Shown: positions 1 to 39,063 of the stretch, in pieces
Layout of the letters: the number at the start of each line of letters is the position of its first letter
How positions within the stretch are numbered: the first letter of the stretch is position 1
Assembly: GCA_003141795.1 (NCBI GenBank)
Contig: PLNO01000062.1
Coordinates: forward strand, 477-39,539
Origin: Spirochaetaceae bacterium
GTDB taxonomy: Bacteria; Spirochaetota; Spirochaetia; SZUA-6; Fen-1364
Length of the DNA: 39,063 nucleotides
Direction of reading: 5' to 3'
Program-made: the position numbers and the translations under genes
Notes under the pieces: generated by a model
The model's input: only the letters and a program-made list of their open reading frames with translations
What the model was told of the DNA's origin: nothing
Databases searched by the model: none

Positions 1-3000
1 GCACCCTCACCCTGTCAGGCGGTTCCGCTCTGGCGGACACCGACGCGATCACCATCAACGGAACGGCGAGCCTGAGCCTCGCCAGCAGCGAGACCATTGG
101 GTCGCTGACCGGGCTGGCGGGCACGACCGTCGCGCTCGGCACGAGTACCCTGACCGTCGGGGATGCCACGAGCACCACGTTCGCCGGCGTTTTTACCGGG
201 TCCGGCGGCCTCACGAAGCAGGGCACGGGCACGCTGACGCTCTCGGGCAACAGCAGCACGTACTCGGGACCGATCATCGTCAACGCGGGAACCCTGACCG
301 CGTCGGTGAACAACGCGTTGGGCACGGCCGCGGGAAGCACGACGGTGGAACCGGGGGCGACCCTCGATCTGCCGAATGTCGCCTACGCGACGGCGGAGCC
401 CGTCACGCTCGACGGGGGAACCCTCTCCGCATCGACGGGGACTACCTCCTTCGCCGGGGCCGTCACGCTCACGGCGGACAGCCTTCTCGGGGGGGCGCCC
501 ACCACGGCATTCACGTTGAATGGCACCGTCTCTGGCGCGGCGAACAAGCTCGCCATCACGATGACGAGCGGGACCGTGACATTCGCGAATACCGTCACCC
601 TCGGCACCCTGACGACCGTCGGCAACGCGTACAACGTGGCGTTCAACGGGGCGACGACCACGGTCACGAACGCTGTCGCGTTCCTCAACACGGGGACCGT
701 CACCCTCGGGAATGGCGGTGACACGCTCACCTTCACCGGCGGCATCCAGACGGAAGCCAGCGCCACGAACCCGAGCCAGACCAACCTTGGCGGTATTATC
801 AAGACAGTTGACCAGCCCATCGACCTCGGGCCGATCAATGTCGTATCCGCATCCACGCTGATCACACATAACGGCAGCGGCGGGCCCGGGGCGGCGATCA
901 CCGTCGCCTCCGTCACGGGAGCCGCGGCCCTGTCCCTCATCCCCCGCAGCGCCACGGCAACCGTGAGCGGCGCGCTCACCCTCACGAGCACGCTCACCCT
1001 CGAGGACACGGATACCCAGTCGACCGGCTCCGTGATCTTCAACGGCCTCGTCACCCTCACGACGCTCTCGACGGCCTCGGCCGGCTACGCAGTCACGTTC
1101 AACGCGGGAGGCACGATCTCCACGGCCGCCACCTTCACCAATACGGGAACCCTGACCATCGCCGCGGGCCTCACCTTCGCCGCGGGAGCGACAGCGTCGT
1201 CAGGTCCCAAGTCGATTGCGGGAGTCATCCAGGCAAGCGGAACGACGACCCTCGACTTCGGCACCACCGCAACAACGGCGGCCGGCGACGCGACCCTCCA
1301 GACCTCGGGAGCGGGCACGGTCATCCTCGACGGGACAACGGTCACCAACACCTTCACGTTGACGCTTGGCAATGGGAGCGCCACGACGATTACGACGAAC
1401 GCGATCAACGGGACCGGGCCCAACGCGAACCTGACTATCAATTCCGCGGGGGCGGTCACCATTGGTGGCAACGTCGGGCCGAGCATCAATACGATCGACG
1501 TCGTGAACGCCAACGGGCTCACGTTCAACGGCACGGTGACCGCCACGTCGCTGAGCTTCGACAACACCATCACGAACGCGGCGACCATGGCCTTCAACGG
1601 CCTCGTGACGCTGACGAACATGAGCGCCGCCCTGGCCGTCGGGGTGCCGTACAGCATCACACTCGGCGCCGGCGGCAGCGTGACCAGCGCGGTCACGCTC
1701 AGCAACACGGGGACCCTCACGGTCGGCGCCGCGGGCTTCGCGTTCAACGGTGGGACAACGAAGCTCGCCGGCCCGAAGAGCTTCGAGGGTGGAACAATTT
1801 CCGCGGGCAACCAGCCGCTGAACTTCGGAACGGCGGGCAACGTGACACTGACTGCAACGACCACTTTCAATGCTGGCAGCGGCGCCATCACGCTCTTCGC
1901 CATACCAGGTCCGGCAAACGTGAATCTCGTCATTCAGGGCTCGGGAACAGACTCACTCGCCACGGTCGGCCTCGGAACGGGCACTCTCGACCTCTCGGGC
2001 ATGCTCGCGGGCGGCTCCGTGACGGTGAGCGGCGCTCTGACGGCGAACGCCCTGACGACCACGAACACGAGCTATGCGATCACGCTCAACGGCGGCGGTA
2101 CCATCGCAACCGCGGTGACCTTCAGCAACACCGGGCTCCTGACGATCGGCGCCGCGGGAATGACCTTCTCCTCGGGAGCTACGGACACGGCGGGGGGCAA
2201 GTCCTTCTCCGGAACGATCACGGCGACGGGGGCGAACAACCTCGACTTCGGGGGAACGGCGACAACCATCCCGGCGGCCGCGGCAACCGTGCTGCGCACG
2301 ACGGGGGCAGCCACGCTGACGCTCGCCGGGGTCACCATCGGCGCCGGCGGATCCCTGACATTCGGCAATGGCAACGCAACGACGGTGAACGTGACGGGCG
2401 CGATCGACGGAACGGCTACATCGGGCCTTGCGATCAACACGACGGCCGGCGTCACGATCTCGGGCGCGGTCGGCGCCACAGCCATGAACACGGTGACGGT
2501 CACGCAGTCCGGGGGCACGGCATTCGGCTCCACCGTGAACGCCGCCACCGTGACCCTTACGGACACAACTGCTACCCAGACGATCCAGTTCAGCGGAAAC
2601 CTCACCGCCACCACCGGCATGAGCGCCGCGGCGGGCGCGGCGTACAACGTCTCACTCCTCGGTGCGACGAACACGATCGCGGGCGCGACGGTATTCGCCA
2701 ACACGGGGACGCTCACGATCACGACGACGACCACGACCTTCAGCGGCGGCGTGACGGCCACCGGGACGAGCGCCGCGTCCCTCAGCGGGACGATAGCAGC
2801 CACTGCGGGAGTCATCAATCTCGGCGGCGGGCCCATCACGATCAACGGCACGGTGCTGATCGGCGGTACGTCGACCGGCCAGATCACGCTGTCCGCGGTC
2901 ACCATCGCCAGCGGTGCGGCACTGACCCTCGGTGGCGGCGCCGCGACACCGATCGCGACGTCGACGATCGACGGAACGAGCGCAGGGGCGCAGAACCTGA

Positions 3001-5285
3001 CCATCGACACAACAGGGACGGCGACAATTGGCGGGGCTTTGGGCGGGACGGTGCCCCTCGGAACGCTCACCAACAGCTCAGCCTCCGGTACCGTTGACGT
3101 TCAAGCGAACAATTTCTCTATCGGGACGCTGGCGAATAGCGGGACGTTCAGCCTCCAGGGCACGCAGACGACCCAGACCATAACGACTATGAACATGGGC
3201 GGAACGGTGCAGTACTACGGCGCAGGGCCTGGCACAATTCGGTTGAGTACCTTCTACAGCCTTACCGTCACCGGCAGCGGCACGTTCACACTCAACCAGC
3301 CCATCACTGTCGGTCCGGCGACAGGCGGAGGACTGCTGACGATTTCCGGTACCGCGACTCTGGATGTTAGCGGCTCATCCCGGCCCATTACGATCTACGG
3401 CAGTTGGACCAATACCGCAGGCACCGCACACTTCGTCCCGCGCGCGGGAACGGTCACATTCGCGAAACCGTCCGGTACCATCACCGTTCTGGGCGACAAC
3501 ACCTGGTACGATTTTGAAGCCATTCTCCCAGGCGTCACCTTCGCTTTCGAAGCTGCCAAGACCCAGACTTTCATCGCTGGCGGCAACTTTGGAGTACAGG
3601 GTATTTCGGGCACCGACGTGATTCTGACGTCCACAAGTACCGTGCAATGGATTATCAGCCTTGACGCCACGGCGACGGTGCAGCCTCCTACCACCTATGC
3701 AACCGTGACATACTCGAATGCTACTGCTTCAAGCCCAATCGTCGTGGACGCAACAGTCACCATTGATGCCACTGATTCGAACTGGCTGCATGCAGATCCG
3801 GTTCTATGGAGCAAGGCGGAAGACAGTGACAACAACGGCAAGATTGACAGAATCCACGTGCGCGTTGCCGCCCCCATCAACCACCTTTTCGGTGGTTTTA
3901 CCGCGAGCGTATCGGGATACACAGTCAAAAACTACGCGGACCAGATTAGCTTTAGTTTTGACTTCTATATAAATCTGTATGAAAACACCTTCTTGGACAC
4001 GAACGCGGTCCCCACGTGGACGATTTCGGCGAACTCAAGCCTTCGTAGCAGCAGCGGCACGCAGACCGTCATCATTTTGTCACCCCCCGCCTCGTCGACC
4101 GACGCCGCCCCGCCCGTCGTTGCCTACACGCTTGCGGTTGTCGGCAGCAATCAGCTCTTCGTGCAGTTTTCGGAGCCCGTGTTCGAGACCGTCAGCCCGA
4201 CGCAACTCGCTCTGACGGACTTCACTTTCTACAACGGCGGGACGCAGGACGCGACTCTGAATCCAACGGCGAGATCGTTCCCGGCATCCGGAGAAGTCCT
4301 GTTGACCCTTGGTCGGGTCTTGACGGCTGACGACATCACAACGCCAATCATGATGAGGGTGGCGAATGCCGTCGATGCCGTGCCCCTGACTCCCAACGCC
4401 CTGACGATTCCCGCAACGGGGCACCGTATCTCCGACATCGGTCTCGGGTTGCCAGGAGCGTCGCTCTTCGAACCGGTCTGGGCGCGGGACACGAGCATCA
4501 GGTCGGCAACGTCCGGCATCGGGTACATCACGACGTTCGACGGTACCAAGTGGCTGAGGACAGGGGAGAACCTGACGCTGGAGGGCAACATCTCCACCCT
4601 GAGCATCGCCTCGTATCCAACGAACGGTCAGTCGAAGCTCCTCTACGACATGAATGTCTCGTCGTCATTGGCGACGTCAAGCGGGCTTTGGCTGCCGGGC
4701 TTTACGGACGACACCACGGTGTTCGGCGGCTTCAGCGGCCTCGTTCCCACCGCAAAGACCGGGGACACCTCGGCGAGGACGATATATGACACGTCCCAGC
4801 CATCGACTCGGCTTCGTGACTTCGTGATCCCCGGAAGCGACGCCAAAGACGTGGACGGGGCGACGCTCGACTTCCTCTTCTCCATACCTCAGGGCACCTC
4901 GACGCTGTATACGGCGAGCGTGCCCGACCCGTCGGCCGACTCGGCGTGGTACCAGCACCTCAAGCCCTGGGCGTTCGACCTTCACACGGTCAAAACGCAG
5001 AGGGGCGGGGTGTCGATCCTGAACAACGTGATCAATCCCGACAAGGGGGATGCGGCAACCCTGCAGTACTATCTGGGCTCCGCAGGCCAGGTGACCGTCA
5101 TGGTGTTCGATCTCTCCGGGAGCATCGTCAATGTGCTCGTGCGTGGAACGCAGTCTGCGGGAGAGTACGAGACACTGTGGAACGGAACCAACCGGGCCGG
5201 CACGAAAGTGGCTCGGGGCATCTACTTCGTCAGGATCGTGGGTCCCGACATCGACGAGATCAGGAAGGTCCTGGTAGTACGATAA
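1..5285 (+). CDS. Giant repetitive surface/secreted protein with autotransporter-type beta-strand repeats and C-terminal FlgD-like Ig module (5' partial)
   Basis: The frame is open from base 3 with no stop before 5285, so the true start lies upstream of the window. The first ~100 residues contain a classic autotransporter-associated beta-strand repeat (GGLTKQGTGTLTLSG, then YSG and NAGTL). Thr/Gly/Ala-rich beta repeats follow to about base 3090, then a less repetitive stretch. Near base 3820 there is an acidic loop, DSDNNGKID, resembling a calcium-binding or dockerin-type loop. The last ~90 residues (MVFDLSGSIVNVL, W-N-G-TN-AG, ARGIYFVRIV) match the FlgD Ig-like fold often found at the end of surface proteins in spirochaetes and Bacteroidota. 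No Cys-rich or catalytic motif is seen. Adhesin, sheath or matrix structure is likely. No 12-strand autotransporter barrel is visible at the C-terminus, so the export route is unclear. Confidence 0.85.
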   Translation, partial: TLTLSGGSALADTDAITINGTASLSLASSETIGSLTGLAGTTVALGTSTLTVGDATSTTFAGVFTGSGGLTKQGTGTLTLSGNSSTYSGPIIVNAGTLTASVNNALGTAAGSTTVEPGATLDLPNVAYATAEPVTLDGGTLSASTGTTSFAGAVTLTADSLLGGAPTTAFTLNGTVSGAANKLAITMTSGTVTFANTVTLGTLTTVGNAYNVAFNGATTTVTNAVAFLNTGTVTLGNGGDTLTFTGGIQTEASATNPSQTNLGGIIKTVDQPIDLGPINVVSASTLITHNGSGGPGAAITVASVTGAAALSLIPRSATATVSGALTLTSTLTLEDTDTQSTGSVIFNGLVTLTTLSTASAGYAVTFNAGGTISTAATFTNTGTLTIAAGLTFAAGATASSGPKSIAGVIQASGTTTLDFGTTATTAAGDATLQTSGAGTVILDGTTVTNTFTLTLGNGSATTITTNAINGTGPNANLTINSAGAVTIGGNVGPSINTIDVVNANGLTFNGTVTATSLSFDNTITNAATMAFNGLVTLTNMSAALAVGVPYSITLGAGGSVTSAVTLSNTGTLTVGAAGFAFNGGTTKLAGPKSFEGGTISAGNQPLNFGTAGNVTLTATTTFNAGSGAITLFAIPGPANVNLVIQGSGTDSLATVGLGTGTLDLSGMLAGGSVTVSGALTANALTTTNTSYAITLNGGGTIATAVTFSNTGLLTIGAAGMTFSSGATDTAGGKSFSGTITATGANNLDFGGTATTIPAAAATVLRTTGAATLTLAGVTIGAGGSLTFGNGNATTVNVTGAIDGTATSGLAINTTAGVTISGAVGATAMNTVTVTQSGGTAFGSTVNAATVTLTDTTATQTIQFSGNLTATTGMSAAAGAAYNVSLLGATNTIAGATVFANTGTLTITTTTTTFSGGVTATGTSAASLSGTIAATAGVINLGGGPITINGTVLIGGTSTGQITLSAVTIASGAALTLGGGAATPIATSTIDGTSAGAQNLTIDTTGTATIGGALGGTVPLGTLTNSSASGTVDVQANNFSIGTLANSGTFSLQGTQTTQTITTMNMGGTVQYYGAGPGTIRLSTFYSLTVTGSGTFTLNQPITVGPATGGGLLTISGTATLDVSGSSRPITIYGSWTNTAGTAHFVPRAGTVTFAKPSGTITVLGDNTWYDFEAILPGVTFAFEAAKTQTFIAGGNFGVQGISGTDVILTSTSTVQWIISLDATATVQPPTTYATVTYSNATASSPIVVDATVTIDATDSNWLHADPVLWSKAEDSDNNGKIDRIHVRVAAPINHLFGGFTASVSGYTVKNYADQISFSFDFYINLYENTFLDTNAVPTWTISANSSLRSSSGTQTVIILSPPASSTDAAPPVVAYTLAVVGSNQLFVQFSEPVFETVSPTQLALTDFTFYNGGTQDATLNPTARSFPASGEVLLTLGRVLTADDITTPIMMRVANAVDAVPLTPNALTIPATGHRISDIGLGLPGASLFEPVWARDTSIRSATSGIGYITTFDGTKWLRTGENLTLEGNISTLSIASYPTNGQSKLLYDMNVSSSLATSSGLWLPGFTDDTTVFGGFSGLVPTAKTGDTSARTIYDTSQPSTRLRDFVIPGSDAKDVDGATLDFLFSIPQGTSTLYTASVPDPSADSAWYQHLKPWAFDLHTVKTQRGGVSILNNVINPDKGDAATLQYYLGSAGQVTVMVFDLSGSIVNVLVRGTQSAGEYETLWNGTNRAGTKVARGIYFVRIVGPDIDEIRKVLVVR
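582..3072 (+). repeat. Five diverged ~140-190-residue tandem repeats inside the giant surface protein
   Basis: Five similar units begin near 582, 1038, 1593, about 2025 and 2589. Each opens with an F-x-x-x-V/L-T-L core, then a hydrophobic Y-x-(V/I)-x-(F/L) strand, then a (F/L)-x-NTG-T/L-LTI turn. Later comes a conserved block such as LTLGNG or LTFGNG followed by a T-x-AI-(N/D)-GT segment. The units are diverged at DNA level, so this is old duplication rather than fresh slippage. Confidence 0.7.
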
Positions 5286-5300
5286 GCCGCATTGCGGGCC

Positions 5301-6398
5301 TCAGCCGAGGCCCGCGGCCTTCTGGAACGCCTCGTGGAACTCGAAGACTTTTCCCTCCGCAAGCTCCTGGTCCAGCTCCAGAAGGGAGAAGGTGAACCGG
5401 GGGAAACGGGAGCCGGCGGCCATGAGCCGCGACAGCTCCTCCTGCATCTCCCGAAGGGATCGCGAGCGCAGCCACGCGGGGAAGACGATGCAGTTCGCCT
5501 CGGCATCGGGGAAGATCCTCGCGGCCTCCTCCCAGTCAGTGTCCTGTCCGAAATCGATACCGTCGACGTTTCCCAGCGATGCATAGTTCATCAGGTGCGG
5601 CGTGGCCCCTGAATCCTGGTGCACGAGGAATCGGGCTCCCACCCCCGAGGCGTACTCCGCGATCCGCCGATCGGAGTCCCTGTTGCAGGAGGCGTACTGT
5701 GCGGGGGAGATCATGGCCACGGTGCAATCCCCCACGAAAACCGTTGAGAGGGCCCTCCCGTCCGTGCGGGGGAAGACGGCGAGGCAGAGGAGCATGAGGT
5801 CGGTGACGTTCGCGTACAGCCGGCGGAGCAGGGCGGGATCGTCCATGCCCAGGAGCAATGCCTCATCGCCGAACACCGACACGGCGGTGTTGATGACCGA
5901 TCCGAGGTTCTGGAGGCTGGTCAAGGGCTGGCAGTGCGGGTTGAAGCCCACCCGCTTCTCCGCCGCAGCCCTGTCGTAGTGCTCGCGCGCCCAGCGGGCC
6001 TGTTCGAGCACGATGCGCACCGGCTCCATCGCCTCGAAGCGCTCGGGGGTCCACGGGGGGAGCGAACGGATGGCGTCAGGATCCATCGGCATGTGTATGG
6101 CGGCGGGGTCCTCGCTGTCCGCGTAGACGACGTGGCAACCGTACAGAGCGGGGACGAAACGGTGCCCGAAGGGCTCGATCGTCGCGCGGGGGAAGGGCTC
6201 GTCGAATCCCAGGCCGATCCCTCCGAAATCCGCGCGAACGAGGCGGTCGATCTCCATCACCTGAGTCACCCGCCACGCTATGTCGCGGTGGAAGCGCTCA
6301 CCGTAGTCCAACCCGTAGCGGGCATGCAGCAGGCTCGGCGTGAGGCCGTAGCTCAGGCCGAACCGCCCGATGGTCTGCGAGGGGTAGAAGAGCGACAC
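5301..6398 (-). CDS. Uroporphyrinogen decarboxylase (UroD) superfamily protein
   Basis: This 365-residue protein resembles the UroD-like/methylcobamide-methyltransferase-like superfamily in length and layout. A central segment (LQNLGSVINTAVSVFGD, then a region rich in Leu) and the late FLVHQDSGATPHL stretch match the usual strand and active-site positions. The His-x-Cys zinc site of MtaA/MtbA-type enzymes is replaced by HQD, and the UroD N-terminal RQAGR signature is absent, so heme-pathway activity is unlikely. It starts 3 bases after the stop of the DeoR regulator gene, so the two form a leftward operon. Substrate is unknown. Members of this superfamily often sit beside sugar-metabolism regulators. 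The gene converges on the surface-protein gene with 15 bases between. Confidence 0.65.
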   Translation of the reverse strand: MSLFYPSQTIGRFGLSYGLTPSLLHARYGLDYGERFHRDIAWRVTQVMEIDRLVRADFGGIGLGFDEPFPRATIEPFGHRFVPALYGCHVVYADSEDPAAIHMPMDPDAIRSLPPWTPERFEAMEPVRIVLEQARWAREHYDRAAAEKRVGFNPHCQPLTSLQNLGSVINTAVSVFGDEALLLGMDDPALLRRLYANVTDLMLLCLAVFPRTDGRALSTVFVGDCTVAMISPAQYASCNRDSDRRIAEYASGVGARFLVHQDSGATPHLMNYASLGNVDGIDFGQDTDWEEAARIFPDAEANCIVFPAWLRSRSLREMQEELSRLMAAGSRFPRFTFSLLELDQELAEGKVFEFHEAFQKAAGLG

Positions 6399-6401
6399 GG
6401 A

Positions 6402-7169
6402 CTACTCGACGGAAGCCTGCGCGGTGATTACTTCGATTCCCTTTTCGCGCATGACCTGCCCAACGGCTTCGCTCATGCCGGCATCGGTGACGATCATTTG
6501 GACCTGATCGAGCGGCATGAAGAGGAAGGTCACCTGCTTGTCGAACTTCGAGCTGTCGGCAAGGACGACGACCTGCGTCGATTGGCGCGCCGCTTTCCGT
6601 TTGACGGGGATCTCTTCGAACGTCCCCTGCGAGAGACCGGCGTTGAGGTCGATCGCGCTCGTGCCCATGAAGGCGCGGTTGAATCGGAACTGGCTGAGCC
6701 CCTCGTCCGCCATTTGCCCGACGGTCGAATGCGTCGCGCCGTGCACGGTGCCGCCCAGGAGGATGCACTGCACGTTGGCCCTGTTCTCCAGTGTGTGCGC
6801 GACGACGAGGGAGTTGGTGACCACCGTGATGCGCTTGGTGTCATTGATTGCGGAAGCGAGGAACGCGGGGGTCGTGCCGGCGTCGATGAAGACCGATTCG
6901 CCGGGCTGGATGAGCGCGAAGGCGGCCTTGCCGATTGCTTCTTTCTCGGTGCGGTACACCGTCTCGCGGATGCGAAAGTCGACCTCCATCATGTCCTGGC
7001 CGGCAAAGGCGCCGCCGTGTGTCCGCTTGATGAGCTCTTTTTCCTCGAGCCTGTCGAGATAGCGCCGTACCGTCATGTCTGACACCTTGAGCTCCGCCGC
7101 GAGCTCATTCACGCTCTGATAGCCTTTGCGTGCGAGGATGTCCATGATCAGTTCCATCCGATCTCGCAT
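6402..7169 (-). CDS. DeoR/GlpR-family transcriptional regulator
   Basis: A protein of 255 residues from the chosen ATG at 7169. Residues 1-57 form the DeoR-type winged helix-turn-helix (YQSVNELAAELKVSDMTVRR, then RTHGGA). The rest is the DeoRC sensor fold related to phosphosugar isomerases, with the expected DAGTT, VTNS and LLGG motifs and a late ADSSKF segment. Such regulators usually respond to phosphorylated sugars and repress neighbouring catabolic genes. The frame stays open 19 codons further upstream, but the ATG at 7169 gives the normal family start. It is co-transcribed with the UroD-like gene downstream and divergent from resB, leaving about 117 bases for both promoters. Confidence 0.88.
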   Translation of the reverse strand: MRDRMELIMDILARKGYQSVNELAAELKVSDMTVRRYLDRLEEKELIKRTHGGAFAGQDMMEVDFRIRETVYRTEKEAIGKAAFALIQPGESVFIDAGTTPAFLASAINDTKRITVVTNSLVVAHTLENRANVQCILLGGTVHGATHSTVGQMADEGLSQFRFNRAFMGTSAIDLNAGLSQGTFEEIPVKRKAARQSTQVVVLADSSKFDKQVTFLFMPLDQVQMIVTDAGMSEAVGQVMREKGIEVITAQASVE

Positions 7170-7251
7170 AGTGTTCCGAATAGTATCGACTTGTGGATTT
7201 GTACTCAAGCGTCTGTGCTGAATCAAACAGCCATGGGAACCGTCCCCCCCT

Positions 7252-7279
7252 TTGACTCCCTCCCGGCATGGGATATAGT
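7252..7279 (+). promoter_or_regulatory. Promoter of resB, start codon 7 bases after the -10
   Basis: TTGACT (7252-7257), a 16-base spacer and TATAGT (7274-7279). The in-frame GTG at 7287 lies where transcription should begin, so the mRNA would have little or no leader. Confidence 0.6.
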
Positions 7280-7286
7280 CGTGCCC

Positions 7287-8231
7287 GTGAAGGCCGTGTA
7301 CCGCTTTTTCAAATCCGTGCGACTCGCCCTGGTCCTCACGCTCGTGGTCATCGCTCTCTCACTTCTGGCGACCCTCGTCCCTCAGTCACGCCCGGATGCG
7401 TGGTACCGGTCGCGCTACTCTCCGTCCGTTTACGCCGTGGTCGATTTTCTCGGGCTGGAAAACCTCTTCCGATCCCCGCTGTTTCTCCTACCTGTCCTGC
7501 TTTTTACGATCAACCTCGGGACCTGCACGATAGACCGGCTGATCAGGCGAGCGCGCCACAAGGTGCCAAGACGCTACGGGCCGGACCTCGTGCACGTGGG
7601 GCTCCTCGTCCTCATCGCGGCTGGACTCGTCACCGCCGTCATGAGGCAGGAGAAGACCTGGCAGCTCGCCGCGGGTGAAGACGCGTCCATCAGCCCGACC
7701 TATACGGTTCATCTGGAATCCCTCGCGCTCCAGAAATACGACGACGGGCGGCCCCGGGACTGGATCTCCACGGTGAGCGTGACGAGCGGGAAGCGGAAAG
7801 TCATCGACGGCTTTCCGATCCAGGTGAACCATCCCCTGCGGCTCTCCGGCGTCACCCTTTACCAGTCCTCATGGGTGACGCAGGGGATGATCGACGTGAG
7901 GCAGCCCGACGGCGCCCCGGGAAGCGCCACCGCCGGGGAGGGGTTCACGGAAGGGGACTCCTTCTGGTATTTTACGGACGTGAAGCAGGAGCGGGGCCAA
8001 TGGCGGGCGCTTTTCGAGCAGTACCACGGGAAGAGCCTCATGGCGACACGGCTCCTCGGCCCCGGTGATACCGTGGGGCCTTTCACCGTCGAACGGGTGT
8101 CTGTTAGAGACGTCACGGGGCTGAAAGCGGTGAGCGACCCCGGGCTCGCTCCCTTTCTGGTGGCGGCGGTGCTCATCCTGGCGGGCCTGTGCCTGACCTG
8201 GTTCCAGAAGAGAGGAGAGCAGGTCGAATGA
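7287..8231 (+). CDS. resB: Cytochrome c biogenesis protein ResB (Ccs1), System II
   Basis: A protein of 314 residues from GTG 7287. Three membrane segments lie in the N-terminal third (near residues 12-30, 62-80 and 95-113). A ~165-residue extracytoplasmic domain follows, with the family G-x-x-LYQ-x-SW motif, then a final membrane helix preceded by DPGLAPFL. This matches ResB/Ccs1, which works with CcsA/ResA to present heme and apocytochrome for thioether bond formation outside the membrane. It is shorter than many ResB proteins, which exceed 450 residues, and fits the compact type. The frame is open further upstream (to 7191), but the promoter at 7252-7279 would then lie inside the gene, so GTG 7287 is preferred (GTG 7281 is the alternative). 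It overlaps ccsA by 4 bases. Confidence 0.85.
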   Translation: MKAVYRFFKSVRLALVLTLVVIALSLLATLVPQSRPDAWYRSRYSPSVYAVVDFLGLENLFRSPLFLLPVLLFTINLGTCTIDRLIRRARHKVPRRYGPDLVHVGLLVLIAAGLVTAVMRQEKTWQLAAGEDASISPTYTVHLESLALQKYDDGRPRDWISTVSVTSGKRKVIDGFPIQVNHPLRLSGVTLYQSSWVTQGMIDVRQPDGAPGSATAGEGFTEGDSFWYFTDVKQERGQWRALFEQYHGKSLMATRLLGPGDTVGPFTVERVSVRDVTGLKAVSDPGLAPFLVAAVLILAGLCLTWFQKRGEQVE

Positions 8232-9016
8232 CGGCCACGATCGGCCTTTGCCTCATCGCCCTCGCGGCCGTTCTCCAGGCGGGGTTCCTCCTGCGGCGGG
8301 AGAACAGACGCGACCCGGTCTCCCATTGGCTGCTGCTTGCCGCGGCGATCCTCCTCTTCGCCACTCTCGTCCAGAGAAGCGTCAGGATCCGCTTCGTCGC
8401 CGTCACCGGTACCTACGAATCGTTGCTCTTTTTCTCCGCGGCGATCTGCGTCGTGCTCTTCGGCTTGCGCCTGGCCCGCAGGACGCGCAGCATGTCCCCC
8501 TTCGTTCTCTTCGGTTCCACGATCGTCTGCCTCGTGCTCCTCATGGTGTCCTCTTCCCCCCTGGCGCCGAGAGACATCCAGCCCCCCATCCCGGCGCTGA
8601 AATCGTTCTGGCTCGTGCTGCACGTGCTGTTCTCCTTCATAGGGGAGGCCTTCTTCGTCGTGAGCTTCGTGGCAGCGATCGCCTTGCTCGCGACCCGCAA
8701 CGAGGACAGGCGCGCCGACATGGACAGGCTGGTCGCCACGTCGATCGGGATAGGGTATCCGATCTTCACGGCGGGAGCGCTCGTCTTCGGGGCCATCTGG
8801 GCGCAGACGGCGTGGGGCTCGTGGTGGAGCTGGGATCCGAAGGAAACCTGGGCGCTGGTGACGTGGCTTCTGTACACCGCCTATCTCCACACGCGCCTCT
8901 CGAAGAGGCTGCGCGGTCGGACCTCGGCGATCCTCGCGATCGTCGGATTCGTGGCGACAATCTTCACCTTTTTCGGGGTCAACTTCCTGCTCTCCGGCCT
9001 GCACAGCTATGGATGA
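8228..9016 (+). CDS. ccsA: Cytochrome c assembly protein CcsA/CcsB (heme-handling WWD family)
   Basis: This is an integral membrane protein of 262 residues with about eight hydrophobic helices. The tryptophan-rich WWD signature (WGSWWSWDPKETWAL) is at residues 196-210 and likely ligand histidines are at 132, 221 and 259. It forms the System II heme-export and cytochrome c synthetase complex with ResB. Its ATG is in an ATGA overlap with the ResB stop codon, so the two are translationally coupled. An apocytochrome with a CxxCH motif was not noticed in any protein read in this window, so its client lies elsewhere. Confidence 0.9.
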   Translation: MTATIGLCLIALAAVLQAGFLLRRENRRDPVSHWLLLAAAILLFATLVQRSVRIRFVAVTGTYESLLFFSAAICVVLFGLRLARRTRSMSPFVLFGSTIVCLVLLMVSSSPLAPRDIQPPIPALKSFWLVLHVLFSFIGEAFFVVSFVAAIALLATRNEDRRADMDRLVATSIGIGYPIFTAGALVFGAIWAQTAWGSWWSWDPKETWALVTWLLYTAYLHTRLSKRLRGRTSAILAIVGFVATIFTFFGVNFLLSGLHSYG

Positions 9017-9956
9017 GAACCCCTTCGCGGGCTGGCCGCACGTCCTGCTCGAGAGCCGGCACCTTCGCTGCGTGGTGATGCTTCCGGATCCGCTGCAGGG
9101 CTACTACAGGGGGCCGCGCTTCGATTGGTCGGGCACGGTGGCTTCCGTCCGAACGGAACGACACGGCTTTTTCGGTCCCTGGCGCGACCTTCCGCATCGC
9201 CCTCGGATGCACGACGACACGGCCGGGACGGCTGGAGAGTTCGGCATGGGTCCGCGCACCGGCAATCCGCCGCCCGTCGGCTATGAGGAGGCCGGCCGCG
9301 GCGAGCCTTTCCTGAAGATCGGCGTCGGACAGCTCGCCAGGATCGCAGAGCAGTCCTACGACTACGCCGCTCTGTACCGGATCAGCCGGCCCGCGGCATG
9401 GGACATCAGGCGTGACGAGAAGGGGATCAGCTTCACGCAGGAGGACGGTCCGGTGCGGGGCCACGCATTCCGCTATGTCAAAGGCATCACGCTTTCTCCG
9501 ACGGATGCCTCTCTCACCCTCAGCCACACGCTTTCGAACACAGGAACGCGTCAGCTCCGCCAGACCCACTACTGCCACAACTTCATCCGCATCGACGAAC
9601 GTGATGTCGGGCGGGACGTCTCTCTCGAGCTTCCCTTCGTGCCGGAGCTGTCACAGGTCCGGGGCAGCGCGCTCGTATCCGAGGGGCGGCGCGTCCGTCT
9701 GAGCCGGGACCCCGGGCCGACGGAAGAGTTTTTCGCGCTCGTGACCGGATTCGGTGACGGCGCGGGGGAGAACACGGTGCTCGTGCGTGCCCCCGGAGCG
9801 GCGCTCCGTATCAGCGGGGACTTGCCCCTTGTCCGATTTCAGGTGTGGGGGACGGGGAGGACGATCTGTCCCGAGCCGTTCGTCGCGCTCGACCTCCTGC
9901 CCGGAGAGGCCGTGACATGGGCGATCCGCTACGATTTCCTGGAGTCCGACGCCTAG
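9009..9956 (+). CDS. Galactose-mutarotase-fold protein, function unknown
   Basis: This 315-residue soluble protein has no signal peptide. The N-terminal pattern GYYRGPRFDWSGTV followed by HGFFGPW is typical of a family of aldose-epimerase-like (galactose mutarotase fold) conserved proteins. The remainder is beta-rich, with a histidine-containing THYCHNFIRID strand in the middle that could belong to the sugar site. Function is inferred from fold resemblance only; a carbohydrate-modifying or sugar-binding role is plausible. It overlaps ccsA by 8 bases and so is probably the third gene of that operon, although no link to cytochrome assembly is known. Its TAG stop shares a CTAG with the stop of the convergent gene. 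Confidence 0.6.
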   Translation: MDENPFAGWPHVLLESRHLRCVVMLPDPLQGYYRGPRFDWSGTVASVRTERHGFFGPWRDLPHRPRMHDDTAGTAGEFGMGPRTGNPPPVGYEEAGRGEPFLKIGVGQLARIAEQSYDYAALYRISRPAAWDIRRDEKGISFTQEDGPVRGHAFRYVKGITLSPTDASLTLSHTLSNTGTRQLRQTHYCHNFIRIDERDVGRDVSLELPFVPELSQVRGSALVSEGRRVRLSRDPGPTEEFFALVTGFGDGAGENTVLVRAPGAALRISGDLPLVRFQVWGTGRTICPEPFVALDLLPGEAVTWAIRYDFLESDA

Positions 9957-12598
9957 GACTGAAGCGCCGCGTGGAACCGCCTGTTCTCCAGAAGCGTGTG
10001 GTCGATCACCCAGTCCTTCAGGAACTCCACCATGGTGTGAAGCGCGGTGACCGGTGCCGTCTCCAGGTATTTCCCCAATCCTTCCACCTTGCGCACGAAC
10101 TCGCTGTGGTCCCGGACAGCCTCGTCATACGCCGGGGTGCGGTGCCGGCTGGCGAGGGTTTCCTCGTACTGGAGGTGTGACCGGGAGAGGGACAACAGCT
10201 TCTCCACCTTGTCCGTCATGCCGTCGGCGGAAGCCCTGCCGTCCGCCACAGCTCCGAGGCTGTCGATCATCTCGAAAAGCAGCCGGTGCTGCTCGTCTAT
10301 TTCCGGAATGCCGACGGTGTAGGAGTCGTGCCAGACGAACATCACCTCCGCCCTGAAGCTCTTCAGGCGGCGCTCATAGGTCTCCATGAGCTTCCATTGG
10401 ACGACGGGGATGTCCTCGATGGCCTCGGCGGGGATCGCGTACAGCACGGAGTCCAGGAGGGCCCGTGCCTGGAAGAGATTGTGGCCGGCGCTCTCCTCGG
10501 TGGAGGGCCGGGCAAAACGCTGCCGCCAGCCCGCGGGCAGCTCGCGCGCGCCGCGCATCATCGTCTCCTCCCCGAAGAACCCTCCCGGCTTCAGGTTCTC
10601 GATCGGACGCGAGCCGAGGAATACGGTGACCAGACCCTCGGAGACCACGCAGATCTCCGCCCGGCCCTGGGGCGCCATGACGTCGTCCTCGTGCACGAGG
10701 CGCCTCTGCATGGCGCCGGCGATCCTCATCTGCAGGGGGAATGACACCATCTCTCCGAAGAGCCAGGTCCCCTGGAGGATCCGTCGTTGCTCATTCACCC
10801 GCGCAAGTCCCTCCGCAAGACCGGCGCGCTTGAGGAACTCGAGATAGATGTCCCTGGTGATCCGCAGGACCGCCACCCGTCCGAGCGCCCGGCAGGTATG
10901 CCGGTAGGTGTCGGCGGAGAAGCAATCCAGTTCCCCGATCAAGGCGCCCGCGGATTCCCTGTTGTGCAGGCCTGTCTTGGAATCGATGAGCTCGACCTCA
11001 CCGCTCAGGATGAAGCAGACCTCGGTTGCAGGCGTTTCGGCGCGCTGGATGATCGTGTCGGGGGCGATGTTCGCCAGCGGGGCGTCGCCCAACATGTCGA
11101 TGTCGTGCTTTGCGGCGCCGGGGAAATAGGCGGCGAGCGCCCTCACGCCTTCGCGAAGGAGGTAATCCACGTGCGCGGCAACCAGGACGTCCTGCTGGCC
11201 GAAGGTGGCGCACGAGCCTATCTCCTTCTGCGCATCGGTGAGCGGTGTCGAGGTGTGGCTCAGGAGCACTTTGGCCGACCCGTCCCCGGCGAAATCCTCC
11301 GCCCGTCCGTGTATCAGGCCTCCGCCGATGTCGATCTTTTTGACGTTCACCGGCTCCTGGAACTTGCGCAGACACGCGTCGTAGAGCGCCGAGGATATGC
11401 CGTTGCGCGAGGGGTCCTCCGTGACCATCTTCTTCAGCACCTCGAAGGAGCTGATGTCCGCGAGGTGGGCGTAGGACCTGTGTCCCTTCTCCCAGAGCGC
11501 GCGGAAGAAGAACACGGTGGTTTCCACGGGATGCGGGGAGAGGAAAGGCATCACCTCCAGGCCGTCGACGTCGTTCCACTCCCCGAGGGTGAGGTCGTGC
11601 GGCTCGAAGTACTGGTAGAAGGTCGCCTCATTACGGCCCGTGAGCGCCGCGTACTTCTTCACGACGCTGGCCCTCACGGAGGGGGTGGCGTAGTAGGCGA
11701 TGCGATGATCGGAGCGCACGAGGGAGGTGAGACCGGCGAAGTGGTCGTCGTGCCCGTGGGTGTGGAAGATGCCCGCAACCTCGTTGATGCTGATGCCCAG
11801 GGCGGTGAGGGAGTGCTGGATGCCCGGTCCCGCGTCAATGAGGTAGAGCCTGCCCTGGAAGCACACCATGCTCCCCATGCAGGGCCGGGTGACGTCCCAT
11901 CCATCCCCCTCACCGATGTGCACGACGGAAAAGTACTCGCGGCGCAGCGACTGGAAACCCAGCTGGTATGTCGGGGCGTACTCCTCGGTGTCCCCGAGGT
12001 TGAGGTCGACGGTGACCGACTGGCCTCCGTAAATGAACTCGTAGCGGTTGAAGCCCCTGCGGCGCACGAACGCGCCGCCGCGCAGCTCCACGGCCGGCGT
12101 GTCGACGATGCGAAGGTCCATGAGGTCTTCCGTGCGGCGTATGTTGTCGAAGGCGAACCACCGCTTGATGCGCAGCATGTCCAAGGCGAGCTGCTCGGAC
12201 ACGCCGGAATCGATGATCTCCGCGAGGCTCGCCAGGCCGTAGGTCCCGCGGTAGATGTAGCTGCTCTGGCTTTTCACCTGGTCTTCAAGGCCGATGAGCA
12301 TCGGCTTCTGGCCGTTGTTGTTGGGGTGGTCCGGCAGGATCATGCCCTGCAGGTACAGCATCTGCAGCACGGGGAACTCCGCGAGGTTGGAAAAGCTCCC
12401 CTTCTGTATCATCGTGTCGGAGAGGAGGATGGCGTTCGGCCCCGTCTGGGCCATGACGCCGTTTTTCTCCCGCTCTACGATGAGGCCCGCCTTCATGAGG
12501 TGCTTGACGCTGTCCGCGGGGCAACCGCAGAGGACGAAGAGGTCTGCTTCGGGTATCTCCACCCAGTAGACACCGTTCGTCACACGCTGTTTCTGCAT
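9953..12598 (-). CDS. Four-module fusion: metallo-beta-lactamase fold, two cyclic-nucleotide-binding domains, C-terminal hemerythrin
   Basis: The protein has 881 residues. Residues 1-220 are an unrecognised domain with a CGC pair at 24-26. Residues 225-455 are a metallo-beta-lactamase fold with the metal motif HxHxDH at 281-286. Residues ~497-600 are a cyclic-nucleotide-binding fold (FILSGEVELID, IGEL). A second such fold at ~605-745 contains GGFFGEE. Residues 754-881 are a bacteriohemerythrin domain. In the hemerythrin the ligands H771, H808, E812, H831 and H867 are in register with known bacteriohemerythrins. The position of the fourth His is Ala827 and that of the bridging Asp is Asn872. 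RBS AGAGGA lies 6 bases upstream of the ATG. A soluble sensor or effector joining ligand-gated modules to an oxygen- or redox-related hydrolase fold is the likely role. The enzyme substrate is unknown. Confidence 0.85.
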   Translation of the reverse strand: MQKQRVTNGVYWVEIPEADLFVLCGCPADSVKHLMKAGLIVEREKNGVMAQTGPNAILLSDTMIQKGSFSNLAEFPVLQMLYLQGMILPDHPNNNGQKPMLIGLEDQVKSQSSYIYRGTYGLASLAEIIDSGVSEQLALDMLRIKRWFAFDNIRRTEDLMDLRIVDTPAVELRGGAFVRRRGFNRYEFIYGGQSVTVDLNLGDTEEYAPTYQLGFQSLRREYFSVVHIGEGDGWDVTRPCMGSMVCFQGRLYLIDAGPGIQHSLTALGISINEVAGIFHTHGHDDHFAGLTSLVRSDHRIAYYATPSVRASVVKKYAALTGRNEATFYQYFEPHDLTLGEWNDVDGLEVMPFLSPHPVETTVFFFRALWEKGHRSYAHLADISSFEVLKKMVTEDPSRNGISSALYDACLRKFQEPVNVKKIDIGGGLIHGRAEDFAGDGSAKVLLSHTSTPLTDAQKEIGSCATFGQQDVLVAAHVDYLLREGVRALAAYFPGAAKHDIDMLGDAPLANIAPDTIIQRAETPATEVCFILSGEVELIDSKTGLHNRESAGALIGELDCFSADTYRHTCRALGRVAVLRITRDIYLEFLKRAGLAEGLARVNEQRRILQGTWLFGEMVSFPLQMRIAGAMQRRLVHEDDVMAPQGRAEICVVSEGLVTVFLGSRPIENLKPGGFFGEETMMRGARELPAGWRQRFARPSTEESAGHNLFQARALLDSVLYAIPAEAIEDIPVVQWKLMETYERRLKSFRAEVMFVWHDSYTVGIPEIDEQHRLLFEMIDSLGAVADGRASADGMTDKVEKLLSLSRSHLQYEETLASRHRTPAYDEAVRDHSEFVRKVEGLGKYLETAPVTALHTMVEFLKDWVIDHTLLENRRFHAALQS

Positions 12599-12648
12599 CA
12601 GGGGTCCTCTTTTTTCATGCCCGGCGGCTTACTGATTCTTTCCGTCAA

Positions 12649-12677
12649 AGTATAACGAACGCACCGTCGAATTGCAA
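12649..12677 (-). promoter_or_regulatory. Promoter of the MBL/CNB/hemerythrin gene
   Basis: On the minus strand: TTGCAA, a 17-base spacer, TATACT (12654 down to 12649). A leader of about 45 bases follows and carries the RBS AGAGGA at 12605-12610. Confidence 0.55.
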
Positions 12678-12707
12678 AAACAAGCCCCGCCCAACGCCCG
12701 TTCCCCC

Positions 12708-13793
12708 CTATTTCCCGTGCGGATAGAAGGAAAGGGCGGCATCGAACATCGCTGCCACGTTCTCAGGCGGTGTCCCTGCCTGGATCCAGTGGGAGGGGCC
12801 GAGGATGTACCCTCCGCCGTGCCCCAGGACCCGGATGCGTTCCTCCACCTCGGCGCGTACCTGCTCCGCGGTCCCGAAAGGAAGCGTGGTCTGCACGCTC
12901 ACCCCGCCTTCGAAACACAGCCGGCTGCCGTGCTCGGACTTCATGCGGACGGGGTCCATGTTGTCGGCGCTGAACTGCAGCGCCTGCAGGACATCGATCC
13001 CCATGTCGATGAGCCCGGCCACCGCGTCCATGATGGATCCGTCCGTATGGTAGATGACCTTCGCACCGTGCTCGTGGATTGCCTTGTTCAAGCGCTGGTG
13101 GTAGGGCTTGAGCATCCGTTCCCACCGGTCGTAGGGCATGAGCAGTCCGCGCTGGTCTCCGATGTCGTCGGCGGTGAACACGAGGTCGACCTGCCCCGGA
13201 GCGGCTTCGAGGATGCGGCTGAAATAGGCCACGTAGAAGTCGGTGACCCTCCCCATGATGGCGTGGACGAGCTCCTCGTCGCTCATGACGTCCATCAGCA
13301 TCGCCTCGAAACCGCGCATGTACCACGAGGTCTCGAAAATGTTGCCATTGGTCACCATGACGCACTTCTCCGACTGCTTCCGCGCTGTGCGGATCTCACC
13401 CGGGAGGACCGAGTAGTCGAACCACGCCGGGTCGGGCCAGCGGTGCCGGGCGATCGACGAAGGGGTCCAGTCGCCGGCCAGAGGGTAGTGCGCTATCTCG
13501 TTGTAGCTGCCCGATCCGTAGCTCACCTCTCTCCTGCGGACGCCCCAGATGTCCAGGTCGGGTTCCAGGGGGGGGCCGATGTAGAGGGGGGCGACCTCGA
13601 CGATGTCGACGATCGGGGTGAGGAATGCGTTCGCCGTCGTGCCGCGCTCACGGATCAGCCATTCATCCAGGGCGAGCAGCGCGGGCGGATTGATGCCGCC
13701 GCAGACCAGGCCGATGGGGATGCGATCAGTGGTCTTATGCAGCAGCGCGAGGCGCACGCGCTCGCGACCGCTCAGGGTTTCGCTACGACGCAT
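12708..13793 (-). CDS. Uroporphyrinogen decarboxylase (UroD) family protein
   Basis: A protein of 361 residues from ATG 13793. It begins with the UroD-like family pattern (LSGRERVRLAL...DRIPIG). It later has VIYHTDGSIMDAVAGL and GIDVLQALQ, equivalent to the C-terminal barrel half, and ends with the GGYILGPSH region. These proteins belong to the large UroD-like group of corrinoid-methyltransferase-related enzymes rather than true heme-pathway enzymes. No HxC zinc site is obvious. The frame is open 34 codons further upstream, but the leaderless promoter at 13800-13828 and the family start both favour 13793. It diverges from the 255-residue gene at 13870. Its substrate is unknown. Confidence 0.75.
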   Translation of the reverse strand: MRRSETLSGRERVRLALLHKTTDRIPIGLVCGGINPPALLALDEWLIRERGTTANAFLTPIVDIVEVAPLYIGPPLEPDLDIWGVRRREVSYGSGSYNEIAHYPLAGDWTPSSIARHRWPDPAWFDYSVLPGEIRTARKQSEKCVMVTNGNIFETSWYMRGFEAMLMDVMSDEELVHAIMGRVTDFYVAYFSRILEAAPGQVDLVFTADDIGDQRGLLMPYDRWERMLKPYHQRLNKAIHEHGAKVIYHTDGSIMDAVAGLIDMGIDVLQALQFSADNMDPVRMKSEHGSRLCFEGGVSVQTTLPFGTAEQVRAEVEERIRVLGHGGGYILGPSHWIQAGTPPENVAAMFDAALSFYPHGK

Positions 13794-13799
13794 GAGGGG

Positions 13800-13828
13800 A
13801 GTGTAGCGGAGCGGCCCGCCACTGGCAA
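13800..13828 (-). promoter_or_regulatory. Leaderless promoter of the second UroD-like gene
   Basis: Minus strand: TTGCCA (13828-13823), a 17-base spacer, TACACT (13805-13800), then six bases CCCCTC and the ATG. The 15 bases from the -10 through the ATG are identical to those before the gene at 14670. The -35 box also reads TGGCAA on the plus strand, where it could serve the divergent gene. Confidence 0.6.
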
Positions 13829-13851
13829 TCCGGGGCGGGATCAGGGATACT
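13823..13851 (+). promoter_or_regulatory. Possible promoter of the gene at 13870, sharing its -35 with the divergent promoter
   Basis: TGGCAA (13823-13828), a 17-base spacer and GATACT (13846-13851). The RBS AAAGGG (13858-13863) sits six bases before the ATG. Confidence 0.4.
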
Positions 13852-13869
13852 CGAACGAAAGGGCGTGTC

Positions 13870-14637
13870 ATGAATGTGCGATCGATCCGGCTCATCTCAG
13901 ACCAGCCCGAGCCCGCGCCGGCGCTCCCCGCGCCGCTGCTTGAAGAGCTGCCCCGGCTCAGGGAGCGTCACGGGGAGATCATCCTCGCGGTGAGCGCCGA
14001 AACCCGCGATCCCCTCGGGGCGGTGAGCATCTACCCCGGGCGTGACGAGGGAGGAGCGCTCTACCACCTGGCGGAACTGCGCCGTTTTACCGCCGCAGAG
14101 GCGGAGGGGATCGAAGAGTTCCTCATCGATCGGACCGGCGACTACCTGCGGGAGCGCCGCGTGACGCGTCTCCTCTTCGACACGAGCCCCCTCATCACGG
14201 GGAGCGCGTCGCTGTACGTGACACGATTCGGGGCGCGTTATCGGTGGCGGGAGGGGGAAAGGACGTTGGACGGCCAACCCTGGCCGCACGTCGCCTGCGA
14301 ATGCGATTTCGACGACCCCCTGGCCAAGCCGTTCGACTTGCGGGAAGACGAGGTGGCGGGCAGGAGCGTTCTGGAATGGGTCGATGGTCAGCCCGTGGCC
14401 CGGGAGCATGTCACGTACTCAGGGCCGCTGTCCGTCTTGCTCCCTGATCTTGACAGCGAGTCCCTGGGCGAGTCCAGCCGTCAGCATCCCGGGTTCCTCC
14501 CCACCCTCTACGCCGCCTTCCACGCTCTGCACGTGCACGGGTACGGATTCGCCTGGTTCGACCGCCTGTCCGGGGGCACGGGCCCTCCCGATGCGCCGCG
14601 CTTCTACTACCTCATGCGCCGTACAATGACCCTTTGA
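13870..14637 (+). CDS. Conserved-looking hypothetical protein, 255 residues
   Basis: I do not recognise this family. It is soluble, has no signal peptide, and is rich in acidic residues. A central VTRLLFDTSPLITGSASLYVTRFGARYR region hints at an alpha/beta fold (superficially GNAT-like). It continues with HVACECDFDDPL and ends with a Phe/Tyr-rich tail. It is well supported as a real gene by a good RBS (AAAGGG), a clear ATG and codon use like its neighbours. Its TGA stop overlaps the -35 box of the next gene's promoter. Confidence 0.7.
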   Translation: MNVRSIRLISDQPEPAPALPAPLLEELPRLRERHGEIILAVSAETRDPLGAVSIYPGRDEGGALYHLAELRRFTAAEAEGIEEFLIDRTGDYLRERRVTRLLFDTSPLITGSASLYVTRFGARYRWREGERTLDGQPWPHVACECDFDDPLAKPFDLREDEVAGRSVLEWVDGQPVAREHVTYSGPLSVLLPDLDSESLGESSRQHPGFLPTLYAAFHALHVHGYGFAWFDRLSGGTGPPDAPRFYYLMRRTMTL

Positions 14638-14663
14638 CTGTGCAGCGCCAAAGGGGATACACT
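14634..14663 (+). promoter_or_regulatory. Leaderless promoter of the 88-residue gene
   Basis: TTGACT (14634-14639), an 18-base spacer, TACACT (14658-14663), then CCCCTC and ATG at 14670. The -35 box overlaps the stop codon of the preceding gene. Confidence 0.6.
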
Positions 14664-14669
14664 CCCCTC

Positions 14670-14936
14670 ATGGATACGCCGCAAACTATCGAGCTGACGC
14701 GCAGTGAGCGTGAGTTGCTCCTGAACATCCTCCACATCGCCCCGGAAGTCGAAAAGAAGATCATCTCCTCACGGATCACGGGCAACAGGTTCCACATCGA
14801 GTTCACGCCCCAGGAGCTCGAAGGGCTCCTCGCCGGCCTCGCCTCCGAGTCGCACGCTACGGATGATCGGACGATGGCCAGAGCGTACGATGAACTGCGT
14901 GAGAAGCTGGAAAAGATCGAGGCCGGCAAGGCCTAG
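14670..14936 (+). CDS. Small hypothetical protein, 88 residues
   Basis: A small, charged, mostly helical protein with no membrane segment and no cysteine pairs. A pattern such as LTRSERELLLNILHIAPEVE and a terminal amphipathic helix (AYDELREKLEKIEAGKA) suggest a helical protein-protein interaction module. The family is not recognised. The reading frame is open a further 12 codons upstream, but the promoter places ATG 14670 right at the expected transcription start. The next gene follows after 44 bases. Confidence 0.65.
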   Translation: MDTPQTIELTRSERELLLNILHIAPEVEKKIISSRITGNRFHIEFTPQELEGLLAGLASESHATDDRTMARAYDELREKLEKIEAGKA

Positions 14937-14980
14937 CCTGAGATGACCGTGAGCCGCGGATCGCGACCGAGGCTGTGGCC

Positions 14981-15502
14981 ATGAGTTCTCCAGACACGAT
15001 AATTCTTCTCGCTCTCCTGGCGGGCTTTGCCGTGCTGGGTCTTCTTTTCGTGGCAGTGCTCTGGCAATCCGAGCGGAGGCGCACGCACGCCCGCATCGAG
15101 CAGCTTCTCCAGAGCCATGCGCAGGAGCTCACCGACGCGCGCAAGGACAGCGTGGAGAGGAGCAGGAGCTCGTTGAAGGGCCAGATCGCCGAGCAGATGG
15201 CCCCGCTCCTGCAGGGCTTCCGCTATGCGCCCGCCGACGCGCGGTTCATCGGCGATCCCATCGACTACCTCGTGTTCAACGGCTACTCGGAAGTTCGGGA
15301 CAATCGCGGCCCGGCCGCGGGCCTGGAGATCGTGCTGCTGGAAGTGAAGCAGGGCGGATCGAGTCTCTCCCCGTTCCAGCGGGCGGTGGCCCGCTCGGTG
15401 GAGGAGGGCAGAGTGCGATTCGAGATCCTCCGCGTCGGGCATGACGGCGCGCTTTCCACCGAAACGTGGCGGCCCGCCAGGGGGGGGGAGCGTGAGGCGT
15501 AG
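14981..15502 (+). CDS. Membrane-anchored Holliday-junction-resolvase-related endonuclease (Endonuc_Holl family)
   Basis: A protein of 173 residues. An N-terminal transmembrane helix (about residues 6-28) is followed by a charged coiled coil (to ~residue 65) and then the nuclease-like domain. That domain carries the family pattern SLKGQIAEQMAPLL, DARFIGDPIDYLVF and IVLLEVKQG, i.e. the Asp and Glu-x-Lys of a PD-(D/E)XK site, then LSPFQRAVARSVEEGRV. The family is described as related to archaeal Holliday junction resolvases; its true substrate is not established, and the membrane anchor makes classical recombination an odd role. The next gene starts inside its last codons (11-base overlap), suggesting co-translation. 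Confidence 0.8.
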   Translation: MSSPDTIILLALLAGFAVLGLLFVAVLWQSERRRTHARIEQLLQSHAQELTDARKDSVERSRSSLKGQIAEQMAPLLQGFRYAPADARFIGDPIDYLVFNGYSEVRDNRGPAAGLEIVLLEVKQGGSSLSPFQRAVARSVEEGRVRFEILRVGHDGALSTETWRPARGGEREA

Positions 15503-16226
15503 CTCCCTGTTCGTCGTCGTTTTGGTCGGCTTTCTCTCGCTTCCCCTGTTCGCCCAGGGCGGGCGCGGCGGACGAGCTCCGGGCCGCGAGGTCGCCGTTC
15601 CGAAGGTCGAGGTGCGGGATTCCTTCTTCGCTTACGTGCTGGGGATCGTCAGGTCGGGGACCGACATCGACATCGACAACGAGGAGATGCGGGCGATCCT
15701 CACGGAGTTCAAGACGAGCCTCGACCTGCCCTTCGATCTCATCTCCCGCGTCACCCAGACCACCAGCCCCGAGAGCGGGCTTCGCACCATCGGGCTTGAT
15801 TTCCTGCGCGACGTGAATATCCCCATCCCGTTCTCCCTGCTCTTCTATCACCCGGGGAGCATCGTTTCGAGCCAGAGCCTCCTCTTCACCGTGAACCGCT
15901 CGGTTGCCGAGGATCCCTCCGAGCCGGGAATCCTCTCCCCCGTGTTCGATCTCAGGCTCAGCTCGGGATCCGTGCTCGTGAATATCGACGACTGGCTGGA
16001 GGCGCTTCTCTCAGCGTACATCGAGGACACGTGGGTCCATCACATCATCTTCTTCAAGTGGCAGGGCGACTGGATCGGCCTCCTCGAAGGGGAAGGGGTG
16101 CGAACGAGAAGAGACCTTCGGGCATATTTCGACTTCACGAAAAACGCGATCGTCTTTCCGGTTTCCACCGAGCTCGATGCGTTGGGCAAGGGGTTCATTC
16201 CCGTGCCTGCCTCGGCCGCTCGATAG
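15492..16226 (+). CDS. Secreted/periplasmic hypothetical protein with signal peptide
   Basis: A protein of 244 residues from GTG 15492, preceded by a G-rich RBS. Residues 1-21 are a clear signal peptide (basic VRRSS, a long hydrophobic core, then LFAQ). The mature part has no cysteine and looks like a mixed alpha/beta domain. I recognise no family. The frame continues 17 codons upstream, but only the GTG gives a signal peptide directly at the N-terminus. It overlaps the membrane-anchored nuclease gene by 11 bases and converges on the PduL fusion gene with only 3 bases between. Confidence 0.7.
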   Translation: MRRSSLFVVVLVGFLSLPLFAQGGRGGRAPGREVAVPKVEVRDSFFAYVLGIVRSGTDIDIDNEEMRAILTEFKTSLDLPFDLISRVTQTTSPESGLRTIGLDFLRDVNIPIPFSLLFYHPGSIVSSQSLLFTVNRSVAEDPSEPGILSPVFDLRLSSGSVLVNIDDWLEALLSAYIEDTWVHHIIFFKWQGDWIGLLEGEGVRTRRDLRAYFDFTKNAIVFPVSTELDALGKGFIPVPASAAR

Positions 16227-16229
16227 ATC

Positions 16230-17558
16230 CTATACCGTCATCATCGGGATCAGGATCTGACCCGTCGACACGGCGGGGATGCCGGCCGCGTTCGCCTCGT
16301 CCGTGTCGATGTGCATCTCCAGGGACGAGGCGGACCCCACGCGTACGATGACACTTTCGGCGATCGTCGCCCTGTCCCCCACGAGACGTACGCTGACGTG
16401 GGCCCCGTGCTTCACCCCGATGCGGTCCGCGTCCTGAGGGAGCATGTGGATGTGACGCATCGCCCTGATGACCCCGTGAGGAACGCTGATCTCTCCGGCG
16501 GGCCCGGCGATCGTGATGCCCGGAGTCCCGTCGATGCTTCCCGATTCCCGGACCGGCGCCTGCACGCCGAGGGTGAACTGGTCGGTGCCGGAGATCTCCA
16601 CCTGGACATTGCCGCGCAGCGGCCCGATGATCCGCACCTTCTCGATCCTGCCCTTGGGTCCGATGATGTCCACCGTCTCCGTTGCCGCAAACTGCCCGGG
16701 CTGGGTGAGCTCCTCCAGGGGCGTGAGGATCGCGCCCCGGCCGAAGAGCTTTTCCATGGCCGCGGCCGTGAGGTGCACGTGCCGGGTGGACACGCGCACG
16801 GAGACCTCCACGATCCGTCCCTCGGCTTCCTGGCCGGTGAGGATCTTGTCGGAGAAGCGCGACCAGCAGGAAGCCTTCGGGTTGTTGCGCACTTGCAGGA
16901 GCGCGGCCCTCACCTGTTCGGCGGCCAGCACGCCGTATTCCTGGCTGAAGCGGCGGTAGAAATCGAGGATCCTCCCATGATCGCTCACGTAGCGGGCGGG
17001 CATCGCATTGAGGGCAAGGGCGAACACATTGCTCCAGCACTGGCTGCAGCGGCACAATCCGTCGGCGTGGATGGCGACGCTCGTTTCCTCGCCGACGATG
17101 AGCTCCATGATGTTGTAGGGAGCGAAGCTGGACCCGGAAATTTTCCGCATGACGTTCGCCGAGAGGATCGTGGAGAGGACCGAGGCGGTACGCAGCCTTT
17201 CCGGGGAGCACAGGCCGAGGGCCGCAAGGGCCTCTTCGACTGACTCCGACGATCGGGCGCAGCGACGCCGCGCCTCCTCGAGCTGGGCAGGGCTTATCCA
17301 TCCGAGGCTCTCCAGGATCTGGCCGGAGTCGGTGCGATCGATCACCGCCAGTGCCTGGCTCTTCAGCGCCGTGGTCACCTGATCGGCGTCCACCCACCCC
17401 TTGCGGACGGCGATCTCCCCGAGGCGCGAGTGCACGCCTACCGCGGCGATGTCGCGCTGTTCGTCGAGCAGCATGCCCACCTGCTCTTTGCGAAGCGCAT
17501 CGGCTTTTACCAGGAGGTCACCCAAACGTGGCACGGAGTGTTCGTTCTGCACGCTCAT
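16230..17558 (-). CDS. PduL-type phosphotransacylase fused to ComFB-like and GspE-N-like helical modules
   Basis: A protein of 442 residues from ATG 17558. Residues ~252-430 are a complete phosphate propanoyltransferase (PduL) with the metal motifs RHVHL (His260, His262) and RHIHM (His369, His371), plus LEMHIDTDEAN (His416). Also present are GPLR, QVEISGTD and APVRESG. This class interconverts acyl-CoA and acyl-phosphate. Residues ~134-232 resemble ComFB, including the CRCSQCW cysteine cluster (C169, C171, C174) and FALALNAMPARYV. Residues 11-126 hold four helical repeats of the type LG-x-(I/L)L-x3-G-x(I/V)-x3-Q(L/V), as in the N-termini of GspE/PilB ATPases. PduL enzymes are normally ~200-240 residues without such extensions. 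The frame is open 320 codons further upstream across the divergent nitrilase gene; that part is antisense shadow. No microcompartment shell gene is seen. Confidence 0.85.
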   Translation of the reverse strand: MSVQNEHSVPRLGDLLVKADALRKEQVGMLLDEQRDIAAVGVHSRLGEIAVRKGWVDADQVTTALKSQALAVIDRTDSGQILESLGWISPAQLEEARRRCARSSESVEEALAALGLCSPERLRTASVLSTILSANVMRKISGSSFAPYNIMELIVGEETSVAIHADGLCRCSQCWSNVFALALNAMPARYVSDHGRILDFYRRFSQEYGVLAAEQVRAALLQVRNNPKASCWSRFSDKILTGQEAEGRIVEVSVRVSTRHVHLTAAAMEKLFGRGAILTPLEELTQPGQFAATETVDIIGPKGRIEKVRIIGPLRGNVQVEISGTDQFTLGVQAPVRESGSIDGTPGITIAGPAGEISVPHGVIRAMRHIHMLPQDADRIGVKHGAHVSVRLVGDRATIAESVIVRVGSASSLEMHIDTDEANAAGIPAVSTGQILIPMMTV

Positions 17559-17598
17559 GGCCAGATGGTGGACCGCAACGCCGCACGGGTCAAGCGGG

Positions 17599-17679
17599 GG
17601 GCCTTTGGCCCAACTCCGGGTGCCCTTCGGGCCAACACCAGGAGCCTTCGCGCTGTCCCCCCCGCGCCTGCGGCGCGGG
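17599..17679. repeat. Cluster of three GC-rich hairpins between divergent genes
   Basis: Short perfect palindromes: GGGCC-ttt-GGCCC (17599-17611), GCCC-ttc-GGGC (17622-17632) and CCCGCGCC-tgc-GGCGCGGG (17661-17679). They lie in the 162-base gap between the divergent PduL fusion and nitrilase genes. They could be REP-like elements or regulatory structures. No insertion-sequence ends are seen. Confidence 0.55.
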
Positions 17680-17681
17680 CC

Positions 17682-17711
17682 TTGAAACCGCTCGGCGGTA
17701 CGGACTACCTT
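17682..17711 (+). promoter_or_regulatory. Possible promoter of the nitrilase-family gene
   Basis: TTGAAA (17682-17687), an 18-base spacer and TACCTT (17706-17711), with the ATG nine bases after the -10. No convincing RBS is seen, so a very short leader is again implied. Confidence 0.4.
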
Positions 17712-17720
17712 TCGCTCGAC

Positions 17721-18509
17721 ATGCCAGTGAAAACGGTGATTGCCTGCGGGCAGTTCAGCCCGGAAATCGGGGACGTCAGAGGCAACGTGCGGACGATGAG
17801 CATCCAGGCGCGCGACGCGGCGCATCGGGGTGCGCGGGTGCTCGTGTTTCCCGAGCTCTGCCTCTCGGGCTACCCGACCGCGGAGACCGCGGCCTTCCTG
17901 GCCGTCACCCGCGATGGACCCGAGCTGGGCAGGGTGGCCGATTGCGCACGGGCCGCGGGGATCGCGCTGTGCTTCGGCTTCGTCGAGCGTTCGCCCGAAG
18001 GCGTCCTGTACAACAGCCTCGGTCTCATGAGAGCGACCGGGGAGCTCATGGCCGTGTACCGCAAGGTCCACCTCTGGGACACGGAAAAATCCTGGGCCGC
18101 ACCGGGCAACGGCTTTTTCTGCGTTGCGATCGGCGAGATCCCGACAGGGCTGTGGATCTGCTACGACACGCGCTTCCCCGAGGCGGCGCGCAGCGTGGCG
18201 CTTCGCGGGGCGACCCTCGGATGTGCCGGCTCCGCGTGGTTCGGCCCCGCCGAGGAGTGGGAGCTCGCGCTGCGCGCGCGCGCGATGGACAACGGGATAT
18301 ACTGTGCCGGGGCCGCGATGCAGGGGGCGGTCGGCTCCCAGGCGCTGCACGGGGTGAGCCTCATCGTCGATCCCCACGGTACGGTGATCGCCCGCGCGCG
18401 TGCCGGCACGGACGAGGTCATCTCCGCCGACTACGATAGCGATGCCGTGGATGCTTTTCGCGCACGGCTGCCGCTGCTCTCCCACCTTCGGCCCGAGAGC
18501 TATGCGTAA
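17721..18509 (+). CDS. Carbon-nitrogen hydrolase (nitrilase superfamily)
   Basis: A protein of 262 residues with the whole nitrilase catalytic set: Glu in ARVLVFPELCLSGYP, Lys in YRKVHLW and Cys in LWICYDTRFPE. It is a cytoplasmic amidase or deaminated-metabolite repair-type enzyme hydrolysing a C-N bond; the exact substrate (omega-amidase, carbamoylase or other) cannot be read from the sequence. The start at ATG 17721 agrees with the family N-terminus (VIACGQFSPEIGD). The open frame upstream of it lies in the hairpin region and inside the opposite gene and is not coding. It overlaps the next gene by 8 bases. Confidence 0.85.
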   Translation: MPVKTVIACGQFSPEIGDVRGNVRTMSIQARDAAHRGARVLVFPELCLSGYPTAETAAFLAVTRDGPELGRVADCARAAGIALCFGFVERSPEGVLYNSLGLMRATGELMAVYRKVHLWDTEKSWAAPGNGFFCVAIGEIPTGLWICYDTRFPEAARSVALRGATLGCAGSAWFGPAEEWELALRARAMDNGIYCAGAAMQGAVGSQALHGVSLIVDPHGTVIARARAGTDEVISADYDSDAVDAFRARLPLLSHLRPESYA

Positions 18510-19224
18510 GCCTGTCACCGAGGCGGAGCTCGCGAGTCCCCTGTACGCCTATCTGGCCCGGATGGGCTACACGGTGCGCAGCGAGGTCAAGGACTGCGAC
18601 ATCGCCGCGGTCAAGGGGGACGATCTCCTCATCATCGAGCTGAAAAAGACGCTGAACCTCACCCTCGTCGTCCAGGCCGTGCGCCGCCAGAGGATGACGG
18701 ATTCCGTGTACGTCGCCATCCCCCGTCCGGCCAACAAGTGGACGTGGTGGAAGGAGAGCAGGGGCGTCCAGCACCTCCTGCACCGTCTGGAGCTCGGGCT
18801 CATCCTCGTATCCGTGGACCCCGCCAAGCCTCCCGTGGAGGTCGTCTTCCATCCCCTGCCGTTCGCCCGGCGCAAGGTCGCGGCAAAGCGCAGGGCGGTA
18901 CTGGAGGAGATCGCCCGCCGCTCGGCCGACTACAACACGGCAGGCACGACACGCACGAAGCTCGCCACCGCCTACAGGGAGAACGCGATCCATGTCGCCT
19001 GCTGCCTGAGGGTGAACGGGCCGTCCAGCCCGGCCGTGCTGCGGAGCATGGGGACCGGGCCCAAGACCTATTCCATCCTGCGGCTGAATCCCTACGGATG
19101 GTTCGAGAGGGTCGGCACGGGGGTGTACGCGCTCACCGGCCACGGGGAGAAAGACCTGAACGCGTGGCCCGCCCTGAAGAAGCGCTACCTTGCCGCCGCG
19201 CGCAGGAAGCGGCCGCAGTCCTGA
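18502..19224 (+). CDS. DUF2161-type putative PD-(D/E)XK phosphodiesterase
   Basis: A protein of 240 residues. The N-terminal half carries a nuclease-like core: an Asp in VKDCDIAAVKGDD and a Glu-x-Lys in LLIIELKKTLNL, then QAVRRQRMTDSVYVAIP. The C-terminal half (TAYRENAIHVACCL, then the winged-helix-like YGWFERVGTGVYALTGHG) matches the DUF2161 family. Members are predicted phosphodiesterases of unknown substrate. ATG 18502 overlaps the nitrilase stop by 8 bases, which makes the two genes one transcription unit. A functional link between them is not known. Confidence 0.82.
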   Translation: MRKPVTEAELASPLYAYLARMGYTVRSEVKDCDIAAVKGDDLLIIELKKTLNLTLVVQAVRRQRMTDSVYVAIPRPANKWTWWKESRGVQHLLHRLELGLILVSVDPAKPPVEVVFHPLPFARRKVAAKRRAVLEEIARRSADYNTAGTTRTKLATAYRENAIHVACCLRVNGPSSPAVLRSMGTGPKTYSILRLNPYGWFERVGTGVYALTGHGEKDLNAWPALKKRYLAAARRKRPQS

Positions 19225-19252
19225 GTAGGGCGCCGGGGAAGCGGCCGACGGA

Positions 19253-19282
19253 TTGAACAGCGGGGGGACGGCGCGGTATTGT
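19253..19282 (+). promoter_or_regulatory. Probable promoter of the glutaredoxin operon
   Basis: TTGAAC (19253-19258), an 18-base spacer and TATTGT (19277-19282). An RBS, AAGGGGA (19290-19296), lies shortly before the GTG at 19302. Confidence 0.45.
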
Positions 19283-19301
19283 TGTAGGCAAGGGGACTGA
19301 C

Positions 19302-19580
19302 GTGACGCTACAACATGTTGAGGGAACAGACAAAGGGCGGATCGTTTTATACGCCCTCAGCACCTGCATGTGGTGCCGGATGGCAAAGACTCTGTTGAAG
19401 GACCTCGGAGTGGGCTACGAATACATCGACGTCGACACCCTCCCCGCGGAGGAGAAGGACGCCGTGAAAAAGGAAATCAAACGCTGGAACCCCGACGGCT
19501 CGTATCCCACCATCGTGATCAATGACAAAGAAAGCGTTTCCGGTTTCGACGAGACGGAGATCAGGGAGAAGATCAAGTGA
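19302..19580 (+). CDS. Glutaredoxin-like thiol-redox protein
   Basis: A 92-residue thioredoxin-fold protein with the redox pair C22-M-W-C25 after a short beta strand (IVLYALSTC), the cis-Pro segment SYPTIVIND and a C-terminal G-F-D motif (VSGFDETEI). GTG start with a good RBS. Its partner is encoded immediately downstream: the FTR-beta-like protein starts with GTG at 19577, inside the last codons. The pairing of a glutaredoxin-like protein with an FTR-beta-like reductase suggests that reduced ferredoxin or rubredoxin electrons reach this dithiol protein. Glutathione dependence is not implied. Confidence 0.85.
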   Translation: MTLQHVEGTDKGRIVLYALSTCMWCRMAKTLLKDLGVGYEYIDVDTLPAEEKDAVKKEIKRWNPDGSYPTIVINDKESVSGFDETEIREKIK

Positions 19581-20134
19581 GCGGCTCCGAGCAGACGCCG
19601 GAAGTGACAAGGGAAGAGGTGGAACGCCTCTTCAAGAAGCTGGACCGCGAGGCTGAGAGCGCGGGCTACCACCTGAACCCCGACCGCGAGTTCACCCTCG
19701 GTCTGATCGAGGGGATGCTCGTCAATGAAAAACGCTACGGCTACTGGGCATGCCCCTGCCGGCTCGCCTCCGGGGTCAAAAAAGAAGATCTCGATATCAT
19801 CTGTCCCTGCGACTACCGGGACCCGGACATCGCGCAGTACGGCACCTGCTACTGCGGTCTGTACGTGTCCCAGGATATCGTGGACGGCAAGAAGAAGCCG
19901 ACCCGCATCCCCGAGCGTCGGCCGGCGGAGCCGGGCATCGCGCCCGCGCAGCGCATGAGCGATACGCGGGCCGCGGCGGGCTCAAAGGCCACGCCGGATC
20001 TCCCCGACCTCTCGGGGCTTCGCTATCCGCTATGGCGGTGCAGGGTATGCGGGTACCTCTGCGCCCGCGACGAGCCGCCCGAGGTGTGCCCGATTTGCCG
20101 GGCTAAAAAGGACCGGTTCGAGAGGTTCCTCTGA
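19577..20134 (+). CDS. Ferredoxin:thioredoxin reductase beta-type protein fused to a rubredoxin-like domain
   Basis: A protein of 185 residues. Residues ~10-100 are the FTR catalytic-chain fold with cysteines at 59/61 (CPC), 76/78 (CPC) and 91/93 (CYC), which together carry a [4Fe-4S] cluster and the redox disulfide. A 50-residue Pro/Ala-rich linker leads to a rubredoxin-like knuckle domain, C155-x2-C158 and C171-x2-C174, within WRCRVCGYLC and EVCPICRAK. The protein probably reduces the adjacent glutaredoxin-like protein, with the rubredoxin-like part as electron entry. GTG overlaps the upstream stop (GTGA). The MFS gene follows after 9 bases. Confidence 0.88.
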   Translation: MSGSEQTPEVTREEVERLFKKLDREAESAGYHLNPDREFTLGLIEGMLVNEKRYGYWACPCRLASGVKKEDLDIICPCDYRDPDIAQYGTCYCGLYVSQDIVDGKKKPTRIPERRPAEPGIAPAQRMSDTRAAAGSKATPDLPDLSGLRYPLWRCRVCGYLCARDEPPEVCPICRAKKDRFERFL

Positions 20135-20143
20135 TGACCGAAG

Positions 20144-21382
20144 ATGCCTGAGGACTCCCTCCGCGTTCCGAGCGCACGACGTACGTTTGCGGCGCTTTCC
20201 TACCCCAACTACCGCCTGTGGTTCTTCGGACAGATGACCTCACTGTTCGGCACGTGGATGCAGAGCACGGCGCAGGGATACCTCGTCTACGAGCTCACGC
20301 ATTCCGAGGCCTACCTGGGGTACGTCGGCTTCGCCTCGGGCGTCGCGTCGTGGATTTTCATGCTCTACGGCGGGGCCATCGCCGACAGGGTCCCGCGGCG
20401 CAGGCTCCTCGTGCTCACCCAGTCCCTCAGCATGGTGCCGGCCATCGCCCTGTCGGTTCTCACCTTCACGCATACCGTCCAGCCCTGGCACATCGTCGTC
20501 CTCGCTTTCTGCCTCGGCGTGGTGAACGCATTCGACGCTCCGGCCCGGCAGTCCTTCGTGCTGGAAATGGTGGAGCGGCCCGTGCTCACCAATGCCATTG
20601 CCCTGAACTCCATGATGTTCAACACCGCAATGGCAATTGGACCGGCCATCGGCGGGCTCGCCTATGCGCTGTTCGGTCCGGGGTGGTGCTTCGCGATCAA
20701 CGGCTTTTCCTTCGTCGCGGTGATCGCTGCGCTTCTCTCCATGAAGCTTCCTCCGTGGAGCCCGCCGCCGAAGGCGAGCGGTACGCTCTCCGACATCACT
20801 GCGGGGCTTCGTGCCGTCGTGGCCGATAAGCGCATCCTCGCCCTCGTCACGCTAATGAGCATGGTGAGCCTCTTCGGGATGTTCTTCGCGACGCTCTTGC
20901 CGGCATGGGCGGTGGTCATCCTTCACGGCGATGCGAGCACGAACGGCTTCCTCCAGTCCGCGCGCGGCATTGGCGCCCTGGCCGCCGCGCTGTCCATTGC
21001 CGCCCTGTCCCACCGCCGATTCAAGGGGAAGCTGATGACGATCGGCAGCCTCGTTTTCCCCCTGCTCGTCGTGGTCTTCTCCCTCACGCGCAGCCTGTGG
21101 CTGTCCATCGCCGCGCTTCTGGCCGTCGGTGCCGCCAATATCGTCATGAACAATCTCGCCAATGCCCTCGTGCAGACGCTGACTCCGGACGCGCTGCGCG
21201 GCCGGGTCATGGCGGTCTATATGCTCGGCTTCTTCGGATTCATGCCCCTGGGAGCACTGTTGGCAGGAGCCGCGGCGACGCTGATCGGCGTGCCTCTCAC
21301 CATCGCCATCGGCGCGTCGTGCATGCTGCTCTGCGCGGTTCTCGTCGCCCTAAAAGTACCGACCCTACGGAGGCTGGAATGA
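20144..21382 (+). CDS. Major facilitator superfamily transporter (EntS/MFS_3 type)
   Basis: A 412-residue protein with about 12 hydrophobic helices. It begins with the MFS_3 pattern RTFAALSYPNYRLWFFGQMTSLFGTWMQ and has the loop motif GGAIADRVPRRRLL between helices 2 and 3. The family includes the enterobactin exporter EntS and many drug/metabolite exporters. The substrate here is unknown. It lies 9 bases after the FTR-like gene and ends in an ATGA overlap with the next small membrane protein, so the four genes 19302-21777 look like one operon. Confidence 0.85.
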   Translation: MPEDSLRVPSARRTFAALSYPNYRLWFFGQMTSLFGTWMQSTAQGYLVYELTHSEAYLGYVGFASGVASWIFMLYGGAIADRVPRRRLLVLTQSLSMVPAIALSVLTFTHTVQPWHIVVLAFCLGVVNAFDAPARQSFVLEMVERPVLTNAIALNSMMFNTAMAIGPAIGGLAYALFGPGWCFAINGFSFVAVIAALLSMKLPPWSPPPKASGTLSDITAGLRAVVADKRILALVTLMSMVSLFGMFFATLLPAWAVVILHGDASTNGFLQSARGIGALAAALSIAALSHRRFKGKLMTIGSLVFPLLVVVFSLTRSLWLSIAALLAVGAANIVMNNLANALVQTLTPDALRGRVMAVYMLGFFGFMPLGALLAGAAATLIGVPLTIAIGASCMLLCAVLVALKVPTLRRLE

Positions 21383-21777
21383 TCGAATGGTTCAATCGCG
21401 TCGTGCTGGGGGAGATCGGGCGCCTGATGCAAGGCGCGCGAGACAATTACGGCGTCGACCCTGTTGCCTTCATCGTGATCTACTTCGCGTCGGTTCCGTT
21501 CTTCTACTTTTCCATCTATCGCATGGTGAGGGCGCTGGCGAAGCGCAAGCAGCACGAGATCCTCGTTTGGAGCATGGTCTTTCTAGGAGCAACCGCCGCC
21601 CCGTTCCTCTATGTGCTGTTCTTCGGCAGGAATCTCCCGTGGTGGGTGTACCTCGTCATCGCCGTGCTCCTGGGGCAGGGGGTGTACTCGCTCATCAGCA
21701 GGCTGCGGAAAAAGCCCGCGGCGGAGCAGCCGCGTGATGCAGGAACGCAGGGTGAGCCCCCGGAACCGCAGGGTTAG
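21379..21777 (+). CDS. Small three-helix membrane protein, unknown
   Basis: A protein of 132 residues with three hydrophobic segments (VAFIVIYFASVPFFYFSIY, WSMVFLGATAAPFLYVLFF, WVYLVIAVLLGQGVYSLI) and a hydrophilic Pro/Glu-rich tail. No family recognised. It begins in an ATGA overlap with the MFS transporter gene, so a partner or accessory role to the transporter is possible. The frame is open much further upstream inside the MFS gene, which is shadow. Confidence 0.7.
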   Translation: MIEWFNRVVLGEIGRLMQGARDNYGVDPVAFIVIYFASVPFFYFSIYRMVRALAKRKQHEILVWSMVFLGATAAPFLYVLFFGRNLPWWVYLVIAVLLGQGVYSLISRLRKKPAAEQPRDAGTQGEPPEPQG

Positions 21778-21785
21778 TCGTTCAC

Positions 21786-22583
21786 TCACTCCCGGCGGGC
21801 ATCGAGCTCCAGTCTGACCATGCGGACGGCGATCTCCCCCCGGGCGTTGGCAGGGTGCAGTGCGGCATAGCTTTCAGCCGCCTCCCGTATGAAGGCTTCC
21901 CGCAGTTTCTCGGGAAGTCGCTCCGTGTAGGGCATCCACGTCGTGCGGATCCAACCTGAAAGGCCGTCGATGCCTTTCTGCGCCATCTCCCGGGTCAGGA
22001 GCTCCACGCGGGGGACGGCAAGCCCCGCCTCCCGGCACCACGGGCCGTAGTCCTCGGGGGCGTAGAAGCCCCAGGGAAACTCGAAGCCCTCGAAGAAGGA
22101 TCGCCACGCGCCGCTTTCGAGCATCCGGGAAGCAATGGCAATGATCTCCTCGGCGTTTCCCCGTCCCCCCATCTGGAAAAGCACGCGGCCACCATGCTTC
22201 AACGACGCGGCGGCCGTCCGCAGCACGGCCCGCTGGTCCTTCACCCAGTGCAGCGCGGCATTGGAGAAGGCGATGTCGAACCGCTCCTCGAACGGAAGGG
22301 ACAGAGCGTCTGCGACCTGGAAGGACAGGTTGGGACACCGGGCCGGTGGGAACTGGCTTCCCGCCAGGGCGATCATCTCCGCCGAGCTGTCCACCCCGAC
22401 CACGGCGCCCCGGGGCACGCGGCGCGCGATTTCCGCCGTGACCTTGCCGTCCCCACAGCCGATGTCGAGCACCGTCTCTGACCCGGCGAGCCCGAGTGAA
22501 TCGATCAGCGACAGTGCCCACGACTGCTGTGCCGTGGAGTTACGCGCGTATTCTGAGGCATCCCATTTCCATCCCGCTGCCAT
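21786..22583 (-). CDS. SAM-dependent class I methyltransferase (trans-aconitate methyltransferase-like)
   Basis: A protein of 265 residues beginning GWKWDASEYARNSTAQQSWA and carrying the Rossmann-fold SAM motif VLDIGCGDGKVT (residues ~38-49), VVGVDSSAEMI, and SNAALHWVKD, the latter characteristic of Tam-type small-acid methyltransferases. A good RBS (GGGGAGGAG) precedes the ATG. It is divergent from the dpp operon and convergent with the small membrane gene. The substrate is not determinable; malonyl-ACP (BioC-like) or trans-aconitate are the main alternatives by family. Confidence 0.75.
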   Translation of the reverse strand: MAAGWKWDASEYARNSTAQQSWALSLIDSLGLAGSETVLDIGCGDGKVTAEIARRVPRGAVVGVDSSAEMIALAGSQFPPARCPNLSFQVADALSLPFEERFDIAFSNAALHWVKDQRAVLRTAAASLKHGGRVLFQMGGRGNAEEIIAIASRMLESGAWRSFFEGFEFPWGFYAPEDYGPWCREAGLAVPRVELLTREMAQKGIDGLSGWIRTTWMPYTERLPEKLREAFIREAAESYAALHPANARGEIAVRMVRLELDARRE

Positions 22584-22663
22584 GGTTTCGCTCCTCCCCG
22601 ACTATGGCACGCCGAAGAGACGCGTGTCGACCGAGCTCTTGCTCTTTTCTCGGGACAAAGTTC

Positions 22664-22673
22664 ATGGTACGAT
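22664..22673 (+). promoter_or_regulatory. Possible extended -10 upstream of the substrate-binding-protein gene
   Basis: ATGG followed by TACGAT gives a TGn extended -10. No good -35 is visible. The RBS AAGGAGGG at 22700-22707 decides the ATG at 22711. Confidence 0.3.
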
Positions 22674-22710
22674 TTTACGTGCATATCGTCATGCGTGCGA
22701 AGGAGGGTTT

Positions 22711-24468
22711 ATGAAAAGACTCGTTATTCTCGTTTCCGTCCTTCTTATGGTAGCAGGGTTCATGTTCGCCGCCCCGGCGATCAAGAACGCCGATACGCTC
22801 ATCATGCTCGCGCCGGGAGACGCCGTGAGCCTCGATCCCGCTGTCGCATACGACAACGTCTCGTGGTCGATGCTCGCCGTCCTGTACGACAGGCTCCTCG
22901 ACTACAAAGGCGCTGATCTGGGCACCTTTGTCCCCACGCTGGCCACTGCCGTTCCGACCGTCGCCAATGGAGGCGTTTCCAAGGACGGCAAAACCTACAC
23001 GTTCACAATCCGTTCGGGAGTGAAATTCGCCAACGGATATGCCCTGACCGCCGACGATGTCGCCTACTCCTTCAAGCGCGACATGATCACCGATCCTGAT
23101 TCCGGACCCGCATGGGTGTGGTACCAGGTGCTTCTCGGCAGCGGCAGCCAGTCCCGCGGGGACGACGGCAAGATCGCTGTGAAGTACAGCGACATCGACG
23201 GCGCTGTGACGGCGAAGGGGAACACGGTCGTTTTCCACCTCGCCAAGCCCTATCCCGCCTTCATGTCCGTGCTTGCCGGGAAATGGGGCTCCATCGTGAG
23301 CAAGAAGTGGGTCGCCGAGCAGGGCGGCTGGGACGGCACCGAAGCCACCTGGCAGCAGTTCAACAACCCGCCCACCTCGAAGGAGACGCTCTTCAACATC
23401 GCCAACGGGAGCGGACCTTACAAGCTGCAGCAGTGGCAGAAGGGCGTCGAGATCGACGTGACCCGCAATGACGGCTACTGGGGCAAGAAGCCCGCGCTGA
23501 AGAACGGCGTCTACAAGGTCGTCGACGAGATGGCCACCCGCAAGCTCCAGCTCCTCCAGGGCGACGCTGACATCATTTACGTGCCCGCCACGAACTTCCC
23601 CGAGATGGCCGCCGAAAAGGGAATCCAGATCTACAAGAATCTCCCCGCCCTCGACCTCACGGGCGCCCACTTCAACCTGAACATCAACGACAAGGGAAAC
23701 TCCAACATCGGCTCGGGCAAGCTCGACGGCCAGGGGATCCCCTCTGACTTCTTCGCCGACAAGGACGTCCGCCTCGGCTTCATCTACGCCTGGGACGAGC
23801 AGCAGGAGCTGAAGGACGGGTTCAACGGAAACGCCCTTGACCCGGTGACCTTCATCCCCAAGGGCCTGCCCTTCAAGAACCCGAAGCTCACCAGTATCCC
23901 CCATGACATGGAGAAGGCCAAAGCCGCCTTCCAGAGGGCCATGGGCGGCCAGGTCTGGGACAAGGGTTTCAAGTTCGACATCCTCTTCAACTCGGGCAAC
24001 GTCGAGAGGGAAACCGCGGCGCACATCCTCGCGGAGAACGTCATGGCGCTGAACCCCAAGTTCCAGATCGGCGTCCGCGGCCTTGAGTGGTCGCAGTACT
24101 CCGACGAGAACAAGAACAAGCGCGTTCCCGTCCTCTTCATGGGGTGGAATCCCGACTATCCCGACCCCGACGACTATGCCCAGCCCTACATGTCGTCCAG
24201 CGGCTACTTCGCCGGCCGCCAGAGCTACAACAACGCCACGGCGGATGATCTCGTCGCCAAGGCCTCGGTGGAGCTGAACGCGACCAAGCGCCAGGCCTAC
24301 TACTACCAGCTGCAGGATATCTGGCTGAACGATGCCATTGCCATCATCTTTGAGCAACCCTTGCGCCAGCGCTTCGTCAAAGACTGGGTGAAGGGCTACT
24401 ACTACAGCCCGATGGAGAGCCAGGAGTTCGAGCTCCTGCCCATACTCAGCAAGAGCTACGCCAAGTAG
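22711..24468 (+). CDS. ABC transporter family-5 (Dpp/Opp-type) substrate-binding protein
   Basis: A protein of 585 residues. Residues 1-20 form a Sec signal (MKRLVILVSVLLMVAGFMFA) without a lipobox cysteine. The mature protein follows the family-5 layout: DTLIMLAPGDAVSLDPAVAYDN, YDRLLDY, the YTFTIRSGVKFANG and ALTADDVAYSFKR motif, and the late WLNDAIAIIFEQPL segment. Members bind oligopeptides, nickel, or oligosaccharides such as chitobiose and cello-oligosaccharides. The following GH9 gene favours a sugar ligand here (inference). The strong terminator after the stop and a separate promoter for the permeases would let the binding protein be made in excess. The open frame upstream to 22135 is non-coding shadow of the opposite gene. 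Confidence 0.9.
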   Translation: MKRLVILVSVLLMVAGFMFAAPAIKNADTLIMLAPGDAVSLDPAVAYDNVSWSMLAVLYDRLLDYKGADLGTFVPTLATAVPTVANGGVSKDGKTYTFTIRSGVKFANGYALTADDVAYSFKRDMITDPDSGPAWVWYQVLLGSGSQSRGDDGKIAVKYSDIDGAVTAKGNTVVFHLAKPYPAFMSVLAGKWGSIVSKKWVAEQGGWDGTEATWQQFNNPPTSKETLFNIANGSGPYKLQQWQKGVEIDVTRNDGYWGKKPALKNGVYKVVDEMATRKLQLLQGDADIIYVPATNFPEMAAEKGIQIYKNLPALDLTGAHFNLNINDKGNSNIGSGKLDGQGIPSDFFADKDVRLGFIYAWDEQQELKDGFNGNALDPVTFIPKGLPFKNPKLTSIPHDMEKAKAAFQRAMGGQVWDKGFKFDILFNSGNVERETAAHILAENVMALNPKFQIGVRGLEWSQYSDENKNKRVPVLFMGWNPDYPDPDDYAQPYMSSSGYFAGRQSYNNATADDLVAKASVELNATKRQAYYYQLQDIWLNDAIAIIFEQPLRQRFVKDWVKGYYYSPMESQEFELLPILSKSYAK

Positions 24469-24486
24469 TTGGTTCTGATCGATCCC

Positions 24487-24520
24487 GCGCGGAACCTCTT
24501 TCGAGGGGTTCCGCGCTTTT
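24487..24520 (+). terminator. Intrinsic terminator after the binding-protein gene
   Basis: A perfect 10-bp stem, GCGCGGAACC / GGTTCCGCGC, with a 10-base loop and a TTTT tail at 24517-24520. It lies between the binding-protein stop and the permease promoter. Confidence 0.75.
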
Positions 24521-24522
24521 CG

Positions 24523-24551
24523 TTGACAGCTCCCCTCCCATCCCTTAAAGT
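24523..24551 (+). promoter_or_regulatory. Promoter of the permease/ATPase genes
   Basis: Consensus TTGACA (24523-24528), a 17-base spacer and TAAAGT (24546-24551). The RBS AAGGAG at 24579-24583 selects GTG 24591. Confidence 0.7.
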
Positions 24552-24590
24552 CGAAAATAGACGCCTCACCGCCGCCCAAGGAGTTCCGAT

Positions 24591-25625
24591 GTGAGCCTTT
24601 TTGCCTATATCGTTCGTCGTCTCCTCCTCATGGTCCTGGTTCTCGTCGGCGTGTCGATCCTCGTTTTCACCGTGATGATGCTTCTTCCCCCCGGCCAGCG
24701 CGTGTCGATTTACGTCACGAGCGAACGGGTCACGCCGCAGATGATGGATGCGCTGATCGTCAAGTACGGACTGAACGACCCCGCGCCGGTCCAGTACTAT
24801 CGCTGGATCAAGGATATCCTCAGCGGTCAGTTCGGCTACTCGGTGACCGCCAGCGCACCCGTGATCAAGGGGTTTGTCCAGTTCTTTCCCGTCACGCTGG
24901 AACTGGTCCTCTTTGCCACCCCATTCATCATCCTGACGGGAATCGCCATGGGAACGATGGGCGCCGTAAAAAAGGACAAACCCGCGGATCACTTCACGAG
25001 GGTCTTCGCCATCGTCGGCTACTCCCTGCCCACGTTCTGGCTCGGGCTCATCCTCATGATGATCTTCTACGGCTTCGCCGGCATATTCCCGCCGGGCTCG
25101 CTCTCCAATGAGGCGCATCAGATCGTCTACTCCGACACCTATCACCAGTACACCCACATTTTCACCCTTGACGCGGTGCTCAACTGGCGCTGGGATGTCT
25201 GGTGGGACGCCCTGTACAGGATGATCCTGCCCACGATCAACCTTGTCGTGATCAATTCCGCCCTCATCATGCGCCTCATGCGCTCGAGCATGCTGGAGTC
25301 ACTCGGTCAGGACTACATGATGACGGCGCGCGCCAAGGGCGCGGATGCTCGCACGTTGTACCGCGTGCACGCCCGGCGCAACGCCATGCTCCCCGTGATC
25401 ACCGTTTCGGGGCTCACCTTCGCCGGCCTCATGAGCGGAATGGTCATCACGGAGACGATCTTCGACCGCAAAGGGATCGGATGGTGGATGGCGCAGGCCG
25501 CGCTCCACCTCGACGTGCCCGCCGTCATGTTCAACGTGCTCTTCCTCGGCGTCATCTACGTCATCATCAACCTGATCGTGGATCTCATTTACGCCTGGGT
25601 GGACCCGCGCGTGAGACTCGCTTGA
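24591..25625 (+). CDS. Dpp/Opp-type ABC transporter permease (DppB-like)
   Basis: A protein of 344 residues with six predicted membrane helices. It opens with the DppB-type segment LFAYIVRRLLLMVLVLVGVS. The cytoplasmic EAA loop GADARTLYRVHARRNAMLPV couples the permease to the ATPase. The start codon is GTG, preceded by AAGGAG. A further ATG two bases upstream is followed at once by a stop, so it is not the start. It pairs with the next permease. Confidence 0.88.
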   Translation: MSLFAYIVRRLLLMVLVLVGVSILVFTVMMLLPPGQRVSIYVTSERVTPQMMDALIVKYGLNDPAPVQYYRWIKDILSGQFGYSVTASAPVIKGFVQFFPVTLELVLFATPFIILTGIAMGTMGAVKKDKPADHFTRVFAIVGYSLPTFWLGLILMMIFYGFAGIFPPGSLSNEAHQIVYSDTYHQYTHIFTLDAVLNWRWDVWWDALYRMILPTINLVVINSALIMRLMRSSMLESLGQDYMMTARAKGADARTLYRVHARRNAMLPVITVSGLTFAGLMSGMVITETIFDRKGIGWWMAQAALHLDVPAVMFNVLFLGVIYVIINLIVDLIYAWVDPRVRLA

Positions 25626-25636
25626 GAGGAATACCC

Positions 25637-26566
25637 ATGGAAACACAGACAATCGACACCACGGCGCGCGTTGCACACCCCCGGCTCCAGGAGTTGCTCT
25701 TCACGACGAGGCGCTTCCTTAAGAACCCCCTCTCCGTGATCGGGCTCTGCCTCATCGTCTTCTTTGGCGTCGTGGCGATCCTGGCGCCGGTGATCTGTCC
25801 GCCCAAGTACCCTGACCCCTACCGTATCCCCCACACGGGTTTCCGCATCGAGCCCTCCCCCCCGAGCGTGGCGCATCCCCTCGGTACGACCCAGCAGCAG
25901 TACGACATGCTCTACGGGCTGGTATGGGGAACCCGGAGCGCGTTCAAGATCGGCGTCTTCGTCGTGGCGGCCAACCTCATCATCGGGGTGCTGCTCGGCG
26001 CCATAGCCGGGTACTTCGGCGGTGCCGTGGACGAGGTGATCATGCGGGTCACCGACATCTTCTACGCCATACCGTTCCTTATCATGGCAATGGCCCTGGT
26101 CGTGGCGATCGGCCGCGGCCTCAAGGCCGTGATCATCGTGCTGATCATCCTCGAGTGGCCGAGCTACACGAGGGTGCTCAGGAGCGACATTCTCGTGACG
26201 AGGAGCCGTGACTTCATTCTGGCCGCCCGCGCGAGCGGCGCTTCGCATCTCAGGATCATCTTCACGCACATCCTTCCCAACGCCATGTACTCCGTCCTCA
26301 TCCTCGCGTCGTTGAACATCGGCACGACGATTCTCACCGCCGCCTCCCTCTCCTTCCTCGGCCTGGGCTCGGAGACGGGCACGGCGGACTGGGGTCAGAT
26401 CGTCTCCCTGTGCCGCAACTGGATCGTGGGCGCTCCGGGCAACAGGTTCGCCTACTGGTACACGGTTTTCATCCCCGGCTTCGTGATCTCGCTGTTCGTG
26501 CTGGGCTGGAACCTCCTGGGCGACGCCGTACGCGACGTGTTCGATCCCAAGATGAGGAGGCGGTAG
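25637..26566 (+). CDS. Dpp/Opp-type ABC transporter permease (DppC-like)
   Basis: A protein of 309 residues, five to six helices, with an N-terminal cytoplasmic segment (FTTRRFLKNPLSVIGLCLIVFF) typical of the OppC/DppC N-domain. The EAA loop is RASGASHLRIIFTHILPNAMYSV. ATG 25637 with the RBS GAGAGGA. The next gene starts on the last base of its stop codon. Confidence 0.88.
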   Translation: METQTIDTTARVAHPRLQELLFTTRRFLKNPLSVIGLCLIVFFGVVAILAPVICPPKYPDPYRIPHTGFRIEPSPPSVAHPLGTTQQQYDMLYGLVWGTRSAFKIGVFVVAANLIIGVLLGAIAGYFGGAVDEVIMRVTDIFYAIPFLIMAMALVVAIGRGLKAVIIVLIILEWPSYTRVLRSDILVTRSRDFILAARASGASHLRIIFTHILPNAMYSVLILASLNIGTTILTAASLSFLGLGSETGTADWGQIVSLCRNWIVGAPGNRFAYWYTVFIPGFVISLFVLGWNLLGDAVRDVFDPKMRRR

Positions 26567-27882
26567 TGCCAGCCCAGACGCTCGTGGAGACCCAGGACCT
26601 CTACTCCACGTTCAATACCTTCGAAGGGGTAGTACGCGCGCTGAACGGGGTCGGTATCGTCGTCAACCAGGGGGAGACCTACGGCCTGGTCGGGGAGAGC
26701 GGCTGCGGCAAGAGCGTGACGGTCCGCTCGATCATGCGGATCATCCAGATGCCGGGGCGCATCGATTCAGGACGGATCGTGCTGTACCTCAACAGCGAGG
26801 ACCGCGCGCACGGGATCGACATCGTGCATCGCTCCGAGACCTACATGCAGTCCATCCGGGGCTCCGACATCTCCATGATCTTCCAGGAGCCGGGGGCGGC
26901 CCTGAACCCCGTACTGTCGATCGACTACCAGATCGGTGAGAGCTATCGCTTCCATCGCATGGAGCAGATGCTGGAGGAGACCCTCGCATCGCTCCAGGAG
27001 TCGCGCTCGAAACGGGGGCGCTATTCCCCGGCCCGGCTGGCGCAGGGTGCATCGACGCGGCTTTTCCGCCGGGAGCGCGACGCGCTGCGCCGCTACAACG
27101 AGACGGTGCGCGTCATCGACAATGAGCTCTACCTCCTGGAGGAGAAGGCCGACCAGCAGTCCGAGCGTCGAAAGGAAGACCTCAACTGGCGCCGTGATCA
27201 TGCGCATCGGGGCTCCCGCCTCGTCTCCTTCGCGCGGAAGGTCCCGTTCCTCCGCCGTTACCGGCACAGGCTCGACGCCACGGTGCATCGCCACGTCGTG
27301 GAGCTCCTCACGATGCTGGGGATCCCCAACCCCGAGAACGTGACGCATCGCTACCCCCATGAGCTGTCGGGGGGGATGCAGCAGCGCATCGTGATCGCCA
27401 TTGCCCTGGCGTGCCACCCGACCCTCCTCATTGCCGACGAGCCGACGTCGAACCTCGACGTGACGATCCAGGCCCAGATCGTGGAGCTGATAAAGACGCT
27501 GAAGAAGACCTTCATCTCCTCCGTGCTCTTCATCACCCACGACCTGGGGCTCGTGGCGGAGACCTGCGACAGGGTGACGGTGATGTATGCGGGGGACGTG
27601 AGCGAGACAGCCGCCGTGAAGGAGCTCTTCCGCAACCCGCTGCACCCGTACACGGAGGGGCTTCTGGCCTCCGTGCCCAAGGAGGAGCAGCAGGAGGAGC
27701 TGGCAATGATTCCCGGGGCGGTGCCGAACCTCATCGCGCCGCCGCCGGGGTGCCGATTCCATCCGCGGTGCCCGCATCGCATGCCCATCTGCTCCCAGCA
27801 GAAGCCTGCCACCATCGAGCATAGCCCTGGCCACTGGGTCGCGTGCCACCTGTACGACGGAAAGGACGCCGCCCATGAATGA
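26566..27882 (+). CDS. Dpp/Opp-type ABC transporter ATPase (DppD-like) with a ~110-residue insertion
   Basis: A protein of 438 residues from GTG 26566 (RBS GAGGAGG), long for this family (usually ~320-340). Walker A is GESGCGKS (43-50), Q-loop Gln107, signature LSGGM (267-271), Walker B LLIADEP (287-293) and H-loop His325. The C-terminal Opp/Dpp module has cysteines at 396, 402, 409 and 427, as in members binding a [4Fe-4S] cluster. Between the Q-loop region and the signature lies an insertion at roughly residues 131-240. It is very rich in Arg/Glu/Gln and probably a coiled coil, in a place where relatives have only ~10-20 residues. The start overlaps the permease stop by 1 base, and the next ATPase begins 8 bases inside its end. 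Confidence 0.88.
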   Translation: MPAQTLVETQDLYSTFNTFEGVVRALNGVGIVVNQGETYGLVGESGCGKSVTVRSIMRIIQMPGRIDSGRIVLYLNSEDRAHGIDIVHRSETYMQSIRGSDISMIFQEPGAALNPVLSIDYQIGESYRFHRMEQMLEETLASLQESRSKRGRYSPARLAQGASTRLFRRERDALRRYNETVRVIDNELYLLEEKADQQSERRKEDLNWRRDHAHRGSRLVSFARKVPFLRRYRHRLDATVHRHVVELLTMLGIPNPENVTHRYPHELSGGMQQRIVIAIALACHPTLLIADEPTSNLDVTIQAQIVELIKTLKKTFISSVLFITHDLGLVAETCDRVTVMYAGDVSETAAVKELFRNPLHPYTEGLLASVPKEEQQEELAMIPGAVPNLIAPPPGCRFHPRCPHRMPICSQQKPATIEHSPGHWVACHLYDGKDAAHE

Positions 27883-28939
27883 GCAGCTTGTCGACGTGCG
27901 TGAGCTGAAGAAGTACTACCCCATCACCGGAGGGGTGTTCCGCAGGCACCTGGCGGACGTGAAGGCCGTGGACGGGGTGGACCTCACGATCAAGCGCGGA
28001 GAATGTCTTGGACTGGTCGGTGAAAGCGGGTGCGGGAAGACCACGCTCGGCAAGGCCCTGCTCCGCCTGCACAACGCGACCTCGGGCCGCGTGTACTTCG
28101 ATCAGGACGCCGAATCCATCAAGGAGGCGGAGGCCCTGATCCATTCGCAGGACGCCCGAGAGCGCGCGCGGGCCAGGGGTCTCCTGAAAAAGCTCGACCT
28201 CAACCGCATGAGCGGCCGGGACCTGCTGGCCCTGAGGCAGAAGATCCAGGTCGTCTTCCAGGACCCCACGAACTCGCTGGACCCCCGCATGCTCGTCAAG
28301 GACATCGTCGCGGAGCCCCTTACGGCGCAGCACCTCGTGAAGCCCCGCGACGTCCCGAAGAGGGTGCTCGAGCTCCTGAACATCGTCGGGCTCACCGCCG
28401 ACCACCTCATGCGCTACCCGCACGAGTTTTCCGGCGGCCAGCGTCAACGGATCGCCATCGCCCGCGCCCTGGCCACCAATCCGCAGTTCATCCTCATGGA
28501 CGAGCCGACCTCGGCCCTTGACGTCTCCGTGCAGGCGCAGATCCTCAATCTCCTCAAGCGCCTCCAGGCGGAGTTCAACCTCACCTACCTCTTCGTCACC
28601 CACCACCTGCTGGTGGTGAAGTACATTTCCAACCGCATCGCCGTCATGTACCTGGGGAAGATCAACGAGATCGGACCCACCCCGGAGCTCTTTGCCAACC
28701 CCCGTCATCCCTACACGAAGGCGCTTCTCTCCGCCATTCCCGTCCCGGATCCCGAGACGAAGCGGGAGAAGATCATTCTCACCGGTGATGTCCCCAACCC
28801 CGTCAATCCTCCCGAGGGGTGCAGGTTCCACCCCCGGTGTCCGCATGCCAGGGACATCTGCCGCACCGTGGAGCCCCAGCTCGAGGAGACGGGCTCGGAC
28901 GGTCATCGCGTGGCCTGCCACCGCTGGCGGGAGCTGTAG
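27875..28939 (+). CDS. Dpp/Opp-type ABC transporter ATPase (DppF-like)
   Basis: A protein of 354 residues. Walker A is GESGCGKT (49-56) and the signature is FSGGQ. Walker B is FILMDEP, followed by TSALDVSVQ. The C-terminal oligopeptide module has CRFHPRCPHARDIC. A short charged insertion (about 78-115) is again present just before the Q-loop (VVFQDP), matching the enlarged partner ATPase. The two ATPases would form the nucleotide-binding heterodimer of the Dpp-type importer. Overlap with the previous gene is 8 bases. Confidence 0.9.
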   Translation: MNEQLVDVRELKKYYPITGGVFRRHLADVKAVDGVDLTIKRGECLGLVGESGCGKTTLGKALLRLHNATSGRVYFDQDAESIKEAEALIHSQDARERARARGLLKKLDLNRMSGRDLLALRQKIQVVFQDPTNSLDPRMLVKDIVAEPLTAQHLVKPRDVPKRVLELLNIVGLTADHLMRYPHEFSGGQRQRIAIARALATNPQFILMDEPTSALDVSVQAQILNLLKRLQAEFNLTYLFVTHHLLVVKYISNRIAVMYLGKINEIGPTPELFANPRHPYTKALLSAIPVPDPETKREKIILTGDVPNPVNPPEGCRFHPRCPHARDICRTVEPQLEETGSDGHRVACHRWREL

Positions 28940-29012
28940 GGTACCGTCGCCTCCGAACCGCCGCCCGCGGCCGCGCGGCGTACCACGCGCCGGGGTCGCG
29001 GCCCCCCTTTCC

Positions 29013-29041
29013 TTGCGCACAGGCCAGCTTCTCGCTATAGT
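29013..29041 (+). promoter_or_regulatory. Leaderless promoter of aspS
   Basis: TTGCGC (29013-29018), a 17-base spacer and TATAGT (29036-29041), then six bases and the ATG at 29048. Confidence 0.6.
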
Positions 29042-29047
29042 CGGCGC

Positions 29048-30820
29048 ATGGAGAGCATGAAAAGATCGGTGACGTGCGGCGCGCTGCGCGCCACGGATGC
29101 GGGCAAGAACGTGGTTCTGAACGGCTGGGTGCATCGGCACAGGGACCACGGCGGGATACGCTTCTTCGATATCCGGGACCGCTACGGCATCACGCAGGTC
29201 GTCGTGGACGCCGACGCCCCGGCGGAGCTCCGCGAGGTGAGCGACCAGCTGAAGTTCGAATACTGCATCGCCATCGACGGCACGGTGAGGCCGCGACCGG
29301 GCTCCATGGCCAATCCGAACATGCCCACCGGCGACGTCGAGGTGAAGGCGAACCGCATCGTCATCCTCTCCAAGTGCGACGTGCTCCCGTTCATGATCGA
29401 CGAGCACGCCGATGCCCGGGAGGACACGCGGTTCAAGTACCGGTTCCTCGATCTGCGCACGGCGGCCATGCAGCGCAACATCGCGCTGCGCCACAGGGCG
29501 GCTGCCGCCACCCGCGAGTTCCTTGGTGCGCGCGGGTTCTTCGAGATCGACACGCCGATGTTCATCAAGAGCACGCCGGAGGGCGCGCGGGACTACCTGG
29601 TCCCCTCCCGCCTGAACCCGGGCAAGTTCTACGCCCTTCCCCAATCCCCCCAGCTCTACAAGCAGATCCTCATGGTGTCGGGGTTCGACAGGTACTTCCA
29701 GATCGCGCGCTGCTTCCGCGACGAGGATGCGCGCGGGGACCGACAGCCCGAGTTCACCCAGATCGACATCGAGATGAGCTTCGTCTCCCGGGAGGACGTC
29801 TTCGACCTCGTGGAAGGCCTGATGGCGCACATCTTCAAGCAGTCCATCGACAAGGACATCACCGTTCCCTTCCTGCGCCTTCCCTACGACGATGCAATGA
29901 ACCTCTACGGGTCGGACAAGCCCGACCTCAGGTTCGGCATGGAGATGAAGGACTTCGCCCCGTTCGCGAAGAAGAGCGGGTTCGAGGTGTTCCGCAAGCT
30001 GGCGGAGGAGGGGGGCACGATCAAGGCCCTCGTAGCCACGGGCTGCGGCGCGTACTCGCGCAAGCAGATCACGGACCTGGAGGCGGTGGCGAAGATCTAC
30101 GGCGCCGCGGGCCTGGCCTGGATGAAGGTCACCGACGCCGGCCTCGACGGGGGCATCTCCAAGTTCTTCGGGGATCAGGCGGCGGGGATCACCGCTGGCC
30201 TCGGCGCGAAGCCGGGGGATCTCATCCTCATGGTGGGCGCCGAGCACCGCAAGGCCTGCGTATCCCTGGGCGCCGTACGGACGCAGCTCGGAAAGGACCT
30301 GAAGCTCACGGATCCCGCGGAGTTCAAGTTCTGCTGGATCGTGGACTTCCCCCTCTTCGAGTGGAACGAGGAGGAGAAGAAGTGGGACCCCGCGCACCAC
30401 ATGTTCACCATGCCGCAGGAGCGCTTCTTGAAGGACCTGGAGCAGCGGCCGGGCGAGGTCAAGGGAGACCTCTACGACCTGGTCTGCAACGGCGTTGAGC
30501 TCGCCTCGGGCTCCATCAGAATCCACGACCCCGAGCTGCAGAAGCGGATCTTCCGGTTCCTCGGCATCTCCGATGACGAGGCGCAGAAGCGCTTCGGGTT
30601 CCTCCTTGACGCATTCCGCTACGGACCTCCGCCGCACGGCGGGATCGCCCCCGGGTTCGACAGGCTCGTGGCCATGATGGCGGGGGAATCGACGATCCGC
30701 GAGGTCATCGCCTTCCCGAAGAACACCCTCGGGCAGTGCCCGATGGACGACTCCCCCTCGGAAGTGGACGCGAAGCAGCTCGAGGATCTGCACATCCGGG
30801 TGGTGGAGAAAAAGGAATGA
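29048..30820 (+). CDS. aspS: Aspartyl-tRNA synthetase, bacterial type
   Basis: A protein of 590 residues, normal for the bacterial enzyme. The N-terminal OB-fold anticodon domain has VLNGWVHRHRDHGGIRFFDIRD. The class II catalytic domain has YLVPSR...FYALPQSPQ, motif 2 FRDEDARGDRQPEFTQIDIE, and motif 3 GGIAPGFDRLVAMM. The GAD-like insertion sits between them. It charges tRNA-Asp, possibly also tRNA-Asn if no AsnRS exists. The start follows a promoter by six bases. The ATGA at its end starts the GH9 gene, so a housekeeping gene and a glycosidase are translationally coupled. Confidence 0.95.
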   Translation: MESMKRSVTCGALRATDAGKNVVLNGWVHRHRDHGGIRFFDIRDRYGITQVVVDADAPAELREVSDQLKFEYCIAIDGTVRPRPGSMANPNMPTGDVEVKANRIVILSKCDVLPFMIDEHADAREDTRFKYRFLDLRTAAMQRNIALRHRAAAATREFLGARGFFEIDTPMFIKSTPEGARDYLVPSRLNPGKFYALPQSPQLYKQILMVSGFDRYFQIARCFRDEDARGDRQPEFTQIDIEMSFVSREDVFDLVEGLMAHIFKQSIDKDITVPFLRLPYDDAMNLYGSDKPDLRFGMEMKDFAPFAKKSGFEVFRKLAEEGGTIKALVATGCGAYSRKQITDLEAVAKIYGAAGLAWMKVTDAGLDGGISKFFGDQAAGITAGLGAKPGDLILMVGAEHRKACVSLGAVRTQLGKDLKLTDPAEFKFCWIVDFPLFEWNEEEKKWDPAHHMFTMPQERFLKDLEQRPGEVKGDLYDLVCNGVELASGSIRIHDPELQKRIFRFLGISDDEAQKRFGFLLDAFRYGPPPHGGIAPGFDRLVAMMAGESTIREVIAFPKNTLGQCPMDDSPSEVDAKQLEDLHIRVVEKKE

Positions 30821-32628
30821 GCCAGGCCGACCCGCGCATCCACGCAAGCCAGGTGGGCTACCTGTGCGGGTCGCGCAAGCGCATCGTCGTGGCGGCGGAG
30901 GATGCCGCCGCGTCAGGTGAGTTCACAATCCAGGACATGGGCAGCAACGACGCGGAGTCGCTTGGCGCCCATGAGAGCTGGAAGACCGTCTTCCGCGGGA
31001 AGCTCGCCCCCCACGCTGGGCCGATGGGGAAATACCTCGTCGGCGATTTCTCCGCACTGGACGCGCCGGGCGTGTACAGGGCGGTGCTCACTGGCGGCAC
31101 CGGGACAGACCCGGTCGCCTGGTCGTACCCGTTCGTCGTCGCCGACGGCGTGTACTCCCGGCTTCCCCCGCTGTTCCTCGACTATCTGCACGCTCAACGC
31201 TGCGGGGATTTCGTCGACGATCTGCGCGGCCCCTGCCATCTCGACGATGGGGTGCGCTCGGACAACGGCCTTCCCGTGGATGCGGCGGGGGGGTGGCACG
31301 ACGGGGGGGACCTGCGGAAGTGGATGGCAACTACCTCCCTGCCGATCCTGGGGCTGTTCGAGGCGCGCGAGCGGTTGGGGTATTTCCGCAACAACTGGCG
31401 GGAGAGGCCGCATGAGGATGACCTCCTTGCCGAAGCCTCCTGGGGGATCCGCTGGATCCTCAAGATGCAGGACCCCGTCACCGGCATGTTCTACGAGGAC
31501 GTGGCGGGGGGCGGGGAGAGCCGTCGTGAGCCGGGCATGACCTGGTGGTATGAGAACCACGCCGGCTGCTGCGCGGACAATGCGGGGAACTACTTCTCCG
31601 ACAACAGGCGGGCGAGCGGGGACGAACGCATCGTCCGCATCCAGTACAACCCCATCGTGCAGTACGTGGCCCAGACCATCCTTCTTTCGGCGGTCGACCA
31701 GTTCCACGCCCACTACCCCGCGTTCTCGAAAGCGTGCCGGGAAGCGGCCCTGCGCTCGTGGGGATTCATGAAGGGCCACGCGGGGGACGAGCTCCACGGG
31801 TGGACCTCCGTGGTGTCATGGCGGCTGATCGCCGCGCTGCGACTGCACTCCATGGGGCTCGCTCCGGAATCGGAGGTTGCGGAGCTCGTCACGACGCTCG
31901 TCGGGCTGCAGTCGGAGCGTCACGGGTTCTGGTACATGGACTCCACCCGAAAAGAGCCCTACAGGGGAATCCTCCATTCGGCGCAGCCGGTGATCGCGCT
32001 GGCATCCTTCATCGAAAGCGACTATGAGAACCCGCTCGTTGCCCAGGCACGGGACAGCCTTGAGAGGTGCCGGGACCGCTACGTGCTCCCCATGCTCGCC
32101 ACGAACCCGTTCGGGATCATGCCCTACGGTGTGTTCTCCTCGCGTCAGACCCCGGGAGACGTCTACCATGACTGGCGCCCCGCAGGCCCTGCGGGCGGGG
32201 ATCCTCTTGTGTATCGATTCTTCATGCCGGAGCATTCACCGCAGCGGGTGAATCACGGCCTTGCCGGCCACTGGACGAGCTGGGCGCACGGGCTTGCCCT
32301 CATGGGCAGGATGCTCGACGACGCGGCGTGCCGCGACGCCGCATTCGACCAGCTTGCATGGCTCATGGGGAACAATCCGCTGTCCGTTTCGATGATTTCC
32401 GCAGTCGGCATCAGGAATGCCACCCCGTACAGCCGGTTTCATGGAACCATTCCCGGCGGGTTCTGCATCGGTCCCCGGGGCACGGAGGCCGACACATCGT
32501 TTGTCGACATCGCAGGTACCGTGGAGTGGAGCTCGGGTGAATACTGGCTGACTCCGCTTGCCAATACCCTGCTTGCGCTCTCCTGCCTGTTGCCGCCCCA
32601 CATTCTGTCGTCACACAAGCTCGGATAA
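30817..32628 (+). CDS. Glycoside hydrolase family 9-type enzyme with N-terminal Ig-like domain, apparently cytoplasmic
   Basis: A protein of 603 residues. Residues ~7-108 form the CelD-type Ig-like domain (IHASQVGY...VVAAED). Residues ~115-590 form the (alpha/alpha)6 catalytic domain with the GH9 nucleophile-region motif GGWHDGGDLRKW (Asp162, Asp165). A C-terminal acidic motif, SSGEYWLTPLANTLLAL (Glu575), stands where the catalytic Glu sits. No signal peptide is present, so it acts on imported oligosaccharides, as do cytoplasmic GH9 glucosaminidases and cellodextrinases. The Dpp-type transporter just upstream suggests the delivery route. Start in an ATGA overlap with aspS. Confidence 0.8.
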   Translation: MSQADPRIHASQVGYLCGSRKRIVVAAEDAAASGEFTIQDMGSNDAESLGAHESWKTVFRGKLAPHAGPMGKYLVGDFSALDAPGVYRAVLTGGTGTDPVAWSYPFVVADGVYSRLPPLFLDYLHAQRCGDFVDDLRGPCHLDDGVRSDNGLPVDAAGGWHDGGDLRKWMATTSLPILGLFEARERLGYFRNNWRERPHEDDLLAEASWGIRWILKMQDPVTGMFYEDVAGGGESRREPGMTWWYENHAGCCADNAGNYFSDNRRASGDERIVRIQYNPIVQYVAQTILLSAVDQFHAHYPAFSKACREAALRSWGFMKGHAGDELHGWTSVVSWRLIAALRLHSMGLAPESEVAELVTTLVGLQSERHGFWYMDSTRKEPYRGILHSAQPVIALASFIESDYENPLVAQARDSLERCRDRYVLPMLATNPFGIMPYGVFSSRQTPGDVYHDWRPAGPAGGDPLVYRFFMPEHSPQRVNHGLAGHWTSWAHGLALMGRMLDDAACRDAAFDQLAWLMGNNPLSVSMISAVGIRNATPYSRFHGTIPGGFCIGPRGTEADTSFVDIAGTVEWSSGEYWLTPLANTLLALSCLLPPHILSSHKLG

Positions 32629-32731
32629 AAAAAGAGCCCGTGATCTCCGCTTTTCGCCCTGCGGGTCTCCCCACCGGCGAACCTCCCAGTCGCGGCATGC
32701 TCTCACGGGCTTGTCACTTGATCATCAATTC
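32627..32731 (-). ncRNA. Candidate leftward small structured RNA, ~100 nt
   Basis: On the minus strand a promoter (32766-32738) would start a transcript near 32731. The RNA folds into one long hairpin. P1 pairs 9 bp (32703-32711 with 32635-32643), then CCGC/GCGG, then TTCGCC/GGCGAA, capped by GTGGG-GAGA-CCCGC with a GNRA-type loop. A run of seven T follows directly (32633-32627), as in an intrinsic terminator. The end overlaps the GH9 stop codon. No known RNA family could be matched. Alternatively it is only a 3' structure of the GH9 mRNA, which can fold the same way. Confidence 0.4.
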
Positions 32732-32745
32732 ACCATGATAATTGA
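32725..32745. promoter_or_regulatory. Dyad TCAATT-N9-AATTGA, possible operator
   Basis: A perfect 6-bp inverted repeat (32725-32730 and 32740-32745). It covers the -10 and start region of the leftward promoter. It shares the ATTGAA half-site with the larger dyad at 32787-32812. Confidence 0.4.
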
Positions 32746-32766
32746 ACATTAAATCACAGTTGTCAA
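32738..32766 (-). promoter_or_regulatory. Leftward promoter in the AT-rich region
   Basis: Consensus TTGACA (32766-32761), a 17-base spacer and AATTAT (32743-32738). It points at the structured region 32627-32731. Confidence 0.45.
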
Positions 32767-32786
32767 GTAATTTACGGAACTATTTT

Positions 32787-32812
32787 TTCAATATCTGGTG
32801 CTACATATTGAA
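32787..32812. promoter_or_regulatory. Operator-like dyad TTCAATAT-N10-ATATTGAA
   Basis: A perfect 8-bp inverted repeat (32787-32794, 32805-32812) whose right arm overlaps the -35 box of the DeoR gene promoter. This is the likely autoregulatory site of the DeoR protein encoded just downstream. Confidence 0.55.
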
Positions 32813-32835
32813 TCTTAACATATTTTCTGTATAGT
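32808..32835 (+). promoter_or_regulatory. Promoter of the second DeoR-type regulator
   Basis: TTGAAT (32808-32813), a 16-base spacer and TATAGT (32830-32835). The RBS GGAG (32855-32858) lies six bases before ATG 32865. Confidence 0.55.
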
Positions 32836-32864
32836 AGTTCACTATAGAGCGCTTGGAGCGCCAG

Positions 32865-33635
32865 ATGCCCACGAAAAAACGACAGGACAGAATCGGAAAG
32901 ATCCTGGAAACCCTCCAATCAACCCAGGGCGCAACCATCAGGGAGCTTTCGGAGTCACTCGGGGTATCTGAGATGACTGTGCGTCGGGATCTGGAGACGC
33001 TCTCCTCCGACCATAAGGTGAAGCTCGTGCATGCCGGGGCGATCCCCTTCGGGATGGGGCGCGGGGCCTATTCCCTCGTCGAGCCTGGCGGTTCAGCGGC
33101 GGCTGAGAAGATGCGCATCGGCATGAAGGCCGCATCGCTCATCGAGGCGGGAGACGTCGTGATCGTCGACTCGGGGTCGACCACCGAGTGGCTCGCCCGC
33201 AGCATCCCCGCCGACATTCCCGTGACGATCCTCTGCTTCGCTCTGAACATCATGCTGGAGGCGGGCAGGGACAAGGCGCGCACCATAGTGCTGGCAGGCG
33301 GCGTGCTGCACGGGGAAACCCTCGTCTTCGAGAGCCCCGAAGGGATCAGCGTCATCAAGCGCCACCGTGCAAATAAGGCGTTCCTCACCGCTGGAGGGGT
33401 GAGCGCGAAGCTCGGGGTCACGTGCGTCGGCTCCGCCGAGGCCGAGCTGAAGAAGGCCGCCATCGCCTCTTCGAGCACACGGATCCTCCTTGCCGACTCC
33501 CGGAAGTTCGGTACGGTGAAGCCGTCGTGGTTTGCCGACCTCGTCGACTTCGACGCCGTCGTCACCGATGCCGGCATCTCCCTCGACTACGTCGAGATCC
33601 TTCGGGAGCTGGGCATCGCCCTGCACGTGGTCTGA
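32865..33635 (+). CDS. DeoR/GlpR-family transcriptional regulator
   Basis: A protein of 256 residues. The helix-turn-helix is at residues ~6-58 (IRELSESLGVSEMTVRRDLETL). The DeoRC domain has VIVDSGSTTEWLA, a VLAGGVLHGETLV segment, FLTAGGVS and late LADSRKFG. It is expected to sense a phosphorylated sugar. It is preceded by AT-rich DNA with two dyads, one across its own -35. The stop TGA overlaps an ATG (TGATG) that began a second gene, now a remnant, so it was once the first gene of an operon. Confidence 0.88.
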   Translation: MPTKKRQDRIGKILETLQSTQGATIRELSESLGVSEMTVRRDLETLSSDHKVKLVHAGAIPFGMGRGAYSLVEPGGSAAAEKMRIGMKAASLIEAGDVVIVDSGSTTEWLARSIPADIPVTILCFALNIMLEAGRDKARTIVLAGGVLHGETLVFESPEGISVIKRHRANKAFLTAGGVSAKLGVTCVGSAEAELKKAAIASSSTRILLADSRKFGTVKPSWFADLVDFDAVVTDAGISLDYVEILRELGIALHVV

Positions 33636-33753
33636 TGGCAACAGAGATTCGCACGCCGGACATGGGGCCTTGGGGGGCAGGGTCACGATCGTGTCCTGGC
33701 TGAAGAAGCCGGGCGATACGGTCGCGGCAGCACTCCCGCGGCAGCAGTCTTGA
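33635..33753 (+). pseudogene. Remnant of a lipoyl-domain (E2 acyltransferase-like) gene, frameshifted and truncated
   Basis: From ATG 33635 the frame reads MATEIRTPDMGP, then drifts and stops at 33701-33703. One frame over, the sequence continues GGRVTIVSWLKKPGDTVAA and ends in a stop at 33751-33753. Joined, these give the first ~30 residues of a lipoyl/biotinyl attachment domain as in dihydrolipoamide acyltransferases. The conserved lysine hairpin (ETDKA-type) and all the remaining domains are missing. The start is still coupled to the DeoR gene by TGATG. A frameshift plus a deletion is the simplest explanation. Confidence 0.6.
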
Positions 33754-34051
33754 CAGGAGGCGCCGCTGCGGCTATCTCTGGTGCACGTCGCGTAACGATT
33801 TCCCTCACGATCTTTTCCCCACTCTTCTCTCCACGTGGCGATCGGCAAGCCGATCACGCGCCGGGGAGTCGGCATCGCTTTCCTCCGATGAGCTGTACGC
33901 GGTATCCCGCAGGGTTCGGGACCTCTCCCGTGGCCTGACGGGCGACAGGTCACTCGCCGGAGAGCGTTACCTGAGCAATCCCGAGCTGCTGGGCGCGTAC
34001 CTCCTCCACTACTGGCCCATCTCCTATGCACAGGCCACGCTCTGCCTGTCC

Positions 34052-34987
34052 ATGATGCTCCGCGTCCCCGAAGCACCAGTGCTGGGCCGGGTGCTCGACG
34101 TCGGTGCTGGCCCGGGTCCTGTCTCCCTCGCCCTTCTTGATGCGGGAGCAGGGCGGGTCATTTCCTGCGACAGGAGCGCTGCGGCGCTCGGCATGGCGCG
34201 GTCCATTGCCTCGGACCGTGGCTACACGCTGGAGACGCGACAATGGGATGCGCTCACGAGCACGGGCATACCGTCGGGCCCCTTTGACCTCATCGCAATG
34301 GGACACACGCTGAACGAGCTCTGGGCGGGGCACCCTGACAGGATCGCCCTGCGCGTCTCACTCCTGGTGAAGCTCTGCGCGGAGCTCGCCCCCGACGGAC
34401 GCCTGCTCTTCTTCGAGCCCGCCCTCATGGCCACCGCCCAGGAGGCGATCCGTGTCCGCGACGGGCTGCTCCAGGGAGGGTTCAGCGTGGAGATGCCCTG
34501 CATCTGGCAGGGGAGCTGCCCCGCGCTGCCGGATGCGACCTGTCACGGCGACTTCGAATGGAACCCGCCGCGGGAAACGGTGCGGCTCATGCACGCCGCC
34601 CGGATCGGCAGGGAGACCCTGAAGATGGCGTGGTTCGTGATGAGGCCGCGCGCGTCAGGCGGAGCCGGGGCCGCTCCCGCAATGACCGCCGCGGCAACGG
34701 CGCCCGGAGCTCCCGCCGGCCCGACGCCTGACGGCGGGAGCTACCGCGTCGTCTCCGATCCTCTGCTCTCCAAGAGCGGGAGGATCCGCTACCTCATCTG
34801 CGGTCCGATGGGGAGGTTCGCCCTCTCAGCGCCCAAAGCCATGGAGTCACCCGACATGAAACCGTTCTTCCGTCTGCGCCGTGGTGATGTGGTGCGCTTC
34901 ACCGGCGCCAGGAAGCGGGAGACGGGGTGGGGTCTGGACGATACGGGCACACTGAAGATCATCGAGCGGCTGCCGAGGATGGGGTAG
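34052..34987 (+). CDS. Rsm22-like SAM methyltransferase (ribosome-associated type), lacking a normal start codon
   Basis: The class I SAM motif VLDVGAGPGPVSLALLDAG lies soon after the first in-frame ATG, at 34052. The C-terminal part has Cys-containing CPALPDATCHGDFEW, a YRVVSDPLLSKSGRIRYLICGPMG segment and a final RLRRGDVVRF strand. This resembles the Rsm22/METTL17 family, which binds an iron-sulfur cluster with four cysteines. Three plausible ligands are visible here, and the DWC cysteine is not. Protein-like family sequence continues in frame upstream (ELYAVSRRVRDLSRGL, RYLSNPELLGAYLLHYWP, about 33890-34051). The frame is open from 33704, yet no ATG, GTG or TTG occurs there. The 5' end has probably been lost together with the E2 gene, so expression of the full protein is doubtful. 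Confidence 0.65.
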   Translation: MMLRVPEAPVLGRVLDVGAGPGPVSLALLDAGAGRVISCDRSAAALGMARSIASDRGYTLETRQWDALTSTGIPSGPFDLIAMGHTLNELWAGHPDRIALRVSLLVKLCAELAPDGRLLFFEPALMATAQEAIRVRDGLLQGGFSVEMPCIWQGSCPALPDATCHGDFEWNPPRETVRLMHAARIGRETLKMAWFVMRPRASGGAGAAPAMTAAATAPGAPAGPTPDGGSYRVVSDPLLSKSGRIRYLICGPMGRFALSAPKAMESPDMKPFFRLRRGDVVRFTGARKRETGWGLDDTGTLKIIERLPRMG

Positions 34988-35004
34988 GGCAGGCGAGCCG
35001 TTTC

Positions 35005-35427
35005 CTACGACGGTGTTTGCCCGTGCTTCCGTGCGGGCTCGGAGAGGATCGCGTGAACCCGTGCTTTCAGCTCCTCACCGTCGAACGGTTTGGGAAGGAA
35101 CTCGAGGCCGAGATTCGTGCGCACGATCCCGCTGACTTCTCCACCGCTCATCACGATGGACTTGATTCCCGGCCGCTCCTCGATCAGCCTCGTGCAGAGC
35201 TCGATTCCATTCAAGCGGGGCATCGATACGTCCGTGATGACAAGATCGATGATTCCAGAGTATGAGCGTGAAAGCTGGAGACCTTCCATGCCGTCGGACG
35301 CCGAAAGCGCGTAATACCCCTCACCCTGCATCAGCATGGTCACCAGATTGCGGATGAGGACCTCATCATCGACGACGAGAACGACGGGGTGGCGGGTTGC
35401 CCCGTCTTCTCCACTTTGACGCTCCAT
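35005..35427 (-). CDS. Single-domain response regulator (CheY-like receiver)
   Basis: A protein of 140 residues from ATG 35427. The receiver fold carries the acidic pair in VVLVVDDE, the phosphorylated Asp in DLVITDVSMPRLNG, Ser in SIVMSGG and Lys in LPKPFDG. There is no output domain, so it acts through protein contacts or as a phosphorelay intermediate. No histidine kinase gene is in the window. The frame is open 13 codons further upstream from a GTG at 35466. An extended -10 (TGG-TATAAA, 35479-35471) favours a short leader and ATG 35427. Confidence 0.88.
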   Translation of the reverse strand: MERQSGEDGATRHPVVLVVDDEVLIRNLVTMLMQGEGYYALSASDGMEGLQLSRSYSGIIDLVITDVSMPRLNGIELCTRLIEERPGIKSIVMSGGEVSGIVRTNLGLEFLPKPFDGEELKARVHAILSEPARKHGQTPS

Positions 35428-35470
35428 GGTAGAAGCTTCGTTACTTGCTGAATTCAATGGGCGCACTATT

Positions 35471-35479
35471 TTTATACCA
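35471..35479 (-). promoter_or_regulatory. Extended -10 promoter of the response regulator gene
   Basis: Minus strand TG-G-TATAAA (35479-35471), about 38 bases from expected transcription start to ATG 35427. No consensus -35. Confidence 0.4.
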
Positions 35480-35564
35480 GTATGGAGTGTAGGGCAGCAC
35501 GAACGAGCTGTCTGTTCAATTTTGCACAGTCACGAGGGATTATTTTGCCACAGGAGCCGGTGGC

Positions 35565-35593
35565 TTGCAGAAAATCCCGGATCGTGACAAAAT
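35565..35593 (+). promoter_or_regulatory. Promoter of the Crp/Fnr-type regulator
   Basis: TTGCAG (35565-35570), a 17-base spacer and CAAAAT (35588-35593). An AAGGG RBS lies a few bases before ATG 35616. Confidence 0.45.
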
Positions 35594-35615
35594 TTCGGGG
35601 GGAACAAGGGCGGAC

Positions 35616-36278
35616 ATGCGTTCGAAAAAATTAAAAGGTGCATTCGATCCGGACCATTTCCTGACAAAGGCGAATGGCGGGAAAACCGTCGTCAAGCAGC
35701 GCGCCAAGGACAGGATATTCGATCAGGGGGATCCGGCGGACGAGATCTACTACGTCCAGTCCGGCAAGGTGAAGCTGACAGTCGTCTCCCGGCAGGGGAA
35801 AGAGGCGGTCATTGCCATCCTTTCCCCGGGGGAGTTTTTCGGCGAGGGATGCCTGGTGGCAGGGCAGACCGTGCGAATGGCCACCGCCACCGCGCTGACC
35901 GATTGCACGCTCATGAGGATGTCGAAGAGCGAAACGATGCGGGTGCTCCGCGATGAGCCGCGTTTCTCGGAGATGTTCGTCGCTCACCTGCTCTCCCGCA
36001 ACATCAAGATCGAAGAAGACCTGGTCGACCAGCTGTTCAACTCCAGTGAGAAGCGACTCGCGCGCGTGCTTCTCCTGCTGGCGAACTTCGGCAAGGAAGG
36101 CGAGCCCAAGCTCGTTATCCCGTCCATCAGCCAGGAGACCCTGGCTGAGATCGTCGGCACGACGCGATCACGGGTCAATTTCTTCATGAACCGCTTCCGC
36201 AAGCTCGGATTCGTGGATTACAGCGGTGGATCCCTTGAGGTGCACAGCTCGCTGCTGACAGTCGTGATCAGCGAGTGA
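35616..36278 (+). CDS. Crp/Fnr-family transcriptional regulator
   Basis: A protein of 220 residues. The cyclic-nucleotide-binding fold occupies residues ~20-130 (RIFDQGDPADEIYYVQSGKVKLT, then LSPGEFFGEGCLV). A winged helix follows at ~150-220 with the recognition helix in ISQETLAEIVGTTRSRVNFFMNRF. No Fnr-type cysteine cluster is present, so it is more likely cAMP-like or allosteric than an oxygen-sensing iron-sulfur regulator. Divergent from the response regulator. The frame is open 17 codons further upstream, but the RBS and promoter support ATG 35616. Confidence 0.88.
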   Translation: MRSKKLKGAFDPDHFLTKANGGKTVVKQRAKDRIFDQGDPADEIYYVQSGKVKLTVVSRQGKEAVIAILSPGEFFGEGCLVAGQTVRMATATALTDCTLMRMSKSETMRVLRDEPRFSEMFVAHLLSRNIKIEEDLVDQLFNSSEKRLARVLLLLANFGKEGEPKLVIPSISQETLAEIVGTTRSRVNFFMNRFRKLGFVDYSGGSLEVHSSLLTVVISE

Positions 36279-36329
36279 GGGGACGCCGCGGCCTCGCGCG
36301 CGGATTACTGAGGAGGGAAGGGGAACCCC

Positions 36330-36380
36330 CCCCAGGGCTGCCCGGCAAGGCACGCGGGTAAAGGCTGCGCAGCCCTGGGG
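36330..36380. terminator. Long-stem inverted repeat between convergent genes
   Basis: Perfect 12-bp arms CCCCAGGGCTGC (36330-36341) and GCAGCCCTGGGG (36369-36380) with a 27-base loop. No T-run follows on either strand, so this may be a bidirectional mRNA end structure or a REP-like element rather than a standard intrinsic terminator. Confidence 0.4.
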
Positions 36381-36386
36381 CCCCTC

Positions 36387-36404
36387 AGCGCGGAGTACCG
36401 CGCT
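36387..36404 (-). terminator. Compact hairpin directly after the sugar-permease stop codon
   Basis: AGCGCGG (36387-36393), a 4-base loop and CCGCGCT (36398-36404), immediately beyond the minus-strand stop. It lacks a T-run. Confidence 0.35.
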
Positions 36405-37415
36405 TCAGCTGAGCCTGCGGCTCACGATGGTCTGTACGGAGACCGAGCCGACGATGATCAGGCCGTAGATGAAGTTCAGCCAGAATCCCGTGAGACCGGC
36501 GGCCACGATGCCTGCATTGATCGCCCCGATGATGAAGGACGCTATGAAAGTCCCGAAGATCGTGCCCGTGCCGCCGAACACCGACGTGCCGCCGAGGAAA
36601 ACGGACGCGAGGGTGCTGAGCATGTACCCGCCCCCGAGAGTGGGCCAGTAGAACTGGACCGCGGCGCTCACGACGAAACCCGCGAAAGCGGCCACGAGCC
36701 CTACGATGCAGAAGGTGAGGATTTTCGTGCGTCCCACGTTGACGCCCATGAGCCGGGCGCTCTCTATGTTGTCGCCGGTGAGGTACACGTGCGCGCCGAA
36801 ACGGTGCCGGTTGAGGAAGAACCACACGATCACCGCAATGACTATCGTCCATATGAACTGCATGGGGATCACCCCGAAGGCCTTTCCCACGAGCGCCTGG
36901 TAGAGTCCCGATTGCGCCATCTCCGTCATCCCGATCCCCTGGCCGTTCGTGACGATCATGACGGCGCCGCTCAGGAGGAACTGAGTCCCGATGGTGGCCA
37001 CGAGGGATGGCACGCCTATGCGCACGATGATGAGGCCGTTGAGGAGGCCGGCCAGGAGCCCTGCCACGAGGCATGCCACGAAGCCCAGCCAGAAGCTTCC
37101 AGTGGCTTTGAAGATGACGGAATAGGCCATCATCCCGAAAGCCATGACCGAGGGGAACGACAGGTCGATCTCCCCCGTGATGACGATGAGGGTGAGAGGG
37201 ATCGCGATGAGTGCGAAGTAGGGCGTGGTGGACATGAAGGAGACGTAGATGTCCCCCGCCAGAAACGTCCGCGGAGAGCCGATGAGGAAGACCAGCCACA
37301 CGATGATGGCCACGGCGAAAACGCCGAGCTGGAGGGCGTACTTGCGGAGGAACCGCACGAACGGGCCGGCACCCACTGTCACGGAGAGGGGACGCGTGAT
37401 GTTGTTGTCGCTCAT
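36405..37415 (-). CDS. Sugar ABC transporter permease (ribose-type, RbsC family)
   Basis: A protein of 336 residues with about ten hydrophobic helices. It carries the BPD_transp_2 pattern: GEIDLSFPSVMAFGMMAYSV, then GLLNGLIIVRIGVPSLVATIGTQF and, near the end, AVFLGG-like ASVFLGGTSVFGGTGTIFGTFIASFIIG. It is the membrane half of a ribose/xylose-type importer. It lies 9 bases downstream of the ATPase gene in the leftward operon binding protein - ATPase - permease. Confidence 0.9.
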   Translation of the reverse strand: MSDNNITRPLSVTVGAGPFVRFLRKYALQLGVFAVAIIVWLVFLIGSPRTFLAGDIYVSFMSTTPYFALIAIPLTLIVITGEIDLSFPSVMAFGMMAYSVIFKATGSFWLGFVACLVAGLLAGLLNGLIIVRIGVPSLVATIGTQFLLSGAVMIVTNGQGIGMTEMAQSGLYQALVGKAFGVIPMQFIWTIVIAVIVWFFLNRHRFGAHVYLTGDNIESARLMGVNVGRTKILTFCIVGLVAAFAGFVVSAAVQFYWPTLGGGYMLSTLASVFLGGTSVFGGTGTIFGTFIASFIIGAINAGIVAAGLTGFWLNFIYGLIIVGSVSVQTIVSRRLS

Positions 37416-37424
37416 CTGATTCTC

Positions 37425-38186
37425 CTACTGCTTGAGATGCCCGGATTTGGCCACGTCATAGAGACGGTCCGTGAGCTCCTGCAGGGTGAGCTCGTTCTTC
37501 ATGAACTGGCCCGCCACCGTTCCCCTATCAAGCACGACGATCCTGTCCGCGACCGGATATACGTGGAAGATGTTGTGGTCGATGAAGATCGCAGCCTTGC
37601 CCGCCGCCCGGATCCCGTCCACGAAATCGAGGCACTTCTTCGTCTCCGAGAGGGAAAGCCCCATGGTCGGCTCGTCGAGGATCACGAGCTCGGCCTTGAA
37701 GTACAGCGCCCGGGTAATGGCCACGCCCTGGCGCTCCCCGCCGGAGAAGGTCTTCACCGTTGACTCCGTCGTGATCGCGGAGGAGGTGAACCCCATGGCG
37801 GTGCGCATCAGTTTGCGCGTCTCTTCCCGCATGCGGTTGACGTCGAGCATGCCGCCGCCACGCGTGAGCTCGCGTCCCATGAAGATGTTGCGCCACAGGG
37901 ACTGCTTGTCCGCCAGGGCGCGCTCCTGATAGACCACCTCGATGCCCAGCTCGTGCGCGCGGGCCACGGAGAGGTGGTCGAGCTTCTTCCCGTTCCAGAG
38001 GATCTCGCCTCCGGCGTCGGGCGCGTGGTAGCCGGTGATGATTTTCACAAGGGTGGACTTGCCCGCCCCGTTGTCGCCCAGGAGGCCGACAATCTCGTTC
38101 GTGCCCACCTCGAAGTTCACGTCATGCAGGGCCGCGACCTCCCCGAAGGTCTTGTTGATATTCTTCAATTGAAGCACGTACGACAT
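37425..38186 (-). CDS. Sugar ABC transporter ATPase, single-domain (ribose-type)
   Basis: A protein of 253 residues. Walker A is GDNGAGKST, the signature is FSGGE, Walker B is LVILDEP followed by TMGLSLSE, and the H-loop is in FIDHNIFHVY. Ribose/xylose systems usually have a double-length ATPase (about 500 residues); this is a single domain and must dimerise, as in fructose (FrcA)-type systems. ATG 38186 follows the binding-protein gene across a strong hairpin. Confidence 0.9.
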   Translation of the reverse strand: MSYVLQLKNINKTFGEVAALHDVNFEVGTNEIVGLLGDNGAGKSTLVKIITGYHAPDAGGEILWNGKKLDHLSVARAHELGIEVVYQERALADKQSLWRNIFMGRELTRGGGMLDVNRMREETRKLMRTAMGFTSSAITTESTVKTFSGGERQGVAITRALYFKAELVILDEPTMGLSLSETKKCLDFVDGIRAAGKAAIFIDHNIFHVYPVADRIVVLDRGTVAGQFMKNELTLQELTDRLYDVAKSGHLKQ

Positions 38187-38207
38187 GAGCCTTCCTCCCC
38201 CAGATGA

Positions 38208-38234
38208 GCCGGCGCGGCTGGGTGCCGCGCCGGC
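38208..38234 (-). promoter_or_regulatory. Intra-operon hairpin between binding-protein and ATPase genes
   Basis: Perfect 10-bp arms GCCGGCGCGG and CCGCGCCGGC with a 7-base loop. It has no T-run. Such hairpins between binding-protein and ATPase genes often stabilise the upstream mRNA so that the binding protein is made in excess. Confidence 0.5.
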
Positions 38235-38253
38235 GATTACGCCTCAGCTAGTG

Positions 38254-39063
38254 CTATCGGATGTTCTTCTGCGCGAGCGGCGCGACGAAGTCGACATTGC
38301 TCTTGTCGACGAAACCGGCGCCGGTGTTGATGTGCAGACCGGAGAATCCGTAGACCTTGGAAAGGCAGATCTGCAGGATGGGGAGATACCCCTGGAGCCA
38401 TTCCTGCTGATCGATGACGAGCCCTGTCCATCCGCCCTTGATGGCGGTGATGGTGGCAGGGGAAAGGTCGAAGCCTGCGATCGCGATGTCACCGGCCTTC
38501 TTGCCGGCAGCCTTCAGGTAGGTCTCGGCGGTGGCGGTGAGGCCGCCGTGGTCCGTCACGACGATCTTCACGTCCGGGTGCGAAGAAACGTAGCCCGCGA
38601 ACGTCGGGGTCCCGGCAACGGGGTCCGCGTTCGTCGCTGCGTCGATCTCGAGATAGTCGACGGTGAGGCCCGCCTCCTTGAATGCGTCGATGACGCCCTT
38701 GGTGCGCTCGCCGCGCGCGGGCTGGGACAGAAGGCCCCATACCATGGCGCGGTTTCCACTCTTCAGGTTGAAGCGCTTCACCGCCTCGGCTCCCAGCGCG
38801 TGGCCCGCGGAGTAGTTCTCAGCGCCGACGTAGCCGAAGCCCTTGGCCTGGTACTTCGCCTCGGCCTTGTCGAGGGTCGTGTTCTGGGTCGTGACGATGA
38901 TGCCCTTGGCCTCCGCCTGATCGATCAGTGCGTCGAAGGCGGCGTCGCCCGGGTGTCCCATGATGGCGATGCCGTCGGGCCGGGTGGCCACGGCTTCCTG
39001 GAACTGCTGGATCATCTTCTGCGGATCCCAGTCTGACCAGACATAGTCCACTCTGACCCCGAG
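38254..39063 (-). CDS. Sugar ABC transporter periplasmic binding protein (ribose-type), 5' partial
   Basis: The frame is open to the window edge (reading LGVRVDYVWSDWDPQKM), so the N-terminus and signal peptide lie beyond it. The ~269 visible residues follow the Peripla_BP_4 fold: IQQFQEAVATRPDGIAIMG, DALIDQAEAKGIIVTTQNT and a late DIAIAGFDLSPATITAI segment followed by a Gln-rich QQEWLQGYLPI. The binding loop around TTQNT and the GFD hinge are intact. It is the first gene of the leftward sugar transporter operon. The ligand is not readable from the sequence. Confidence 0.9.
   Translation of the reverse strand, partial: LGVRVDYVWSDWDPQKMIQQFQEAVATRPDGIAIMGHPGDAAFDALIDQAEAKGIIVTTQNTTLDKAEAKYQAKGFGYVGAENYSAGHALGAEAVKRFNLKSGNRAMVWGLLSQPARGERTKGVIDAFKEAGLTVDYLEIDAATNADPVAGTPTFAGYVSSHPDVKIVVTDHGGLTATAETYLKAAGKKAGDIAIAGFDLSPATITAIKGGWTGLVIDQQEWLQGYLPILQICLSKVYGFSGLHINTGAGFVDKSNVDFVAPLAQKNIR

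What the first reader, a model, noticed from the sequence alone, without database searches (positions are those of the whole stretch)
16230..17558. PduL phosphotransacylase fused to a ComFB-like domain and GspE-N-like helical repeats
A complete PduL catalytic region (His260/262, His369/371, His416) is preceded by a domain with the ComFB cysteine cluster CRCSQCW (C169, C171, C174) and FALALN motif, and by four helical LG-x-L repeats. PduL enzymes normally work alone or in microcompartments, and no shell genes are visible. ComFB-type domains have been described as cyclic-di-GMP receptors in other bacteria. That would make this a nucleotide-regulated acyl-phosphate enzyme, linking surface/motility signalling to acetate or propionate energy metabolism. 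The regulation is inference; the domain order is visible in the sequence.
Basis: partly seen in the sequence, partly recalled or inferred. Interest (0 to 1): 0.78.

Follow-up and report, generated by a model that had tools for sequence, protein, structure and literature searches.

The report
Probable signal-controlled acetyl-phosphate enzyme in spirochaetes
A spirochaete gene joins an enzyme that makes acetyl-phosphate to modules that resemble known sensors of a bacterial signalling molecule, so a lifestyle signal may switch part of the cell's energy metabolism, an untested but directly testable idea.

Summary
The fusion is real. ORF 16230-17558 (-), 442 aa, has a complete PduL phosphotransacylase at residues 249-437 (eight literature-named active-site residues, 99 of 99 aligned sequences) and a zinc-type ComFB domain at 142-234 (three cysteines 99/99, the fourth Cys or His 99/99). 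The N-terminal "helical repeats" are two MshEN-like (GspE-N) bundles. Unit 1 carries both halves of the published c-di-GMP motif: 10 of 12 contact residues identical, two Leu to Val, but a 10-residue instead of a 5-residue spacer. Unit 2 is degenerate. 118 of 120 listed relatives bear both Pfam labels.

The regulation idea is partly supported, with two corrections. The better c-di-GMP candidate is MshEN, not the cysteine ComFB: the solved c-di-GMP-binding relative (CdgR) lacks the cysteines. And although no shell gene was found in the window, 6 of 6 searched genomes with the fusion encode microcompartment shell proteins (38 of 296 in the phylum sample), and the fusion is their only PduL type. 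Best guess: a c-di-GMP-tuned CoA-recycling phosphotransacylase. Binding, activity and regulation are untested.

The parts
16230..17558 (-). whole fusion gene, 442 aa (two MshEN-like units, ComFB, PduL)
   Evidence: 442-aa counterparts in L001, L002, L003 and dN/dS at most 0.28 in every segment of the five pairs computed
17346..17540 (-). MshEN-like unit 1 (residues 7-71), candidate c-di-GMP site
17457..17528 (-). 24-residue motif I (residues 11-34), RLG...V...L..Q
   Evidence: motif from PMC5013675; Asp at the Gly position
17355..17426 (-). 24-residue motif II (residues 45-68), RLG...V...L..Q
   Evidence: motif from PMC5013675
17166..17333 (-). MshEN-like unit 2 (residues 76-131), motif degenerate
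16857..17135 (-). ComFB domain (residues 142-234)
17037..17054 (-). zinc-site cysteines C169, C171, C174
   Evidence: 99/99 in A2; aligned with C25/C27/C30 of B. subtilis ComFB
16866..16868 (-). fourth zinc ligand C231
   Evidence: 96 Cys + 3 His of 99; aligned with C88 of B. subtilis ComFB
16248..16814 (-). PduL phosphotransacylase (residues 249-437)

Best explanation
A cytosolic PduL-type phosphotransacylase (acyl-CoA + phosphate to acyl-phosphate + CoA) whose activity is set by c-di-GMP bound to the first N-terminal MshEN-like unit. The second unit and the zinc-bound ComFB domain form the dimerising hub that passes the conformational change to PduL. In spirochaetes with a microcompartment of the sugar-phosphate-utilizing (SPU) type whose locus lacks a phosphotransacylase, it probably recycles CoA downstream of the aldehyde dehydrogenase and feeds acetyl-phosphate to acetate kinase (ATP), so a lifestyle signal gates this branch. 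Shown by sequence or fold: domain order, intact active site, intact zinc site, MshEN contact residues, conservation, and co-occurrence with shell, AckA and GGDEF genes in relatives. Inferred: ligand, dimerisation, direction of regulation, acetyl substrate, cytosolic location, link to the compartment.
Confidence: 0.45

Rival explanations
1. One reading: the ComFB domain itself binds a cyclic dinucleotide (c-di-GMP or c-di-AMP) and regulates PduL; the MshEN-like units are structural.
Against: CdgR aligns without the cysteine cluster, so the solved c-di-GMP receptor differs from this zinc branch. The B. subtilis ComFB passages I read report zinc and no nucleotide. CdgR's ligand-contact residues were not in the passages read, so their conservation here is untested.
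Confidence: 0.2
2. The N-terminal modules are a dimerisation and localisation scaffold without a nucleotide ligand, for example docking PduL to a shell, pilus or partner; regulation is absent.
For: B. subtilis ComFB is an obligate zinc dimer (PMC4381287), and N149, E152, N184, Y190 of its interface are conserved at 98, 83, 98 and 99 of 99. Only unit 1 keeps the motif, and contact residues drift in part of the family.
Against: Motif positions G13, G47, Q34, Q68 are kept in 91 to 99 of 99, and G47-E48 is invariant, which I judge to be more than a plain helical spacer needs.
Confidence: 0.28
3. An ordinary PduL whose N-terminal part is a start-site artefact; the true protein starts inside.
For: One database copy of this very protein starts at residue 29 (P0002); no clear ribosome-binding site was seen by eye upstream.
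Against: dN/dS at most 0.28 in residues 1-71 and 72-135 in five pairs of close relatives. The N-terminal part aligns in 99 sequences, which I chose mostly as full length. 118 of 120 listed relatives bear both domain labels.
Confidence: 0.03

Closest known systems
PduL phosphotransacylase (PF06130; R. palustris PduL, 5cuo)
   Same: fold, zinc ligands, Arg and Ser phosphate contacts, gapless alignment
   Different: 248 extra N-terminal residues with signalling-type modules; queries for shell and SPU enzymes find nothing in the window (E 0.01) or in seven fusion-bearing loci (E 1e-4), apart from DeoR regulators in the window
AckA-PduL fusions
   Same: PduL as one domain of a multidomain protein; described in PMC4784909 (passages) and seen here in L018, L039, L063, L078 (AckA part recognised by eye)
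   Different: partner is acetate kinase, not sensor-like modules
MshEN / GspE-N c-di-GMP receptor (VcMshE 5htl, PilF GSPII)
   Same: four-helix bundle, paired RLG...Q motifs
   Different: 10-residue spacer, no Pfam PF05157 match, output is a metabolic enzyme rather than an ATPase or the signalling domains named in the section read
B. subtilis ComFB (4wai)
   Same: Zn Cys4 site and most dimer-interface residues
   Different: embedded between MshEN-like units and PduL rather than a separate protein
Cyanobacterial CdgR/ComFB c-di-NMP receptor (8hja)
   Different: lacks the cysteine cluster

Membership tests
PduL (PF06130) | score over Pfam cut-off | tested here: met
   239 bits against 25
PduL (PF06130) | zinc ligands and phosphate-site residues | tested here: met
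   eight of eight, in 99/99 aligned sequences
PduL (PF06130) | two-barrel fold | tested here: met
PduL (PF06130) | phosphotransacylase activity | not testable with these tools
   bench assay needed
ComFB (PF10719) | score over Pfam cut-off | tested here: met
   43.9 bits against 25
ComFB (PF10719) | zinc site of three clustered Cys plus a distant Cys/His | tested here: met
   99/99 for each of the three, 96 Cys + 3 His for the fourth; published rule
ComFB (PF10719) | dimer-interface residues N4, E7, D33, N40, Y46 | tested here: met
   N149, E152, N184, Y190 match; D33 is N177 here (Asn 90, Asp 5 of 99), so four of five identical in P0001
CdgR-type c-di-NMP receptor | ligand-contact residues and binding | not tested
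   contact residues not in the passages read; only fold and alignment without Cys
MshEN c-di-GMP receptor | 12 contact residues of two RLG...L...L..Q motifs | tested here: met
   10 identical, V27 and V61 conservative, in P0001; 28/99 sequences keep all 12 under allowed letters
MshEN c-di-GMP receptor | published relaxed 24-residue pattern, twice | tested here: not met
   P0001 matches once (position 45); motif I fails at the Gly position
MshEN c-di-GMP receptor | 5-residue spacer between motifs | tested here: not met
   10 residues in 99/99; PilB 5zfr shows 7 in the alignment
MshEN c-di-GMP receptor | Pfam PF05157 match | tested here: not met
   none for P0001 at E 1 or for 42 members at E 0.1; hence called MshEN-like
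MshEN c-di-GMP receptor | profile and fold relation | tested here: met
MshEN c-di-GMP receptor | c-di-GMP binding | not testable with these tools
   ITC/DRaCALA needed
SPU-type microcompartment | shell genes with DeoC-like aldolase, AldDH, RpiB and TIM in relatives | tested here: inconclusive
   shell in 6/6; G041 has DeoC, AldDH, TIM, shell; G063 has RpiB, AldDH, DeoR on the shell contig; G001 has RpiB, EutN, shell; the shell loci of G002, G005 and G056 were not scanned for these enzymes
SPU-type microcompartment | present in the window's own genome | not testable with these tools
   own genome not held; none found in the window itself

The most novel reading that the evidence does not exclude
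These spirochaetes run an SPU-type microcompartment whose missing phosphotransacylase is supplied by a separate PduL under second-messenger control, with the MshEN-like unit reading c-di-GMP and the zinc-ComFB hub reading a second input (zinc/redox or another cyclic dinucleotide). As far as I know this would be the first signal-gated CoA-recycling step of a metabolosome, and a direct route from c-di-GMP to the acetyl-phosphate pool.
Probability: 0.25. Interest if true: 0.85.

Novelty: new variant of a known kind. Interest (0 to 1): 0.6.

Why it matters
PMC4207490 notes that metabolosome loci with an aldehyde dehydrogenase but no phosphotransacylase regenerate or acquire cofactors in unknown ways (passages). 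In six shell-bearing genomes the only PduL-type enzyme lies away from the shell genes and carries modules resembling known c-di-GMP receptors; an aldehyde dehydrogenase beside the shell genes was confirmed in two of them. If c-di-GMP sets its rate, a lifestyle signal would directly control acetate formation and the acetyl-phosphate pool, and one purified protein is enough to test it. None of my ten paper searches turned up this architecture; the library lacks most subscription journals and bioRxiv.

Tried and rejected
Operon logic: close kin L001 and L003 share many neighbours with the window (synteny; the printed output was cut). Distant loci L104 and L105 share, among what I saw, a divergent gene (HAMP and cyclase domains in L104; 69% identical in L105), its neighbour and a DUF2099 protein (68% identical). 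No functional operon partner emerged.

Fusion as sole phosphotransacylase: rejected, because PF01515 hits occur in 6/6 genomes.

ComFB-PduL fusion in Firmicutes: some tblastn matches ran upstream of PduL (e.g. L050, L080, L004). My frame extension from the match start gave short frames without PduL for these, so the question stays open there.

N-terminal half with other outputs: 61 hits, 58 with PF06130; the three without are P0073 (named partial), P0122 (299 aa, not examined) and P0123 (248 aa, 957-base contig). No other output domain was listed. Only proteins of about 243-773 aa were candidates and 7995 were scored.

Rows left out: alignment A2 holds P0001 and 98 of the 120 listed relatives; I left out 22 (P0002, near-duplicates and short proteins), among them P0074, whose PduL end is disrupted, and P0072 and P0073, each with one domain label. 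The 42 members of A1 were P0001 and rows already bearing both labels, so 42/42 for both domains is partly circular.

Weak points: A3 held one mis-registered row (L107), left in. In one search the template was seven ATPase ORFs, of which four carried the N-terminal domain; L131 dropped out. Foldseek alone gave E <= 0.001 only for PduL. L125:9039-10040 looks like an aldehyde dehydrogenase start by eye but has no Pfam match. One further single match to the contact pattern lies in another frame of the window. NCBIfam was not searched: both tries failed on my coordinates.

Full report
What is there. ORF 16230-17558 on the minus strand encodes 442 aa. It converges with a + strand ORF ending at 16226 and diverges from a carbon-nitrogen hydrolase gene (I place its start near 17721 by eye). 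The longer open frame up to 18518 overlaps that gene and is not supported: L001, L002 and L003 have 442-aa counterparts starting at the same place.

ComFB. PF10719 matches at 43.9 bits against a cut-off of 25. The B. subtilis protein binds zinc by C25, C27, C30 and C88 and is an obligate dimer (PMC4381287, passages). The equivalents here are C169, C171, C174 (99/99 each) and C231 (96 Cys, 3 His), which fits the published Cys-or-His rule for the fourth ligand. Cyanobacterial ComFB/CdgR binds c-di-AMP and c-di-GMP (PMC12313861, parts 1 and 2 of 3 read), but the solved CdgR aligns without the cysteines. So the cysteine motif points to the zinc branch, not to the solved receptor branch.

Distribution. 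The protein search gave 1491 relatives at E <= 0.001 among 7996 scored candidates; 120 were listed, 118 of them with both Pfam labels, and the two source names that give a taxon say Spirochaetia. The unlisted rest was not seen and probably includes plain PduL. In 296 genomes of the phylum of G001, five carry the full fusion (G001 twice); G002 was reached separately. G001 and G002 are the genomes of records titled Spirochaetaceae; the others are unnamed. The N-terminal half was found with PF06130 in 58 of 61 hits. dN/dS is at most 0.28 in each of four segments for five of the six possible pairs among window, L001, L002 and L003; for pairs with L104, dS was mostly saturated or not computable.

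Cell context. In the six fusion genomes: PF00871 6/6 (partial in G001), PF01515 6/6, GGDEF 6/6, PF06130 only as the fusion 6/6, DAC 6/6, PF05157 MshEN 6/6 at E 0.01 and 5/6 over the cut-off, shell protein PF00936 6/6. In the sample 38 of 296 have shell proteins, including 5 of 5 with the fusion, hypergeometric P 2.7e-5. This ignores kinship, and G001 was the chosen centre. By my count, 20 of 30 sampled genomes with other strong PduL matches also have shell proteins, and 13 of 38 shell genomes show no PduL match; one search scored at most five candidates per genome. Enzymes beside the shell genes: DeoC, aldehyde dehydrogenase, TIM and RnfC/PduS-like in G041, RpiB and aldehyde dehydrogenase in G063, RpiB in G001. 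This fits the SPU type of PMC4207490 (passages); the shell loci of G002, G005 and G056 were not scanned for these enzymes. No PF06130 or PF01515 hit lies on the shell contigs of G001, G002, G041, G056 or G063, but these contigs are short (3.8-17 kb). In G005, on one long contig, they lie far apart. The window itself has no match to shell, EutN, aldehyde dehydrogenase, DeoC, RpiB or PduS-like queries at E 0.01; only its two DeoR-type regulators match the regulator on the G063 shell contig (46% and 30% identity).

Mechanism. I propose that c-di-GMP binds unit 1, that the zinc-ComFB dimer couples it to PduL, and that the enzyme recycles CoA to give acetyl-phosphate for acetate kinase. Domain anatomy and context are shown; ligand, coupling, direction of control and substrate are inferred.

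Literature. PduL with ComFB gave 0 papers; PduL with c-di-GMP gave 1, a C. perfringens expression paper (listing only); ComFB with c-di-GMP gave 2; phosphotransacetylase, c-di-GMP and allosteric gave 8 (listing only); the combined search listed 15 of 23 papers, none with MshEN and one with ComFB, on B. subtilis competence (listing only). Passages were also read in PMC12943098, PMC13075795, PMC13001216 and PMC10519070. Nothing I saw describes this architecture. The library excludes bioRxiv and most subscription journals.

Verdict. A real, conserved new domain combination; a new variant of a known kind. The regulation idea is plausible, better grounded in the MshEN-like unit than in ComFB, and untested.

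Noticed in passing
L018, L039, L063, L078 (L039: 3207-5075): AckA-PduL fusion frames of 594-626 aa in Smithella, Planctomycetota, Steroidobacter and Chitinophagales records, AckA part recognised by eye; a kind already mentioned in PMC4784909.
   Followed up: partly
window 32853-33635 (+): DeoR-type regulator 46% identical to the regulator on the shell contig of G063 (L121), although no shell gene was found in the window.
   Followed up: partly
window 9953-12598 (-): 881-aa protein with metallo-beta-lactamase, two cyclic-nucleotide-binding stretches and a hemerythrin domain; 79% identical counterpart in L001.
   Followed up: no
window 19577-20134 (+): Ferredoxin-thioredoxin reductase beta-like domain joined to a rubredoxin-like domain.
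   Followed up: no
L110-L115: Six proteins of about 240 aa from the same phylum with a ComFB-like N-terminus and a longer C-terminal part that I did not identify.
   Followed up: partly
L104 7094-9157, L105 10073-12100: HAMP-adenylate/guanylate cyclase gene (Pfam in L104) and its 69% identical counterpart, divergent from the distant fusion genes in two genomes.
   Followed up: partly
L001 6036-7364 and L002 1580-2908: Two fusion paralogues, 88% identical, in one metagenome-assembled genome.
   Followed up: partly
window 35005-35466 (-) and 35565-36278 (+): A single-domain response regulator next to a divergent CRP-type regulator.
   Followed up: no
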